Program-made: the position numbers and the translations under genes
From: Salipiger bermudensis
GTDB taxonomy: Bacteria; Pseudomonadota; Alphaproteobacteria; Rhodobacterales; Rhodobacteraceae
Assembly (NCBI RefSeq): GCF_019801965.1
Contig: NZ_JAHVIA010000005.1
Span: 248,001 to 312,000, forward strand
Length of the DNA stretch: 64,000 nucleotides
Direction: 5' to 3'
Part shown: positions 1 to 64,000 of the stretch, one piece after another
How the letters are laid out: each line of letters begins with the position of its first letter
Position numbering within the stretch: position 1 is the stretch's first letter
Notes under the pieces: model-generated
Told to the model about the DNA's origin: nothing
Seen by the model: the letters and a program-made list of their open reading frames with translations, nothing else
The model's database searches: none

Positions 1-1
1 C

Positions 2-142
2 CACCGCCCGACCTCCTCCGAGACCGAGGCGAAGAAACGCGCCAAGGCCCTGCGCAAGGCCCCGAAGAAACGCCGGAAGAAGAGCCTCGGAAAGAAGGCG
101 GCCAAGGGCCTCTTCGACCTGCTCGACGACATCTTCGACTGA
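2..142 (+). CDS. 3' end of an unidentified gene (partial)
   Basis: An open frame enters from the left edge and ends at the TGA at 140-142, giving 46 visible residues. They are very rich in Lys and Arg (the stretch APKKRRKKSLGKKAAK) and then end in an acidic-hydrophobic tail, LFDLLDDIFD. Codon use, with a strong third-position G/C bias, matches the neighbouring genes, so this is probably a real coding end. No family can be recognised from so short and biased a piece. The start lies outside the window. Confidence 0.45.
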   Translation, partial: HRPTSSETEAKKRAKALRKAPKKRRKKSLGKKAAKGLFDLLDDIFD

Positions 143-171
143 CCTGCACCGCCCCCCGCGCCTCCCCGGCA

Positions 172-237
172 TCTTCTCTGGTTGAAAAATACCTCGGGGT
201 GAATGCCGCCCCGGGCGGCAGAGGGGCAGCGCCCCTC
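172..237 (+). repeat. intergenic repeat, copy 1 (TCTTCTCTGGTT...CCTCGGGG family)
   Basis: The copy begins TCTTCTCTGGTT, runs through an A-rich step and the core TACCTCGGGGTGAAT, and closes with two GC-rich palindromes (GCCGCCCCGGGCGGC and GAGGGGCAGCGCCCCTC). The same architecture recurs elsewhere in the window. It lies between a gene end and the ribB leader, and codes for nothing. Confidence 0.8.
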
Positions 238-279
238 TGCCGCCTCAACTCGCGCCGCCCCCAAAGCGCCTCCCACGCA

Positions 280-347
280 TCTTCTCTGGTTCCACAAATA
301 CCTCGGGGTGAATGCCGCCCCGCGGGCGGCAGAGGGGCAGCGCCCCT
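280..347 (+). repeat. intergenic repeat, copy 2 (tandem with copy 1)
   Basis: This is a second copy 108 bp after the first, in the same orientation. It has the same core (CCTCGGGGTGAATGCCGCC) and the same terminal palindromes. The flanks also match (GCGCCTCCC precedes both), so the unit was tandemly duplicated together with its flank. It sits about 80 bp upstream of the ribB start and could be transcribed into the rib leader. I see no FMN riboswitch here. Confidence 0.8.
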
Positions 348-426
348 TCCTATCTCTCCGCAAAACTGCCCTAGCCATTTTGCCCCGCATCTCTTATCTG
401 GCAGGGACCAGACAGAAGGTGACGAG

Positions 427-1551
427 ATGGCGGATTTCGAAAGCCCCGGCCCGGTCGAATCGGACTGGAAGGATGCAATCTCCCCGATCGAGGAGATCAT
501 CGAAGATGCGCGCAACGGGCGCATGTTCATCCTGGTCGACCACGAGGATCGCGAGAACGAGGGCGATCTGGTGATCCCGGCGCAATGGGCCACCCCCGAC
601 GCGATCAACTTCATGGCCACCCACGGGCGCGGCCTGATCTGCCTGTCGATGTCCGCCGAGCGCTGTGACCAGCTCGGGCTCGAACTGATGTCGACCAACA
701 ATTCCTCGCGCCACGAGACCGCCTTTACGATCTCGATCGAGGCGCGCGAGGGCGTCACCACGGGCATCTCCGCCGCCGACCGCGCCCGCACCATCGCCGT
801 GGCGATCGACGCCTCCAAGGGCGCCGCCGACATTGCGACCCCGGGCCATGTCTTCCCGCTGCGCGCCAGGTCGGGCGGCGTGCTGGTGCGCGCCGGCCAT
901 ACCGAGGCGGCGGTCGACGTGTCGCGCCTTGCCGGGCTCAATTCCGCCGGGGTGATCTGCGAGATCATGAACGAGGACGGCTCGATGTCGCGCCTGCCCG
1001 AGTTGGTCTCCTTCGCGCAGAAGCACGGGCTCAAGATCGGCACGATCTCCGACCTGATCGCCTATCGCCGCCGCCACGACAATCTGGTGCGCGTCGAGCG
1101 CTCGCAGACCGTCACCTCCGAGTTCGGCGGCGAGTGGGACATGCGGATCTACTCCGACACCACCCATGGCGATGAGCACATCGTGCTCTCCAAAGGCGAC
1201 CTCACCACCGACGAGCCGGTGCTCGTGCGGATGCACGCGCTCGACCCGATGCTCGACATCGCCGGCACCGGCCATGCCGGCCGCGCCAACGAGTTCCGCG
1301 ACGCCATGACCACCGTGGCCGAGGAAGGCCGCGGCGTGGTCGTGCTGCTGCGCGACACCGCGATGAAGCTCGATCCCGAGGAAGGCAGCTCGCCCAAGAC
1401 GCTGCGCCAGTACGGGCTCGGCGCGCAGATCCTGTCGTCGCTCGGCCTGTCGAAGCTGGTGCTGTTGACCAATTCGCCGACCCCCAAGGTAGTGGGGCTC
1501 GATGCCTACGGGCTCGAGATCGTCGGCACCCGCAAGATCGGAGACGCCTGA
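427..1551 (+). CDS. ribB: 3,4-dihydroxy-2-butanone-4-phosphate synthase with degenerate GTP cyclohydrolase II domain
   Basis: The 374-residue protein makes the four-carbon unit of riboflavin, 3,4-dihydroxy-2-butanone 4-phosphate, from ribulose 5-phosphate in the cytoplasm. The N-terminal RibB domain (about residues 20-225) holds the acidic signature DHEDRENEGDLV (38-49), whose acidic residues are associated with metal and substrate binding. The C-terminal part (about 235-374) aligns in outline with RibA but contains no cysteine at all. The three zinc ligands of GTP cyclohydrolase II are therefore missing and this half cannot be a normal RibA. I chose ATG 427 because homology begins there; the open frame reaches back to 199 only through repeat DNA. 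The stop overlaps the ribH start as TGATG, implying translational coupling in a ribB-ribH-nusB operon. Confidence 0.93.
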   Translation: MADFESPGPVESDWKDAISPIEEIIEDARNGRMFILVDHEDRENEGDLVIPAQWATPDAINFMATHGRGLICLSMSAERCDQLGLELMSTNNSSRHETAFTISIEAREGVTTGISAADRARTIAVAIDASKGAADIATPGHVFPLRARSGGVLVRAGHTEAAVDVSRLAGLNSAGVICEIMNEDGSMSRLPELVSFAQKHGLKIGTISDLIAYRRRHDNLVRVERSQTVTSEFGGEWDMRIYSDTTHGDEHIVLSKGDLTTDEPVLVRMHALDPMLDIAGTGHAGRANEFRDAMTTVAEEGRGVVVLLRDTAMKLDPEEGSSPKTLRQYGLGAQILSSLGLSKLVLLTNSPTPKVVGLDAYGLEIVGTRKIGDA

Positions 1552-2102
1552 TGGCCTCGAACGAAGAGCATTACACCCTGCCGCGTCCGGAATTCGACAA
1601 GCCGGTCAAGATCCTCATCGTGGTGGCGCCCTATTACAAGCAGATCGCCGAGCAGCTGGTCGCCGGCGCCACCGCCGAGATCGAGGCGGCGGGCGGCTTT
1701 CACGAGGTGATCGAGGTGCCGGGCGCACTCGAGGTGCCCTCGGCCATCGGCATCGCCGAGCGCATGTCGAACTTCGACGGCTACGTGGCGCTCGGCTGCG
1801 TGATCCGCGGCGAGACCACCCATTACGACACCGTCTGCAACGACAGCTCGCGCGGGCTGACGCTGCTGGGGCTTCAGGGCCTGTGCATCGGCAACGGAAT
1901 CCTCACGGTCGAGAACTACGATCAGGCCTGGGCCCGGGCCGAGGCGGCGGGCCAGAACAAGGGCGGCGGCGCCGCCGCTGCGGCCTTGCATCTGATCGCG
2001 CTGGCCCGTAGGTGGGGCGGCGCCCGCAAGGGGGTGGGATTCGTCCCGTCCCGCGACGAGTATCAGATCGCGGGCGCCTCACGAGGAAACGACAGCGCAT
2101 GA
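1551..2102 (+). CDS. ribH: 6,7-dimethyl-8-ribityllumazine synthase
   Basis: RibH condenses the ribB product with 5-amino-6-ribitylamino-uracil to give lumazine, the penultimate step of riboflavin synthesis. The 183-residue product shows the family motif GCVIRGETTHYD (residues 82-93), with the active-site His at about 91, and the phosphate-binding stretch VPGALEVP (57-64). It is slightly longer than typical RibH because of an N-terminal extension of about 17 residues. The start overlaps the ribB stop by one base and the stop overlaps the nusB start as ATGA, so the three genes are probably translationally coupled. Riboflavin synthase and RibD are not in the window. Confidence 0.93.
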   Translation: MASNEEHYTLPRPEFDKPVKILIVVAPYYKQIAEQLVAGATAEIEAAGGFHEVIEVPGALEVPSAIGIAERMSNFDGYVALGCVIRGETTHYDTVCNDSSRGLTLLGLQGLCIGNGILTVENYDQAWARAEAAGQNKGGGAAAAALHLIALARRWGGARKGVGFVPSRDEYQIAGASRGNDSA

Positions 2103-2590
2103 CCACCCCGGACACCCCCCCGGCCCTCTCGGGCAATCAGAAGCGGCGGATGAAATCCGCCTCGCGGCTCTACGCGGTGCAGGCCCTGTACCAGATGGAA
2201 GCGGGGGACGTGACCGTCGAGAAGGTGCAGCGCGAATTCGTCGATTACCGCTTCGGCGCCGAGATCGAGGAAGGCGTCGAGATGCTCGAGGGCGACGTGA
2301 CGCTGTTCGGCAAGATCACCTCGTCGGCGGTCAACTGGCAGGCCAGGATCGACCAGATGACCGACCGCGCGCTGGTCGCCAAGTGGCCGATCGCCCGTAT
2401 CGACCCGACCCTGCGGGCGCTGTTCCGCGCCGCCGGCGCCGAGCTCGTCGACAGCGACACCCCGCCCAAGGTGGTGATCTCGGAATATGTCGAGGTGGCC
2501 GCCGCGTTCTTCCCCGAGGGCCGCGAGCCGCGCTTCGTCAACGCCGTGCTCGATCACATGGCCCGCGAGGCACGCCCCGAGGCGTTCTGA
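2099..2590 (+). CDS. nusB: transcription antitermination factor NusB
   Basis: NusB binds boxA RNA together with NusE (ribosomal protein S10) and promotes antitermination on rRNA operons. The 163-residue all-helical product starts at MTTPDTPP and carries the family's opening helix SASRLYAVQALYQME and the later stretch ISEYVEVAAAFF. The start codon ATG overlaps the ribH stop (ATGA). Coupling of nusB to ribH is common in proteobacteria, so the context supports the call. The longer open frame upstream is a shadow of ribH. Confidence 0.92.
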   Translation: MTTPDTPPALSGNQKRRMKSASRLYAVQALYQMEAGDVTVEKVQREFVDYRFGAEIEEGVEMLEGDVTLFGKITSSAVNWQARIDQMTDRALVAKWPIARIDPTLRALFRAAGAELVDSDTPPKVVISEYVEVAAAFFPEGREPRFVNAVLDHMAREARPEAF

Positions 2591-2710
2591 GCCCCGGGCG
2601 GTGACGCCTGCCCCTGCCCCATGACCCCGCCGCGCGGCCGCTCCGCCGCGCGCAGCCGCTTGCGCGATTTTCGCGCAGCTCCCTGTCATACCTCTGTTAC
2701 ACTTCCGGGT

Positions 2711-2998
2711 ATGCGCATCCTCGCCCTGATTCCCGTCCTGCTCCCGGCCCCTGCCCTCGCAGCCTCGCCGATTGCCGAGGTGCTCTGCGAACCGGCACCC
2801 CAGATGACCGAACGCCTCGCAAAGCGCTACGGCGCCACGCTTTCGTCGACCGGGCTGCGCAATCCCGAGGAGGTGGTCGAGCTCTGGACCGATGCGCAGG
2901 GCGACTGGACCATGGTCATCGCCTACGCCTCCGGCACCTCCTGCATCGTCGCCATGGGCGAGCACTGGGCGCAGCTCGCGCCACAAGATCCGGCGTAA
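2711..2998 (+). CDS. small secreted protein of unknown function
   Basis: This 95-residue product has a clear signal peptide, MRILALIPVLLPAPALA, with a plausible AxA cleavage site. A mature part of about 78 residues follows, with two cysteines (in VLCEPAP and TSCIVAM) spaced so that they could form one disulfide. The pattern AQGDWTMVIAYASGTSCIVAMG resembles small periplasmic proteins common in Rhodobacterales, but I do not recognise a named family. It stands alone between nusB (120 bp upstream) and parE (112 bp downstream) on the same strand. I chose ATG 2711 because the signal peptide begins exactly there. Confidence 0.75.
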   Translation: MRILALIPVLLPAPALAASPIAEVLCEPAPQMTERLAKRYGATLSSTGLRNPEEVVELWTDAQGDWTMVIAYASGTSCIVAMGEHWAQLAPQDPA

Positions 2999-3110
2999 TC
3001 CACAGGCTTTCCCCCATGATCGTGGGGGCCGACGCCGCGCGGACCCTTTTCGCGGCTGTTCCGCTCTGCCATAATCCCTGCCAATCAACGATCAGAACGA
3101 GCAGCGCACC

Positions 3111-5069
<1,959 letters not shown>

Positions 5070-5110
5070 GCGGGCCTGACTGCCCGGCCAGTTTCCCCGC
5101 GAACCGCCTG

Positions 5111-5290
5111 GGCGCCGCCGCGCATCGCCGGACCGCGGGGCGGCGCCCAGGCGTGGATCCTCTCGATTTATCCCGGCCAAGTCCGAAAGACCTCGACACG
5201 CGGCACCAAGACTTACCAAATCGCCGGCCCGTGCGGGCGGTCCGGCGATGCGCGGCGGCCTGCGGCCTTGATTCCGCGCAGGGGCGATGA
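5111..5290 (+). repeat. 180-bp non-coding direct repeat, copy A
   Basis: Between parE and cbiZ, a segment containing GATCCTCTCGATTTATCCC, then GACCTCGACACGCGGCA, then CCTTGATTCCGCGCAGG is present twice, about 240 bp apart in the same orientation. Copy A begins near the GCCGCCGCGC run and ends near ATGATCG. Identity is high in the central 130 bp and falls at the edges. No reading frame is conserved between the copies, so this is a duplicated intergenic element, not a gene. Confidence 0.8.
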
Positions 5291-5351
5291 TCGATCGACC
5301 GTGATGGAGATGACCTGTTTTGCTAGTGCGAAAGCCAGTGAACCGCCTTCG

Positions 5352-5530
5352 ACGCCGCCGCGCCATCGCCGGCCCGCGGGATGGCGATGCAACCTCCGAT
5401 CCTCTCGATTTATCCCGGCCACGTCCGAAAGACCTCGACACGCGGCATCAGGCCTCACCAAATCGCCAGCCCGGGGGGCGGGCCGGCGATGGCGCGGCGG
5501 CCTTCGGCCTTGATTCCGCGCAGGCGTGAG
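5352..5530 (+). repeat. 180-bp non-coding direct repeat, copy B
   Basis: This is the second copy of the element downstream of parE, ending about 65 bp before the cbiZ start. It shares the runs TCTCGATTTATCCCGGCCA and GTCCGAAAGACCTCGACACG with copy A. The two copies, together with the unique 60 bp between them, fill almost the whole 525-bp gap. Confidence 0.8.
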
Positions 5531-5594
5531 GATCGAGGCTTGCACCCGCGGGCTCGACAGGTTTCAAAAAGGCCTGAAACCACTCGGGCCGCCC

Positions 5595-6248
5595 ATGCTC
5601 ACCCTCTCCCCGCCCTGGCTGACCTTCGATCTCTGCCAGCCACACCAGGTCCTCAGCTTCGCGCCACATAATGGCGGGCTGGTCGAGGCGCGCCGCATCC
5701 TGTGGCGCGAGGTGCGCAATGCCGACCTGTCGGAGGATCTCGACGCCATCGCCTGGCTCGAAGCCCAGCTCGAGGACCGCAGGGCCACCGACGCCGTCTG
5801 TTTCCTGACCTCGCGCAAGCTCGAGGCCCACCGCACCGCCGAGGCCACCGAAGGCGGCGTCACCGCCACCGCCGTGGTCACCGCCGGCCTGTCGAATGCC
5901 GAGCGCATCGGCAGCCGCCTGCCGCAGACCTGGCTGCAACCGGCGAAGGACTGGGGCACCATCAACATCGCGCTGCGCCTCTCGTGCCCGCTCGGCCAGA
6001 CCGCCCTCATCGAGGCGCTGAGCCTCGTGGCCGAGGCCCGCACCGCCGCCGTGCTCGACGCGGGCACGCTGCTGCCCACCGGGCCCGCCACCGGGACCGG
6101 CACCGACTGCATCGCCGTGGCCGCCCCCGCGGGCTCCGCCGCCTTCGCCGGCAAGCACACCGCCGCAGGCCACGCGCTTGGCCGCGCCGTCTATGATGCG
6201 ACCCTCGCCGCGGTGCAGGACTGGCAGCGCGACGCGGCAGGCTGGTGA
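5595..6248 (+). CDS. cbiZ: adenosylcobinamide amidohydrolase (CbiZ family)
   Basis: CbiZ hydrolyses the aminopropanol side chain of adenosylcobinamide to adenosylcobyric acid, so that incomplete or foreign corrinoids can be remodelled. The 217-residue product fits the family by length and by its motifs: APHNGGLVEARRILWREVRN (residues 28-47), the segment TAVVTAGLSNAERIG and the C-terminal GHALGRAVYDA. I chose ATG 5595 (MLTLSPPW) because the upstream frame runs through repeat DNA. It is far from the btuBFCD cluster at 32-37 kb and shows no cobalamin riboswitch of its own. Assignment rests on motif memory, not on a search. Confidence 0.8.
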   Translation: MLTLSPPWLTFDLCQPHQVLSFAPHNGGLVEARRILWREVRNADLSEDLDAIAWLEAQLEDRRATDAVCFLTSRKLEAHRTAEATEGGVTATAVVTAGLSNAERIGSRLPQTWLQPAKDWGTINIALRLSCPLGQTALIEALSLVAEARTAAVLDAGTLLPTGPATGTGTDCIAVAAPAGSAAFAGKHTAAGHALGRAVYDATLAAVQDWQRDAAGW

Positions 6249-6366
6249 GCCGCGCGGCACTGCGCAAGCGACTCGCTCACATCTGCGTCAGGCGCCGCAG
6301 GCAACGCTTCGCGAAACTGCCCGCGCGAGGCTAGCCTCACCCCATCGCCACGATGGAGCCACGCCC

Positions 6367-7071
6367 ATGCGCCGCCTCGCCCTCGCCCTCTCGCTGCTCG
6401 CCGCCCCGGCGCTCGCACAGGACACCGATCTCGAGCTGGTGCTGCTGGCCGACAGCTCCGGCTCGATCTCGCCCGATGAGTTGATGTTCCAGCGCGAGGG
6501 CTACGCGCAGGCGATGACCGACCCGGCGGTGCTCGCCGCCATCGCCAACACCGCCTATGGCGAGATCGCGGTGACCTACATGGAGTGGGCCGCGCATCAG
6601 GGGCAGGTGGTGAAATGGATGCGCATCCGCGATGCCGAGGACGCACAGGAGTTCGCCGACCAGCTCCTGACCACCCCGCGCATGGCATTCGGGCGCAACG
6701 CCATCGGCTCGGCGCTGCTCGAGGCGGCGCGGCAGATCGAGGCCAATGACATCGACGGCTGGCGCAAGGTGATCGACTTCTCCGGCGACAGCGCCGGAAA
6801 CTGGTCCGGCCCGCCCATCGAGCAGGCCCGCGACGCGGTGCTCGCGAAGGGCATCACCATCAACGCCCTGCCGATCCTGCGCCCTGACGATCCGGGCCGC
6901 GCGCAGGGCGGGCTCGAGGCGATCTACGAGCAGCGCATCATTGGCGGGCTCGGCGCCTTCGTGGTCACCGCCGAGGACCGCACCAGCTTTGCCGAAGCGG
7001 TGAAGCGCAAGCTGATCCTCGAGATCTCCTCCTCCGGCATGGTCGAAAAGCGCCACGCCGCCGCCGAGTGA
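6367..7071 (+). CDS. secreted VWA-domain protein (DUF1194 type)
   Basis: The 234-residue protein has a signal peptide, MRRLALALSLLAAPALAQ, then one von Willebrand factor A domain. The metal-ion-dependent adhesion site DxSxS is intact (D29, S31 and S33 in LADSSGSIS), so divalent-metal-dependent ligand binding is plausible. The pattern TYMEWAAHQGQVV and VIDFSGDSAGNW matches the DUF1194 family found widely in Rhodobacterales; its function is not established. The start is the ATG at the signal peptide, not an upstream in-frame codon inside cbiZ. It probably acts in the periplasm or outside the cell. Confidence 0.82.
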   Translation: MRRLALALSLLAAPALAQDTDLELVLLADSSGSISPDELMFQREGYAQAMTDPAVLAAIANTAYGEIAVTYMEWAAHQGQVVKWMRIRDAEDAQEFADQLLTTPRMAFGRNAIGSALLEAARQIEANDIDGWRKVIDFSGDSAGNWSGPPIEQARDAVLAKGITINALPILRPDDPGRAQGGLEAIYEQRIIGGLGAFVVTAEDRTSFAEAVKRKLILEISSSGMVEKRHAAAE

Positions 7072-7125
7072 GCCCCTTGTGAAACGGCGCTTGCGCCCGC
7101 CCCCAGCCTCTGCCCCTATCGGCCC

Positions 7126-7809
7126 ATGCGTATCCTGGTTTTCTCCCTGTGCCTCCTGATCGCCGCCTGCGGCCGTCCCCTGACCGAGAACGAGGTCTCG
7201 TTCCTGACCGCCATGCAGGGGCCCGGCTTCGACGGCGAGCGCATCCGCTTCCATGACGGGCTCTGGGCCGGGCAGATCACCTACCAGCGCCCGATCCGCC
7301 CGCGGCTGACTTGCATGGAGCGCATGTGGCCGCCCTCGCGCGGCGAGACCGTCACCGTTTCGCCCGGCGCGATGACCCTGTTCCGCCACGTGTTCTACCG
7401 CGAGGATCTCTACCGCGAGGATTTCGTGCCCGATTATCCCGAGCGCATCGACCTGGCCGACGCGATGCTGCTGGCGCATGAGGCCACCCATGTCTGGCAG
7501 TGGGAGAACCGCGCCCGCACCGGCTATTCGCCGCTGAAGGCCGCGCGCGAGCATCGCGTCTCCGAGGATCCCTACCTGTTCGATCCCGAGAACAGCGCCC
7601 GGTTCCTCGATCACGGCTTCGAGCAGCAGGGCGCCATCGTCGAGGAATATGTCTGCTGCCACGTGCTCGACCCGGACGCGCCGCGCACCGCGCGGCTGCG
7701 CGAGATGATTTCGGCCGAGATGCCGGTCGCCGGGCTCGAGGCGGTGCTGGACGATCCCGAGGTGCTGGTGCCGTGGCGCGGCATCCAGCCCGAGGGCATC
7801 TGCCGCTGA
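7126..7809 (+). CDS. putative lipoprotein with HExxH zinc-binding motif
   Basis: The 227-residue product opens with a lipoprotein signal (MRILVFSLCLLIAAC; lipobox IAAC, Cys15). A mature domain follows with AHEATHVWQWENR, in which H118, E119 and H122 form an HExxH motif typical of zincin metallopeptidases. Nearby FRHVFYREDLYREDF and the acidic segment FEQQGAIVEEYVCC could supply a third ligand. I recognise similarity to small HExxH-containing proteins of Rhodobacterales (the 'H-E-x-T-H-V-W-Q' type) but no named enzyme. It lies 55 bp after the VWA gene on the same strand and converges with the L,D-transpeptidase, with 10 bp between the stops. Protease activity is inferred. Confidence 0.7.
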   Translation: MRILVFSLCLLIAACGRPLTENEVSFLTAMQGPGFDGERIRFHDGLWAGQITYQRPIRPRLTCMERMWPPSRGETVTVSPGAMTLFRHVFYREDLYREDFVPDYPERIDLADAMLLAHEATHVWQWENRARTGYSPLKAAREHRVSEDPYLFDPENSARFLDHGFEQQGAIVEEYVCCHVLDPDAPRTARLREMISAEMPVAGLEAVLDDPEVLVPWRGIQPEGICR

Positions 7810-7819
7810 GCGACGCCGC

Positions 7820-8242
7820 TCAGGGAGTGATGACGATCCGCGTCTGCTCGAAGCCGGTCTCCTGCACGGCGTCGAACAGCAGCCGGGCGTTGCCCGGTTC
7901 GAGCCGCACGCAGCCCGCGGAGGCCGGGGTACCCAGCCGGTCGACCGCCGTCGTGCCGTGGATCGCGTAATTGCCGCTGAAGAAGATCGACCACGGCATC
8001 GGCGCGTTGTCGTAGAGGGTCGAATAATGCATCCGCTCGAGCCGGTAGGGCGTGAAGGTGCCAAGCGGGGTGCACTTGCCGGCCCGCGCGGTGGAGACCG
8101 GCCAGACATGCGTGGCGAGGCCACCCTCGACCACCGTCATCTCCTGCTCGGAGAGATCGATCTCGATCCGCAATTCCTGCGCGCCCGCCGGGACGGCGAG
8201 CATCGCGAGCGCCAGAACGAGCAGCCCGGCCAAGGCGCGCAT
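7820..8242 (-). CDS. L,D-transpeptidase (YkuD domain)
   Basis: YkuD-type L,D-transpeptidases form 3-3 peptidoglycan cross-links or attach proteins to the wall. The 140-residue product has a signal peptide (MRALAGLLVLALAMLAVPAGAQ) and then the catalytic pattern HG...SAGCVR, with the nucleophilic cysteine in ASAGCVRL. I chose ATG 8242 because GGGGAGG lies six bases upstream on this strand. An in-frame ATG at 8257 overlaps the cytochrome stop as TGATG and is a fair alternative. It is translated after the cytochrome gene and probably belongs to the same transcript. It is short for the family but has the whole catalytic core. Confidence 0.85.
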   Translation of the reverse strand: MRALAGLLVLALAMLAVPAGAQELRIEIDLSEQEMTVVEGGLATHVWPVSTARAGKCTPLGTFTPYRLERMHYSTLYDNAPMPWSIFFSGNYAIHGTTAVDRLGTPASAGCVRLEPGNARLLFDAVQETGFEQTRIVITP

Positions 8243-8256
8243 CTCGGTCCTCCCCA

Positions 8257-8664
8257 TCAGTCCGGCTTCTGGATCTCGCGCAGGTAGGTCACCAGATCGA
8301 CCACCGGCCCCGAGGTCAGCACCGGCTGCCCGGCGGGCGTCTTGATCGGGACGTCGAACACGCCCTCGAAGAAATCGCCATAGACCGGCATCGGAGAGCC
8401 GTGACTGACCAGAGGATCGCGGCCGTCGATGCGCTTGACGATGCGCTCGAGCGGGAAGGCCCCGCCATTGGCCGCCGAGAGCTCGGTCAGGTTGACCGGC
8501 TTGATCAGCAGCACCCCGGCCATCGGACCGTCGCCCCGCCCTTCCAGCCCGTGGCAGGTGGCGCAATGGGTGTGATAGAGCCCGCGGCCGATATCGGCAT
8601 CCTGCGCCGCAGCCGCCGCGCCGAGCGCGGCAAGCGCCAGAGTTGTGATGATGATGCGTCGCAT
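8257..8664 (-). CDS. periplasmic c-type cytochrome
   Basis: The 135-residue protein has a signal peptide (ending in AAAAAQ) and one CXXCH haem-attachment motif, CATCH (C34, C37, H38). A later methionine in SHGSPMPVYGDFF is a candidate sixth ligand. It belongs to the monohaem class I cytochromes and should carry electrons in the periplasm. A good ribosome-binding site, GGGGAG, sits six bases before the ATG. The stop codon overlaps a possible start of the L,D-transpeptidase, suggesting co-transcription. Its redox partner is not visible in the window. Confidence 0.85.
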   Translation of the reverse strand: MRRIIITTLALAALGAAAAAQDADIGRGLYHTHCATCHGLEGRGDGPMAGVLLIKPVNLTELSAANGGAFPLERIVKRIDGRDPLVSHGSPMPVYGDFFEGVFDVPIKTPAGQPVLTSGPVVDLVTYLREIQKPD

Positions 8665-8748
8665 GAGACTCTCCCCTTGCTATGCCGGGCAGTCTCTCAC
8701 CCCGCAGGAGGCCACGCCTTGATACGGGTCAAGCCGCCCGGCCGATGC

Positions 8749-10245
8749 TCAGACCACCGCGAGGTGGCTGGCGTTGCGGCTGGCCTCCATCGGCCAGGGC
8801 GCGAGACGGCCGTCGAGCCGGAAGGTGGCGTGACCCGAGCCGCCATGCGCATGCACCGCGAGGTCGACGAGGCGGCCGTCGAAATTGGTGAAGCCCATCG
8901 ACAGCCCCTGCCCCTGCGCCTCGAAGCGGCTACGTAGGACCTGACAGGCGATCGCTTCGCCGAGCCGCAGATCGTTGAAATTCTCGGCCTGGTAGGCGCT
9001 GCCGGTCACCGAGCGCGCCAGCGCCACGTCGCCCGCAAGCCGGTCGGCCTCGGCACCGATATCGATGCCGCTGCCCGAGCTTCCGACCATGCGCAGCCGG
9101 GCGTGGCGGCGGCTGTCGAACACCGCCTTGAGCAGCGTCGAGAGCGCGCCGGCCACCACCACCTTGGCGACATGATCGGCCCGGTGTGGCGGCAGGTCGG
9201 CCCGCAGGGAGGGAAGGTGAAGATCGCTGCGGCCGCGAGCCGTCCGGCCCTGCGCCCGGTTCATCCGGTCGACCCAGTGCAGGAGCTGCGGCGTCTTGCC
9301 CGCGAGTTCCTCGGCGCAGGCGGCGATGTCGCCGTCCGATCCGCAGGGCTGGTCCTCGCTGGCCAACAGCGCCGTGATCCGCGCCGCGGTCACGCCGGGC
9401 CGGCTCAGCCGGTCGGCCCGGCCCTGCATCCGCATCGCCGCGGTGAAGGCCCGCTCGGCGCAATCGGCCATCATCGACAGCAGCGTCTGGGCCGAAACCC
9501 GCGCCGAGGGGGCGATGCCCTCGAGACCGGGATCGAGGGGTGCCTGCCGCGCCAGCAGGCGCAGCGCGGCGTTGAAATAGATCCGGCAAGGATGGCTGCC
9601 GTGCAGCCGCTCGGCCAGCGCGCGCGGGGTGATCAGCGCCTCGGGCTGCGGATCGCCCGGCGCCGGCGCGGCCAGCGATGCACCCGAGCAGCGCTCGATG
9701 TAATCGAGCCAGCGCGACATCGGGGCATCGGCCTCGGGCGCGCTGCAGGGCTCGGTCTCGGACGGGCTGCGGTGATCGGTGGCGTGCAGGGTCGACAGGC
9801 GGATCGTCGGACCGCGATGCGCCACGACGCCGCGAAACAGGCTGCGAAGGGTCAGCTGACCATCGCCATTCAACCGCAGGGTGCGGCGATGGTCAGCGTC
9901 CCCGCAGACGGCCCGGGAGCAAAGGACCGTCTCCACAGGCCCGGGAACGGGGAGGGCCTGATCGTTAAACCAGCTCAGCGAGCGCAGCTCGCAAAGCAAC
10001 TCGTGAAGCGTGAACCGGGTGCTCGCGTCGATCCAGATCTCGCAATGGGGATCCTGCATCAGCGCGAACGGCAGATCACGAACAAGCGCCATCGCGTAGA
10101 GCTCAGCCAGTTCCGCCGCGAGCTCGGCCGGCCCCATGCGCGGCGCCGTCGGGAGCTGGAGCTGCACATTGGCCGCCGCGCCGGGACGAAGGCCGCCATC
10201 GATGATGCGCAGGCCGTTCGGTTGATGTTCGTTCCCGTTGCTCAT
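8749..10245 (-). CDS. vanadium-haloperoxidase-fold protein lacking catalytic histidines
   Basis: This 498-residue protein has the layout of algal and cyanobacterial vanadium bromoperoxidases. Residues 38-66 read ELAELYAMALVRDLPF, the usual N-terminal helix. YFNAALRLLARQAPLDPG is a family hallmark, and EADRLAGDVALARSVTG (403 onward), LRLGEAIACQ (426-435) and a final TNFDGR complete the match. The active site has decayed. Where the family has PSGH this protein reads ADHVAKV (356-362), and the usual RxxxGVH/HW becomes ARSVTGSAY, so the acid-base and vanadate-binding histidines are gone. A pseudo-enzyme, scaffold or sensor role is inferred. There is no signal peptide. It is divergent from the S8 protease across a promoter bearing tandem 11-bp repeats. 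The homology comes from remembered motifs and needs a structure search. Confidence 0.65.
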   Translation of the reverse strand: MSNGNEHQPNGLRIIDGGLRPGAAANVQLQLPTAPRMGPAELAAELAELYAMALVRDLPFALMQDPHCEIWIDASTRFTLHELLCELRSLSWFNDQALPVPGPVETVLCSRAVCGDADHRRTLRLNGDGQLTLRSLFRGVVAHRGPTIRLSTLHATDHRSPSETEPCSAPEADAPMSRWLDYIERCSGASLAAPAPGDPQPEALITPRALAERLHGSHPCRIYFNAALRLLARQAPLDPGLEGIAPSARVSAQTLLSMMADCAERAFTAAMRMQGRADRLSRPGVTAARITALLASEDQPCGSDGDIAACAEELAGKTPQLLHWVDRMNRAQGRTARGRSDLHLPSLRADLPPHRADHVAKVVVAGALSTLLKAVFDSRRHARLRMVGSSGSGIDIGAEADRLAGDVALARSVTGSAYQAENFNDLRLGEAIACQVLRSRFEAQGQGLSMGFTNFDGRLVDLAVHAHGGSGHATFRLDGRLAPWPMEASRNASHLAVV

Positions 10246-10322
10246 GGCGGTGTTCCCTGTCTCTGACGGCCTTTCTGCGGGCCGTCTTGGATGACGTGAC
10301 GTAGGGACAATGTGACCGGCAC

Positions 10323-10377
10323 GCGTGAATGCAGCGTGATTGTTCCGCGATTTCCGCGTGAGTCTCGCGGGAATTCC
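10323..10377 (+). promoter_or_regulatory. five tandem 11-bp units, candidate SARP-type operator
   Basis: In the 275-bp divergent promoter, five consecutive 11-mers begin at 10323, 10334, 10345, 10356 and 10367. Their first eight bases are GCGTGAAT, GCGTGATT, CCGCGATT, GCGTGAGT and GCGGGAAT, each within two mismatches of GCGTGANT. A further GCGTGAAT stands at 10410. SARP regulators are known to bind direct heptamer repeats at 11- or 22-bp spacing. The array lies 144-198 bp before the protease start. The rest of this gap shows no gene. Confidence 0.6.
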
Positions 10378-10520
10378 CTAACGAACGCAAAGACGCACAT
10401 CCGATCAGCGCGTGAATATTGCGCAAAACCCCCGCCCCGCCCTGCCCGCTCGCTTGACGCATTGGCGGGGCTCGGCTTTGCTACCCTTATAGTTTTAAAG
10501 TCTTTCGCGAGGATCCGTTC

Positions 10521-12584
10521 ATGACGCTCACGTGGCACGCCCCCGAAATCTCCGCGTTTCACGATCCCTACGTGGATTTTTCCTGGATGATGCGGCAGCG
10601 CCGTGAGCCGCCGGTCGGCAGCGATGTCTTCGAGCCGCTCTTCGTGCGCCTGCGCGACGGCGACGGCGCAGACTCGGCGCTGCGGCAGCGCGAGCGGCTG
10701 AAGGCGCTGGTCGAGGATGCCGAGTCGCCGCTGCTGATGGAGCCCTTCGAGCTGAGAGGGCTGCGCCGACGCTGTCACACGCCCGACCCCGATGCCGGCC
10801 TGCCCGACGAATACCCGATCTACCGCGCCCTCGGCACGCCCGGCGATGCCTATGACGATCTCTTCGAGGTGCTCGACGACGGCACGCCGGTGGCGCTCGA
10901 CCCGAGCGCTGCCAGCTACGCCGCCGCGGCGGAGGAGCTTGTGGCGGCGAGCGATGCGGACGATACCGCGCGCAAGGGCCAGCCGATCGTCGCGGTGATC
11001 GACGACGGCATCGGCTTCCTCAACGCCCGGTTCTGCAAGGCGCGGCATGCCCGGGACGCCGGCCACCTGCGCACGCGCTTCGAGGCGATCTGGCTTCAAG
11101 CGCTGGAGCGGGCCGGCAAGCGCGATCACAGCGCCTGTCTCGGAGAGGTGCTCGAGCGCCGGCAGATCGATGCGCTGCTGGCGCGCGAAGGGCTGAACGA
11201 GACCGGCGAATACACCGCGATCAACGCCCGCCTGGCGCGGGCCGATGCGCGCCGCTCGACCGATTTCGGCACCAGCCACGGCACCCATGTGCTCGATCTT
11301 GCCGCCGGCTGCGAGCCCGACGACGCGGCCGATCCCGCCCGCGACTGGCCGCTGCTCGGCGTCCAGCTTCCGCCGCAGGCCATCGCCGACACCTCCGGCA
11401 CCAAGTTCGAGAGCTATCTCGTCGACGCGGTGCGCTGGGTGCTGCGCCGGGCCGAGGTCATGGATCCGCAGGCCCCGGTGATCATCAACCTGTCGCTGGG
11501 CATGCTGGCCGGGCCCAAGGACGGCACGCGCTTCGCCGAGTACCAGGTCGCCCGCGAGGCGCGGTTCTGGGAGCAGGTCAAGGGGCAGCCGGTGCGCGTG
11601 GTCTGGTCCTTCGGCAACGATTACCGCAAGCGGCTGGTGGCCGGCCTCTCCTACCCCGCCACCAAGGCCCGTAGCGCCACCGACAGCGGCATCGACTGGC
11701 GCGTCCAGCCCGGCGACCGCACCGAGAGCTATATCGAGCTGCGCGCCGAACCGGGACAGCCGCTTGCGGCGCTCGAGGTCGGACTGACGACCCCCGACGG
11801 GCTCGCCTCCGGTCTCTGCGCGATGCAGCCCGGCGAGATCCGCAACCTGACCAAGGGCGATCAGGTGGTGGCGCGCATCTACCACGTGCCAGAGCACCGG
11901 CTCGACCCGGAGACCGTGCAACCCGCCTTCTACCTGCTGGCCCTCGGCCCCACCGCCTCCTGCGATCTCGAGCCGCTGGTGCCGTCGGGCGCCTGGCGCC
12001 TCGACCTGCGCTACCACGGCAACGCGGCGCTGACGCTCGAGCTGCAGGTGCAGCGCGACGACAGCCTCGTGGGCTATCGCGCCGGCGCCCGGCAGAGCTA
12101 TTTCGAGAGCCCCGAGGGCTATGGCTGGAACGCGGAATTCTACGATTACACCCAGCTCACCCCGGACAGCGCGCTCAAGTATGCCGGTAGCCACAATGCG
12201 CTGGCGACGGCGCTGACTCGGCAGGTGTTCCATGTTGGCGCGGTGCGCCGCGACCTGCAGCAAGACCGGCTGCCGCCGTCGGATTACTGCGGCGAAGGCG
12301 CGTCGTGGTCGGTGCCCGGCCCGACGGTCTCGACCATCGCCGACCGCAGCTTCCTGCGCGGCGGGGTCAAGGGCTGCGGCACGCTGAGCGGCAGCACGCG
12401 GTTCCTCAATGGCACCAGCGCCGCCGCCGGTCGGCTGAGCCGCGCGCTGGCGCTCTCGGCGCCGCAGCTTGTCGCCAACGCGACGACGCCGCATCTGAGC
12501 GATTTCAATACCGCACGGGTCACCCTGACGCCGGTCGCCGAGGCCGACCGGGCGCGGCTCGGCAGCCACGTGGTAACCACCTGA
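10521..12584 (+). CDS. subtilisin-family (S8) serine protease
   Basis: The 687-residue protein contains a complete subtilase triad: Asp161 in VAVIDDG, His253 in SHGTHV and Ser633 in NGTSAAAG. It also has the substrate-binding strand INLSLG and an oxyanion-hole Asn in SFGND. About 90 residues separate Asp from His and 380 separate His from Ser, much wider than in subtilisin, so a large domain (roughly 400-600, beta-rich by composition) is inserted before the serine. The usual NGTSMAAP is altered to NGTSAAAG. There is no obvious signal peptide, so it may act in the cytoplasm or leave by an unconventional route. GAGG seven bases before the ATG supports the start. A weak GC hairpin (12615-12632) follows the gene. 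Confidence 0.85.
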   Translation: MTLTWHAPEISAFHDPYVDFSWMMRQRREPPVGSDVFEPLFVRLRDGDGADSALRQRERLKALVEDAESPLLMEPFELRGLRRRCHTPDPDAGLPDEYPIYRALGTPGDAYDDLFEVLDDGTPVALDPSAASYAAAAEELVAASDADDTARKGQPIVAVIDDGIGFLNARFCKARHARDAGHLRTRFEAIWLQALERAGKRDHSACLGEVLERRQIDALLAREGLNETGEYTAINARLARADARRSTDFGTSHGTHVLDLAAGCEPDDAADPARDWPLLGVQLPPQAIADTSGTKFESYLVDAVRWVLRRAEVMDPQAPVIINLSLGMLAGPKDGTRFAEYQVAREARFWEQVKGQPVRVVWSFGNDYRKRLVAGLSYPATKARSATDSGIDWRVQPGDRTESYIELRAEPGQPLAALEVGLTTPDGLASGLCAMQPGEIRNLTKGDQVVARIYHVPEHRLDPETVQPAFYLLALGPTASCDLEPLVPSGAWRLDLRYHGNAALTLELQVQRDDSLVGYRAGARQSYFESPEGYGWNAEFYDYTQLTPDSALKYAGSHNALATALTRQVFHVGAVRRDLQQDRLPPSDYCGEGASWSVPGPTVSTIADRSFLRGGVKGCGTLSGSTRFLNGTSAAAGRLSRALALSAPQLVANATTPHLSDFNTARVTLTPVAEADRARLGSHVVTT

Positions 12585-12683
12585 GCCGGCGGCCCGCGGC
12601 GCAAAGAAATGGGCCGGGGCCATCGGGCCCCGACCACTCACCAAACACAGGCCGCAACCGCGGCCCCACTGGTTAAACACGCG

Positions 12684-13769
12684 TCATCCTCCGATCAGGG
12701 CCTTCTGCCACATCTTGCGCAGCCAATCGGGCACCACCGACGGATCGATCTTGATCGTCGTCTCGCGGATCACGCCCGAGTCCTTGCCGATCTCCTCCGA
12801 CATCACCGCAAGGTTGAAATCGCCCGCGTAGGCGCTGCCGTCGAAGCTGCGGGCGGTGGTCTCCTCGCGCCCGTCGAGCAGGTTGACCAACGCTTCGGCC
12901 ATGCTCACCCCGAGCACCGCGCCGGCCATGCTGTCGGTCGGGTAATGCACCCCCGCGACGGTCCGGTTGATGGCGATGCGCTCGGCCTGCCGGTAGAACG
13001 GCGTCTGCTTGGCGATCAGGTCACGCGGCACGAGCGGCTCGGACTCGTTGTAGCACAGCCGGCTGAGCAGCGTGGCGGCGGCGAAGCTCTCGGTGGCGTG
13101 GCCGCTCGGCCAGGCCCCGTGGCCCGGTGTCTGGATGATCGGCTGCACCTGATAGGCCAGCGTGATCGGGCGCGGCACGTCGAAGCCGAGCTTCACCGGC
13201 ATCTCGATATGGGTGCAGAGCCGAAACACCGCCTGGGTCAGCGCCAGCTGCCACTTGGTGGCGGCGGACGACATGTAGCTGACACTGGCGAAAAACGACT
13301 GGATGTTGCTGGTCTCGACACGGATCTCTGACAGCCGGTCGTAGCGCAGATCCGCCGCGGCGCGCAGGTAGCCGAGCTGCTTTTTCTCGAGCACATCGAT
13401 GGTCGGGCGCGTCAGCGACACCAGTGTCTCGCCCTGGAAACTCACCTCGCCGGTCGTGTTGGCCTTTTCGCTGCTTCCGAACTGCACGCCGTAGAGGCTC
13501 TGGATCGCCTGATCCATCACCGCCCGTCGCGGCGCCGTGCCAAGCGCCTTGATCGCATCCCAGGTATCGCGGCCCTCGACCCGGGAAACGCGGCTCGGCA
13601 GCCCATTCCAATACCCGACGGTGCCGTCGCGCGCGCTTCCCAGGGCCGCACTCAGGGCCGACGAGCCCGCACCCCCTTCGTGGCCCTCATGCCCTTCGTG
13701 TCCCTCGTGGCCTTCGTGACCCTCATGTCCTTCGTGGCCTTCATGGCCCTCGTGCCCATAAACCGGCAT
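12684..13769 (-). CDS. vanadium haloperoxidase / PAP2-superfamily enzyme with N-terminal His-Glu-Gly tract
   Basis: The 361-residue protein carries the full signature shared by vanadium haloperoxidases and PAP2 acid phosphatases: K193-x6-R200-P, then PSGH (221-224), then R269-x5-H275-x3-D279 in NRTVAGVHYPTD. It could oxidise halides with peroxide and a vanadate cofactor, or hydrolyse phosphate esters; sequence alone does not decide. Residues 6-32 are nine perfect His-Glu-Gly triplets, absent from normal family members. There is no classical signal peptide. It converges on the S8 protease (99 bp between stops) and diverges from the SARP-like regulator. Two GCGTGAAT-type repeats lie upstream. 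ATG 13769 is the only start that includes the tract; a later start would lose it. Confidence 0.78.
   Translation of the reverse strand: MPVYGHEGHEGHEGHEGHEGHEGHEGHEGHEGGAGSSALSAALGSARDGTVGYWNGLPSRVSRVEGRDTWDAIKALGTAPRRAVMDQAIQSLYGVQFGSSEKANTTGEVSFQGETLVSLTRPTIDVLEKKQLGYLRAAADLRYDRLSEIRVETSNIQSFFASVSYMSSAATKWQLALTQAVFRLCTHIEMPVKLGFDVPRPITLAYQVQPIIQTPGHGAWPSGHATESFAAATLLSRLCYNESEPLVPRDLIAKQTPFYRQAERIAINRTVAGVHYPTDSMAGAVLGVSMAEALVNLLDGREETTARSFDGSAYAGDFNLAVMSEEIGKDSGVIRETTIKIDPSVVPDWLRKMWQKALIGG
13674..13754 (-). repeat. 81-bp coding repeat encoding (His-Glu-Gly)x9
   Basis: Nine in-frame copies of CA(C/T)-GA(A/G)-GGN follow the codons for MPVYG in the haloperoxidase gene. The copies use mixed synonymous codons at all three positions and are not identical 9-mers. 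That argues for selection on the peptide over very recent slippage. His and Glu in regular spacing make a likely metal-binding segment. Confidence 0.9.
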
Positions 13770-13880
13770 TCCCAGTGTCCCCCCGAGAAAAACAAATCAG
13801 AATTCGCGCTCAAAACGATTTTTCTCAGGGTGACAGAAATACCGGCCATGCGTCAAAGCCTTGTGCCTGTGGCGCGAGCG

Positions 13881-13899
13881 ATTCACGGACAATTCACGC
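13881..13899 (-). promoter_or_regulatory. two GCGTGAAT-type repeats 11 bp apart upstream of the haloperoxidase
   Basis: On the minus strand GCGTGAAT (13899-13892) is followed after 11 bp by CCGTGAAT (13888-13881). The octamer, the spacing and the orientation relative to the downstream gene match the five-unit array before the S8 protease. The pair lies about 112-130 bp before the haloperoxidase start and just upstream of the divergent regulator, so it could control either gene. Confidence 0.55.
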
Positions 13900-13967
13900 C
13901 CGTTGCCGGATTAGTGAGGCGGTGCTACGCTCACGGGCAATCTTTGTTTCGATGGCTGGATGGCCCG

Positions 13968-15569
13968 ATGCGCGACACTGCAACCCAGATACGGATTTCG
14001 GTGCTCGGCCCTCTTCGCGTGGAGGCCGCGGATGGCAGCTGCCTGACCCCGAAAGGCGCCAAGAACCAGGCACTTCTGGCCCTGCTGGCGCTGTCGCCCG
14101 AGATGTCGCGCACGCGCCGCTGGCTCGAAGACAAGCTGTGGAGCCAGTTCGGCCCGGAGCAGGCCAGCGCCAATCTCCGGCAGGCGCTCAGCAAGCTGCG
14201 CAGCGCTCTCGGGCCGCATGCGGGCATCCTCGTCGCCGACCGCAGCACCGTCGCGCTCGCCCAAACCGGCATCGCGGTCGACCTGCGCGATGAAGGGCTG
14301 CCCTTCGACCAGCGCAGCGAGCTGCTTGAGGGGCTCGACGCGCGCGATCCCGAGTTCGAGGAATGGCTGCGCATGGAACGCGCCGACCTGCAGGCGCGGC
14401 TGTCTCAGGCCGAGCCGAAGCTGGCCAAGGGGGTGCTGATCCATTGCCGCTCGGCGGCGCCGGCCGAGGATGGCGCCAACATCATGGCCGACATCCTCGC
14501 CAACCAGATCGGCGAGAACATCGCCGAGCAGATCCGCGCCTGGCGGCAGGCCAACGATCCCGACCACCCGGCCGAACTGCCGATGAGCGACATCTCCCTC
14601 ACCTGCGACATCCTCAAGACCAGCGACGGCCATACCCTCTTCGTCAAGGGGCTGCACGTGCCGAGCGGACGCATCCTCTATTCCAAGATGCAGGCGGTCA
14701 GCCAGCTCGAGGCGATCCTGCGCAGCGACGAGATCGTCGCCAAGCTGGTCTTCGAGGCGGCGGACTGCATCATCGGGAAGCTGCCGCAGGTGCTCGACAC
14801 CAACCGCCCCGAGAGCCGCGCCACGGCGCTGTCGCGTCTCAGCATGTATCGCATGTTCAGCTTCGAGCGCGACGCGCTGCGCGAGGCGCATTCGCTGCTC
14901 AAGCAGGCCTATGAGCTCGACCCAAACGGCATCTACCTCGCCTGGAGCAGCATGGTGCGGATGATCCAGCTCCTCGAACTCCTCGAAGAAGACCGCGATG
15001 CGCTGCGCGAGGAGGCCATCGCGCTGAACTATCGCGCGATGGAGGCTTCGGAGGACAACGCGCTGGTCCACGCGCTGATCTCGAAGGTCCGCGGCACCGC
15101 GCAGCGCGACGCGGCCGGCGCCTTCGAGCTGGCCGACACCGCGGTCAACCGCAACCCGGCCTCGGCCTTCGCGTGGAAATCCCTGGCCGAGGCCAACATG
15201 CTGAAGGGCGACGTTGCCTCGGCCTTCGACGCCTCGGCCCGGGCCCGCGCCATCGCGCGCAGCTCGCCGTTCAAACAATGGTGGGACATGGGGCACTGCA
15301 TCATCGCCATCGCCTGCAATCGCCCGCAGGAAGCCATCGAGGCCGGCGAAGCGGCGGCCCGCGCCGCGCCCCTGTCGCGCCCGGCGCATCGGCACCTGTT
15401 GGCGCTCTACGCGCTCGATGGCCAGCTCGACAAGGCGCAGGCCACGGCAGTGAAGCTCGGCAAGATCGAGCCGGGCTTCTCTATCGATCAGATCATCAAC
15501 GATGAGAACTACCCGGTGCGCACCCTGCGCAACAAGGGTCTGCTCGAACCGATCCGCGCCCTGCTCTGA
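13968..15569 (+). CDS. transcriptional regulator with SARP/BTAD-type winged helix and helical-repeat C-terminus
   Basis: The 533-residue protein begins with an OmpR/SARP-like winged-helix domain (about residues 8-95). RISVLGPLRVEA, PKGAKNQALLALLALSP and ASANLRQALSKLRSALG match the pattern of SARP DNA-binding domains. The long remainder is alpha-helical with TPR-like pairs (for example AFAWKSLAEANMLKGDVASA and LSRPAHRHLLALYALDG), a usual site for protein or ligand sensing. I chose ATG 13968 because homology starts there. Upstream in-frame ATGs (13848, 13680) lie in promoter DNA and in the antisense of the His-Glu-Gly tract. The Shine-Dalgarno is weak. It is the obvious candidate to bind the 11-bp repeats in this island. 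Confidence 0.8.
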   Translation: MRDTATQIRISVLGPLRVEAADGSCLTPKGAKNQALLALLALSPEMSRTRRWLEDKLWSQFGPEQASANLRQALSKLRSALGPHAGILVADRSTVALAQTGIAVDLRDEGLPFDQRSELLEGLDARDPEFEEWLRMERADLQARLSQAEPKLAKGVLIHCRSAAPAEDGANIMADILANQIGENIAEQIRAWRQANDPDHPAELPMSDISLTCDILKTSDGHTLFVKGLHVPSGRILYSKMQAVSQLEAILRSDEIVAKLVFEAADCIIGKLPQVLDTNRPESRATALSRLSMYRMFSFERDALREAHSLLKQAYELDPNGIYLAWSSMVRMIQLLELLEEDRDALREEAIALNYRAMEASEDNALVHALISKVRGTAQRDAAGAFELADTAVNRNPASAFAWKSLAEANMLKGDVASAFDASARARAIARSSPFKQWWDMGHCIIAIACNRPQEAIEAGEAAARAAPLSRPAHRHLLALYALDGQLDKAQATAVKLGKIEPGFSIDQIINDENYPVRTLRNKGLLEPIRALL

Positions 15570-15581
15570 GGGCGCGTGGGC

Positions 15582-16070
15582 TCAGTTGGCGCGCTTGTCG
15601 TGATCGAGCGCACCGACGGTCAGCACCGGCGAGGCGTCGATGTCGCGGGCATCCAGCATGGCGGCGACGCGCTCGAGCGATGACAAGAGCTGCGCCTGCT
15701 CCCAATCCTCGAGCCGCTCGAACTCGCGCACGAAGCGCTGTTGCAGGGCGTCGGGCGCGCGGTCGAGCGTCGCCTCACCCTTCTCGCTCAGCACGACGTT
15801 GATCTGACGCCGGTCCATACTGGACTGGGCACGCTTGACCATGCCGTCCTTCACCAGCTTGTCGACCAGCCCGGTGATGGTGGCCTGGCTCACGCCCATC
15901 TGGGTCGCCAGCGCCTTGGGTGTGGTGGTGCCGCCCTTCATCTGCACGATCTGCATCACGCGCAGCTTCGCCGGCGTGACCCCGGCGGCGCTCGCCAGGT
16001 CGCGTTCGTAAAGCTCGGTGGCTCTCAGAATTCGCCGCAGGGCAATCAAGCTGTCATCCGTTCGATCCAT
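15582..16070 (-). CDS. ectR: MarR-family regulator of ectoine genes
   Basis: The 162-residue protein has a MarR winged helix: ATQMGVSQATITGLVDKL is the recognition-helix region, followed by the wing SMDRRQINVVLSEKG. A MarR protein divergent from ectA matches EctR, a known repressor of ectABC-ask operons in halotolerant proteobacteria. I chose ATG 16070; a GTG nine bases further upstream (16079) is also in frame. It converges with the SARP-like regulator, with 12 bp between the stops. The operator is probably in the divergent promoter, where I see an inverted repeat. The salt-responsive role is inferred from position and family. Confidence 0.85.
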   Translation of the reverse strand: MDRTDDSLIALRRILRATELYERDLASAAGVTPAKLRVMQIVQMKGGTTTPKALATQMGVSQATITGLVDKLVKDGMVKRAQSSMDRRQINVVLSEKGEATLDRAPDALQQRFVREFERLEDWEQAQLLSSLERVAAMLDARDIDASPVLTVGALDHDKRAN

Positions 16071-16147
16071 CGGACCCACGCCTCGCAGATTTGGGGGCAG
16101 AATTGAGGAATGGCCCTTTGTTGCATGAAACAGGAGGATACTTCAAT

Positions 16148-16286
16148 CGGCTAAGCATCTCCCGCGAAATCTTCAGGCTCCTAAGGATAATGCTTCGCGA
16201 TCAGCTTTCAACACCCATGCGCAAAGCACTGTATTTTATTGGTTTTACATAATATAGGAAGTTTTCCCCGAAAAAATGCTTAGGCG
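16148..16286 (+). promoter_or_regulatory. ectR-ectA divergent promoter with inverted CGGCTAAGCAT / ATGCTTAGGCG arms
   Basis: CGGCTAAGCAT (16148-16158) recurs inverted as ATGCTTAGGCG (16276-16286), a 10 of 11 match. The arms bracket an AT-rich patch (GTATTTTATTGGTTTTACAT at 16231-16250, then AATATAGG) that stands out in this GC-rich genome and is the likely promoter core. The arms are candidate EctR half-operators. No gene is present between 16071 and 16349. Confidence 0.45.
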
Positions 16287-16349
16287 GTTGAAACTTTCCG
16301 ACGAGTCTCTTAGTTTACCTTTCAAAGCAACCGAGAGGGACCTGACCCG

Positions 16350-16886
16350 ATGCCGAAAGACAGCTTCACGTCCAAGCAGGACAACCTCCTGCTCCGCAAG
16401 CCCGAGGCCACCGATGGCGCCGCCATCTGGGAGCTCGTGCGCGCGTGCAAGCCGCTCGACGAGAACTCGATGTACTGCAACCTCGTTCAAGCGGAGCACT
16501 TCCGTGACACCTGCGTTGTGGCCGAGCTCGACGGCGATGTCGTCGGCTGGATCTCGGGTCACATGATCCCCAACAAGGACGCCTATTTCGTCTGGCAGGT
16601 CGCCGTGAGCCCGAAGGCGCGCGGTCTGGGCCTTGGCCGCAAGATGCTGACACACCTCGTCGAGCGCGAGGAATGCAGCAATGCGGTCGCCCTCAAGACC
16701 ACCATCACCGAAGACAATGACGCGTCCTGGGGCCTGTTCCGCAGCTTCGCCCGCTCCATCGGCGGCGAGCTGATCGACGAGCCCCACTACGAAAAAGACG
16801 TTCACTTCGACGGTCGTCACGACACCGAGCACATGGTGACGATCACCCTGCCGGAGATGGATACCGAGCTGGCTGCCGCCGCCTGA
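16350..16886 (+). CDS. ectA: L-2,4-diaminobutyrate acetyltransferase
   Basis: EctA acetylates L-2,4-diaminobutyrate from acetyl-CoA, the second step in making the compatible solute ectoine. The 178-residue product is a single GNAT domain. VWQVAVSPKARGLGLGRKML contains the acetyl-CoA pyrophosphate loop (R/Q-x-x-G-x-G/A), and SMYCNLVQAEHFRDTC is typical of EctA near the N-terminus. It is the first gene of ectA-ectB-ectC-ask, separated from ectB by 52 bp. I chose ATG 16350 because the upstream frame has no family similarity. Confidence 0.95.
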   Translation: MPKDSFTSKQDNLLLRKPEATDGAAIWELVRACKPLDENSMYCNLVQAEHFRDTCVVAELDGDVVGWISGHMIPNKDAYFVWQVAVSPKARGLGLGRKMLTHLVEREECSNAVALKTTITEDNDASWGLFRSFARSIGGELIDEPHYEKDVHFDGRHDTEHMVTITLPEMDTELAAAA

Positions 16887-16938
16887 TCCGTCCGACCGTC
16901 GATCTTCCCTGATTTCAGAAGTCCCGAAAGGACATCTC

Positions 16939-18213
16939 ATGACACGCGATATCTACACGCGCCGCGAAAGCGAAGCGCGCTCCTACTGCCGTAGTTTTCC
17001 GACGAGCTTCGTGAAGGCCAGCGGCTCGATCCTCACCGACGCCGAAGGGCGCGAGTATATCGACTTTCTCGCCGGCTGCTCGTCGCTCAACTACGGACAC
17101 AACGATCCCGACATGAAGGCCGCGCTGATCGAGCACATCTCGAACGACGGCGTGACCCACGGTCTCGACATGCACACCGACCAGAAGGAAGCCTTCCTGA
17201 CCGCCTTCGAGGAGATCATCCTCGCCCCACGCGGTATGGACCACAAGGTGATGATGGTCGGCCCGACCGGCACCAACGCCGTCGAGGCGGCGATGAAGCT
17301 CGCGCGCAAGACCACCGGCCGCCACAACATCGTGGCCTTCACCAACGGCTTCCACGGCATGACCATGGGCGCCCTCGCCGCGACCGGCAATTCCGGCAAG
17401 CGCGACGGTGGATCGATGCCGCTGCAGGGCGTCACCCACATGCCCTATGACGGCGCCTTCGGCGACGGCGTGGACACGCTGAAACAGATCGAGTGGATGC
17501 TCGACAACCCGTCCTCGGGCCTCGACGCCCCCGCCGCCTTCCTCGTGGAGCCGGTTCAGGGCGAAGGCGGTCTGAATGCTGCCTCCAAGGAATGGATGCA
17601 GGGCATCGCCAAGCTCGCCAAGAAGCACGGCGCGCTGCTCATTGCCGACGACATCCAGGCCGGCATCGGCCGCACCGGCACGTTCTTCTCCTTTGAAGAC
17701 TTCGGCATCGAGCCGGATCTCATCCCGCTGGCGAAATCGCTTTCGGGCATGGGCCTGCCCTTCGCCGCCCTGCTGGTGAAGCCGGAGCTCGACGTCTGGA
17801 AGCCTGCCGAGCACAACGGCACCTTCCGCGGCAACACCCACGCCTTCGTCACCGCCCGCGTGGCGCTGGAGAAGTTTTGGAAGGACGACGCCTTCCAGCA
17901 GGAGATCCAGAAGAAGGCGCGGATCGTCGAGATCGGCCTGACCTCGATCGCCGACATGATCGATGGCGCCCGCCTCAAGGGCCGCGGCCTGATGCGCGGC
18001 GTCGACGTGGGCAACGGTGATCTCGCCGGCGACATCTGTGCCGAAGCCTTCAAACGCGGCCTCATCATCGAGACCTCGGGCGCGCATGACGAGGTGGTCA
18101 AGGTGCTCGCACCGCTGACCACCACGGAAGAGCAGTTCGCGAAAGGGTTCGAGATCCTGCGCGACGTCACCCGTGCCGCCCTCACCGAAACAAGCAAGAT
18201 TGCAGCGGAGTAA
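16939..18213 (+). CDS. ectB: diaminobutyrate-2-oxoglutarate transaminase
   Basis: EctB is the PLP-dependent class III aminotransferase that converts aspartate 4-semialdehyde to L-2,4-diaminobutyrate using glutamate, the first committed step of ectoine synthesis. The 424-residue length is normal. Visible landmarks are GPTGTNAVEAAMKLARK, FTNGFHGMTMGALAATG, the DDIQAGIGRTG segment with the PLP-contacting Asp, and LAKSLSGMGLP, which contains the lysine expected to bind PLP. AAAGGA six bases before the ATG supports the start. It lies within the ect operon, five bases before ectC. Confidence 0.95.
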   Translation: MTRDIYTRRESEARSYCRSFPTSFVKASGSILTDAEGREYIDFLAGCSSLNYGHNDPDMKAALIEHISNDGVTHGLDMHTDQKEAFLTAFEEIILAPRGMDHKVMMVGPTGTNAVEAAMKLARKTTGRHNIVAFTNGFHGMTMGALAATGNSGKRDGGSMPLQGVTHMPYDGAFGDGVDTLKQIEWMLDNPSSGLDAPAAFLVEPVQGEGGLNAASKEWMQGIAKLAKKHGALLIADDIQAGIGRTGTFFSFEDFGIEPDLIPLAKSLSGMGLPFAALLVKPELDVWKPAEHNGTFRGNTHAFVTARVALEKFWKDDAFQQEIQKKARIVEIGLTSIADMIDGARLKGRGLMRGVDVGNGDLAGDICAEAFKRGLIIETSGAHDEVVKVLAPLTTTEEQFAKGFEILRDVTRAALTETSKIAAE

Positions 18214-18218
18214 CCGAC

Positions 18219-18611
18219 ATGATCGTTCGTGACTTCAACGACCTGAAAAACACCGACAAGCACGTGGCCGACGCCAAGTGGACCTCCACCCGGATGCTGC
18301 TGGCGCAGGACGGCATGGGCTTCTCGTTCCACATCACTATTCTCGAAGCCGGCTCGGAGCACACGTTCCACTACAAGCACCACTTCGAGAGCGTCTATTG
18401 CATGAAGGGCAAGGGCTCGATCACCGACATCGCCACCGGCGAGACGCACGAGATTAAGCCCGGTGTGATGTATGCGCTGAACCTGCACGACAAGCATATC
18501 CTGCGCGCCGAAGAAGAGCTTCACATGGCCTGCTGCTTCAACCCGCCGGTCACCGGCAACGAAGTGCACCGTGAAGACGGCTCCTACGCGCCGGCCGAGG
18601 AGGTGGCGTAA
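18219..18611 (+). CDS. ectC: L-ectoine synthase
   Basis: EctC cyclises N-gamma-acetyl-diaminobutyrate to ectoine. The 130-residue protein is a small cupin: the stretches MGFSFHITILEAGSEHTFHY and HFESVYCMKGKGSITD give the metal-binding beta-barrel, and PGVMYALNLHDKHILRAEE is typical of the C-terminal half. The start lies five bases after the ectB stop, and the stop precedes ask by three bases, consistent with one transcript. No ectD (ectoine hydroxylase) is present, so the window encodes ectoine but not hydroxyectoine synthesis. Confidence 0.95.
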   Translation: MIVRDFNDLKNTDKHVADAKWTSTRMLLAQDGMGFSFHITILEAGSEHTFHYKHHFESVYCMKGKGSITDIATGETHEIKPGVMYALNLHDKHILRAEEELHMACCFNPPVTGNEVHREDGSYAPAEEVA

Positions 18612-18614
18612 GCC

Positions 18615-20045
18615 ATGGCCCATCATACGGTTGAAAAGATTGGCGGGACATCCATGTCCCGCCTCGACGAACTGCGCGACACGCTGCTGATCGGCGGTCG
18701 CGAAGGTGCCGAGCTTTATGGCCGTATCTTCGTGGTCTCCGCCTTCGGCGGCATCACCAACTTGCTGCTCGAGCACAAGAAGACCGGCGAGCCGGGCGTC
18801 TACGGGCAGTTCGCCGAGAGCGACAACACCCACGGCTGGCACGACGCGCTGAACCGCGTTGCCAACGCGATGATCGAGGCGCACAGCTCGATCCTCGAGC
18901 ACCCGGCCGACATCCAGCAGGCGACCGATTTCGTGCGCACCCGCATCGACGGCGCGCGCAACTGCCTGATCGATCTCGCCCGCGTCTGCTCCTACGGCCA
19001 CTTCCGCCTGTCCGAACACATGCTGCAGACCCGCGAGCTGCTTTCCGGTCTCGGCGAGGCGCACTCGGCCTATGTCACGGTGCTGATGCTGCAGCGCGCC
19101 GGCGTCGATGCCCGGCTGGTGGATCTCAGCGGCTGGCGCGGCGATGGCGACGTCGATCTCGAGCAACGCATCCTCGGCGCCCTAGATGGCGTCGACCCAA
19201 TGACCGAGATGCCGATCGTCACCGGCTATGCCCAGTGCAAGGAAGGCCTGATGCGCGAGTTCGACCGCGGCTATTCCGAGGTCACCTTCTCGCATCTCGC
19301 CGCCCTCACGGGGGCGCGCGAGGCGATCATCCACAAGGAGTTTCACCTCTCCTCGGCGGATCCCAACCTCGTCGGCCAAGACGCCGTGCGCAAGCTCGGC
19401 CGCACCAATTACGACGTGGCCGATCAGCTGTCGAACATGGGCATGGAGGCGATCCATCCGAAAGCCGCCAAGACCCTGCGCCAGGCCGATGTGCCGTTGC
19501 GCGTGACCAACGCCTTCGAGCCGAAGGATCCTGGCACGCTGATCGACGATCAACCGGCGGAGAGCTCGGCGGTAGAGATCGTCACCGGCCTCGACATCAT
19601 CGCGCTGGAGCTGTTCGAACAGGACATGGTCGGCGTGAAGGGCTACGACGCATCGATCCTCGACGTGCTGACGCGGCACGACGTGCGCATCGTGTCGAAG
19701 GTGTCGAACGCCAACACCATCACCCACTACGTGGATGCCTCGCTGAAATCGATGCGCCGCGTGGAGAAGGATCTCGAGAAGCTCTACCCTTCCGCAAGGA
19801 TCTCGTCGCGCACCCTGTCGATGGCCTCGGTCATCGGCCGCGATCTCAGCGGGCTGTCCTGCCTGCAACGCGGCCTCGTGGCGATCGCCGAGGAGGGGCT
19901 CGAGGCCATCGGCGCGAGCCAGGGCCCGCGCAACGTGGACGTGCAGTTCATCATGGAGCGCGACATCCTGAAGCCGGTGATCAAGGCCCTGCACAAGACC
20001 TTCATTGAGGCGCAGGACAAGCCGGAAATGCGCAAAGCCGCCTGA
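18615..20045 (+). CDS. ask: aspartate kinase of the ectoine operon
   Basis: This 476-residue aspartokinase phosphorylates aspartate to feed aspartate semialdehyde to EctB. It starts with the kinase motif VEKIGGTSMSR, contains SEVTFSHLAALTGAREAIIHKEFHLSSAD, and ends with two ACT domains (about 320-470). Such ect-linked kinases (Ask_Ect) form a distinct subfamily thought to escape normal lysine/threonine feedback; that property is known for relatives, not shown here. It follows ectC by three bases and is followed by a strong rho-independent terminator. Confidence 0.93.
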   Translation: MAHHTVEKIGGTSMSRLDELRDTLLIGGREGAELYGRIFVVSAFGGITNLLLEHKKTGEPGVYGQFAESDNTHGWHDALNRVANAMIEAHSSILEHPADIQQATDFVRTRIDGARNCLIDLARVCSYGHFRLSEHMLQTRELLSGLGEAHSAYVTVLMLQRAGVDARLVDLSGWRGDGDVDLEQRILGALDGVDPMTEMPIVTGYAQCKEGLMREFDRGYSEVTFSHLAALTGAREAIIHKEFHLSSADPNLVGQDAVRKLGRTNYDVADQLSNMGMEAIHPKAAKTLRQADVPLRVTNAFEPKDPGTLIDDQPAESSAVEIVTGLDIIALELFEQDMVGVKGYDASILDVLTRHDVRIVSKVSNANTITHYVDASLKSMRRVEKDLEKLYPSARISSRTLSMASVIGRDLSGLSCLQRGLVAIAEEGLEAIGASQGPRNVDVQFIMERDILKPVIKALHKTFIEAQDKPEMRKAA

Positions 20046-20070
20046 GACGCGGCATCGTAAGGCAGACTGA

Positions 20071-20103
20071 CCGCCCCGCTCCGCGTGGGGCGGTTTTCTT
20101 TTG
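20071..20103 (+). terminator. rho-independent terminator of ectABC-ask
   Basis: CCGCCCC (20071-20077) pairs with GGGGCGG (20087-20093) and is followed by TTTTCTTTT. It lies 25 bp after the ask stop, in the same direction. Confidence 0.88.
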
Positions 20104-20151
20104 CCCGGCCCGCTTCGCCTTTCTCCGGGACCTCCGCGAACGGCACCGGAC

Positions 20152-20277
20152 GGCCTGCCTCCGGCGGGAGTATTTTTGACGAAGAGAAGCCAGGGGCGCT
20201 GTGCTGCCGTCTTCTCCGGTTTCAAAATACCTCGGGGGTGAATTGGCGCGCAGCGCCAAGAGGGGGCAGCGCCCCCT
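20152..20277 (+). repeat. 126-bp repeat, left partner of an inverted pair around oxyR-katG
   Basis: The element starts GGCCTGCCTCCGGCGGGAG, includes TTGACGAAGAGAAG, then GTTTCAAAATACCTCGGGGG, and ends AGGGGGCAGCGCCCCCT. Its inverse occurs at 23794-23918 with only a handful of differences. The right-hand half is a copy of the dispersed TCTTCTCTGGTT-type intergenic repeat. It carries no gene and overlaps no coding sequence. Confidence 0.88.
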
Positions 20278-20315
20278 TTCCCTTCGCATTGAGGCGCCAC
20301 TCGCGCCCGGCGCCT

Positions 20316-21260
20316 TCAGCCCGCGTCACCTGCCGCAGCGCTCGCGGGTAACTGCGCCGCGGTCTCGGTCGCCTCGCAGCCGACGCTGCGGACGATCTCG
20401 GAGATCCGCGACAACTGCTCCCCCAGCGGCGTCGACTTGCGCCAGGCCATGCCGATGGTCCGCACCGGCGCTGGCTGCGGCAACCGCGCCAGCGAAACCT
20501 GCGCCGAGCGGGTCTCGATCGGCAGCGCCATCTCCGGGATCAGCGTGATGCCGATCCCAGCGCCCACCATCTGCACCAGCGTCGAGAGCGAGCTGCCCTC
20601 CATCAGGTCGCGCGTGACCGAGGGCGAGAGCTTGCAATAGGACAGCGCCTGATCGCGGAAGCAGTGCCCCTCCTCGAGCAACAGCAAGCGCATCTCGTGC
20701 AGGATGCTCGGATCCGGCACCGGCTTGTTGGCCTCCGCGGGCCCGCGCACCAGCACGAACTCCTCGTCGAACAGCGCCACCTCCTCGAGCCCCGGCTCCG
20801 AGATCGGCAGCGCCACGATGGCGGTGTCGAGCTTGGCCTCGTGCAGATCCTGGATCAGCGTCTTCGTCACAGCCTCCCGCGGGCGCAGGTCGAGCCCGGG
20901 ATATTCCTGCGCCAGCGTGGTGATCACCTTGGGCAGCAGGTACGGCGCCACCGTCGGGATCACGCCGATCCGCAGCCGGCCCACCAACGGCCCCTGCGCG
21001 GCGCGCGCCAGATCGGCAAGGTCATCGACCGAGCGCAGGATCTCGCCGGTGCGGGCGGCGAATTCCTCTCCCAGCGAGGTCAGCCGGATCTGCCGGGCGC
21101 CCCGCTCGACCAGGGGCGCCCCGATCAGATCCTCGAGCTCGCGGATCTGCATCGACAGCGCCGGCTGGCTGATCGCGCAGATCTCGGCCGCGCGTCCGAA
21201 ATGGCCGAGCCGCGCCAGCGCATCGAAGTAGCGCAGGTGTTTCATCGAGATATTTGCCAT
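20316..21260 (-). CDS. oxyR: hydrogen-peroxide sensor-regulator OxyR
   Basis: OxyR is a LysR-family activator that senses peroxide by forming an intramolecular disulfide. The 314-residue product has the LysR helix-turn-helix (GHFGRAAEICAISQPALSMQ) and the redox motif EEGHCFRDQALSYC, with C200 and C209 at the spacing of Cys199 and Cys208 in E. coli. It is transcribed away from katG across 171 bp, a common arrangement in alphaproteobacteria in which OxyR controls katG. A perfect 10-bp inverted repeat in that gap is the likely binding site. The C-terminus has a somewhat longer Ala-rich tail than usual. Confidence 0.93.
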   Translation of the reverse strand: MANISMKHLRYFDALARLGHFGRAAEICAISQPALSMQIRELEDLIGAPLVERGARQIRLTSLGEEFAARTGEILRSVDDLADLARAAQGPLVGRLRIGVIPTVAPYLLPKVITTLAQEYPGLDLRPREAVTKTLIQDLHEAKLDTAIVALPISEPGLEEVALFDEEFVLVRGPAEANKPVPDPSILHEMRLLLLEEGHCFRDQALSYCKLSPSVTRDLMEGSSLSTLVQMVGAGIGITLIPEMALPIETRSAQVSLARLPQPAPVRTIGMAWRKSTPLGEQLSRISEIVRSVGCEATETAAQLPASAAAGDAG

Positions 21261-21313
21261 AAGCCCCTCTTATCGGATGCTTAAGAAAATGCAATTGGGC
21301 TTTATGGTGCGGC

Positions 21314-23636
<2,323 letters not shown>

Positions 23637-23707
23637 GCACCAGCATTTTGCAGGGCGGTTCGCCGCCCTGCGACGGGTCCGGCATTGCCACTCACGGGAC
23701 CTGCAGA

Positions 23708-23742
23708 CCCCGCCGCACCTCGCGTGCCGGCGGGGTTTTTCT
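23708..23742 (+). terminator. rho-independent terminator of katG
   Basis: CCCCGCCG (23708-23715) pairs with CGGCGGGG (23728-23735) and is followed by TTTTTCTTT. A second, T-less hairpin (GCAGGGCGG TTCG CCGCCCTGC) lies just upstream at about 23648-23669. Confidence 0.85.
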
Positions 23743-23793
23743 TTGCTCTCGGCTCCCGGAAATGCGACGCGCCGCGGCTCTTTGACGGCGTGC

Positions 23794-23918
23794 AGGGGGC
23801 GCTGCCCCCTCTTGGCGCGATGCGCCAATTCACCCCCGAGGTATTTTGAAACCAGAGAAGACAGCAGCGCCGCGCCCCGTCTTCTCTTCGTCAGAAATAC
23901 TCCCGCCGGAGGCAGGCC
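23794..23918 (-). repeat. 125-bp repeat, right partner of the inverted pair around oxyR-katG
   Basis: Read on the minus strand it matches 20152-20277 over its whole length. It begins GGCCTGCCTCCGGCGGGAG, has CTGACGAAGAGAAG and GTTTCAAAATACCTCGGGGG, and ends AGGGGGCAGCGCCCCCT. The middle spacer is the least conserved part. The two partners enclose only oxyR, katG and the katG terminator. Confidence 0.88.
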
Positions 23919-24039
23919 GGACCGTGCCGCAGGCGCGGGTTCACGGCAAGGGCGTCAGGTCGGCCAGAGCCGTGGAGACCGGGGGCCTGCCCCCGGGCGA
24001 CGCAGCCTGTGCGTGGCCCTCGGGCCGCGCGCCGCGAGA

Positions 24040-25122
24040 TCAGCGCAGCTTCAGGGTGGCGAGGCCGATCAGGGCGAGGATCAGCGAGATGATCCAGAAG
24101 CGGATCACGATCTGCGGCTCCGCCCAGCCCTTCTTCTCGTAGTGATGGTGGATCGGCGCCATCAGGAAGACCCGTTTGCCGGTGCGCTTGAAGTAGAACA
24201 CCTGGATGATCACCGAGAGCGCCTCGACCACGAAGAGGCCGCCGACGATGGCCAGCACGATCTCGTGCTTGGTGGCCACCGCGATCGCGCCCAGAGCGCC
24301 GCCGAGCGCCAGCGAGCCGGTGTCGCCCATGAACACCGCCGCGGGCGGCGCGTTGTACCACAGGAATCCGAGACCACCGCCGATCAGCCCGGCGCAGAAA
24401 ATCAGGATCTCGCCGGTGCCGGGAACGTAGTGAACGTCGAGATACTCGGTGAAGTCGGTGCGGCCCACCGCGTAGGCGATGATGCCGAGCGTGCCGGCGG
24501 CGATCATCACCGGCATGATGGCCAGCCCGTCGAGCCCGTCGGTCAGGTTCACCGCGTTGGCGGCACCGACGATGACGATCATCGCGAACGGCACGAAGAA
24601 GATGCCGAGATCGAGCAGCGCGTTCTTGAACACCGGGAAGGCGAGCTGCCCGGTGAGCTCCGCCGGGTGGAACCACGCCGCCCAGCCCGCCGCCAGGCCG
24701 GCGATGAGAAAGCCCAGCAAAAGCCGCACCTTGCCCGAGACACCTGCGGTGTTCTGCTTGGCCACCTTGGCATAATCGTCGGCGAAGCCGATGGCGGCGT
24801 AGCCCATGGTCACGAAGAGCACCATCCACACGAAGGGATTGTCGAGCCGGGCCCAGAGCAGCGTCGAGGTCAGCAGCGCGCCGACGATCAGCAGACCGCC
24901 CATGGTCGGTGTGCCGGCCTTGACGAAATGCCCCTCGGGGCCGTCATCGCGGATCGGCTGCCCCTTGCCCTGCCGCTTGCGCAGCACATCGATCAGCGGC
25001 CGTCCGAAGATGAAGCCGAAGATCAGCGCCGTCAGGAAGGCGCCGCCGGCGCGGAACGTGATGTAGCGAAACAGGTTGAACAGATCGCCGCCGTCGCTCA
25101 GTTCGGTGAGCCAGTAGAGCAT
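24040..25122 (-). CDS. mraY: phospho-N-acetylmuramoyl-pentapeptide transferase
   Basis: MraY transfers phospho-MurNAc-pentapeptide from UDP to undecaprenyl phosphate, making lipid I at the inner face of the membrane. The 360-residue protein has about ten transmembrane segments. Family motifs include [28 protein letters not shown] and [10 protein letters not shown] near the C-terminus. I chose ATG 25122, 13 bp after murF, because the longer upstream frame is a shadow of murF. It is the last gene here of the mraZ-to-mraY run; the usual next genes (murD, ftsW, murG) do not follow. Confidence 0.95.
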
Positions 25123-25135
25123 GCTGTGGTCCTCG

Positions 25136-26569
25136 TTACCCGTTGCCGCCCGCGGGGGATACGCCCATGCGCCGGATCGCGTCAACCACGCGTCCCAGCC
25201 CGGTGGAGAGCGAGCCCTTCACCAGCACGACATCCCCCGCATCCATATCGTGCCGCACCCGCGCCGCCATGCCGTCGGCGGTCTCGGTCCAGTGGCCGCG
25301 CTTCTGCTGCGGCAGCGCCTGCCAGAGATTGCGCATCAGCGGCCCGACGCAATGCACGAGATCGATCTCCCCCATCGCCGGCAGATCCGCCACGGCGCGG
25401 TGCAGCGCCGCCTCGGTGGCGCCGAGCTCCTTCATGTCGCCGAGATAGGCGATGCGCCGACCATGCGCCACGCGCCCCACCCCGTCGCGGGTCTTGGCGC
25501 TCGCGAGCACCTCGAGCGAGGCGGCCAGCGAGGCCGGGTTGGCGTTGTAGGCATCGTCGATCAACTCGAGCGAGAGATGGGTCTCCACCGGGTCGAGCAG
25601 GATGGTCTCGCGCAGGCCGCGCCCGGCGCCCGCCGTCCACTGCCCCAGCGCGGTCACCGCCAGCGCCCGGTCGAGCCCCAGCGCATGCGCCACCGCCAGC
25701 ACGCCCATACCGTTGACCGCGAAATGCCGCCCCGGCACCGCCACCTTGTAGAGCACCGGCGAGCGCCAGGCCCGGCCCTGCGCCACGGTGGTGGTGTCGC
25801 CGACATCGACATGGGTGACGCGGTGGTGATTGCCCTCGGCCTCGCCGAAGGTGATCACGTGCTGCGCCTTCGCCTCGGCCATCTCGATCAGCAGCGACGA
25901 GACCGTCAGGTCGCCGTTCACCACGGCGGTGCCGCCGGGCTCGAGCCCCTCGAAGATCGCGCCCTTCTCGCGGGCGATGCCCTCGAGGCTCTCGAAGGCG
26001 GCAAGGTGGGCCGGCGCCACGATGGTGATCATCGCCACGTCGGGCCGCGCCATGCGCGACAGCGGCGCGATCTCGCCGGGGTGGTTCATGCCGATCTCGA
26101 TGACCGCGAAATCCACATCCGCCGGCATCCGCGCCAGCGTCAGCGGCACGCCCCAGTGGTTGTTGTAGCTCTTCTCGGCAGCGTGGACGCTGCCCTGCGC
26201 GCCGAGCACCACGCGCAGCATCTCCTTGGTCGAGGTCTTGCCGACCGAGCCGGTCACCGCCACGACCTTTGCCCGGGTGCGCGCCCGCGCCGCCTGTCCA
26301 AGCGCCTCGAGCCCGGTCTGCACGTCGTCGACGATCAGCAGCTTGGCCGGGTCGACGCGCTCGGGGATGCGGCTCACCAGAGCGGCGCTCGCGCCGTTCT
26401 CGAGCGCCTGCGCCACGAAATCATGCCCGTCCCGCGCCGCCTTCAGCGCCACGAAGAGATCGCCCCTGGCGATGGTGCGGGTGTCGATCGAGACGCCATT
26501 GGCCTCCCAGTCGCCCGCGACCGTGCCGCCGGTGGCGGCGGCGGCGTCCTGTGCCGTCCAGAGTGTCAC
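25136..26569 (-). CDS. murF: UDP-MurNAc-tripeptide:D-alanyl-D-alanine ligase
   Basis: MurF adds D-Ala-D-Ala to the cytoplasmic peptidoglycan precursor. The 477-residue product contains the Mur-ligase ATP-binding loop [14 protein letters not shown], the middle-domain stretch [28 protein letters not shown] and the C-terminal-domain [11 protein letters not shown]. The start codon is GTG at 26569; it overlaps the murE stop as GTGA, showing coupling. Gene order and motifs make the assignment secure. Confidence 0.95.
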
Positions 26570-28050
26570 AGGCCCCTCCCGTCTAGTGCGGCCACGGCCA
26601 CGCTGGCCTGCTCGACATCGTCGAACGGGTAGACCGTATCGCCGACGATCTGGCCGGTCTCGTGGCCCTTGCCGCAGACCAGCAGCGCGTCGCCCGGCTG
26701 CAGCAGATCGACGCCGCGCAGGATCGCCTCGGCGCGATCGCCCACCTCGGTGGCCTCGGGCGCCCCCGCGAGCACCTGCGCGCGGATCGCCGCGGGGTCC
26801 TCGGAGCGCGGGTTGTCGTCGGTGACGATGACCAGGTCGGCATTCTCGGCCGCGGCGCGGCCCATCAGTGGGCGCTTGCCGGCATCGCGGTCGCCGCCGG
26901 CGCCGATGATGGCAATGAGACGGCCCATGACATGCGGGCGCAGCGCCTTGATCGCGGTGGCCACCGCGTCCGGCGTGTGGGCGTAATCGACATAGACCGC
27001 CGCGCCGCTGTCGCGGGTGGCGGCGAGCTGCATCCGGCCATGCACCGTCTCGAGCCGGGGCAGCGCGCGGAACACGTCTTCGGCCTCAGCGCCGCAGGCA
27101 ATCACGAGCCCCGCCGCAACCAGCGCGTTCTGCCCCTGGAAGCCGCCGATCAGGTTGAGGCGCAGCTGCTCGACCACGCCGTGCCAGCTCAGCCGCAGCT
27201 CCTGCCCGGTGGCGTCAAAACGCTGGCCGAGCAGGCGCAGGTCGGCGCCCTCGCTCTCGCCGACCGTCAGGACCTCCTGCCCGCGGGCGCGGGCGATGGC
27301 GAGCATGTCGATGCCGCGAGCGTCGTCGATATTGACCACGGCAGTACCATCTTCCGGCAGCACCCGGGCGAAGAGCCCGGCCTTGGCGGCGAAATATTCC
27401 TCGAAATCGGCGTGATAATCGAGGTGATCCTGGGTGAAGTTGGTGAAGCCCGCGGCCACCAGCTGGACGCCGTCGAGGCGGCGCTGGTCGAGCCCGTGCG
27501 AGGACGCCTCCATCGCCGCATGATCGACGCCGGCCCCCGCCGCGTCGGCAAGCGCCTTGTGGAGGGTGATCGGCTCGGGAGTGGTGTGGCGCAGCGGCGC
27601 CTGCCAGTCGCCCTCGACCCCGGTGGTGCCGAGATTGACGGCACGGAAGCCCAGCTCCTGCCAGAGACGGCGCACGAAGCTAGCCACGCTGGTCTTGCCG
27701 TTGGTGCCCGTGACGGCGACCATCGTCGCGGGCTGGGCGCCGAAGAACAGTGCGCAGGCGTAGGCCAGCGCGGCGCGCGGCTCGGCCGCGATAACCAGCG
27801 CCGCGTCGCTCTCGGCCAGCGCCGCCTCGGCAAGGCGGGCGCCCTCGGCATCGGTCAGCACCGCCACGGCGCCCTGCGCCAGTGCTGTCTCGATGAAACT
27901 CGCACCGTGGATCTTGGTGCCCGGCATCGCCGCGAAGAGATGGCCCGGCATCACCGCGCGACTGTCGACCGAGATGCCCGTGACCCGGGCCTCGCGGCCG
28001 CCGCGCGCCGTCAGGCCGAGATCCGACAGGCTCTTTTCCTCAGCGCTCAT
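26566..28050 (-). CDS. murE: UDP-MurNAc-dipeptide:meso-diaminopimelate ligase
   Basis: MurE adds the third amino acid, expected to be meso-diaminopimelate in this group, to UDP-MurNAc-L-Ala-D-Glu. The 494-residue product has the P-loop VTGTNGKTSVASF, the middle domain (AAMEASSHGLDQRRL, FTNFTQDHLDYH) and the diaminopimelate-type recognition motif TDDNPRSEDP. The C-terminal VCGKGHETGQ is also typical. It lies 64 bp after ftsI and overlaps murF by four bases. Confidence 0.95.
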   Translation of the reverse strand: MSAEEKSLSDLGLTARGGREARVTGISVDSRAVMPGHLFAAMPGTKIHGASFIETALAQGAVAVLTDAEGARLAEAALAESDAALVIAAEPRAALAYACALFFGAQPATMVAVTGTNGKTSVASFVRRLWQELGFRAVNLGTTGVEGDWQAPLRHTTPEPITLHKALADAAGAGVDHAAMEASSHGLDQRRLDGVQLVAAGFTNFTQDHLDYHADFEEYFAAKAGLFARVLPEDGTAVVNIDDARGIDMLAIARARGQEVLTVGESEGADLRLLGQRFDATGQELRLSWHGVVEQLRLNLIGGFQGQNALVAAGLVIACGAEAEDVFRALPRLETVHGRMQLAATRDSGAAVYVDYAHTPDAVATAIKALRPHVMGRLIAIIGAGGDRDAGKRPLMGRAAAENADLVIVTDDNPRSEDPAAIRAQVLAGAPEATEVGDRAEAILRGVDLLQPGDALLVCGKGHETGQIVGDTVYPFDDVEQASVAVAALDGRGL

Positions 28051-28114
28051 ATCTGCCCCCGATGCGTATTCTTGGTTTGCGCAGATCCGGAACCGGCAGG
28101 GGCCTTGGGCGGCG

Positions 28115-29905
28115 TCACTGCCGGATCAGCGTGACCTCTGCCACTTCTCCCATATCGTATTCCGGACGCAAGCCCAGAAGCGGCGCGATCCTGCCGATCA
28201 TCTCGGCGGCCACCGGCACGGCGGTCCAGCCGGCGGTGCGGCGCGGCTTCGAGCCCGAGGTTTCGACCGGCTCGTCGAGGGTCACGATCAGCACGTATTT
28301 CGGATCATGCGCCGGGAACATCGCGGCGAAGGTGGCGATGACCTTGTCCTTGTAATAGCCGCCACCCTGCTCGCGCGGCTTGTCAGCGGTGCCGGTCTTG
28401 CCGCCGACATGGTAGCCCGGCACCTCGCCGAAGCTCGCCGTGCCGCTGCTCACCACCTTGCGCAGCATGTCGCGCGAGGCCGCGGCGACGCTCTGCGACA
28501 TCACCCGCTCGCCGAACTGGGCGCCCTGCTGCTTGAGCAGCGTCGGCTTCACCAGCGTGCCGCCATTGGCGATCGCCGAATAGGCCGCCGCGAGGTGCAG
28601 CGGCGAGGAGGAGAGGCCGTGGCCGTAGGAGATTGTCACCGAGGACAGATCAGTCCAGCGGGCCGGCAGCAGTGGCTTGCCGCCCGCCGCCTCGACGATC
28701 TCAAGCGGGGTCGGCTCGAAGAAACCGAGCTTCTTGAGGAAGTCCTGCTGGCGCTCGATGCCGATGGCCAGCGCCATCTTGCCGGTGCCGCGGTTCGACG
28801 ACTTGATGATGATCTCCTCGACCGGGATCTCACCGTAATTGTGGCCCTCGAATTCACCGATGCGGTGGCCGCCGACCTTGAAGGGCGGACGCGTGTCGAT
28901 GACCGTCTGCGGCCCGACGAGGCCCAGCTCCATCGCCTGCGCCGCGGCGAAGATCTTGAAGGTCGAGCCGAGCTCGTAGACCCCCTGCACCGCGCGGTTG
29001 AACAGCGGGCTGTCCGACGGGCTGCCCTTGGTGGGCGGGCGCGGGCGATCGTTGGGATCGAAATCGGGCAGCGAGGCCAGCGCGATGACCTCGCCTGTAT
29101 GTACGTCCATCAGCACCGAGGCCGCGCCCTTGGCGTTCAAGAGCCGCATGCCGGCGTCGAGCACACGCTCCGAGGCCGCCTGCACGCTGAGGTCGATGGA
29201 CAGCTCGAGTGGCGCGCCGGCGCGGGCCGGATCGCGCAGCTCCTCGTCGAAGAACTTCTCGATGCCGGCGGTGCCGATCACCTCGGCCGAGGCCACGCCC
29301 TCGCGCCCGAAGCTCGAGCCGCCGAGGATGTGCGAGGCCAGCGCACCATTGGGATAGAGCCGCATCTCGCGCGGGCCGAAGAGCAGGCCCGGCTCGCCGA
29401 TATCATGCACCGCCTGCATCTGCTCGGGGCTGATTTTCTTCTTCACCCAGAGAAACTTGCGCTTCTCGTCGGTAAAATCCTTCACCATGCGCTCTTCGTC
29501 GAGATCCGGGAAGATCGCCTTCAGCTCCTTCGCGGCGCGCAGCGGTTCGATCATCTGCTGCGGATGGGCGTAGAGCGAATGGGTCTCCATGTTGGTCGCG
29601 AGGATGCGGCCGTGGCGGTCGGTGATGTCGACGCGGCTGGCGATGATCGAGGCGCCGCTGGCATGGGCGCGAGGCTCGGCCGGCTCGGAGGCGGCGAGCA
29701 GGCCCATGCGGGCGCCGACGACGCCGAACGCCACCAGGAACATCACGCTCATCACCAGCAGGCGGCCCTCGGCGCGCACGCGGGCCTTGTCGCGCATCTG
29801 CTCGTGGCGGATGCGCAGGTTCTCGCGCTCGATGGCGTCGGGGTTCTCGCCCTTCTGGCGGGCTTCGAGGATGCGGGCGAGCGGACGAAGCGGCGTGCGG
29901 GTCAT
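28115..29905 (-). CDS. ftsI: division-specific peptidoglycan transpeptidase (PBP3)
   Basis: FtsI cross-links septal peptidoglycan at the division site. The 596-residue protein has a short cytoplasmic tail, one membrane anchor (about residues 48-70, LLVMSVMFLVAFGVVG) and a pedestal domain. The transpeptidase domain carries all three active-site motifs: SxxK with Ser314 (STFK), SSN at 369-371, and KTG at 503-505 in VGGKTGTADKP. The start overlaps the ftsL stop as ATGA. It belongs to class B PBPs. Confidence 0.95.
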   Translation of the reverse strand: MTRTPLRPLARILEARQKGENPDAIERENLRIRHEQMRDKARVRAEGRLLVMSVMFLVAFGVVGARMGLLAASEPAEPRAHASGASIIASRVDITDRHGRILATNMETHSLYAHPQQMIEPLRAAKELKAIFPDLDEERMVKDFTDEKRKFLWVKKKISPEQMQAVHDIGEPGLLFGPREMRLYPNGALASHILGGSSFGREGVASAEVIGTAGIEKFFDEELRDPARAGAPLELSIDLSVQAASERVLDAGMRLLNAKGAASVLMDVHTGEVIALASLPDFDPNDRPRPPTKGSPSDSPLFNRAVQGVYELGSTFKIFAAAQAMELGLVGPQTVIDTRPPFKVGGHRIGEFEGHNYGEIPVEEIIIKSSNRGTGKMALAIGIERQQDFLKKLGFFEPTPLEIVEAAGGKPLLPARWTDLSSVTISYGHGLSSSPLHLAAAYSAIANGGTLVKPTLLKQQGAQFGERVMSQSVAAASRDMLRKVVSSGTASFGEVPGYHVGGKTGTADKPREQGGGYYKDKVIATFAAMFPAHDPKYVLIVTLDEPVETSGSKPRRTAGWTAVPVAAEMIGRIAPLLGLRPEYDMGEVAEVTLIRQ

Positions 29906-30246
29906 TGCGTCAGCCCCGCGCTCGAGACGTCGATCGGCTCAGTCACCACCAGCGGCTGGATCACCGGGTAGGCGACCTGGTCGACGCGGCCGAACTGGTC
30001 GGGCCGCATCGGCAGCAGCTCGAGCCGCTGGAAGTTGATCTCGGCCAGGTCACGCAGCCGGTCGGGGCGGTTGAGATAGGCCCACTCCGCCTTGAGGATC
30101 GCCAGCCTTGCGCGGGCGTCGGCGATGTTGCGGTGCAGCTGGTCGACAGTGTCGAGCGCTTCCTTGGTGTCGTAATTCTCGCGATAGGCCCAGAAGGCGA
30201 GGCCGATCAGGCCGAGGAACGTGGTCACGTAGAGCAGCGTTCGCAT
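29902..30246 (-). CDS. ftsL: cell division protein FtsL
   Basis: FtsL is a small bitopic divisome protein that works with FtsB and FtsQ to activate FtsWI. The 114-residue product has one N-terminal transmembrane helix ([21 protein letters not shown]) and a periplasmic coiled coil (about 35-75, with TVDQLHRNIADARARLAILK). Sequence conservation of FtsL is low; the assignment rests on size, topology and position between rsmH and ftsI. Its start overlaps the rsmH stop by one base and its stop overlaps the ftsI start. Confidence 0.85.
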   Translation of the reverse strand: MRTLLYVTTFLGLIGLAFWAYRENYDTKEALDTVDQLHRNIADARARLAILKAEWAYLNRPDRLRDLAEINFQRLELLPMRPDQFGRVDQVAYPVIQPLVVTEPIDVSSAGLTQ

Positions 30247-31238
30247 CAGCGTTTCCCCTTGAGCTGAGGCATGTTGAGCTTGTCCGCGCCAATCTCGCCG
30301 GCGGCGGCGTCGGTGCGCTTGCCGATCCGGAGCCGCGCCGAGCGGGCGCGCGGATTGGCGGCCAGTTCCTCGTCGTCCGGGCCGACGGCCTTGCGGGTGA
30401 CGAGGACGAATTGCGGATCCTCGGTTTCGGTCACGGGGGCGTAGCGGCTCACCGTGTTGAGCTTGCCCGAGCGCGCCTGGAAGAAGCGCTTGACCATGCG
30501 GTCCTCGACCGAGTGGAAGGTGACGACGCAGAGCCAGCCGCCGGGCTTCAGCGCGCGCTCGGCGGCCATAAGCCCGCGCCAGAGCGCGCCATACTCGTCA
30601 TTCACCGCGATGCGCAGCGCCTGGAAGCTGCGGGTGGCGGGGTGCGACTGACCGGGCTTGGGGCGCGGCAGGCAGGCCTCGACGATGGCCGAGAGACGCG
30701 CGGTGGTCTCGATCGGCTCCTGGTCGCGGGCCTTGACGATGGCGCGGGCGATGCGGCGTGAGGCGCGCTCTTCGCCGTAGGTATAGAGAACATCGGCCAG
30801 CGCCGTCTCGTCGAGCCGCTTAACCAGATCGGCGGCGCTCTCGCCCGACTGCTCCATGCGCATGTCGAGCGGGCCGTCCTTCATGAAGGAGAAGCCACGT
30901 TCGGCGATGTCGAGCTGCATCGACGACACACCAAGGTCCAGCACCACGCCATCGGCGCCGGTGACAACCTTGTCCATGTCGGCAAAATTGCCCTCGACCA
31001 GCTCGAGCCGGCCGCCATAGGTGCCGATCCACTCCTGCGCCATCTGGTGCGCCAGCGGATCGCGGTCGATGCCGATGACCTTGTCGGCGCCGGCGTCGAG
31101 CAGGCCGCGGGAATAGCCCCCTGCCCCGAAGGTGCCGTCGACCCAGGTGCCGCTAACCGGCGCCACGGCCTCGAGCAGAGGCCGCAGGAGAACCGGAACA
31201 TGCGGCGCGCCGTTATCGTGATCCGCCGCAGGTGCCAT
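30246..31238 (-). CDS. rsmH: 16S rRNA (cytosine1402-N4)-methyltransferase
   Basis: RsmH (MraW) methylates N4 of C1402 in 16S rRNA using S-adenosylmethionine. The 330-residue product has the SAM-binding stretch [31 protein letters not shown] and the conserved [14 protein letters not shown] and [13 protein letters not shown] chose ATG 31238 (MAPAADHDN), which lies directly after the mraZ stop; the frame also reaches ten residues further into mraZ. It is the second gene of the division and cell-wall cluster. Confidence 0.93.
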
Positions 31239-31239
31239 C

Positions 31240-31749
31240 TCAGATCTCCTCGTCCTCGTCGTCTTCATCGAGCAGTTCCAGCGGGTCGCCGTCGAAATCG
31301 GCCAGTTCGTCCTCGGTCTCCTCGAGATCGGCCTCGTAGGCCGCGGGCTCCCAGATCTGGAACGTGTCGACGGTGCCGATGAACTGCGCTTCGTTCTCGA
31401 GCGCGATCTTTTCGCGCAGCTTGACAGGAATCACGATCCGCCCGGTGTCGTCAACGCTCGACGTCACCGACTGGCCGGAGATCAGCCGCTCGAGCAGGCG
31501 CCGCTTGCGCGAGCCCCGCTTCATGTTGCTGATGCGGTCCTCGATGGCCTCGATTTCCTGGATGGTGAAGCATTCGAGATACTTGCGGCGCTGGTCGCCA
31601 TAGACGATCACGAAATTGGGGTTGAGACCTTCGGTCCAGTCCGGGTCACCGGCTTCGAGCACACGGCGAAAAGAGGCCGGGATGGACACCCTACCCTTGC
31701 TGTCGACCTTGTGCCGACTTTCGCCTCTGAACCTAAGCCTGCGGCCCAC
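31240..31749 (-). CDS. mraZ: transcriptional regulator MraZ (GTG start)
   Basis: MraZ is an AbrB-fold protein that represses the division and cell-wall operon in the species studied. Homology begins at [19 protein letters not shown]. The only start codon near that point is GTG at 31749, giving 169 residues. [16 protein letters not shown] and [15 protein letters not shown] are the two SpoVT-AbrB-like halves, as in other MraZ proteins. The C-terminus has an unusually acidic tail (DEDDEDEEI). A 306-residue upstream extension exists but is low in similarity and runs through the regulatory region. It is the first gene of the cluster and reads away from the btu genes. Confidence 0.9.
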
Positions 31750-32010
31750 TGTCCCTACTCTCGCCCCCTGAAACGAAATACGGCGGGTTGATCTGCTGCC
31801 ACCGATCAACCCGCCGCCTTGACCCGCTTTGCGGGCTGGTCCAGCTGCGCGCGCCACCTGGGGGGATGTCTGCTCGCTCGCGCGCCGGATCTCTGTGTTT
31901 CGATGAGGGCGGGTGCCTGTATGAACCTGCTCTTTTATTGTTTTGGGTGTTTGCCGGGGCTTTGTTGTTTGCCCTCTGTCCCGTCCCTCATCGTGGTTAA
32001 AGGTATGACA

Positions 32011-32035
32011 TGGGATTTCATGGGAGGCAACGGGG
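32011..32035 (+). promoter_or_regulatory. TGGGA-N5-TGGGA-N5-CGGGG, candidate MraZ operator
   Basis: Three pentamers, TGGGA (32011), TGGGA (32021) and CGGGG (32031), are each separated by five bases. MraZ of E. coli binds TGGGN direct repeats with five-base spacers upstream of its own gene. The repeats here read on the strand opposite to mraZ and begin about 262 bp before its start, so the fit is good in spacing but unproven in orientation. Confidence 0.45.
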
Positions 32036-32059
32036 AATTTCGCACCCCGACACAAGTTC

Positions 32060-32082
32060 TTGTCCACACCCCCTGTGGAAAA
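32060..32082. promoter_or_regulatory. inverted pair of DnaA-box-like 9-mers
   Basis: TTGTCCACA (32060-32068) faces TGTGGAAAA (32074-32082; TTTTCCACA on the other strand) across five C residues. Each differs from TTATCCACA by one base. Extended arms CTTG...CAAG make a longer imperfect hairpin. It lies about 310 bp upstream of mraZ. It could equally be an operator for another protein. Confidence 0.4.
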
Positions 32083-32449
32083 CAAGATGTAGGGGCCCGT
32101 TTTGCCAAAACTCACAAACATGTGGTGAGCGGGAACCTGCACGCAACTATATGTAGTCACGCTGTCGTGAAGATGTCACGGGCCGCAAAATCCCATATTT
32201 GTTTTGTTGCGCGATACAGTTTTTTAGGCATCCCCACGATCACCCAGATTCGACGCCCGAAAACCCGGTGAATCGCCCGTCAATTCGGCGCGGCTTCGCG
32301 TTTGGAGCCGCGCGGAGGCAGTATTTCCCAAATCAGTTCCATGCAATCCCATGGCAGGTGCCATCCAATCCCATGAGGTGCCGAAACCACGCCCGCCGGG
32401 GATGGCACCAAGGAAGCACTTGTGCGGTGGGTCGCGCCGCATTAAGCGG

Positions 32450-32616
32450 AGCGGGCCTCGGTTCCGGGCCATGTCCGGAGAATAGGGAACGCGGTGCAAA
32501 CCCGCGACTGCCCCCGCAACTGTGAGCGGCGAGTGCGACCGGCATATGCCACTGGGCAAGACGCCCGGGAAGGCCCGCGTCGCGCGATGACCCGCAAGTC
32601 AGGAGACCTGCCAAGG
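32450..32616 (+). ncRNA. cobalamin (B12) riboswitch
   Basis: The conserved blocks of the AdoCbl-type riboswitch occur in order: AATAGGGAACGCGGTGCAAA, CGCGACTGCCCCCGCAACTG, TGAGCGG, GCCACTGG, GGGAAGGC, and the B12 box AAGTCAGGAGACCTGCC at its 3' end. It precedes btuB by about 165 bp on the same strand and should lower btuBFCD expression when cobalamin is plentiful. In the remaining leader, TCGTGGTG and CACCACGA about 60 bases apart could pair and form part of the expression switch. Confidence 0.95.
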
Positions 32617-32779
32617 TGATCACCCTCCCCATGCGCGGGGTTGCGCTTCGGGGTACGGTCTTTCCGTTCGTGGTGACAACTGCACCGTTCACGGGAGCCG
32701 GACTCGGTCCTTCCTTTCCGTGAACACCACGACAGCCGCCCCCGCGCCCCGGGGGCCGACATGGAAAGGATGGACAGGG

Positions 32780-34642
32780 ATGAAGCACGTCCTCACCTCC
32801 GCCTCGGTGCTGGCTCTGAGCACCACCCCGCTCCTCGCGCAGGATGCCGAGTATTACCAGCTGCCGACGCTGACGCTCTACGCTAACAGCGTGCCCTCCG
32901 AGCTCGGGCGGACCGGCACCTCCGTCTCGGTGCTCACCGAGAGCGATCTCGAAGACAGCGCGGAGACCACGCTGGCCGACAGGCTCGACACCCTGCCGGG
33001 TGTCAACGTCATCAGCAATGGCGGCCCCGGCACCCGCAGCTCGCTCAGCATCCGCGGCCTGCCTTCCTACTATGCGCCGGTCTATATCAACGGCATCGAG
33101 GTCACCGACAGCTCGGCCACCCAGACCGGCTTCAACTTCGGCAACATCCTTCCCGGCGGCGTCAGCCGTGTCGAGCTCCTGAAGGGCGCGCAATCGGCGC
33201 TCTATGGTGCCGACGCCGTGGCGGGGATCGTCGCGATCGATCTCGCCCGCGCGCCGGAAGAGCCCGGCCAGACCGTTGGGCTCTCCGCCGAGGCCGGCAC
33301 CTACAACACCAAGAGCGCCGCCCTCAGCTACGGCGCCGCGACCGAGCGCGCCGGCGTTGCGATCAGCGCGACCCGCTTCGTGACCGACGGTTTCTCCGCC
33401 GTGGAAGCCGATGGCTACGACGAGGAGGACGGTTTCGCCGCGACCCAGCTGGCCTTCGACAGCTACTTCCAGGCCACGCCCGACCTGCGCGTCGGCCTCT
33501 CGGGCTTCCGCTTCGACGCCGAGGGCGATTACGACTCCAATGACTGGATGGCGCCCGAGAGCGGCACCACCGACACCGAAAGCTACGGCCTGCGCGTCTA
33601 CGCCCAGCTGCAGACCGGTGCCGTCGCCCATGAGCTGGCCTACTCGCATTACGAGATCGATCGCGACACCGACGCCGCCGGCTGGAGCGACAGCTTCGGA
33701 TCGAGCCGCGACAAGTGGACCTACAGCGGCACCTGGGAATTCGACGCAGGCCGCAGCCTGAGCTTCGGCGCCGATCACACCTCGGAAGACGCCGATTTCA
33801 GCGCCCCGGTCTATGATGCATTCTGGAGCCGGGCCGGCACCGCCGAGAACAGCGAAGGCGTTGAGACCACCGGCGTCTATGCCGAGCTCGCCTGGGCCTT
33901 CACCCCGGAGATCGATGGCGTGGTGACCGTGCGCCATGACGAGCACTCGGAATTCGGCGGCGAATGGAGCGGCCGTGCGACCCTGTCCTGGCGCGCCACC
34001 GAGGCGCTGACGCTGCGCGGCGCGCTCGCCAAGGGCTACCGCGCGCCCTCGCTCTACGAGCTCTACAGCCCGTCCTACGGCAACGATTCGCTCGAGCCCG
34101 AAACCAGCCAGAGCGCCGAGATCGGTGCCGACTACACCTTCGCCAGCGGCGCGACCCTCGGCACCACCCTGTTCTACACCGAGATCGACGATCTCGTGCA
34201 ATACGAGGGCACGGGCTATGCGCAGGTCTCCGGCACATCCGTGTCTAAGGGGCTCGAGCTCGCCGGCAGCGTGCCGCTCGGCGATCGCTTCACGCTCTCG
34301 GGCAGCTACACCTACACCGACGCGCGCGACGACAATGACGATCCGCTCGCCCGGGTGCCGCGCTACGATCTCGCCATGCGCCTCGATGCCGACCTTACCG
34401 ATCGGCTCCGCGCCGGCCTCAGCGTCGTGCACAAGGCCGACTACGCCGAGACCTGGGGCGTGACGGTGCAGGACGAGAGCGACGATCACACCGTGGTCAA
34501 CGCGCAGGCGAGCTACGATTTCGGCAACGGCATCGAAGGCTATGTCCGCGTCGAGAACCTGTTCGACGAGGATTACCAGGTGGTGCCCGACTACCAGACC
34601 ACCGGGCGTGCCTATTACGCGGGGATCCGTGCGCGCTTCTAA
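32780..34642 (+). CDS. btuB: TonB-dependent outer-membrane cobalamin receptor
   Basis: BtuB moves cobalamin across the outer membrane using TonB energy. The 620-residue protein starts with a signal peptide (MKHVLTSASVLALSTTPLLAQ) and a TonB-box-like strand (LPTLTLYAN). The plug domain follows (about 35-150, with RLDTLPGVNVISNGGPGTR and VSRVELLKGAQSALYGADAV), then a 22-strand barrel ending in aromatic Phe (YAGIRARF). I chose ATG 32780 because the signal peptide begins there; upstream in-frame codons lie in the riboswitch leader. The stop is inside the beginning of the next gene. Confidence 0.92.
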   Translation: MKHVLTSASVLALSTTPLLAQDAEYYQLPTLTLYANSVPSELGRTGTSVSVLTESDLEDSAETTLADRLDTLPGVNVISNGGPGTRSSLSIRGLPSYYAPVYINGIEVTDSSATQTGFNFGNILPGGVSRVELLKGAQSALYGADAVAGIVAIDLARAPEEPGQTVGLSAEAGTYNTKSAALSYGAATERAGVAISATRFVTDGFSAVEADGYDEEDGFAATQLAFDSYFQATPDLRVGLSGFRFDAEGDYDSNDWMAPESGTTDTESYGLRVYAQLQTGAVAHELAYSHYEIDRDTDAAGWSDSFGSSRDKWTYSGTWEFDAGRSLSFGADHTSEDADFSAPVYDAFWSRAGTAENSEGVETTGVYAELAWAFTPEIDGVVTVRHDEHSEFGGEWSGRATLSWRATEALTLRGALAKGYRAPSLYELYSPSYGNDSLEPETSQSAEIGADYTFASGATLGTTLFYTEIDDLVQYEGTGYAQVSGTSVSKGLELAGSVPLGDRFTLSGSYTYTDARDDNDDPLARVPRYDLAMRLDADLTDRLRAGLSVVHKADYAETWGVTVQDESDDHTVVNAQASYDFGNGIEGYVRVENLFDEDYQVVPDYQTTGRAYYAGIRARF

Positions 34643-35465
34643 GCTCCTGCCCCTCGCCGCCGCGCTTTCCTTCGGGATCGGCGCGGCGGCGGCCGATGGC
34701 GCGGGCCCAGCCCGCGTCGTCTCTCTCAACGTCTGCACCGACCAGCTGGCGCTGCTGCTGGCGGCGCCCGGCCAGCTGGTGTCGGTCTCGCCGCTGGGCC
34801 ACGACCCGCGCAGCTCGGCGATGGCCGAAGAGGCCGCCGCCCTGCCCGCCAATGCCGCCCATGCCGAGGAGATCGTGCTGCTCGAGCCCGACCTCGTGCT
34901 CGCCGGCACCTACACCGCCCGCGCCGCCGTCGACATGCTCGAACGGCTGGGCTACCGGGTCGCGCGCTTCGCCCCGGCCAACTCCATCGAGGACGCGCGG
35001 CAGAACATCCTGCAGATGGGCGCCTTGCTCGGCCGCGAGCCCGAGGCCGAGACCCTGCTGGCGCGCTTTGACAACCGGCTCGCCGCGCTGCGCGACGTGC
35101 CCGAGACGCGTCCGCTGGTAGCCTATTACCTGCCCTTCAACGAGACCGCCGGGGTGCAATCGCTCACCGGCGAGATTCTCGACACCGCCGGCATGGCAAA
35201 CATCTCCGAGGCGCGCGGCCTGCCCTATGGCGGACGGCTGCCGCTGGAGGAGCTGGTGTTGGCGCAACCCGACCTGATCCTCGTGGGCCAGCCCTATGAC
35301 AGCCCCTCGCAGGCAACGGCGCTGCTTCAGCACCCGGTGCTGCGCGCCACAGGCGCCCTGCGCGAGATCCCCGACGGCCAGAACTGGATCTGCGGCACGC
35401 CCTTCCTGCTCGACGCGGTCGAGGCGATGCGCGAGTTGCGCCGTGACTGGGAGGCGGCGCAATGA
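34629..35465 (+). CDS. btuF: cobalamin ABC transporter substrate-binding protein
   Basis: The 278-residue periplasmic protein should capture cobalamin and pass it to BtuCD. It starts at GTG 34629 with a signal peptide (RASKLLPLAAALSFGIGAAAA), overlapping the btuB stop by 14 bp. It shows the class III binding-protein pattern: VVSLNVCTDQLALLL, then EEIVLLEPDLVLAGTY, a long rigid helix, and PLEELVLAQPDLILVGQ. Riboswitch context and the neighbours BtuB, BtuC and BtuD make cobalamin the likely ligand; siderophore-binding relatives are the alternative. Confidence 0.88.
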   Translation: MRASKLLPLAAALSFGIGAAAADGAGPARVVSLNVCTDQLALLLAAPGQLVSVSPLGHDPRSSAMAEEAAALPANAAHAEEIVLLEPDLVLAGTYTARAAVDMLERLGYRVARFAPANSIEDARQNILQMGALLGREPEAETLLARFDNRLAALRDVPETRPLVAYYLPFNETAGVQSLTGEILDTAGMANISEARGLPYGGRLPLEELVLAQPDLILVGQPYDSPSQATALLQHPVLRATGALREIPDGQNWICGTPFLLDAVEAMRELRRDWEAAQ

Positions 35466-36439
35466 AGCTGGCGCTTGCCCTCTCCGCGCTCGTGATCGCC
35501 CTGCTCATGGCCTCGCTGTCGCTGGGCTACGCGCCGCTGTCGCTCTCGGCGGTGCTGGGGGGAGTGCTGGGCGCGGGCGATCCTCTGCATGTCATGGTGA
35601 TGCAGGAAATCCGCCTGCCACGCACCGCGCTCGCCGCCCTCGTGGGCGCGGCACTCGGCCTCTCGGGTGCTGCGATGCAGGGCTACCTGCGCAACCCGCT
35701 GGCCGAGCCGGGCCTCATCGGCGTCTCGGGCTCCGCGGCGCTCGGCGCGGTGATCGCTCTGCAGACCGGGCTTTCCGCCGCCTTCGCCCTCGCCCTGCCG
35801 CTGATGGCGCTGCTCTTCGCGCTCGGCGCGGTGGCGCTGATCCTGCTGCTCGCCGGCCCGCGCGGCGGCTCGCTGACGCTGATCCTCGCGGGCATCGCGG
35901 TCTCGGCGCTGGCCGGCGCGCTGACCTCTCTGGCGCTGAACCTGTCGTCGAACCCCTATGCCACCTTCGAGATCGTGTTCTGGATGATGGGCTCAGTCGC
36001 CGACCGCTCGCTCACCCACCTTGCCCTCGCCGCGCCGCTGGTGGCGCTTGGCGGCGCGGTGCTGCTGACGCTGGGCCGCGGGCTCGACGCGCTGACGCTT
36101 GGCGAGGACGGTGCGCAGGCGCTCGGCGTGTCGATGACGGCGCTGCGGCTGAAGCTGCTCTTCGGCACCGCCGCCGCCGTCGGGGCTGCCACCGCCGTCG
36201 CCGGCGCCGTGGGCTTCGTCGGGCTCGTGGTGCCGCACCTGCTGCGCCCGCTCTGCGGCGCGCGGCCCTCGCGCCTGCTCTGGGCCTCGGCGCTCGGCGG
36301 CGCGGCGATGCTGCTCACCGCCGACATCGCGGTGCGGCTGATCCTGCCCGAGCGCGACCTCAAACTCGGCGTCGTCATGGCGCTGATCGGCGCGCCGCTG
36401 TTCCTGCACCTGATCTACAAGACGCGGAGGGGCGGATGA
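35462..36439 (+). CDS. btuC: cobalamin ABC transporter permease
   Basis: The 325-residue membrane protein belongs to the FecCD/BtuC permeases, with about ten transmembrane helices. LPRTALAALVGAALGLSGAAMQ and NPLAEPGLIGVSGSAALGAV are family landmarks, and VGFVGLVVPHLLRPLCG is the coupling-helix region that contacts the ATPase. It overlaps btuF by four bases (ATGA) and btuD by four bases, so BtuF, BtuC and BtuD are made in a coupled way. Confidence 0.92.
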   Translation: MKLALALSALVIALLMASLSLGYAPLSLSAVLGGVLGAGDPLHVMVMQEIRLPRTALAALVGAALGLSGAAMQGYLRNPLAEPGLIGVSGSAALGAVIALQTGLSAAFALALPLMALLFALGAVALILLLAGPRGGSLTLILAGIAVSALAGALTSLALNLSSNPYATFEIVFWMMGSVADRSLTHLALAAPLVALGGAVLLTLGRGLDALTLGEDGAQALGVSMTALRLKLLFGTAAAVGAATAVAGAVGFVGLVVPHLLRPLCGARPSRLLWASALGGAAMLLTADIAVRLILPERDLKLGVVMALIGAPLFLHLIYKTRRGG

Positions 36440-37185
36440 GCCTGCTGTCGCTCGAAGCACTCACCGTCAAGCGCGGCCCCTGCCCGGTGGTGGATGGCGT
36501 GAGCCTGACGATCGCGCCGGGAGAATGCGTCGGGCTGATCGGCCCCAACGGCGCCGGCAAGACCACCCTGATGCGCGCCGCGCTCGGCCTGATGAAACAC
36601 GAGGGCCGCTCCTCGCTCACCGACCTGCCCGCAGGCGCCCGCGCCCGCGCCGCCGCCTGGCTGCCGCAATCGCGCGAGATCGCCTGGCCGGTGACGGTCG
36701 AGACGCTGGTGGCTCTCGGCCGCCTGCCCCATGACAGCCGCGCCGGCGACCTGCGCGCCGAGGCGGTCGGGCGCGCGCTCGACCGCATGGGGCTCACCGC
36801 CTTCGCGCAGCGCCGCGCCACCGAGCTCTCGGGCGGCGAGCAGGCCCGGGTGCTGATCGCCCGCGCGCTGGCGCAGGAAGCGCCGCTGTTGATGGCCGAC
36901 GAGCCCATTGCGGGGCTCGACCCGGCGGCGCAGATCGCCACGCTCCGAGTGTTCGAGGATCTGGCGCGCGAGGGCCACGCGGTGCTGGTCTCGCTGCACG
37001 ACCTGACACTGGCGGCGCGCCACTGCACCCGGCTGATCCTGCTCGACCGCGGCCGCATCGCCGCCGACGGCCTGCCGCTCGAGGTGCTGAGCGAAGCGCG
37101 GCTGGCCGAGGTCTTTCACCTGCGCGGCCACATGCTGCAGACCGAAGACGGCCCGCTGCTGCAGGCGCTCGACGTTCTGGGCTGA
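36436..37185 (+). CDS. btuD: cobalamin ABC transporter ATP-binding protein
   Basis: The 249-residue ATPase powers BtuC. It has Walker A GPNGAGKTTL, a Q-loop (WLPQSREIAWP), the signature LSGGEQARVLIARAL, Walker B LLMADEPIAGLD and the switch histidine in VSLHDLTLAARH. It starts at ATG 36436 inside the end of btuC. It is the last gene of the riboswitch-controlled operon; about 110 bp separate it from tatD. Confidence 0.92.
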   Translation: MSLLSLEALTVKRGPCPVVDGVSLTIAPGECVGLIGPNGAGKTTLMRAALGLMKHEGRSSLTDLPAGARARAAAWLPQSREIAWPVTVETLVALGRLPHDSRAGDLRAEAVGRALDRMGLTAFAQRRATELSGGEQARVLIARALAQEAPLLMADEPIAGLDPAAQIATLRVFEDLAREGHAVLVSLHDLTLAARHCTRLILLDRGRIAADGLPLEVLSEARLAEVFHLRGHMLQTEDGPLLQALDVLG

Positions 37186-37294
37186 GACCGCCTGCCTCAC
37201 GTCTGGGCGCCCACCCCCGCGGCCCCTTCCGCCGTGCGCCATCCGCTTGACCCGGCCGGCGCCATCGCCCACAACCGGCGCAAAGGACATGACC

Positions 37295-38101
37295 ATGACC
37301 ACCCCCCTGATCACAGACAGCCACTGCCACCTCGATTTCCCGGATTTCGACGCCGAGCGCCCGGACGTCATCGCCCGCGCCGTCGACGCCGGCGTGCACC
37401 GCATGGTGACGATCTGCACCCGCCTGCGCAATGAGCCGCAGGTCCGCGCCATCGCCGAGGCCAACGACTCGGTGTTCTACGCCGCCGGCACCCACCCGAT
37501 GAGCGCCGCCGAGGAGCCTCTGGCAACGGTCGACGAACTGGTCACCCTGTCGCAGCATCCGAAATTCGTCGGCATCGGCGAGACCGGGCTCGATTATCAC
37601 TACACCGCCGAGAGCGCCGAGGTGCAGCAGACCTCGCTCCGCATCCATATCGAAGCGGCGCAGGAGACCGGGCTGCCGCTGATCATCCACGCCCGCGCCG
37701 CCGATGACGACATGGCCCGCATCCTCTCCGAGGCCTACCGCGCCAAGCCCTATTCCTGCGTCATGCATTGTTTTTCCTCCTCGGCGGAGCTGGCGAAGGC
37801 GGCGCTCGATTGCGGCTTCTACCTGTCGATGTCGGGCATCGCGGCGTTTCCGAAATCGAAGGAGCTGCGCGAGATCTTCGCCAGCGCGCCGCTCGAGCGC
37901 ATCCTCGTCGAGACCGACAGCCCCTACCTCGCGCCGCCGCCCTATCGCGGCAAGCGCAACGAGCCCGGCTACAGCGTGCACACCGCCAAGGTCGGCGCCG
38001 ATACGTTTGGCCTGCCTTACGAGGATTTCGCCCGCGCCACCGAGGAGAATTTCGAGCGCCTCTTCGCCAAGGCCGCCGCCTGGGCCCCGGAGACCGCATG
38101 A
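37295..38101 (+). CDS. TatD-family metal-dependent hydrolase
   Basis: The 268-residue protein is a TIM-barrel metal hydrolase of the TatD/YcfH group, members of which have DNase activity. The N-terminal DSHCHLDF (HxH metal ligands), EAAQETGLPLIIHAR, MHCFSSSAELA and VETDSPYLAPPPYRGKRNEP are all classic. Of two nearby ATGs, the second (37295) has AAAGGA at the right distance of seven bases; 37289 is too close. The stop overlaps the next gene's start as ATGA, so the two are coupled. Confidence 0.9.
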   Translation: MTTPLITDSHCHLDFPDFDAERPDVIARAVDAGVHRMVTICTRLRNEPQVRAIAEANDSVFYAAGTHPMSAAEEPLATVDELVTLSQHPKFVGIGETGLDYHYTAESAEVQQTSLRIHIEAAQETGLPLIIHARAADDDMARILSEAYRAKPYSCVMHCFSSSAELAKAALDCGFYLSMSGIAAFPKSKELREIFASAPLERILVETDSPYLAPPPYRGKRNEPGYSVHTAKVGADTFGLPYEDFARATEENFERLFAKAAAWAPETA

Positions 38102-38898
38102 ACGAGCTGCGTTTCACCATTCTCGGCTGCGGCTCCTCGGGCGGCGTGCCGCGCCTCGGCGGCCACTGGGGCGAGTGCGATCCCGCCAACCCGCGCAACA
38201 CCAGGCGGCGCTGCTCGATGCTGGTCGAGCGCGATGGCCCCGACGGCACCACGCGGGTGCTGATCGACACCACCCCCGACATGCGCCAGCAGCTGCTCGA
38301 CGCCGGTATCGGCCATCTCGACGCGGTGGCCTGGACCCATAGCCACGCCGATCACGTGCACGGGCTCGACGACCTGCGCCAGATCGTCTTCAACCGGCGC
38401 GACCGGCTGCCGGTCTGGGCCGATGGCGACACCCAGAACGCGCTGTTCTCGCGCTTCGGCTATGCCTTCGTGCAACCGGAGGGCAGCCCCTACCCGCCGA
38501 TCCTCGAGATGCACACGATCGGCGACGGCCCGTTCACCATCCAGGGCGCCGGCGGCCCGATCACGTTGACCCCGTTCGAGGTCGATCACGGCAGCATCGA
38601 TGCGCTCGGCTTCCGCATCGCCGATGTCGCCTACCTCCCCGACGTGATCCGCATCCCGGAGGCGAGCTGGGCGCATCTTCAGGGGCTCGATTGCTGGATC
38701 CTCGACGCGCTGCGTCGCACCCCGCACCCGACCCATGCCCATCTCGACCTGGCGCTGGAGTGGATCGCCAAGGCACGGCCGAAAGAGGCAGTGCTCACCA
38801 ACATGCATATCGATCTCGACCACGACATCGTCGCCGCCGAGACCCCGGACCACATCCGCCCGGCCTATGACGGCATGGTCCTGCGCTATGCGCTCTGA
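38098..38898 (+). CDS. metallo-beta-lactamase-fold hydrolase (PhnP-like)
   Basis: The 266-residue protein shows the metallo-beta-lactamase motif THSHADHVHG, with metal ligands H-x-H-x-DH. The opening ILGCGSSGGVPRLGGHWGEC is found in PhnP-like phosphodiesterases. MHIDLDHD near the C-terminus gives further ligands. It follows TatD with a four-base overlap, a pairing common in alphaproteobacteria. A cyclic phosphodiester or nucleotide substrate is likely but not shown. Confidence 0.85.
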   Translation: MNELRFTILGCGSSGGVPRLGGHWGECDPANPRNTRRRCSMLVERDGPDGTTRVLIDTTPDMRQQLLDAGIGHLDAVAWTHSHADHVHGLDDLRQIVFNRRDRLPVWADGDTQNALFSRFGYAFVQPEGSPYPPILEMHTIGDGPFTIQGAGGPITLTPFEVDHGSIDALGFRIADVAYLPDVIRIPEASWAHLQGLDCWILDALRRTPHPTHAHLDLALEWIAKARPKEAVLTNMHIDLDHDIVAAETPDHIRPAYDGMVLRYAL

Positions 38899-38957
38899 GC
38901 CCAGGCCGATCCGCCGCCCCCAGAAGATCCCCTCGACGCCCCCGGCCATCCCGCACC

Positions 38958-38995
38958 GCGTCCAGCCCTTCTCTACGTCCCAAATACTCACTCCC
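38958..38995 (+). repeat. short intergenic direct repeat, copy 1
   Basis: CGCGTCCA is followed by CTTCTCTACGTCCCAAATAC and TCACTCCC. The same word series recurs at 39078-39115. It resembles the opening of the dispersed TCTTCTCTGGTT family but lacks its GC palindromes. The gap 38899-39220 otherwise holds no gene, only C-rich low-complexity sequence. Confidence 0.75.
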
Positions 38996-39077
38996 GACCG
39001 CGCCACCGCTCCCACCGACGGACAAACCGCGCCACCTCCCCACACCCACCGCAGGACAAGCGCCCCCGCCCCACGCC

Positions 39078-39115
39078 GCGTCCACATCTTCTCTACGTCC
39101 CAAATACTCACTCCC
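39078..39115 (+). repeat. short intergenic direct repeat, copy 2
   Basis: This is the second copy, 120 bp after the first, with the same CTTCTCTACGTCCCAAATAC core and the same CGCGTCCA lead. It lies 105 bp before the AEC transporter start. Confidence 0.75.
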
Positions 39116-39220
39116 ACCCCATCCGCCCCTCCCGCCGCCCGGACAGCAGCGCCACGCCGAACCGGCGCGCCCCCGGCGACGCGCGCAGCGCGGCGCAACA
39201 CCTCTTCCTGACACACTGAC

Positions 39221-40150
39221 ATGCAAGCGCTTTTCGACATCATCCTGCCGGTCTTCCTGGTCATCGGCGCCGGCTACCTGGCGAGCTGGCGCGGGCTGCT
39301 GCCCGACAATGCCGTCGACGGGCTGATGGGCTTCACCCAGACCATCGCCATCCCCTGCCTGCTGTTCACCGCGATCTGGCAGCTCGATCTCGGCGCCAAT
39401 TTCTCCCCGCCGATCCTGATCTCCTTCTACCTAGGCGCCGCGGCCGGCTTCACCGCCGGACTGCTCGGCGCGCGCTACATCTTCGGGCGTGACTGGGAGG
39501 ATTCCGTCGCCATCGGCTTCGCCTGCCTGTTCTCCAACTCGCTGCTGCTCGGCCTGCCGATCACCGAACGCGCCTACGGGCCCGATGCGCTCGCCGGCAA
39601 TTACGCCATCATCGCCATGCACTCGCCGTTCTGCTACGCGCTCGGCATCACCGCGATGGAGATCGCCCGGGCCCGCGGCACCGAGCTGCGCCGCCTGCCG
39701 CTTACGGTGGGCCGGGCGATGTTCCGCAACGGGCTGGTGATCGGCATCATGATCGGCGTCGCCTTCAACCTCGGCAACGTCACCCTGCCCGACCCGGTGA
39801 TGCAGGCGCTCGACATGATCACCCGCACGGCGCTGCCGGCGGCGCTCTTCGCGCTCGGGGGTGTGCTGTTCCGCTATCGTCCCGAGGGCGACCTGCGCAC
39901 CATCCTCTATGTCTGCGCGATCTCGCTGGCGCTGCACCCGGCAATCACCTTCGCGCTCGGCCAGGGTTTCGGCCTGTCGACCGACTCGCTGCGCTCGGCG
40001 GTGATGACCGGGGCGATGGCGCCCGGGGTGAACGCCTACGTATTCGCCAACATGTATGGCCGTGCCAAGCGGGTGGCCGCCTCGTCGGTACTGCTGGCCA
40101 CCGGGCTCTGCATCTTCACCAGCTGGGTCTGGCTGCACCTGCTGCCCTGA
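39221..40150 (+). CDS. AEC-family transporter
   Basis: The 309-residue protein has about ten transmembrane segments in two inverted halves, the fold of the auxin-efflux-carrier family. In bacteria these export or import small carboxylates such as malate or malonate. The motif SNSLLLGLPITERAYG and the later TGAMAPGVNAYVFANMYG, where the chain crosses over, are typical. The substrate cannot be told from sequence. It stands alone and ends before a strong bidirectional terminator. Confidence 0.88.
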   Translation: MQALFDIILPVFLVIGAGYLASWRGLLPDNAVDGLMGFTQTIAIPCLLFTAIWQLDLGANFSPPILISFYLGAAAGFTAGLLGARYIFGRDWEDSVAIGFACLFSNSLLLGLPITERAYGPDALAGNYAIIAMHSPFCYALGITAMEIARARGTELRRLPLTVGRAMFRNGLVIGIMIGVAFNLGNVTLPDPVMQALDMITRTALPAALFALGGVLFRYRPEGDLRTILYVCAISLALHPAITFALGQGFGLSTDSLRSAVMTGAMAPGVNAYVFANMYGRAKRVAASSVLLATGLCIFTSWVWLHLLP

Positions 40151-40173
40151 CCGCGCGCGCCATCCCGGAAACG

Positions 40174-40208
40174 GAAAAGGGCCCCGTCCAGCCGGACGGG
40201 GCCCTTTC
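40174..40208. terminator. bidirectional terminator between AEC transporter and RNA helicase
   Basis: AAAGGGCCCCGTCC (40175-40188) and GGACGGGGCCCTTT (40193-40206) are perfect 14-bp arms around a four-base loop. T-runs follow on both strands (TTTCT and TTTTCC). It serves the convergent genes on either side. Confidence 0.93.
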
Positions 40209-40231
40209 TCTATTCACATGCCATGCCGCGC

Positions 40232-42445
40232 TCAGGACTTGCCGCGCTTCGGCGGCTGCATGCCGCCCTGGCGCGGCTTGCCGGGGCGGGCGCCCTTGGA
40301 GGCGCGGCCGGTCGGGTCGAAGCGCTGCGAAGTGTCGGCAGCGTTGGCGGGGCGCTTGGGCTTGTCGCCCTGCGCCGGCCGCGCCGGGCGGGCGCCCGGC
40401 TTGCCGCCAAAGCCCTTGGACGGGCCATCACGGCCCTCGCCGGGACGATTGGGCTTGAACGGCTTGCCGCCGGGTTTCCCCGTGGGCTTGCCGCCGCCAT
40501 CCTTGTCGCGCTTCGGCTTCCAGTCCTTGCCGCCGTCACCGCGGGGCTTGTCGCCCCAGGGCTTGTCGCTCTTCGGACGGTCCCCGCGCGCCTTGTCGCC
40601 CCACGGCTTGTCGCCACGCGGCTTGTCAAACTTGGGCTTGTCACCACGCGGCCGGTCGTCGCGCTTGAAATCGCCCTTCGGCTTGTCGCCCCTGGAGCCG
40701 CCCTTGGCGCCCCAGGCCTCGCCATCAGGGCGCTTGCGCGCCGGTGCATCACCGTCACCACGACCCTCCGGGCGCGGCTTGCGCGGGCCGTCCTTGCGCG
40801 GGCGGTCGTTGCGCGGACCATCCGGACGCGGGCCGTCGCGGCGCGGCGGGCGGCTGGCAAATTCCGGCGTACCCTCGACGGGGCGCACGGTCACGCCCTC
40901 CTCGAGCACACCGCCCTCGCCGAGCCCGCCGAGGAAGCGATCGACCACCGGCTCGGAGAGCTCCACGAAGGTCTCGCTGTCCTGCACCCTGATGGCGCCG
41001 ATGGCGTCCTTGTCGAGCCCGCCGCCGCGGCAGAGCAGCGGCAGCAGCCAGCGCGCCTCGGCGCGGTCGTCGCGACCGACCGACAGGGCCACCCAGCGAC
41101 TCGGGCCAAACTCCGCGCGTTCCTTGCGCTCGGGGCGCTCGGGGCGGGCATCGGGCGAGGAAAGCTCCTCGGGCGCCGAGTGACGGTCGCGGTAGAGGCG
41201 GAGATAGGCGGCGGCCACGGTCTCAGGCGATTGCTCGGCCAGCAGGCGCGCGGCGAAGCCGGCCTCGTCCTCGGTGATCTCCTCGGACCAGGTCGGGTCG
41301 GCCAGCAGCCGCTCCTCGTCGCGGCGCAGGATTTCCTCGGCGCTCGGCGCCTCGATCCACTCGGCGGTGACCTTGGCCCATTTCAGCAGGCGCTCTGCCT
41401 TCTTGGTGAGTTTCGGCGGCACCACCAGCGCCGAGATGCCCTTGCGACCGGCGCGGCCGGTGCGGCCCGAGCGGTGCAGCAGGCCTTCGGTGTTCGACGG
41501 CAGCTCGGCATGGATCACCAGCTCGAGGTTGGGCAGGTCGATGCCGCGCGCGGCGACATCGGTGGCGACGCAGACCTTGGCGCGGCCGTCGCGCATCGCC
41601 TGCAGCGCGTGGCTGCGCTCGGACTGGCTCAGCTCGCCAGAAAGGCAAACCACGGCGAAGCCGCGGTTGCTGAAGCGCGCGGTCAGACGGTTCACCGTGG
41701 CGCGGGTATTGGCGAAGACGATGGCGTTCTGCGCATCGTGGTAGCGCAGCATGTTGATGATGGCGTTCTCGGCATCGTGCTGGGCGACGCGCAGCGCCTG
41801 GTAGGTGATGTCGGCGTGCTGGCTGCGCTCGGAGATCGTGGTGACGCGGACCGCGTCGCGCTGGTAGTGCTGCGCCAGCGTCGCGATCATCGGCGGCACG
41901 GTGGCCGAGAACAGCAGCGTGCGGCGGTCTTCCGGGGCCTCGCCGAGCATGAACTCGAGGTCCTCGCGGAAGCCGAGGTCGAGCATTTCGTCGGCCTCGT
42001 CGAGCACGATGGCGCGCAGCGCGCTCATGTCGAAGGAGCCGCGCTGGATGTGGTCGACCAGGCGGCCGGGGGTGCCGACGACGATATGGGCGCCGCGCTC
42101 GAGCGCCCGGCGCTCGTCGCGCATGTCCATGCCGCCGACGCAGGAGACGACGCGGGCGCCGGCCTTGGCGTAGAGCCATTCGAGCTCGCGCTTAACCTGG
42201 AAGGCCAGCTCGCGCGTGGGCGCCACGATCAGCGCCAGCGGCAGGCTCGCATCGCCCAGCATGCCGGCCTCGTCGAGCAGGGTCGGCGCGATGGCGAGGC
42301 CGAAGCCCACGGTCTTGCCGGAGCCGGTCTGGGCCGAAACCAGCAGGTCGGAGTCCTTGAGGTCGGGATTGGTGACCGCCTCCTGAACGGGGGTCAACGT
42401 GTCATAGCCACGCTCTGCGAGCGCATCGGAAAGGGTCTGGATCAT
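40232..42445 (-). CDS. DEAD-box RNA helicase with DbpA-type domain and long basic tail
   Basis: The 737-residue ATP-dependent RNA helicase has all core motifs: AQTGSGKT (I), PTRELA (Ia), GTPGRL (Ib), LDEADEMLDLGF (II), FSATVPP (III), ARGIDLP (V) and HRSGRTGRAG (VI). A DbpA-like RNA-binding domain follows (about 430-530). The last 205 or so residues are low-complexity, rich in Lys, Arg, Gly, Asp and Pro, with repeated GDKPRGDKPK/GDKPWGDKA units. It is probably a DeaD/CsdA or DbpA-type factor in ribosome assembly or cold adaptation. The tail should bind RNA and be disordered. Confidence 0.9.
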   Translation of the reverse strand: MIQTLSDALAERGYDTLTPVQEAVTNPDLKDSDLLVSAQTGSGKTVGFGLAIAPTLLDEAGMLGDASLPLALIVAPTRELAFQVKRELEWLYAKAGARVVSCVGGMDMRDERRALERGAHIVVGTPGRLVDHIQRGSFDMSALRAIVLDEADEMLDLGFREDLEFMLGEAPEDRRTLLFSATVPPMIATLAQHYQRDAVRVTTISERSQHADITYQALRVAQHDAENAIINMLRYHDAQNAIVFANTRATVNRLTARFSNRGFAVVCLSGELSQSERSHALQAMRDGRAKVCVATDVAARGIDLPNLELVIHAELPSNTEGLLHRSGRTGRAGRKGISALVVPPKLTKKAERLLKWAKVTAEWIEAPSAEEILRRDEERLLADPTWSEEITEDEAGFAARLLAEQSPETVAAAYLRLYRDRHSAPEELSSPDARPERPERKERAEFGPSRWVALSVGRDDRAEARWLLPLLCRGGGLDKDAIGAIRVQDSETFVELSEPVVDRFLGGLGEGGVLEEGVTVRPVEGTPEFASRPPRRDGPRPDGPRNDRPRKDGPRKPRPEGRGDGDAPARKRPDGEAWGAKGGSRGDKPKGDFKRDDRPRGDKPKFDKPRGDKPWGDKARGDRPKSDKPWGDKPRGDGGKDWKPKRDKDGGGKPTGKPGGKPFKPNRPGEGRDGPSKGFGGKPGARPARPAQGDKPKRPANAADTSQRFDPTGRASKGARPGKPRQGGMQPPKRGKS

Positions 42446-42707
42446 TGGGGAGGCCGATCTGCGAGGAAGTGGGACGCGGAACGGGCCGACTCAAGAAGGG
42501 CGCATCGCGTCAGGAACGCGCTGCTCTAACGCACCCGGACCCGTTTGTATACGGGTTTCTTGGGCCAGCGGCCCCCGCTGCAATGCAGCAGGCACATGGC
42601 GGGGCTGCCAAATCAACAAGGGCGCGAGCGTTAACACTCGCTGGTGTTCGCGTTAACGGGAAGGCCCAAAAGAAAAGTGTCCCGGACGCGAACGGAAAAG
42701 AAAGAAA

Positions 42708-44009
42708 ATGACTGACAGCACCGCCGATTTTGAAACGGCGACCCAATCGGGCCAGCCGGCGCTCAACTCTCCCGCCAAGGTTCTGCTTGCGAGCCTCGTC
42801 GGGACAACCATCGAGTTCTTTGATTTTTATGTATATGCCACGGCGGCTGTCCTGGTCTTCCCGGCGCTGTTCTTCCCCAACAGCGACCCGACCACCGCGC
42901 TGCTGGCCTCTTTCGCGACCTTCTCCATCGCCTTCTTCGCCCGTCCGCTGGGCGCCATCGTGTTCGGCCATTTCGGCGACCGCATCGGGCGCAAGGCGAC
43001 TCTGGTGGCAGCACTGCTGACCATGGGCATCTCGACCGTGGTGATCGGCCTGCTGCCGACCTATGCGCAGATCGGCGTGGTGGCGCCGGCGCTGCTGGCG
43101 CTCTGCCGCTTCGGTCAGGGCTTCGGCCTGGGCGGCGAATGGGGCGGCGCGGTGCTGATGGCGACCGAGAACGCCCCCGAGGGCAAAAAGAACTGGTACG
43201 GCATGTTCCCGCAGCTCGGCGCGCCAGTGGGCCTGTTCCTGTCGTCGGGCCTGTTCTGGCTGCTGCTGCAGTTCATGCCGGAAGAGACGCTGCTGAGCTG
43301 GGGCTGGCGGATCCCGTTCCTCGCCTCCATCGCGCTGATCATCGTCGGTCTCTGGGTGCGGCTCTCGATCACCGAGACGCCGGATTTCCAGAAGGCCATC
43401 GACAATGAAGAGCGCGTCGCGGTTCCGGTGTTCGAGCTGTTTGCCAACCACAAGATCTCCATCGTGCTCGGCACCTTCGTGGCGCTGGCGACCTTCGTGC
43501 TGTTCTATCTCAGCACTGCCTACCTGCTGAGCTACAACGTCAAGGTGGTGCAGATCCCGTTCACAGACGCGCTGGCGATCCAGATCTGGGGCGCGGTGGT
43601 CTTCGGCCTGTTCATCCCGGTGGCCGGCCTCACCGCCGAGCGGTTGGGCCGCCGTCAGGTGCTGATCGGCACCACGCTGGCGATCGCCGCCTTCTCGTTC
43701 CTCGTGCCGGTGCTGATGGTCGAGAGCGAGGCCCGCATCCTCGGCTTCGTGACGCTGGCGATGGCGCTGATGGGTCTGACCTACGGTCTGATCGGCACCG
43801 CGCTGGCCGCCCCCTTCCCGACCCGGGTGCGCTATACCGGCTCGTCGATCACCTTCAACTTCGCCGGCATCGTCGGCGCCTCGCTCGCGCCCTATGTCGC
43901 GACCTGGCTGCAGAGCACCTACGGGCTGGCCTATGTCGGCTATTACCTGCTGGCGGCGGCGCTGGTGACGCTGGTCTGCATCATGGCGAGCGCCCGCGGC
44001 AAGGTCTGA
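42708..44009 (+). CDS. MFS transporter, metabolite:H+ symporter (MHS) type
   Basis: The 433-residue protein has twelve transmembrane segments and MHS-family signatures: TIEFFDFYVYATAAVLVFP in helix 1, FGHFGDRIGRKATL in the loop between helices 2 and 3, and RFGQGFGLGGEWGGAVLMATEN. Members such as ProP, KgtP and ShiA import osmolytes or organic acids with protons; the substrate here is unknown. It is divergent from the RNA helicase (262 bp between the starts) and ends before a strong hairpin terminator. Confidence 0.88.
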   Translation: MTDSTADFETATQSGQPALNSPAKVLLASLVGTTIEFFDFYVYATAAVLVFPALFFPNSDPTTALLASFATFSIAFFARPLGAIVFGHFGDRIGRKATLVAALLTMGISTVVIGLLPTYAQIGVVAPALLALCRFGQGFGLGGEWGGAVLMATENAPEGKKNWYGMFPQLGAPVGLFLSSGLFWLLLQFMPEETLLSWGWRIPFLASIALIIVGLWVRLSITETPDFQKAIDNEERVAVPVFELFANHKISIVLGTFVALATFVLFYLSTAYLLSYNVKVVQIPFTDALAIQIWGAVVFGLFIPVAGLTAERLGRRQVLIGTTLAIAAFSFLVPVLMVESEARILGFVTLAMALMGLTYGLIGTALAAPFPTRVRYTGSSITFNFAGIVGASLAPYVATWLQSTYGLAYVGYYLLAAALVTLVCIMASARGKV

Positions 44010-44045
44010 GGCGCCTCGTCTCACGCGACACCACCGTCTGAATCG

Positions 44046-44078
44046 AAACGGGGCCGGCAAGACTGCCGGCCCCGTTTT
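44046..44078. terminator. bidirectional terminator between MHS transporter and septation protein
   Basis: AAACGGGGCCGGCA and TGCCGGCCCCGTTT form perfect 14-bp arms around AGAC, with TTTT following on the plus strand. It separates the convergent MHS gene and the yciB-like gene. Confidence 0.93.
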
Positions 44079-44100
44079 GCGTCTGCGGGATGAGGGCGGG

Positions 44101-44703
44101 CTATTTACCTTCCTGCTCCAGACCGTAGCGCTTGAACAGGCTGCCTTGCGTCATGAAGAACAGGAACACCGCGGCGGTGAGGCCGAAGGTCTTGAAATAG
44201 ACCCATGTCTCGGTGCTCATGGTCCGCCAGATCGCCTCGTTGAGAACCGCCAGCCCGAAGAACAGCGCGGTGACGCGCTTGGTCAGGATCATCCAGCCCT
44301 CTTCGCGCAGCGGCATCAGACCTTCCATCACCTTGCGCAGGTAGCTCTCGCCGCGCAGCAGGCCGATGCCGAGCGCGGTGCCGAAGAGCAGGTAGATCAG
44401 CGTCGGCTTCATCTTGAAGAAGCGCTCGTCGTTGAGCCAGACCGAGAGCCCGCCGAAGACCACGATCAGCACGGCGGTGACGATCTGCATCGGGCTCAGG
44501 TGGCCGGTGAGCTTCCAGAGCAAGGCGGTGCAGACCAGCATCAGCGGGATGAACCCGGCGGTGACGAGGATGAAGCCCTGATACTCGGTGCCGCCGATGG
44601 TGAAGACCCGGTCCTTCAGCAGCAGGTAGGCCGCGAAGAAAATGAGGATCGGGCCGATCTCGAGCGCCGATTTCAGGAAGGGGTTGATCTGTTTCGCGCT
44701 CAT
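44101..44703 (-). CDS. yciB: inner-membrane-spanning protein YciB (intracellular septation protein A)
   Basis: The 200-residue product has five or six transmembrane helices. It matches the YciB/IspA(IspZ) family, linked to septation and envelope synthesis. NPFLKSALEIGPILIFFAAY, MKPTLIYLLFGTALGIGLL, the segment LNEAIWRTMSTETWVYFKTF and the C-terminal FFMTQGSLFKRY are characteristic. Its location near ftsY is common in Rhodobacterales. The start ATG 44703 lies 117 bp from the divergent MgtC-like gene. Confidence 0.9.
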   Translation of the reverse strand: MSAKQINPFLKSALEIGPILIFFAAYLLLKDRVFTIGGTEYQGFILVTAGFIPLMLVCTALLWKLTGHLSPMQIVTAVLIVVFGGLSVWLNDERFFKMKPTLIYLLFGTALGIGLLRGESYLRKVMEGLMPLREEGWMILTKRVTALFFGLAVLNEAIWRTMSTETWVYFKTFGLTAAVFLFFMTQGSLFKRYGLEQEGK

Positions 44704-44820
44704 GCGGCCTCCGTGATGTTGCCGCAGAGATAGCCGCTGGCGGGCGCGGTCTCAATGGCAAGCGCGGGGGAACCCGCCGCGATCACGCCGGGTTGTGCCC
44801 AGATCAACAGCGGAGGGGAC

Positions 44821-45315
44821 ATGTTCGAGCAAATCATCGATGAATTCACCGGCACCTTCTCGGCGGTGCCGCCCTCGGTCGCCTTCGCGCGGCTGGTCGC
44901 CGCGATCGTGCTGGCCGCCTGCATCGGCTTCGAGCGCGAGCGGCGCGGCAAGCCGGCGGGGCTGCGCACCCATATCCTCGTCTCGGTGGCGGCCTGCCTC
45001 TTCGTCATCCTCGGGCGCGAGCTCGCGGCGATGGAATTCGGTGGCGACGAGCAGCGCAACGATCCGCTGCGGATGATCGAGGCGGTGACGGCGGGGGTCG
45101 CCTTCCTCGCTGCCGGGATCATCTTCACCAGCGGCGGCAAGGTGCGCAACACCACCACCGGCGCGTCGCTCTGGCTCGCCGGCGCGGTGGGGCTTGGTTG
45201 CGGCGCGGGCCAGATGCCGCTCGCGGCGATGGCGACGCTGATCGTGGTGGTGGTGCTCACCATCGTGCGCGCCTTCGAGAACTGGGCCTGGCCCGACCAG
45301 GCGCGCGACGAGTGA
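44821..45315 (+). CDS. MgtC/SapB-family membrane protein
   Basis: The 164-residue protein has the MgtC/SapB N-terminal membrane domain with about four or five helices. AACIGFERERRGKPAGLRTH, RMIEAVTAGVAFLAAGIIF and TTTGASLWLAGAVGLGCG are the family motifs. It lacks the C-terminal ACT-like domain of virulence MgtC, so it is closer to the short SapB type. Relatives affect Mg2+ homeostasis or ATP-synthase activity, but a role here is not clear. GGAGGGG five bases ahead supports ATG 44821. Confidence 0.87.
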   Translation: MFEQIIDEFTGTFSAVPPSVAFARLVAAIVLAACIGFERERRGKPAGLRTHILVSVAACLFVILGRELAAMEFGGDEQRNDPLRMIEAVTAGVAFLAAGIIFTSGGKVRNTTTGASLWLAGAVGLGCGAGQMPLAAMATLIVVVVLTIVRAFENWAWPDQARDE

Positions 45316-45317
45316 GC

Positions 45318-45480
45318 CGCGCGCGCTCACCCGATCACGGCTTGGCGCGCGGTACAGCTCAATCGCTCGTGGCGTAGCGCGCGCCCTCACCGGGTCGTGA
45401 CGCCGCGAGCGGAACACCTCAACCGCGAGTCTCGTGGTGTGCGAAACATCTCACACGCTCATCGCGTGGCTTGCGATGCG
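45318..45480. repeat. imperfect intergenic repeats of about 58 bp
   Basis: Between the MgtC-like gene and ftsY a segment beginning CGCGCGCTCACC recurs about 58 bp on as CGCGCGCCCTCACC. A weaker third partial unit (ATCTCACACGCTCATCGCGTGG) follows. The units are divergent and encode nothing that I can support. Confidence 0.4.
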
Positions 45481-45504
45481 GCTCCCCCGTTCGGGGCGCG
45501 GCGC

Positions 45505-46863
45505 TCAGCCCTGGTCGAGCCCGGTGAGCGCCGCGGCGAACTCCTCGGGATCGAACGGCGCCAGATCGTCGATCTGCTCGCCAACCCCGATGGCGTGGAT
45601 CGGCAGCCCGAACTTGTCTGCCAGCGCCACCAGCACGCCGCCCTTGGCGGTGCCGTCGAGCTTGGTCATCACCAGCCCCGAAACATCCGCCACCTGCCGG
45701 AAGATCTCGACCTGCGTCAGCGCGTTCTGACCCGTGGTGGCGTCGAGCACCAGAAGCGTGTTGTGCGGCGCGTCGGGATCCTTCTTGCGGATCACCCGGA
45801 CGATCTTGGCCAGCTCCTCCATCAGGTCCTGACGGTTCTGCAGCCGACCGGCGGTGTCGATCATCAGCAGGTCCGCGCCCTCGGCCTGCGCCTTGGTCAT
45901 CGCGTCGAAGGCGAGGCTCGCAGGGTCCGAGCCCTCGGGCGCGGTCAGCACCGGCACGCCGGCGCGCTCACCCCAGACCTGAAGCTGTTCGACCGCGGCG
46001 GCGCGGAAGGTATCGCCCGCGGCGATCACCACCGATTTTCCGGCGGCGCGGAACTGCGAGGCCAGCTTGCCGATGGTGGTGGTCTTGCCGGAGCCGTTCA
46101 CCCCGACCACCAGAACCACCTGCGGCGTCTTGGCGTAGAGCGGCAGCGGCTTGGCCACTGGCTCCATGATGCGCGCCACCTCGGAGGCCAGCGCGGCCTT
46201 GATCTCCTGCGTCGAGACGCGCTTGCCGAAGCGCCCCTCGGCGATGTTGGCCGAGACCCGCAGCGCGGTGTCGACGCCCATGTCGGAGGCGATCAGCAGT
46301 TCCTCGAGGCTTTCGAGCATGTCGTCATCGAGCACCCGGCGCACCACCGGCGCGCTCGGCGCCTCGCGGCCGAAGAGCCGGCCCAGCAGGCCGGGCCTGG
46401 CGCCTGTCGGGGTCTCCTGCGGCGGTGCCACCGGCGTCGGATCGAGCGGCGCGGGCATCTCGAGCGGCGGCGCGGCGGGGATCTCGGCGGGCGGCGCCGG
46501 GATCGGATCGGCGGGCGGCGTCGCGTCGGGGCCCGGCGCAGGCGTCTGCGCCGGTGCCGGACGCGGCACCGGGGCGGGATCCTGCGGCGCGGGGGCCTCC
46601 TCGGGCGCCTTGGACGGCGCCTCCTCGGGCGCGGCGGGCGGCGTCTCGACCGGCGGCTCGGGGGTCTCGGTCGGCGGCGGCGGCACATCCGCCGGGGCCG
46701 GGGCCGGAGGCGCGGCCGGTTCGGGCGCCGGCGCGGCGGGCTCGGGAGCGGCGGGCTCGGGGGCGTCTTCCGAGCCGCCCTCCTGCACGATGGCGTCGAG
46801 CCCTTCCTCGAGCTTCGAGGACGATTTGAACAGCTTGCTCTTGAGCTTGCCGAAGAAGGACAT
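45505..46863 (-). CDS. ftsY: signal recognition particle receptor FtsY
   Basis: FtsY is the SRP receptor GTPase that docks ribosome-SRP complexes at the Sec translocon. The 452-residue product starts MSFFGKLKSKLF, the amphipathic membrane-targeting helix. A long Pro/Ala/Glu-rich A domain follows (about 25-190), then the NG domain with GVNGSGKTTTIGKLA (P-loop), DTFRAAA, DTAGRLQNRQDLMEELAKI and TKLDGTAKGG. ATG 46863 is chosen because the usual N-terminal helix begins there; the frame extends 30 residues upstream without similarity. Confidence 0.95.
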   Translation of the reverse strand: MSFFGKLKSKLFKSSSKLEEGLDAIVQEGGSEDAPEPAAPEPAAPAPEPAAPPAPAPADVPPPPTETPEPPVETPPAAPEEAPSKAPEEAPAPQDPAPVPRPAPAQTPAPGPDATPPADPIPAPPAEIPAAPPLEMPAPLDPTPVAPPQETPTGARPGLLGRLFGREAPSAPVVRRVLDDDMLESLEELLIASDMGVDTALRVSANIAEGRFGKRVSTQEIKAALASEVARIMEPVAKPLPLYAKTPQVVLVVGVNGSGKTTTIGKLASQFRAAGKSVVIAAGDTFRAAAVEQLQVWGERAGVPVLTAPEGSDPASLAFDAMTKAQAEGADLLMIDTAGRLQNRQDLMEELAKIVRVIRKKDPDAPHNTLLVLDATTGQNALTQVEIFRQVADVSGLVMTKLDGTAKGGVLVALADKFGLPIHAIGVGEQIDDLAPFDPEEFAAALTGLDQG

Positions 46864-47057
46864 GTGACGGACCCCTTTTGTACCTGCTCCCCAAGTAATA
46901 CGCCTTAGAGGCGGTGAAAAGTGTGAGTTGACCGGCGCGTGTCCGGAAGCCAAGCACGGCAGCAGGCCGCGCGGGCGTCGTGCCTTGGGACCGACGGGCC
47001 CCGGAGGGCGCTCGACCGGTCGATCAGGGCCGGACCAGGCAGAAGGAAAGACCGGGC

Positions 47058-48092
47058 ATGGCGCGTTTCGCGATCGCGACCCTTGGATTGGCGGCGCTTC
47101 TGGGCGCGGCCATCGTCACCGGCGGGGCCCGGGCCGACCTGCTTGCGCTGGTCGCCCTGCTCGCGATCACGCTCGGGGTCTTCCTGCTCGACAGGCTCGC
47201 AGCACTCGCCGCCCCGGATTGTCCGGGCGAAGAATTTCCCGCCGGCGACGGGCTGGCGCTGGCGCTCGGGCTGCTGCATTTCCCGCTGCTCTATGGAGGG
47301 GCCTGGGCGATTGCCGGCGGCGGCGGGCATGACATCACGGGCCGCGTGGCGCTGTTTTTCGCGCTGTCGCTGTTTCTCGGGCAGGTCAGCAACGCCAATG
47401 CCCACGAGCTGATCCACCGTGGCGACCGCCGGCTGCGCCGGCTCGGGGTCGCGGTCTATTGCTCGCTGCTCTTCGGGCACCATGTCTCGGCCCATCTTCG
47501 GGTCCATCACGTGCACGCCGCCACCGACGCCGATCCCAACTCGGCGCCGCTGGGCCAGAGCTACTACCGCTTCGCGCCGCGCGCCTGGATCGGCAGCTTC
47601 CGCAAGGGCTGGCAGGCCGAGACCGCGCTGCGCCGCCGCGCGAGCGCGCGACGGGGCCTCCACCCCTACCTGTTGTACGGGCTCGGGGCCGCGCTGTCGC
47701 TGGCCATCGCCGCCGCCCTTGCCGGAGGTGCAGGGGTTTTGGCGCTGCTCGGCCTCTGCGCCTACGCGCAGGGCCAGCTGCTGCTCTCGGACTACGTGCA
47801 GCATTACGGGCTGCGCCGGGCACAGACGCGCGACGGCCGACCGGCCCCGGTGGGGCCGGAGCACAGCTGGAACGCGCCGATGCCGGCCTCCTCCGCGCTG
47901 ATGCTGAACGCGCCGCGGCATTCCGACCATCACGCCCGCCCCGCCCGGCCCTATCCCGGTCTGGAGATCGATCGCGGGGCGATGCCCCTCCTGCCGCATT
48001 CCGTGCCGGTGATGGCGGTGCTGGCACTTGCACCTCCGCTCTGGCGCCGCCTGATGGATCCCCGGGCCCGGGCCTGGCTCAGGGATCCCTAG
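47058..48092 (+). CDS. alkB: alkane 1-monooxygenase (AlkB-type)
   Basis: AlkB is a membrane di-iron enzyme that hydroxylates medium-chain alkanes at the terminal carbon, taking electrons from rubredoxin. The 344-residue protein has several transmembrane helices. The histidine boxes are AHELIHR, HHVSAHLRVHH and LNAPRHSDHH, the last followed by ARPYPGLE as in AlkB. It is shorter than classical AlkB (about 400). AAGGAAAG upstream supports ATG 47058. No rubredoxin, rubredoxin reductase or regulator is nearby, so electron supply must be encoded elsewhere. A fatty-acid-desaturase relative is the less likely alternative. Confidence 0.87.
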   Translation: MARFAIATLGLAALLGAAIVTGGARADLLALVALLAITLGVFLLDRLAALAAPDCPGEEFPAGDGLALALGLLHFPLLYGGAWAIAGGGGHDITGRVALFFALSLFLGQVSNANAHELIHRGDRRLRRLGVAVYCSLLFGHHVSAHLRVHHVHAATDADPNSAPLGQSYYRFAPRAWIGSFRKGWQAETALRRRASARRGLHPYLLYGLGAALSLAIAAALAGGAGVLALLGLCAYAQGQLLLSDYVQHYGLRRAQTRDGRPAPVGPEHSWNAPMPASSALMLNAPRHSDHHARPARPYPGLEIDRGAMPLLPHSVPVMAVLALAPPLWRRLMDPRARAWLRDP

Positions 48093-48361
48093 CACCGCGG
48101 GCCTGGCCGGGCCGCGCGGGGACCGAGTCTCCTGCCAACGCGCAAGGGCATGGCAGGTGAGCGTGGCGCTTGCGCGGTGTTCGACAGGTCGTCGGCGGCA
48201 GGATGCGACAGTGCGGGTCGGGGCTTTGCGCGGCCACGCCCGAGCGCCCATGGCCCAGATGCCGGCCGGGATGCGCGGCGGACGGCACATTTTTCACCAG
48301 CCCGCGGCCGATACGACCGCGCCCCCTTCCGCCCGCAGCCAAGCTCTGGCAGGCTCGCACC

Positions 48362-48754
48362 ATGCGCCTGCTCGTTCTTCTCCTCACCTGCCTGCCCCTG
48401 CCGGGCCTCGCCGCCGAGCCGATGTCCGGGGCGGAGTTCGAGCGCTACACCACCGGCAAGACGCTCTATTTCGGGCTCGGTGGCAGCGCCTACGGGGTCG
48501 AGGAATACCTGCCCGACCGGCAGGTGCGCTGGTCCTTCCTCGATGGCGACTGCAAGGATGGCAGCTGGTACGAGGATGCCGGGCTGATCTGCTTCGTTTA
48601 TGACGACGATCCGCAACCGCAATGCTGGAGCTTCTTTCGCGAGGGCTCGGGGCTACGGGCGGTGTTCGAGAACGATCCCGCGAATACCGTGCTTTACGAG
48701 GCGCGGCAGGACGATGCGCCGATGATGTGCCTCGGTCCGGAGGTCGGGGTCTGA
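48362..48754 (+). CDS. small secreted protein with cysteine pairs
   Basis: The 130-residue product has a signal peptide (MRLLVLLLTCLPLPGLAA) and a mature domain of about 110 residues. Its aromatic-rich pattern GKTLYFGLGGSAYGVEEYLP, and paired cysteines around GDCKDGSWYEDAGLICFVY and PQCWSFF, suggest a disulfide-stabilised beta-rich fold. Similar short periplasmic proteins occur singly in Rhodobacterales, but I do not recognise a function. The upstream gap (48093-48361) holds no other supportable gene. Confidence 0.72.
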   Translation: MRLLVLLLTCLPLPGLAAEPMSGAEFERYTTGKTLYFGLGGSAYGVEEYLPDRQVRWSFLDGDCKDGSWYEDAGLICFVYDDDPQPQCWSFFREGSGLRAVFENDPANTVLYEARQDDAPMMCLGPEVGV

Positions 48755-48804
48755 GCGCGACAGCGCGGCTCTTGAGCGTTTCGAGGGGCTGGTGAGGAGG
48801 CATT

Positions 48805-48869
48805 GGGGGCGCTGCCCCCGCCGCAGCGGAGCTGCGACTCCCCCGAGGTATTTTTGAACCAGAGAAGAC
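48805..48869 (-). repeat. intergenic repeat of the TCTTCTCTGGTT family (minus copy)
   Basis: On the minus strand it reads TCTTCTCTGGTTCAAAAATA, CCTCGGGGGAGTCGCAGCTC, then a GC palindrome ending GGGGGCAGCGCCCCC. It lies between the small secreted gene and the xseA end. It is almost identical to the copy at 51905-51969. Confidence 0.85.
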
Positions 48870-48924
48870 AGGCGCGCGGCGAGAGGCCGAGGCGCGTGGC
48901 GCTGTTGGCTGGGGCGTGATGCGC

Positions 48925-50442
48925 TTAGAACAGGCTGCCTTGTTCGGGCTTGTCGGCGGCGGGCTTGCGCTTCTGGCGCGGCGCGGCAGGCCTTGGAGTG
49001 GGCGCCGGCGGGGTGCCCGCGGCGGCGGCTCCGAGCGGCAGGCGGCCATCGGAGAACTCGATCTCGAGGGCGGCGGCGGATTCAGCGGCGGCCTTGCGGG
49101 TTAGGATGGCCCCCTCGCCGCTGCGCACCACCGCGTAGCCGCGTGACAGGGTGCCCTTGTAGCTCAGCGTCTCGAGCAGGCGGCTGAGCCCGTCGAGGGT
49201 GCCGCGAGGGGTCTCGAGGCGACGCTGGCCGGCCTCGTCGAGGCGGCGGGTCATCGTGTCGAGGCGCTCGCGACCCTGCCGGATCTCGCGCTCGATCGGG
49301 CGCAGGGACAGGCGGTCGGTGCGGCGGCCGAGGGATTCGCGGCCATGGGCGATGACCCGCGACAGCAGCGAGGGGCGCAGGGCGCCGGCAGCGTCGGACA
49401 GGGCGACGCGGCGCTGTTCGGTGCCGCGAATGAGGCCGCGCGGCAGGCGCTCGCCCAGCAGGTCGAGCCGCTGGCGGGGCTGGTCGAGCAGGGTTTCGGC
49501 CCTGGGAAGCGCGCGCGACAGGTCGCGCAGGCGCTGGCCGCGCAGCTCGATGCGCTGGCCCATGGCGCGGGTCATGCGGGCACCGGCCTCGCCGGTCCAG
49601 CCGAGCAGCTCCATGCGGACGGGCACGGCGATCTCGGCGGCGGCGGTGGGGGTCGGCGCGCGCTGGTCGGAGACGTAGTCGATCAGCGTAGTGTCGGTCT
49701 CGTGGCCGACGGCGGAGATCAGCGGGATCTGCGAGGCCGCGGCAGCGCGGGCCACGATCTCCTCGTTGAAGCCCCACAGATCCTCCACCGAGCCGCCGCC
49801 GCGGGCGACGATCAGCAGGTCGGGGCGCGGCAGCGCGCCGCCCGGGGTCAGCGCGTTGAAGCCCTCGATGGCGCGGGCGACCTCGGGGGCGCAGGCCTTG
49901 CCCTGCACCGCCACCGGCCAGATCAGCACCTTGCGCGGGAAACGGTCGCGCAGGCGGTGCAGGATGTCGCGGATCACCGCGCCCGAGGGCGAGGTCACCA
50001 CACCGATGATCTCCGGCAGGTAGGGCAGCTTCTGCTTGCGGCTCGGGTCGAACAGCCCCTCGGCGGCGAGCTGCGCCTTGCGCTTCTCGAGCATCGCCAT
50101 CAGCGCGCCGAGCCCGGCCGGGCGGATATCCTCGATGACGATCTGGTACTTGGACTGGCCGGGGAAGGTAGTCAGGCGGCCGGTGGCGATCACCTCCATA
50201 CCCTCCTCGGGCTGGGTCTCTAGCCGGGCGGAGACGCCTTTCCAGACCACGCCGGAGATCACCGAACGGTCATCCTTGAGATCGAGATAGATGTGGCCGG
50301 AGCGCGGCCGCGACACCCGGCCGACCTCGCCCTTGACGCGGACATGGGCGAACTCGCCCTCGATCACGCGCTTGACCGCACCCGAAAGCTCGGAGACGGA
50401 GAATTCGGGGGTGTTGCCGGTGTCGTCGTCGAGAAGATCCAT
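48925..50442 (-). CDS. xseA: exodeoxyribonuclease VII large subunit
   Basis: XseA is the catalytic subunit of exonuclease VII, which degrades single-stranded DNA. The 505-residue protein has an N-terminal OB fold (about 15-115: VKGEVGRVSRPRSGHIYLDL) and the catalytic core with GVVTSPSGAVIRDILHRL, IVARGGGSVEDLWGFNEE and SAVGHETDTTLIDYVSD. A long helical region follows, with GTLSRGYAVV near the end. ATG 50442 is chosen from the conserved start MDLLDDD; the frame runs far upstream only as an antisense shadow of purD. It diverges from purD with 162 bp between starts. Confidence 0.93.
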   Translation of the reverse strand: MDLLDDDTGNTPEFSVSELSGAVKRVIEGEFAHVRVKGEVGRVSRPRSGHIYLDLKDDRSVISGVVWKGVSARLETQPEEGMEVIATGRLTTFPGQSKYQIVIEDIRPAGLGALMAMLEKRKAQLAAEGLFDPSRKQKLPYLPEIIGVVTSPSGAVIRDILHRLRDRFPRKVLIWPVAVQGKACAPEVARAIEGFNALTPGGALPRPDLLIVARGGGSVEDLWGFNEEIVARAAAASQIPLISAVGHETDTTLIDYVSDQRAPTPTAAAEIAVPVRMELLGWTGEAGARMTRAMGQRIELRGQRLRDLSRALPRAETLLDQPRQRLDLLGERLPRGLIRGTEQRRVALSDAAGALRPSLLSRVIAHGRESLGRRTDRLSLRPIEREIRQGRERLDTMTRRLDEAGQRRLETPRGTLDGLSRLLETLSYKGTLSRGYAVVRSGEGAILTRKAAAESAAALEIEFSDGRLPLGAAAAGTPPAPTPRPAAPRQKRKPAADKPEQGSLF

Positions 50443-50604
50443 GGCGCGCAGAGTAGCGGCGCGGCGCGGGGAAGAAAATGCCCTGCGGGCGGGATTTCGT
50501 GCCCGCGAGGGGCGGTTTGGTGGCGCGCGCGGCGCTGCCGCGTCTTGCGCGCTCGCAGTCGCCTCGCTAGGACGGCGCAGGACCAAGCGGAAGGGGTTTC
50601 GGAC

Positions 50605-51867
<1,263 letters not shown>

Positions 51868-51904
51868 GCGGCCGGAGGTCGGGTCCGAACCCTTAAGTGG
51901 CGTG

Positions 51905-51969
51905 GGGGGCGCTGCCCCCGCCGCAGCAGAGCTGCGACTCCCCCGAGGTATTTCTGAACCAGAGAAGAC
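51905..51969 (-). repeat. intergenic repeat of the TCTTCTCTGGTT family (minus copy)
   Basis: This is nearly identical to the copy at 48805-48869, including GAGTCGCAGCTC and the terminal GC palindrome. It lies just after purD, pointing toward it. The two copies enclose xseA and purD in the same orientation. Confidence 0.85.
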
Positions 51970-52094
51970 CCGGGCGTGGTGCGGGCGTCGAGCTTTGCGC
52001 CCTGTTTTCCGGAGCGAGGCGCGGACGGGGCGATCTCGAACGGGTCTGGAGCGGGTCGATCGGCTTCGGCACGAAGCGGAGCCGAGACGTGACA

Positions 52095-52120
52095 AGGGCG
52101 CCCCGAGATGGGGGCGCCCT
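52095..52120 (-). terminator. hairpin downstream of dps
   Basis: AGGGCGCCCC and GGGGCGCCCT are perfect 10-bp arms around a six-base loop, 34 bp after the dps stop. The T-run is short (TTGTC on the minus strand), so termination may be moderate. Confidence 0.55.
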
Positions 52121-52153
52121 GACGGTCTTGGACGGAGCTGTGCGCGTGCCGCG

Positions 52154-52639
52154 TCAGGCGGCCTTGGCGCTGTTGGAACCGATGAACCAGGCGTCCTTTT
52201 CGGCGGTGCGGCTCACTTCGGTCAACAGATCGGCAGTGTCTTCGTCGCCGGCCTCGTCGGCGGCTTCCATCGACTGGCGCAGTTTGACGGTATAATCGTT
52301 GAAGCGGCTCACCAGCGCCTGGACGTGGTCCTCGACGGTCACCAGCTCGGTGGGATAGGGCTCGAGCGAGCTCTTCTCGGCCACGGTCTGCGACGTGCCC
52401 TGTGCGAGGCCGCCCATCATCGCCACGCGCTCGGCCATCATGTCGGAGCCTTCGCGAAGGTGGTCGGTCACATCGTCGAGCAGCTCGTGCACGCCGATGA
52501 ACCCGACGCCCTTGAGGTTCCAGTGCGCCTGCTTGACCGCGTGCGACAGGTCGATGGTGTCGGCCAGACGATCATTGAGAACTCCGATCATCTCGGTGCG
52601 GGCGTTTTCGCTCAGGAAGGGAACAAAATTCTGCGGCAT
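52154..52639 (-). CDS. dps: Dps-family DNA-binding ferritin-like protein
   Basis: Dps forms a dodecamer that stores iron, consumes peroxide and protects DNA. The 161-residue product contains the inter-subunit ferroxidase residues in QAHWNLKGVGFIGVHELLDD and HLREGSDMMAERV (His, His, Asp, Glu), as in other Dps proteins. I chose ATG 52639 (MPQNFVPF) because AGGAG lies eight bases upstream; an in-frame GTG at 52648 is an alternative. It is monocistronic. No OxyR site is obvious in the short upstream gap. Confidence 0.9.
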   Translation of the reverse strand: MPQNFVPFLSENARTEMIGVLNDRLADTIDLSHAVKQAHWNLKGVGFIGVHELLDDVTDHLREGSDMMAERVAMMGGLAQGTSQTVAEKSSLEPYPTELVTVEDHVQALVSRFNDYTVKLRQSMEAADEAGDEDTADLLTEVSRTAEKDAWFIGSNSAKAA

Positions 52640-52752
52640 ATCTCTCACTCCTAGTCGTCAACATGGGATGGCGCCCGGGTCTTTCGTCGGGAGCGCCCCC
52701 GGGCGGACCCGGGCTTCGGCATGTCAACGTCGCGGGCGCCGCGCCGGTTCCG

Positions 52753-53319
52753 TCAGATCGGAGAGATCATCTCGGTTTCGGTGACGATCAGGTCGAGCGG
52801 CTGGTCGCAGGGATCGAGCGGCAGCGCCTCGGCCTCCTGCGCGGCATATGCAAAGCCGACAGCCAGCGCCGCGCCCCGCCGGCGCAGCTCCTCCAGCGTG
52901 CGGTCGTAGAAGCCGCCGCCATAGCCCAGCCGCGCGCCGGCGCGGGTGAAGGCCACCAGCGGCACGATGAGAATCTCGGGGGTGACGAACTCGGGCGCCT
53001 CGGGGATCATCGCGCCGAACGGGCCCGGCACCAGCGGCATCCCGGGCTCCCAGAGCGCGAAGCGCAGAGGCTGGCCCTCGCCCTCGATCACCGGCACGCA
53101 GACCGGGCCATAGGCCGAGGCCTCGGCCATCGCGGCGCGCGGATCGATCTCGGTGCGGATCGGCAGGTAGCCCGCCAGAGGCACGCCGCGATGGCCTGCC
53201 AGCAGCTCGGACAGCCGCCCTGCCCCGCTGCCGGGATCGGCGGCATGGGCCGCCTTGCGCCGGGCGAACGCGGCCTTGCGGGCCGCCGCCTTGGCCTCGG
53301 CCAGAGCCGCCTCGCTCAC
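52753..53319 (-). CDS. 5-formyltetrahydrofolate cyclo-ligase
   Basis: The enzyme converts 5-formyl-THF to 5,10-methenyl-THF with ATP. The 188-residue product fits the family: the basic N-terminus (AAARKAAFARRKAAH), LAGYLPIRTEIDPRAAM, and the C-terminal ATP-binding loop LVAFTRAGARLGYGGGFYDRTL. The start is GTG 53319, overlapping the mgtE stop as GTGA, so it is coupled to mgtE. In the longer open frame the first residues are antisense to mgtE and not real. Confidence 0.92.
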   Translation of the reverse strand: MSEAALAEAKAAARKAAFARRKAAHAADPGSGAGRLSELLAGHRGVPLAGYLPIRTEIDPRAAMAEASAYGPVCVPVIEGEGQPLRFALWEPGMPLVPGPFGAMIPEAPEFVTPEILIVPLVAFTRAGARLGYGGGFYDRTLEELRRRGAALAVGFAYAAQEAEALPLDPCDQPLDLIVTETEMISPI

Positions 53320-54716
53320 AGCAGCACCACCCTGGCGAGGCCGAGGAAGGCGAAGAAGCCCACCACGTCGGTCACCGTGGTCACGAAGGTGCCGGAGGCC
53401 AGCGCCGGGTCGATCTTGAGCCGGTCGAGCACGACCGGGATCATGATCCCCGCCAGCCCCGCCACCAGCATGTTGATCACCATCGCCGCCGCGATCACCA
53501 TGCCCAGCACCGCCGAGCCGAACCAGAGATATTCCAGCACCCCCATCACCAGCGCGAAGGCCGCGCCGTTGACCAGACCCACCGTGCCCTCGCGGCGGAT
53601 GATGCGCCAGACGTTGGAGCCGGTGAGGTCCTTGGTGGCCAGCGCCCGCACCGCCACGGTCAGCGACTGGGTGCCGGCATTGCCGCCCATCGAGGCGACG
53701 ATCGGCATCAGCACGGCCAGCGCCACCACCTGCGCGATCACGTCCTCGAACTGGGCGATGACGATGCTGGCCAGGATTGCCGTCATCAGGTTCACCGCCA
53801 GCCATGGCAGGCGCTGCTTGGTGGTTTCGAGCACGGTGTCCGACAGTCGGCTCTCCTCGCCGACACCGGCGAGGCGCAGGATGTCTTCCTCGTGTTCCTC
53901 GTCGAGCACCGCCATGGCATCGTCGATGGTGATGACACCGACCAGCCGCTCGTTCTCGTCGACCACGGGGGCCGAGATCAGGTGATACTGGTTGAAGGCA
54001 TAGGCGACCTCGCCTTCCGGCCGGGTCACCGGGAAGACGTGGAAGGTCTCGGAGATCAGCGAACGCAGCAGCACCTCGCGGCGCGACGCCATCAGCCGGC
54101 CCAGCCCGACATTGCCGATCGGGCGCAGCTTCGGGTCGACCAGCACGATGTGGTAGAACTGCTCGGGCAGGTCCTCGGTCGAGCGCAGGTAGTCGATCGC
54201 CTCGCCCACGTTCCAGTGCTCGGGGGCCATCACCACCTCGCGCTGCATCAGGCGGCCGGCGGAATATTCCGGGTAGGTCAGCGATTGCTCGACGGCGACA
54301 CGGTCGCTGTCTTCCAGCACCTCGAGGATGGCCTCCTGCTGGGCCTCGTCGAGATCCTCGAGCAGGTCGACCACGTCATCGGATTCGAGCTCGCGCACCG
54401 CTTCCGCCAGCACCTCGGGGTGCAGCGTGCGGATCACTTCTTCGCGGATCGACTCGTCGAGCTCCGACAGGATGTCGCCGTCGAATTCCTTGCCGTAGAG
54501 CTTGATCAGCCGCATCCGGTCGAAGGCGTTGATCTGCTCGAGCATGTCGGCGATGTCGGCCGGGTGCAGCGGCTCTAGCAACGCGACCAGCTGCTCGCGG
54601 TCGTCGGTATCGACGGCGTAGAGAATCGCCGTGACGTTCTTCGGCCTCAGCGCATAGGCGTCATCGTCATCGCGCGCGTCCTGTTCCTCGACGGCCTGTT
54701 CCGGTTCCTGGGTCAT
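53316..54716 (-). CDS. mgtE: magnesium transporter MgtE
   Basis: MgtE is a dimeric Mg2+ channel gated by cytoplasmic Mg2+. The 466-residue protein has an acidic N domain (about 35-150: LVALLEPLHPADIADMLEQI), two CBS domains (about 150-280), and five transmembrane helices carrying MPIVASMGGNAGTQSLTVAVRAL, the pore-lining motif. ATG 54716 gives a normal N-terminus (MTQEPEQ). The stop overlaps the start of the formyl-THF cyclo-ligase, a common neighbour in Rhodobacterales. Confidence 0.94.
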   Translation of the reverse strand: MTQEPEQAVEEQDARDDDDAYALRPKNVTAILYAVDTDDREQLVALLEPLHPADIADMLEQINAFDRMRLIKLYGKEFDGDILSELDESIREEVIRTLHPEVLAEAVRELESDDVVDLLEDLDEAQQEAILEVLEDSDRVAVEQSLTYPEYSAGRLMQREVVMAPEHWNVGEAIDYLRSTEDLPEQFYHIVLVDPKLRPIGNVGLGRLMASRREVLLRSLISETFHVFPVTRPEGEVAYAFNQYHLISAPVVDENERLVGVITIDDAMAVLDEEHEEDILRLAGVGEESRLSDTVLETTKQRLPWLAVNLMTAILASIVIAQFEDVIAQVVALAVLMPIVASMGGNAGTQSLTVAVRALATKDLTGSNVWRIIRREGTVGLVNGAAFALVMGVLEYLWFGSAVLGMVIAAAMVINMLVAGLAGIMIPVVLDRLKIDPALASGTFVTTVTDVVGFFAFLGLARVVLL

Positions 54717-54835
54717 CGCTGCTCCGCTGCCTGCCGTTTCGCCGCAGATTAGGGGATCGCGACGGCAAGCAACAGGGCACATTGCGCTTCGGAGCCCATG
54801 CCGTCATGTTGCGGCGGGTTTGCATCGGAGAGACC

Positions 54836-56143
54836 ATGGCGACGCTTCATCTTGGACAGGTCCTGAGCTTTGACGGCTCGCCCTTCGACGAGGGCCATGA
54901 CGCCGTCTGGCACGAGCGCCACGGCGCGCTGGTGGTCGAGGACGACCGGATTCTCGCTGTGGGCCCGTCCGACGCGATGCGTGCGGCGCATCCCGGGGCG
55001 CAGCTGGTCGACCATGGCGACGGGCTGATCCTGCCGGGCTTTGTCGATGCCCACGCGCATTACCCGCAGACCGGCATGATCGCGAGCTGGGGCAAGCGGC
55101 TGATCGACTGGCTCAACCACTACACCTTCCCCGAGGAGATGCGCTTTGCCGATCCGGCGCATGCCCGCGCTGTGGCGGGGCGCTATCTCGACCTGCTGCT
55201 CGATCACGGCACCACCTCGGTCTGCACCTATTGCACCATTCATCCCGCTTCGGTGGATGCGATCTTCGAGGCGGCGGAGGCGCGCGGGATGCGGGTCTTT
55301 GCCGGCAAGACCTGCATGGACCGCGACACCGCCCCCGAAGGCCTGCGCGACACCGCGCAATCGGCCTATGACGACAGCAAGGCCCTGCTGAACCGCTGGC
55401 ACGGCACCGGCCGCGCCTCCTACGTCATCACGCCCCGTTTCTCGCCGACCTCGACCGTGGCACAGCTCGAGGCGCTGGGGGCGCTCTGGGGCGAGCACCC
55501 GGACTGCCTGATGCAGACCCATCTGAGCGAGCAGACCGACGAGATCGCCTGGGTCAAGTCGCTCTACCCTTCGGCGCGCGACTATCTCGACACCTACGAG
55601 GCCCATGGCCTGCTCGGCGCCGGCGGGCTTTATGGCCACGCCATCCATCTCGAGCCGCGCGAGCGCGACCGGTTGTGCGAGGTGGGCGCCTCGCTGATCC
55701 ACTGCCCGACCTCCAACACCTTCATCGGCTCGGGACTCTTCGACATGGACGGGCTGACGAAGGAGGGCCAGATCGTCGGGCTCGCCACAGACACCGGCGG
55801 CGGATCGTCGTTTTCCATGCTGCGCACGATGGCGGCGGCCTACGAGATCGGCCAGCTGCGCCACCGCCCGCTGCACGCGTCGGAGCTACTCTGGCTGGCG
55901 ACGCAGGGCTCGGCGCGGGCGCTGCATGTGGCGGATCGCATCGGCAATCTTGCTCCCGGCATGGAGGCGGATTTCATCGTGCTCGACCTTGCCTCGACGC
56001 CGGCCATCGCGCAGCGCGTGGCGCAGGCCAGCGATATCTGGGAGGCGCTGTTTCCGACCATCATGATGGGCGATGACCGCGCCATCGCCTCGACCTGGGT
56101 GGCCGGCCGGAAGCGCCGAGCCCCTATTTCGGCCGGGCGGTGA
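54836..56143 (+). CDS. guaD: guanine deaminase
   Basis: Guanine deaminase hydrolyses guanine to xanthine and ammonia, the entry to purine catabolism. The 435-residue amidohydrolase shows the HxH metal pair in PGFVDAHAHYPQTGMIASWG, SVCTYCTIHP, QTHLSEQTDEIAWVK, the HCPTSNTFIGSGLFD segment and the catalytic Asp in ATDTGGGSSFSML, all typical of GuaD. GGAGAG upstream supports ATG 54836. Its 3' end overlaps the convergent CAP-lipoprotein gene by 20 bp. Confidence 0.93.
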   Translation: MATLHLGQVLSFDGSPFDEGHDAVWHERHGALVVEDDRILAVGPSDAMRAAHPGAQLVDHGDGLILPGFVDAHAHYPQTGMIASWGKRLIDWLNHYTFPEEMRFADPAHARAVAGRYLDLLLDHGTTSVCTYCTIHPASVDAIFEAAEARGMRVFAGKTCMDRDTAPEGLRDTAQSAYDDSKALLNRWHGTGRASYVITPRFSPTSTVAQLEALGALWGEHPDCLMQTHLSEQTDEIAWVKSLYPSARDYLDTYEAHGLLGAGGLYGHAIHLEPRERDRLCEVGASLIHCPTSNTFIGSGLFDMDGLTKEGQIVGLATDTGGGSSFSMLRTMAAAYEIGQLRHRPLHASELLWLATQGSARALHVADRIGNLAPGMEADFIVLDLASTPAIAQRVAQASDIWEALFPTIMMGDDRAIASTWVAGRKRRAPISAGR

Positions 56144-56684
56144 TCAGCACCCAGTAGTCGCCAGACCGCCCGATGCCGTAATCGGTCACATCGGTGCGGA
56201 TCATTGTCTTCAGGTGCGAAGGCGATCCGGTCCAGCTTTGCAGCACGAAGTCGAACCCGCATGGCGTCCAGCCGACATTCTCATGCACATGGCGGAAGCG
56301 GTAGCCCGCCGCCGTCACCCGCTGCCCGACCTTGCTGCCATCCGAGCCCACATGGGTGACGGTCTGCAGGCGTGCCACATCCCGGGCATGCGAAGAAGCG
56401 GCCGAGGCCAGCGCCTGCGAGCGGCGCAGGGCCGGAAGCCCCCTGCCCGCGCGATAGGCGGCAAAGCCCTGATCCGCGCTCATGCCGCTGCCCGCCGGGC
56501 AGCCACGATCGCTGAAAACGGTCTGGGTCGGTGCGTTTTCGCCGGCGCGCACGCCCGGAGCCGCCCCCGTGCTCCGCACAGCCGTGACGGACCCTGCCGG
56601 AGAAGCGTCACGCACGTCGATCTCGACACAGGCGACCAGCGGCACGAGAAGAAGAAGGCGCGCGATGGCGGTCATGGGGGGCAT
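56124..56684 (-). CDS. CAP-domain lipoprotein (first of two)
   Basis: The 186-residue protein has a lipoprotein signal (MPPMTAIARLLLLVPLVAC, lipobox LVAC) and a CAP (SCP/PR-1) domain. Its conserved patches are ALASAASSHARDVARLQTVT, HVGSDGSKVGQRVTAAGYRF and HENVGW. CAP proteins occur widely; bacterial functions are mostly unknown. AGGAG six bases before the ATG fixes the start. It is paralogous to the next gene (same HVGSDG/HTGSDG and GYRF/GYRY motifs) but more divergent near the C-terminus, with an extra cysteine in WTPCGFDF. Confidence 0.85.
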   Translation of the reverse strand: MPPMTAIARLLLLVPLVACVEIDVRDASPAGSVTAVRSTGAAPGVRAGENAPTQTVFSDRGCPAGSGMSADQGFAAYRAGRGLPALRRSQALASAASSHARDVARLQTVTHVGSDGSKVGQRVTAAGYRFRHVHENVGWTPCGFDFVLQSWTGSPSHLKTMIRTDVTDYGIGRSGDYWVLITARPK

Positions 56685-56803
56685 GCGGGGCTCCTGTCAC
56701 ACGGCGCACCCGGAACGGATGCGCCCATTGGTGACAAATAGCCCGTGGGCCACCCGCTGGCCATTCTGTCCTTTCACAAGCGGCGGCACGCCGCCGGCCC
56801 GTC

Positions 56804-57289
56804 TCAGCGCGGCGCGGCCAGCACCATCGCGTAGAAATTGCCTGCCCGCGCAAGACCATACTGGGTGACGTTGGTCTTGAGCATGTTGCGGCGGTGGCCG
56901 GCGGAGTTGATCCAGAGGCGCATAGCGTTCTCAGGCCCCTGACGGGTCTGCGCCACGTTCTCGGCGGCCGCGCGGTAGCGATAGCCGGCGCGGTCGAGCC
57001 GGTCGGTCATCGAGCCGCCATCCGAGCCGGTATGGGTCATCAGGTTCATGCGCTGCATGTCGCGCGCATGGGCCTCGGCCGCCGCCTGCAGCTTCGACGA
57101 GCGCGACAGCGGCCGCAGCCCGTTGGCGGCGCGATACTCGTTCAGCGATGGCACCTGGGCCATCGCCGCGGGCTCCGCCGCACTGCTGAGCGCTGGAGTC
57201 GACGGTGCGTTCCGGCTTGTGATGTTGGCTGGTTGGCTGGTGCAGCCCGCCATGAGCAGCAGAGCCGCCGCGCAAATCAGATGTTTCAT
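56804..57289 (-). CDS. CAP-domain lipoprotein (second of two)
   Basis: The 161-residue protein starts MKHLICAAALLLMAGC, a clear lipobox (LMAGC). A short Ser/Ala-rich linker leads to a CAP domain with LNEYRAANGLRPLSRSSKLQ, HARDMQRMNLMTHTGSDG and GYRYRAAAENVA, ending in AGHRRNMLKTNVTQYGLA. The His and Glu of the CAP pocket are present. It lies 120 bp upstream of its paralogue on the same strand. A GTG- or ATG-initiated start 12 bases earlier (57301) is possible but the lipoprotein signal favours 57289. Confidence 0.85.
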   Translation of the reverse strand: MKHLICAAALLLMAGCTSQPANITSRNAPSTPALSSAAEPAAMAQVPSLNEYRAANGLRPLSRSSKLQAAAEAHARDMQRMNLMTHTGSDGGSMTDRLDRAGYRYRAAAENVAQTRQGPENAMRLWINSAGHRRNMLKTNVTQYGLARAGNFYAMVLAAPR

Positions 57290-57346
57290 GCTCGTTCCCA
57301 TTCGTCTGTCGTCATGATCCTTGCCGGATCTTTGTTACCGTCCCGT

Positions 57347-58687
57347 TCAAACCCCTTCGGCCAGACGGTGTGCCAATGCTTCCTGCCGCGCCACCGTGGC
57401 GCCCAGATCGATCGTGGTCAGGTGTCCGTCGCGCACCACCTGCCGCCCCTCGACGAACAGGTGCCGGACCCGCTGCGGCCCCGCCAGCAACAGCGCCGCC
57501 TTGTCCCAACTGCCGGCGCTGTCGATGCCACGGACGTCCCAGAGTGCGAGGTCCGCCCGCTTCCCCGGGGCGATCTGGCCGCAATCGTGACGGCCCAGCA
57601 CCTCGGCCCCGCCGCGCGTCGCCAGCCGCAGTGCCTCGCGGGCGCTCATCGCATCGGCTCCGCGCGAAACACGCTGAAGCAGCATTGCCTGACGCGCCTC
57701 AACCACAAGATTAGATGTGTCGTTGCTGGCCGATCCGTCAACCCCGAGCCCCACGGAAACCCCGGCATCGACCATCTCGCGGATCGGCGCGATGCCGGAG
57801 CCGAGCCGGCAGTTCGAGCACGGGCAATGCGCGACCCCGGTGCGGGATTTCGCAAAGAGATCAATCTCCTGCCCGTCGAGCTTCACGCAATGCGCATGCC
57901 AGACATCGGGGCCCGTCCAGCCCAGCTCCTCCGCATATTGGCCGGGGCGACAGCCGAAATTTGCCAGCGAGTAGGCAATGTCCTCATCATTTTCGGCGAG
58001 GTGGGTGTGCAGCATCACGCCCTTGTCGCGGGCCAGCAGCGCGGCATCGCGCATCAGCTCGCGGCTCACCGAGAAGGGCGAACACGGCGCCACGCCCACG
58101 CGCACCATCGCGCCCTCGCGCGGATCGTGGAAGGCGTCGATGACGCGGATGCAATCCTCGAGAATGGCCTCCTCTCGCTCGACCAGCGCATCGGGGGGCA
58201 GCCCGCCCTCGCTCTCGCCGATGCTCATGGCGCCGCGGGTGGCATGGAAGCGCAGCCCGATCTCGGTGGCGGCATCGATGGTATCGTCGAGCCGCGCGCC
58301 GTTAGGATAGAGATAGAGGTGATCGGAGGTCAGGGTGCAGCCCGATAGCGCCAGCTCGGCGAGCCCGGTCAGGGCCGAGATGCGCATCTCCTCGGGGCCG
58401 AAGCGCGCCCAGATCGGGTAGAGCGTCTTGAGCCAGCCGAAGAGCAGAGCGTCCTGCCCGCCGGGCACCGCGCGGGTCAGGGTCTGGTAGAGGTGGTGAT
58501 GGGTGTTCACCAGCCCGGGCGTCACCACGCAGTCCGAGGCGTCGACCACCTCCCCGCTGGTGCTGAGACCGTCGCCGATCTCCGCGATCACACCGTCGCG
58601 GATCAGCACATCGCCGCCAGCGAACTCGCTGCCGGCGTCATCCATGGTGAGCACGCTATGGGCGTTGCGGATCAGGGTTTCGGGCAT
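57347..58687 (-). CDS. amidohydrolase, probable 8-oxoguanine deaminase
   Basis: The 446-residue amidohydrolase has metal ligands in TPGLVNTHHHLYQTLTRAVP, MLHTHLAENDEDI, WHAHCVKLDGQEI and the Asp of GLGVDGSASND. Of the AtzA/TrzN-like group, this pattern (QTLTRAVPGGQDALLFGWL and CPCSNCRLGSGIAP) matches members annotated as 8-oxoguanine deaminases, which turn 8-oxoguanine into urate. Guanine deaminase is 1.2 kb away, which suggests joint purine salvage or damage disposal. Substrate is inferred; s-triazine or hydroxyatrazine hydrolases are related alternatives. Confidence 0.82.
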   Translation of the reverse strand: MPETLIRNAHSVLTMDDAGSEFAGGDVLIRDGVIAEIGDGLSTSGEVVDASDCVVTPGLVNTHHHLYQTLTRAVPGGQDALLFGWLKTLYPIWARFGPEEMRISALTGLAELALSGCTLTSDHLYLYPNGARLDDTIDAATEIGLRFHATRGAMSIGESEGGLPPDALVEREEAILEDCIRVIDAFHDPREGAMVRVGVAPCSPFSVSRELMRDAALLARDKGVMLHTHLAENDEDIAYSLANFGCRPGQYAEELGWTGPDVWHAHCVKLDGQEIDLFAKSRTGVAHCPCSNCRLGSGIAPIREMVDAGVSVGLGVDGSASNDTSNLVVEARQAMLLQRVSRGADAMSAREALRLATRGGAEVLGRHDCGQIAPGKRADLALWDVRGIDSAGSWDKAALLLAGPQRVRHLFVEGRQVVRDGHLTTIDLGATVARQEALAHRLAEGV

Positions 58688-58796
58688 GGCGCAGCTTTCC
58701 GTCGGTTCGGCGGAAGACTGGCCGGTTCGCTTCGGGATTGAAAGACAGACCTTGCGTGAGCCGCAACTCCCGCGCCGAGTGTGGCCTGACGCCCCC

Positions 58797-59597
58797 TCAG
58801 CCCTTTAGCAGCGCCAGCGCCTCGGCGTGCAGCTCGGCATTGGCCGCGGCCAGCACCCGGCCGCCCTGATGCGCCGGGCCGCCCTCCCAATTGGTCACCA
58901 CCCCTCCCGCGGCCTCGATCACCGCGATCGGCGCCTGCACGTCGTAGGGATAGAGCCCGGCCTCGATCACCAGATCGATCTGTCCGGCGGCGAGCAGCGC
59001 GTAGGCATAGCAATCCATGCCGTAGCGGGTCAGCCGGGCGCGGTCCTTCACGCGGGTGAAGGCGATGCGGTCGGCCTCGGTTCCGATTTCGGGGAAGGTG
59101 CTGAACAGGATCGCCTCGTCGAGACCGCGCGGGCGACGGGTCGAGAGATCGAAGGCGCCCAGGGGGCCGCTCCACTCGGCACGGCCCAGCCCGCCGCAGA
59201 AGCGCTCGCCGGTATAGGGCTGGTCGATGATGCCGAGCTTCGGGCCGGTCTCGTCCGAAAGCGCGATCAACACGCCCCACGTGGGGGTGCCGCTGAGGAA
59301 GCCACGGGTGCCGTCGATGGGATCAAGCACCCAGGTCAGTCCGCTGCTGCCGGTGGTGGTCCCGAGCTCTTCGCCGAGGATGCCATCCTCGGGCCGGCGC
59401 GCCGCGAGCAATCCGCGCATCGCCTCTTCGGCAGCGCGGTCGGCCACGGTGACTGGGTCGAACCCCTCGGCCTGCTTGTTCTCCGCGTCGAGCCCGTGGG
59501 CCCGGAAATGCGGAAGGATCGCCGCACGCGCGGCATCTGCCAGCGCATGCGCCGTTTCCCAAAGCTCGTCGGCCAGATTTTCGGAAAGATCGGCCAT
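58797..59597 (-). CDS. hisN: histidinol-phosphatase of the inositol-monophosphatase family
   Basis: The 266-residue enzyme belongs to the Mg2+-dependent inositol-monophosphatase superfamily, with GEELGTTTGS, WVLDPIDGTRGFLSG (the DPIDGT metal motif) and the C-terminal YPYDVQAPIAVIEAAGGVVTN. The HisN branch dephosphorylates histidinol phosphate in histidine synthesis; that sub-call is from pattern similarity. I chose ATG 59597 because GAGG is eight bases upstream; an in-frame GTG lies nine bases earlier (59606). It is 55 bp from the XRE regulator on the same strand. Confidence 0.85.
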   Translation of the reverse strand: MADLSENLADELWETAHALADAARAAILPHFRAHGLDAENKQAEGFDPVTVADRAAEEAMRGLLAARRPEDGILGEELGTTTGSSGLTWVLDPIDGTRGFLSGTPTWGVLIALSDETGPKLGIIDQPYTGERFCGGLGRAEWSGPLGAFDLSTRRPRGLDEAILFSTFPEIGTEADRIAFTRVKDRARLTRYGMDCYAYALLAAGQIDLVIEAGLYPYDVQAPIAVIEAAGGVVTNWEGGPAHQGGRVLAAANAELHAEALALLKG

Positions 59598-59652
59598 CGC
59601 CGCCACCTCGCTGATTTTCCTGAAAATCAGCTAACGCAGCGGCGAAGCAGGC

Positions 59653-60033
59653 TCAAGCCACGTCGGACAGGACGCGGGCCAGTTCGAACAAGCGACGACG
59701 CTGGTTCTCGGGGATTGCGTAGTAGGAGCGCACCAGGTCCAGTGCTTCCTTGTCGCCGAGGATGTCGGCGGGCATCGCGGCGGCCGCGGCGGCCTCTTCC
59801 GGGACCTCCTGCTCAGCATCGATGCCTTCAAAGAAGAAGCTCACCGGCACTTCGAGCGCATCGGCGATATCCCAGAGGCGGGAGGCGCTGACGCGGTTGG
59901 CGCCGGTCTCGTACTTCTGGATCTGCTGGAACTTGATCCCGACCTGTTCGGCAAGTTGCTGTTGCGTCATCCCCACCAGCCAGCGGCGGTGACGGATGCG
60001 TTTGCCCACATGGACGTCCACGGGATGCGTCAT
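59653..60033 (-). CDS. XRE-family HTH regulator
   Basis: The 126-residue protein has a Cro/C1-type helix-turn-helix (about 12-66): MTQQQLAEQVGIKFQQIQKY, ETGANRVSASRLWDIADAL. An acidic, Ala-rich linker and a short helical tail (EALDLVRSYYAIPENQRR) follow. This is a small regulator common in alphaproteobacteria upstream of cell-cycle or housekeeping genes; its targets are unknown. It may be co-transcribed with hisN. AAGG nine bases upstream supports ATG 60033. Confidence 0.87.
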   Translation of the reverse strand: MTHPVDVHVGKRIRHRRWLVGMTQQQLAEQVGIKFQQIQKYETGANRVSASRLWDIADALEVPVSFFFEGIDAEQEVPEEAAAAAAMPADILGDKEALDLVRSYYAIPENQRRRLFELARVLSDVA

Positions 60034-60215
60034 TGGCGTTTCCTTCTACCACACCCCGTACCAGGGGCGACTAATTCTTCCTGCGCCAGGGGGCGCGACA
60101 GGCTCTGGACGCACACACACGCAGCCCAGCGATCTTCTACCAGCCTGCAAGACAATACATCGCCGCAGGCCCTCCGATCAAGCGCGATGCGCCCAATACG
60201 GTAAATACAGTCCAC

Positions 60216-60261
60216 TATGTGCACCTAACGGTTGTAGATGCACGTACCACTTAAGCACATA
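60216..60261. promoter_or_regulatory. inverted TATGTGC / GCACATA in the regulator-qor promoter
   Basis: TATGTGC (60216-60222) and GCACATA (60255-60261) face each other across 32 bp. They lie 73 bp before the quinone oxidoreductase start, in a patch of lower GC. The gap 60034-60333 holds no gene that I can support. Confidence 0.35.
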
Positions 60262-60333
60262 TGGGGGCGGATCGAGATTTGACAAATTAACAAAAGCACC
60301 GTCACCTTCACGACCACGATCCACGAGGCCCGT

Positions 60334-61299
60334 ATGCTATCTTTTCTTCTCAGCTCGCATGAAAAGCAACCTACCCTAACGGATATACGCATTCCTGAAT
60401 GCGCGTCAGGGCAGATCAGGGTGAAGATCGGAGCCTGCGGGCTCAACTTTGCCGATCTGCTGATGATTGAAGGGAAGTACCAGGATACCCCACCGGTGCC
60501 CTTCACCCTGGGGATGGAAGTTGCCGGCACGGTCGAGACCGTCGGCGCCGGTGTGAGCGGCTTCGCCCCCGGCGATCGGGTCGCCGTATTCGGCGGCAAG
60601 GGCGGGCTCGCCGAGATCGGGGTCTTCGATGCGGCGCGCGCCGTCAAGATCCCCGACAGCATGAGCTTCGAGGACGCGGCCGCCTTCCAAATTGCGTATG
60701 GAACCAGTCACTTGGCGCTCGACCACCGGGCACACCTCCAGCCCGGAGAAACCCTTTTGGTGCTCGGCGCGGCGGGCGGTGTCGGGCTCACGGCGGTCGA
60801 GATCGGCAAGCTCATGGGGGCCACTGTCATCGCCTGCGCCCGCGGCCCGGAGAAGCTCGAGGTGGCGCGGCGGGCCGGCGCGGACCACCTCATCGATGCC
60901 CGCACCGAGGACATCCGGGAGGCGGTTCTCGCGCTTGGCGGGTCGGATGTCGTTTACGATGCCGTGGGCGGCGCGCAGTTTGACGCCGCCTTCCGCTCCT
61001 GCAAGCCGGAGGCGCGAATTCTGACCATCGGGTTTGCAAGCGGAGAGGTACCTCAGATCAAGGCCAATCACCTCCTGGTGAAGAATCTGACCGTGATGGG
61101 CCTGTACTGGGGCGGCTACCTGACCTTCAAACCCGAGATTCTGACCGGATCGCTGGAAAAACTCTTTGATTGGTACGACCAGAAGAGGATTCGCCCGCAT
61201 GTCAGCCACGTGCTTCCATTGGAACAGGTCGCCGAGGGGCTGAGCTTGCTGCGCGATCGCAAGTCCACCGGAAAGGTTGTGATCCGCGTAGGTGATTGA
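60334..61299 (+). CDS. zinc-independent NADPH:quinone oxidoreductase (MDR superfamily)
   Basis: The 321-residue protein belongs to the medium-chain dehydrogenase/reductase superfamily, QOR branch. It has the N-terminal catalytic domain with CGLNFADLLMIEGKYQ and PPVPFTLGMEVAGTVETVG. A Rossmann NADPH-binding domain follows (about 130-260: LVLGAAGGVGLTAVEIGKLMGA). The usual zinc ligands are absent, as in QORs. The substrate (quinone, enoyl-CoA or other) cannot be told. GAGG five bases before ATG 60334 supports the start. It is alone on the plus strand and converges with the LysR gene. Confidence 0.88.
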   Translation: MLSFLLSSHEKQPTLTDIRIPECASGQIRVKIGACGLNFADLLMIEGKYQDTPPVPFTLGMEVAGTVETVGAGVSGFAPGDRVAVFGGKGGLAEIGVFDAARAVKIPDSMSFEDAAAFQIAYGTSHLALDHRAHLQPGETLLVLGAAGGVGLTAVEIGKLMGATVIACARGPEKLEVARRAGADHLIDARTEDIREAVLALGGSDVVYDAVGGAQFDAAFRSCKPEARILTIGFASGEVPQIKANHLLVKNLTVMGLYWGGYLTFKPEILTGSLEKLFDWYDQKRIRPHVSHVLPLEQVAEGLSLLRDRKSTGKVVIRVGD

Positions 61300-61414
61300 G
61301 CCTTAACAGTTTTCAAAAAGTTGAAACTGCAACCACACTGCCCGCCCCGATCTTCGCGGGGCGCGCGGGAAACAATCCGAATCACCACATTTGTCAAGAA
61401 CAACGCGCGGCGCG

Positions 61415-62287
61415 CTATTCAGCGGCAAGTTCACGCCGACCGCGCAGCGTTCCGAACTCGGCGCGCAGGGCATCTAGCAGCGGCTCGACGATCTGCGGCC
61501 GCGCCACCGAGGCGTAGAGGCAGATCTTCTGCTGGCCGAGCTCCGGCAGCTCTCCGGGCGGGATCAGCTCGAAATGCGCCGGCGCATGGCCCTCGAGGAC
61601 CGGCGTCACCGCGAGATCGGCCGAGACCGAAACCTCGATGGTGCGGTCGCTCTCGGAATCCACCGCCAGCTCCCAGTCGAACCCCTCGCGCTCCATCAGC
61701 GCGATCGCCACCGGGCGGAAGCCGCAGCGGCGCGAGAAGGCGATGCGCAGGGGCCGCGTCTTCCACGCCGTGCCGGCCGGCGCGCCATACCAGCGCAGCG
61801 GCACCTCGAGCAGCGCCTCGGCGCCGTCACCCGGCTCGGCCTCGGTGGTGAGGATGACATCGACCTCGCCGCGGGCGAACTGCTCCTTGAGCGCGGCGGT
61901 GTAGGAGCTGACGAGCTGCAGGCGCACGCGCGGGAAATCGCGCTGCATCTTCTTCATCACGCGCGGGATCACCGGGTAGACGATGTCATGCGGGACGCCC
62001 AGCACCAGCTCGCCCTCCCAGTCGGTCATGGTGAGCCTGGCATAGATCTCGTCGTTCAGCTCGACCATGCGGCGGGCGTATTTCAGCAGTTGCTCGCCGG
62101 CGGGCGTCAGGCTGACGCCGCGCCCCGAACGGTCGAGCAGCGCGAGGCCGAGCGTCTCCTCCAGCCGCTTGAGCTGCATCGAGACCGCCGATTGCGTGAG
62201 GTTGAGAAAGCCCGCGGCGCGGGTCACGCCCCCCGCCTCCGCAACGGTGACGAAGGAACGAAGGGTGGTGATGTCGAGATTGCGCAT
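61415..62287 (-). CDS. LysR-family transcriptional regulator
   Basis: The 290-residue protein has the LysR HTH (about 4-62: TTLRSFVTVAEAGGVTRAAG, NLTQSAVSMQLKRLEETLG) and an effector-binding domain, with ELVLGVPHDIVYPVI as its first strand. The effector and target are unknown. It diverges from the DUF1127 gene with 125 bp between them, and LysR proteins often regulate a divergent neighbour. An alternative target is the qor gene downstream. Confidence 0.88.
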   Translation of the reverse strand: MRNLDITTLRSFVTVAEAGGVTRAAGFLNLTQSAVSMQLKRLEETLGLALLDRSGRGVSLTPAGEQLLKYARRMVELNDEIYARLTMTDWEGELVLGVPHDIVYPVIPRVMKKMQRDFPRVRLQLVSSYTAALKEQFARGEVDVILTTEAEPGDGAEALLEVPLRWYGAPAGTAWKTRPLRIAFSRRCGFRPVAIALMEREGFDWELAVDSESDRTIEVSVSADLAVTPVLEGHAPAHFELIPPGELPELGQQKICLYASVARPQIVEPLLDALRAEFGTLRGRRELAAE

Positions 62288-62412
62288 GAATCGGATTTCG
62301 TGATGGAAGGGATCAGGGATATTCGTTTTACAGATGGGTCGCCCATCAGCATACCAATCACATGACGATATGAATACTTAATCTTTCATCACTTTTCGTG
62401 AAGGAGGCTATC

Positions 62413-62634
62413 ATGCCCCGTGACACCGCCCTGCCCCGCGCCGCCTGCCCGCCCTCCCGGCGCCGCCGCCCGCTCCTGCGCCGCCTTCTCGACCTTCAGG
62501 CAGTGTGGCGCCAGCGCCGCCGCCTCGCCACGCTCGATGACGCTGCGCTGCGCGACATGGGGATCAGCCGCACCGATGCGCTGCACGAGGCCAGCCGCAA
62601 GCCATGGGACGCCCCGGCCCATTGGCGCGGTTGA
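62413..62634 (+). CDS. DUF1127 small basic protein (YjiS-like)
   Basis: The 73-residue protein is Arg-rich (SRRRRPLLRRLLDLQAVW). It ends with the DUF1127 pattern LATLDDAALRDMGISRTDAL followed by HEASRKPWD. DUF1127 proteins are abundant in alphaproteobacteria; some bind RNA and influence phosphate or carbon metabolism. AAGGAGG lies five bases before ATG 62413, so this start is preferred over an upstream in-frame codon. Confidence 0.85.
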   Translation: MPRDTALPRAACPPSRRRRPLLRRLLDLQAVWRQRRRLATLDDAALRDMGISRTDALHEASRKPWDAPAHWRG

Positions 62635-62770
62635 GCCGCCTCGACAGTGCCAAAGACGCATCGAAAGCGCCGGTTTTCCGGCGCCTTCCATCTTGAAATG
62701 CCGCCCCGCTCTGCCAATATCGGAGACAATAATTCCATCTCGATACCTGAGACACAGCTTGGAGGCATGA

Positions 62771-63511
62771 ATGGCTGAATACAGAACAATCCGGACCGCC
62801 ACCGGAAGCGCGAGCGCGGCCCAGATTGACGAGGGTCTGCGCGCCCACATGAACAAGGTCTACGGGACCATGTCCATCGGGATGCTGCTGACCTTTGCCG
62901 TCGCCTGGGCCGTTGGCACCAGCCCGGAGCTGCTGGCCATCTTCCGTGACCCCGCAACGCTGCAGCCGAACATCCTCGGTTGGATCGTGATGTTTGCCCC
63001 GCTGATCATGGCCTTCGCCTTCGGCGCGGCGCTCAACCGGATCTCCGCCGCCGGCGCACAGCTGTTCTTCTACGCCTTCGCGGCGGTGATGGGCCTGTCG
63101 CTGAGCTGGATCTTCGTGGCCTTCACCGGCTTCTCGATCGCGCAGGTCTTCCTGGTGACCTCGATCGCCTTCGCGGGCCTGTCGCTCTGGGGCTACACCA
63201 CCAAGAAGGACATCTCCGGCTGGGGCTCGTTCCTGATCATGGGCGTGATCGGCATCCTGGTCGCCTCGATCATCAACATTTTCCTGGCATCGCCCGCGAT
63301 CTACTTCGCGATCTCGATCCTGGGTGTGCTGATCTTCGCCGGCCTGACCGCCTACGACACGCAGAACATCAAGAACACCTACCTGCAGCACGCGGCGCAT
63401 AGCGACAGCGAGTGGCTCGGCAAGGCCGCCATCATGGGCGCCCTGCAGCTCTATCTCGACTTCATCAACATGTTCATGTTCCTGCTGCAACTGCTTGGCA
63501 ACCGCGAGTAA
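62771..63511 (+). CDS. Bax inhibitor-1/YccA family membrane protein
   Basis: The 246-residue protein has seven transmembrane helices and the BI-1 pattern: HMNKVYGTMSIGMLLTFAVA, YTTKKDISGWGSFLIMGVIG and LIFAGLTAYDTQNIKNTYL with the C-terminal acidic Asp. Bacterial members (YccA) are linked to FtsH protease control or calcium leak. GGAGG five bases ahead fixes ATG 62771; an overlapping ATG at 62767 gives only three codons. It is followed by a strong terminator. Confidence 0.92.
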   Translation: MAEYRTIRTATGSASAAQIDEGLRAHMNKVYGTMSIGMLLTFAVAWAVGTSPELLAIFRDPATLQPNILGWIVMFAPLIMAFAFGAALNRISAAGAQLFFYAFAAVMGLSLSWIFVAFTGFSIAQVFLVTSIAFAGLSLWGYTTKKDISGWGSFLIMGVIGILVASIINIFLASPAIYFAISILGVLIFAGLTAYDTQNIKNTYLQHAAHSDSEWLGKAAIMGALQLYLDFINMFMFLLQLLGNRE

Positions 63512-63533
63512 TCGCAGGATCACGCAAGACGAC

Positions 63534-63565
63534 AAGGCCCCGGGCAATCGCCCGGGGCCTTTTTC
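63534..63565. terminator. bidirectional terminator after the BI-1 gene
   Basis: AAGGCCCCGGGC (63534-63545) and GCCCGGGGCCTT (63550-63561) form perfect 12-bp arms around AATC, with TTTTT on the plus strand. It separates the BI-1 gene from the convergent aminotransferase. Confidence 0.93.
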
Positions 63566-63595
63566 GTTGCAGCGACGGCCCGCGAGCCCTGCGGT

Positions 63596-64000
63596 TCAAT
63601 GCGCGCCTGTCGCGAGTGTCACCGGGATCAGTCCGCGCAGGGAATTGCCGATCCAGATCCGCTCGGCCCGCTCGAGATCCTCCATCCCCAGCACCGCCTC
63701 CTGCGCCTCGCCGCTCAAAAGCAGGCTCTCGCGCAGCACGCCCGGCAGCAGGCCACACTCCGCGTGCGGCGTCAGGATGCGCCCGCCCCGGCTCAGGAAG
63801 ACGTTGGTAAAGGCGCCCTCGCAAAGCTCGTCATGCCGGTTGAAGAACAGAATCTCGGTGACGGCGCGCGGCTTCTGCCGCAGCGTCTCGTCATAGAGCT
63901 GTCGGCGGGTGGTCTTGATCCGCAGGAACGGATCCTCGGGATCGAGACGGTGCGGCGAGATCGTCACCACGGCGTTCTCCGGGGTCGAGCCGAGATCGAA
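63596..64000 (-). CDS. class IV aminotransferase, PabC-like (5' end outside the window)
   Basis: The frame is open to the right edge of the window; 134 residues of the C-terminal part are seen. AVTEILFFNRHDELCEGAFT and NVFLSRGGRILTPHAECGLL are the fold-type IV signature (the EGAxTNVF pattern next to the PLP phosphate), and GVLRESLLL follows. Aminodeoxychorismate lyase (PabC) or a branched-chain aminotransferase-like enzyme fits best. The PLP-binding lysine would lie upstream, outside the window. A GTG at 63970 is internal and should not be taken as the start. Confidence 0.8.
   Translation of the reverse strand, partial: FDLGSTPENAVVTISPHRLDPEDPFLRIKTTRRQLYDETLRQKPRAVTEILFFNRHDELCEGAFTNVFLSRGGRILTPHAECGLLPGVLRESLLLSGEAQEAVLGMEDLERAERIWIGNSLRGLIPVTLATGAH

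Follow-up and report, generated by a model that had tools for sequence, protein, structure and literature searches.

The window, that is, the whole 64,000-nucleotide stretch of Salipiger bermudensis DNA that was analysed, contains four neighbouring genes, here named A to D, together with an exact tandem repeat at the N-terminus of C and an intergenic region between C and D (Table 1). The four ORFs exist where the original prediction had placed them, but its two convergent and two divergent pairs require correction: B/C is the one convergent pair, and the genes of A/B and of C/D diverge.

Table 1. Features of the four-gene region, with positions counted from the first nucleotide of the window
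Feature	Position	Strand	Match or observation
A, degenerate vanadium-bromoperoxidase homologue, 498 aa, probably accessory	8749..10245	-	1qhb, 2.4e-20
B, S8 subtilase with predicted CspB-like fold, 687 aa	10521..12584	+	Peptidase_S8, 5e-9
C, PAP2-type enzyme, soluble, 361 aa, central member of the cassette, with an exact repeat at the N-terminus	12684..13769	-	PAP2, 5.7e-13
Repeat tract of C, residues 5-32, (GHE)x9.3 directly after MPVY	13674..13757	-	
Intergenic region between the divergent C and D, presumably controlling both	13770..13967	.	Divergence of C and D is the most frequent arrangement
D, winged-helix-like N-terminus and TPR-type C-terminus, 533 aa	13968..15569	+	AfsR N-terminal match, 4.3e-9

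Predicted proteins of the locus

Searches of A against Pfam, NCBIfam and PADLOC gave nothing at E <= 1; phmmer against PDB retrieved the vanadium haloperoxidase 1qhb, and the A family profile matched 5lpc at 1.9e-119. The parent family is that of the vanadium bromoperoxidases (Corallina, Acaryochloris, Ascophyllum), from which A differs in lacking the catalytic Lys and His residues. Compared with intact relatives, the window protein has Q for the catalytic Lys (the letter in this column varies with the alignment), K for the first His and A for the second, and keeps both Arg, in agreement with the dead haloperoxidase fold originally proposed. Of 42 distinct family members, 7 retain the complete catalytic set and 35 do not, the latter class including a contig-cut row (L167), poorly aligned rows and the homologue of L146, which keeps both His and has T for K. 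Intact homologues lie within 3.5 kb of C at five loci, and one intact homologue (L140) matches 5lpc at 3.8e-100. The dN/dS of A is 0.24 against S. bermudensis AmN7-7, indicating purifying selection, and A lies near C in 33 of the 103 loci described below, a count that excludes weak matches of the A model to C itself. Judged by its sequence, A is catalytically dead, and its place in the core of the cassette is not supported. The analysis also brings to light a maintained family of non-catalytic bromoperoxidase relatives.

The S8 triad attributed to B was confirmed, with a Pfam Peptidase_S8 score of 36.3 bits against a cut-off of 21.8 and with D161, H253, N366 and S633 invariant in 58 relatives. 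The best fold match of the predicted model (mean pLDDT 93.2) is clostridial CspB, 4i0w (E 4.6e-22, 16% identity; TM 0.71 when scaled to target length, 0.50 when scaled to query length), and the overall fold of B is, according to this model, CspB-like. The B model has an alpha/beta region near the N-terminus (36-103) and, between N366 and S633, an extended beta-rich segment (373-608), candidates for the retained prodomain and the jellyroll insertion of Csp-type proteases; both boundaries were read off the model. No signal peptide is evident in B, whose N-terminal hydrophobicity is low, and no export signal is evident in any of A, B, C and D.

C scores 49.2 bits with Pfam PAP2 (cut-off 27.2) and contains KX6RP (193-201), PSGH (221-224) and RX5HX3D (269-279); K193, P201, S222, G223, H224, R269, H275 and D279 are invariant in 63 relatives, and R200 and P221 nearly so. 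The same three motifs also define PAP2 phosphatases. In a sequence search C matched the phosphatase 7f17 at 3.4e-17 versus 1.7e-8 for the haloperoxidase 1qi9, and with its AlphaFold model (mean pLDDT 92.3) Foldseek placed acid phosphatases at ranks 1-15 and the haloperoxidase 4usz 25th, so that by neither fold nor sequence search is C nearer to haloperoxidases. The vanadium haloperoxidase motifs of the original prediction are present, but they do not establish the identity drawn from them. The best sequence and fold match of the core is to soluble PAP2 acid phosphatases (7f17; class A acid phosphatases), with a TM of 0.67 by target length for 7f17, which has all three motifs in common with C. 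Unlike these enzymes, C has an additional N-terminal region with the tract, and seven residues ahead of the motif His it carries a further His in place of the Gly of 7f17. The vanadium bromoperoxidases 1qi9 and 7qwi share this His at -7, although C is much shorter and only weakly similar; however, the residue is no proof of a haloperoxidase, since allowing a one-residue insertion also brings a His of LpxE (6ebu) into this column. C is best described as a PAP2/haloperoxidase-type enzyme that could be either a haloperoxidase or a phosphatase.

The listed ORF of D begins at GTG 13680, but in most relatives the alignment begins no earlier than about residue 95-105, and the true start is therefore probably ATG 13968. 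D had been described as SARP-type, and its N-terminus does match AfsR, with 34.9 bits against a cut-off of 1430 for that model. A true SARP is nevertheless not supported: Trans_reg_C scores 18.5 bits, below the cut-off of 26.2, and BTAD is absent among the 19 Pfam families that match any of 28 family members at E <= 0.01. At the same threshold, 8 of 28 relatives have a winged-helix match, and a TPR model matches 15 of the 28. D resembles SARP/AfsR and other wHTH-TPR regulators in its AfsR-like N-terminus, and its relatives do so in their C-terminal TPRs; D differs from them in having no BTAD match and in falling far under the AfsR cut-off. The D-like proteins of L142 and L145 contain a nucleotide-cyclase domain.

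Recurrence of B, C and D

One scan for relatives of C used a single peptide pattern, of whose matches the best 80 of 590 were taken, a sample that favours near relatives. Gene calls were mechanical (six-frame ORFs picked by homology), a cut-off of 90 bits to the C model was applied, and identical C genes were counted once with near-identical ones kept separate. Three ORFs under 90 bits, the bromoperoxidases of L135 and L215 and a tract-less PAP2 of L150, are omitted from all C counts. Adjacency was counted only for C genes flanked by 3.5 kb or more in each direction. Of the 103 distinct genes of this kind, all 103 have D no further than 3.5 kb away, and 97 have B. Of the six loci without B at this distance, L145, L147 and L155 each have a divergent S8 neighbour. 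PAP2 and S8 are fused in a single ORF in L135, the B match of L228 lies 5.5 kb from C, and no S8 was detected in the 20-kb locus L142, where the tract of C is still present. Across 149 genomes of the family, a C match occurs in 31 of the 32 that have a B match versus 59 overall. The sole genome with a B match and no C match, G119, contains a rearranged remnant; what looked like a D-B fusion in one open frame consists of fragments of D, C and B in a row, without the part that bears the catalytic Asp. The genome is listed as 78% complete and 5% contaminated, and this locus, being a remnant or an assembly artefact, was not used as evidence. A D match occurs where no C exceeds 90 bits in five fetched loci (L146, L148, L150, L153 and L154).

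The commonest layout in the 103 loci has D divergent from C, and B and C are frequently convergent and not co-transcribed. Recurrence in related genomes, which had been suggested as a check, was found for B, C and D, and the full A-B-C-D order of the window in 29 of 103 loci. The original prediction that the genes act together is accordingly supported in part, for B, C and D but not for A as a core member. The cassette also occurs on Phaeobacter plasmids, including those of Phaeobacter inhibens, a species cultured and investigated in the laboratory. Two genomes from outside the class (L283, L289) have it as well, and its surrounding neighbours mostly vary. That the four genes are simply unrelated neighbours might be suggested by their mixed orientations and by the lack of A at most loci, but we consider this hardly credible in view of the natural PAP2-S8 fusion, of the plasmid-borne and out-of-class copies, and of the constancy of B and D beside C where other neighbours mostly differ; for B, C and D, chance is rejected by the adjacency counts. 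B, C and D form one conserved cassette, proposed to act as a functional unit, that recurs across many related bacteria. A role as a defence system of the kind profiled in PADLOC was also rejected, with zero matches to A, B, C or D at E <= 1. Our literature search, within its reach, found no account of such a cassette, which points to an undescribed system; what looked like a chance neighbourhood is widespread and apparently unnamed, and automatic annotation as a PAP2 phosphatase, an S8 peptidase and a wHTH protein conceals the link between its members.

The repeat tract of C

The most unusual feature of C, its repeat tract, was overlooked in the original prediction. At its start C almost always carries some nine copies of a short peptide, the letters of which differ by lineage: a tract is present in 118 of 120 distinct C ORFs, with 71 different units and periods of 2, 3, 4, 5 and 6 residues. 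Unit composition favours G, A, Q, S, H and N; Gly occurs in 51 of the units and is absent from 20. The weak Pfam Collagen match of C (2.8e-4) is below the cut-off, and together with the Gly-free units this led us to reject C as a collagen-like protein. In the AlphaFold model pLDDT is about 50 over residues 1-30, in contrast to the firm core. Repeats were found in 2 of 761 background ORFs, one of which is a contig-cut copy of C (L153).

Within a tract the peptide is kept with great exactness, with deviations from the unit in 16 of 3505 residues of relaxed tracts. The DNA is not: 8 of the 9 unit sequences in the window are distinct, every difference being synonymous, and across tracts neighbouring copies differ at codon positions 1, 2 and 3 in 125, 72 and 2114 cases. 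Codons of neighbouring copies differ in 2139 of 2906 comparisons, where 1519 would be expected from core codon usage and shuffles give 1820 +/- 23. With codons scrambled beyond chance and the peptide exact, it follows that selection keeps the peptide and not the DNA. The exactness of the repeat is thus under strong selection, although its unit can be any of many, and the puzzle is what could recognise a repeat and yet be indifferent, over long times, to the unit that is repeated. The circumsporozoite protein of Plasmodium is likewise a conserved protein with species-specific tandem oligopeptide repeats, exact at the peptide level; it differs in being a surface antigen of a eukaryotic parasite, and it is not known to be linked to a protease and regulator cassette.

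The unit is constant above 80% C-core identity. At 65-80%, 6 of 9 different-unit pairs are one step apart (small numbers), against 148 of 1410 same-period unit pairs overall, and at 30-40% the same unit is shared in only 14 of 3662 C pairs. Because distant pairs almost never share a unit, two-copy genomes with distinct units are uninformative. Unit number shifts by whole copies, with NSF present five, six or seven times among 13 Phaeobacter plasmids and GGH x8.3 or x17.3 between C genes at 98% core identity. The tract occurs in 0 of 11 PAP2 genes without D in the flank examined. In L150 a distant PAP2 gene (27.6 bits to the C model) directly behind D also has no tract, and counts against a strict association of D with the tract; no S8 was found in the 13.7 kb examined around it. 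No co-variation of the tract unit with B was seen (regression effect 0.007).

Possible functions of the repeat

The best explanation, which we hold only tentatively, is that B acts on the repeat leader of C under the control of D, with A as an accessory. D would control C and probably B, the intergenic region presumably serving as a shared control region; C, as synthesised, would carry a disordered leader at its N-terminus, built of exactly repeated oligopeptides; and B would recognise or trim this leader, whereby C may be switched, released or relocated. In the one lineage to which A has been added, it would likely be a binding or regulatory subunit. The analogy is with CspB, which serves to free pro-SleC of its propeptide: according to PMC3567191, CspB activity is required for efficient SleC cleavage, and cleavage of pro-SleC releases an N-terminal propeptide. 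As pro-SleC has this propeptide, so C, the presumed substrate of B, has an N-terminal extension, but the presumed substrate is a repeat-bearing PAP2 and not a cortex hydrolase. Hosts of the cassette have no known sporulation context. The near-constant linkage of B, C and D argues for action of B on C, as do the exact peptide with scrambled codons, taken with the tract-less PAP2 genes that have no D in the flank examined, and the CspB-like fold of B strengthens the reading of a protease that processes its partner. This part of the original prediction is still the best reading, with the partner now a PAP2-type enzyme rather than an established haloperoxidase. Against it, a protease of constant specificity should favour one constant site, but 71 units occur; no co-variation of B with the unit was seen; B and C are often convergent and not co-transcribed; L142 has a tract with no detected S8; the distant PAP2 gene behind D in L150 has neither tract nor S8 in the stretch examined; and the likeness to CspB is at 16% identity. 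Cleavage of C by B is putative.

The tract may instead be a multivalent binding or assembly module that is no protease substrate, with B maturing something else, a doubtful though possible alternative. Its exact period would then offer a row of equal docking sites, or build a fibre resembling silk, polyglycine or collagen, by which C is clustered or anchored to a surface, a mineral or a partner. This would suit the composition and frequent Gly of the units, the low model confidence of the tract beside the firm core, the weak collagen match and the impression that any unit serves if repeated exactly, but no single helix geometry fits all five periods, and the almost constant S8 neighbour is left unexplained. 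In yeast, the subtilase Kex2 cuts tandem pheromone repeats, and the tract could similarly be a tandem peptide signal, cut by B into short lineage-specific peptides that are sensed by the TPR domain of D. A wHTH-TPR regulator and a subtilase beside a repeat-bearing gene, the 71 lineage-specific units and the presence of D, alone among the partners, at every one of the 103 loci are consistent with this, and D is slightly more alike between loci with the same unit (+0.045 at equal C identity). However, this difference is slight, changes sign in the lowest identity bin and is confounded by shared ancestry, no export signal is evident in A-D, units of 2-6 residues are very short, and the PAP2 enzyme would be superfluous; we regard a peptide signal as improbable. 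The same low probability is given to its extension, in which B releases the repeat as a barcode read by D and bacteria answer only to their own repeat, which, if true, would make it a tandem-encoded bacterial signal of a new class.

Finally, the tract might have arisen by DNA slippage as a neutral feature tolerated by the protein, as the whole-unit copy changes and the tract-less, D-linked PAP2 gene of L150 would allow. We consider this very improbable, and reject neutral slippage on the codon-difference statistics, with synonymous differences exceeding the shuffles and almost no amino-acid change, and on the near-universal presence of the tract in C, compared with its absence from all 11 PAP2 genes with no D in the flank examined. 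An unrelated DPV repeat in L110 has the mostly block-identical DNA that slippage gives. The location of the cassette on plasmids of Phaeobacter inhibens makes the question of the repeat testable now.

The regulator, PAP2 and S8 cassette

The four open reading frames of the original prediction, which had grouped a dead haloperoxidase fold (A), an S8 protease (B), an intact haloperoxidase (C) and a SARP-like regulator (D) as an island acting together, are all present in the window. Matches to C were found in 59 of the 149 genomes of the family searched per protein, a count that includes generic PAP2 genes, and matches to A, B and D in 15, 32 and 74 genomes. Among the 32 genomes bearing B, 31 also have a match to C and all 32 a match to D, whose family is common anyway; the sole exception for C, G119, appears to be a rearranged remnant or an assembly artefact. 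At locus L154, pieces of D, C and B are joined in one open frame lacking the part with the catalytic Asp, either a remnant or an assembly artefact.

We compared 60 regions from the genome searches and 80 named loci (the best 80 of 590 C relatives in the scan, among which the nearest is from Salipiger bermudensis, at 83%). When the first 60 loci and the window were clustered, three large families emerged, those of the regulator (51 loci), PAP2 (50) and S8 (44), and the remaining neighbours mostly vary. Adjacency was counted for the 103 distinct C genes flanked by 3.5 kb or more on both sides: all 103 have D within 3.5 kb, 97 have B within that distance, and 33 have A near C, the commonest order being that of the window, D<C>B<A> (29/103). 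Recurrence as predicted holds for the trio of B, C and D; membership of A in this core is not supported. Where B was not matched within 3.5 kb, an S8 protease recognised by Pfam adjoins in L145, L147 and L155, a B match lies 5.5 kb from C in L228, and none was found in the 20-kb locus L142. The D-like proteins of L142 and L145 keep their TPRs and have a nucleotide-cyclase domain. In L135, the sixth such locus, PAP2 and S8 are naturally fused in a single 926-aa frame, with a leader resembling a twin-arginine signal. The trio is almost certainly one functional unit.

Several further observations concern its surroundings. The L135 fusion also has TH-dipeptide repeats, with an intact bromoperoxidase homologue about 2 kb off. 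In L228, the protein next to C is caspase-like (Peptidase_C14) and has peptidoglycan-binding domains, perhaps a chance neighbour. The window's genome carries a second S8-PAP2-regulator cassette outside the window, about 70 kb past the first. In L276 and L279, the regulator and S8 gene of Phaeobacter inhibens M647 are annotated in pieces and a Parasedimentitalea locus as short hypothetical proteins, and the cassette can therefore be lost. To the right of the island, the MarR-type gene is followed by what are presumably genes for ectoine synthesis and for an aspartate kinase.

In Phaeobacter plasmid records, the three genes are labelled as a wHTH protein, a PAP2 phosphatase and an S8 peptidase and are not linked, and the literature matches listed, which mostly do not extend to subscription papers, hold no description of the gene set or of the repeat in C. 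The parts are known families; as far as we have seen, their combination and the repeat are apparently undescribed.

Coordinates of the genes, borders and comparison loci
Feature	Location	Strand	Remark
Left border of island	window 7820-8664		YkuD L,D-transpeptidase ORF and cytochrome c ORF, same strand, overlapping as called
A, degenerate vanadium-bromoperoxidase homologue	window 8749-10245	-	
B, S8 subtilase	window 10521-12584	+	
C, PAP2-type enzyme	window 12684-13769	-	
D, wHTH-TPR regulator	window 13968-15569	+	from the probable ATG start
Right border of island	window 15582-20045		MarR-type gene first (Pfam)
Second cassette	L096:6924-11586		G000:C5 ~328.9-333.6 kb; tract unit GQM
PAP2-S8 fusion	L135:5488-8265		
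Joined D, C and B pieces	L154:8313-10538		
Caspase-like protein	L228:10216-11838		
Bromoperoxidase, D and PAP2	L150:8056-13214		
Large repeat protein	L110:13248-15905		

The exact repeat at the N-terminus of C

Every C in a first alignment of 25 proteins begins with a tandemly repeated short peptide, imperfect in L134. Of 120 distinct C ORFs above 90 bits, 118 carry a perfect tract 12 residues or longer, 114 of them with at least five copies; L134 does not, nor does L194, where a contig end cuts the ORF. The period is 3 in 93 tracts, 4 in 16, 2 in 5, 5 in 3 and 6 in 1, with 71 different units and a median of 8.7 copies (range 3.25-19). The nearest upstream Met lies a median of 4 residues from the tract, and 10 ORFs without one would need another start. 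Among the 761 other ORFs in the window and the first 60 loci, 2 have such a repeat, one of these being a contig-cut C. Across the phylum, 19 of 398 genomes searched carry C, a count that takes in the window's own genome and two from beyond the class; in the 12 loci read from this search, the tract was present in 12, D in 11 and B in 12 within a short flank, and a copy on a Paraburkholderia plasmid has a GGA tract.

The unit turns over as C diverges. In pairs of C, which are not independent of one another, a common unit was found in 23/23 at core identity of at least 80%, 10/14 at 70-80%, 20/87 at 60-70% and 17/351 at 50-60%. On a tree of 69 cores, 36 units need 37 changes against a shuffled average of 58.5, so units are inherited yet often replaced. 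In 13 plasmid copies read from 21 Phaeobacter records, the unit is constant (NSF) and the count alone varies (six copies in ten, seven in two, five in one). Two Cohaesibacter genomes (L200, L201), with C cores 98% identical, have GGH at 8.3 and 17.3 copies, about a doubling.

Of 2978 codon pairs between neighbouring copies, 835 are identical, and differences number 125, 72 and 2114 at codon positions 1, 2 and 3; as the tracts are perfect by definition, those at positions 1 and 2 must be synonymous Ser, Arg and Leu codons. When Met, Trp and rare residues are left out, 2906 pairs remain, of which 2139 differ; codon use elsewhere in the same gene predicts 1519, and shuffling codons within the tract gives 1820 (SD 23). 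With one tract per unit, 1401 of 1896 differ, against 1182 (SD 19, maximum 1231 in 300 shuffles). Extending the tracts to imperfect copies, which lessens the bias from choosing perfect ones, leaves 16 of 3505 residues deviating from the unit. The copies thus stay exact as peptide, and as DNA they are kept dissimilar or become so. The simplest guess for change of a whole tract with scrambled codons is re-expansion followed by synonymous drift. Beside the cassette in L110, another large protein has a DPV x17.7 repeat whose DNA is mostly block-identical, a single illustrative example.

Identity of the trio and a possible proteolytic step

The model of C has a firm core (mean pLDDT 92.3) and first 30 residues at about 50. 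Its active-site residues are intact, in line with the predicted vanadium haloperoxidase, but among solved structures the core comes closest to acid phosphatases (for 7f17, a profile match at 3.4e-17 and a fold match with TM 0.67 by target length), and vanadium peroxidases rank lower by profile and fold. At position -7 from the motif His, C has an invariant His that it shares with bromoperoxidases 1qi9 and 7qwi and not with 7f17; LpxE (6ebu), however, also aligns with a His at this place if one residue is inserted, and C may therefore be either a phosphatase or a haloperoxidase. For D, the SARP-like assignment keeps an AfsR-like N-terminus and a weak winged-helix match, but a BTAD was not seen in 28 family members scanned; 15 of these match a TPR model. 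None of A to D has a strongly hydrophobic N-terminus, and thus no ordinary export signal is apparent.

The closest fold match to the model of B (mean pLDDT 93.2) is Clostridium perfringens CspB (4i0w, E 4.6e-22); the Clostridioides difficile proteins CspA and CspC come next. CspB is reported to retain its prodomain and to have a jellyroll insertion, its activity is needed for efficient cleavage of SleC, and pro-SleC is a zymogen from which cleavage frees an N-terminal propeptide (PMC3567191).

Since the trio is steady, PAP2 and S8 are fused in one locus, the active sites are intact and B is modelled with a fold like that of CspB, the simplest account would be that B handles C proteolytically, with D as putative regulator of the cassette. 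The exact-repeat leader of C would be the obvious part for B, or the TPRs of D, to hold. That B acts on the leader is a possibility to which we give somewhat less than even weight: no co-variation of the unit with B was seen, and there are cases without S8 (L142, L150) or without the tract (L150). Alternatively, the tract may serve assembly or binding or, much less probably, be a peptide signal that D reads. In a class-wide search (matches in 24 of 385 genomes), the tract was in none of 11 PAP2 genes lacking D in flanks of about 1.4 kb, and C genes beside D in other alphaproteobacterial families have it, the weakest with three copies (L263). L150 counts against a strict pairing of D and tract: directly behind D and next to an intact bromoperoxidase lies a PAP2 gene that scores 33.3 bits with Pfam and only 27.6 bits with the C model, and neither tract nor S8 was found in 13.7 kb.

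Protein A and its bromoperoxidase relatives

Searches of Pfam, NCBIfam and PADLOC gave no match to protein A at E <= 1, but it is clearly homologous to vanadium bromoperoxidases (1qhb, 2.4e-20; family profile against 5lpc, 1.9e-119). Aligned with intact relatives, its catalytic Lys is Q and the two His are K and A, with both Arg kept, which bears out the prediction of a dead haloperoxidase fold. Against S. bermudensis AmN7-7, dN/dS is 0.24 for A, 0.24 for B, 0.23 for C and 0.10 for D, and A, equal to B and close to C, is thus not decaying. At the S. bermudensis HTCC2601 locus (L156), a match to A was not found and the alignment of B begins only at residue 97. All five catalytic residues are kept in 7 of 42 distinct A-family ORFs, a few of the other 35 being cut or poorly aligned. 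Four intact homologues scanned (L140, L131, L150, L135) had no Pfam match at E <= 0.01. Catalytically intact vanadium-bromoperoxidase homologues lie within 3.5 kb of C in five loci (L140, L131, L135, L205 and L215).
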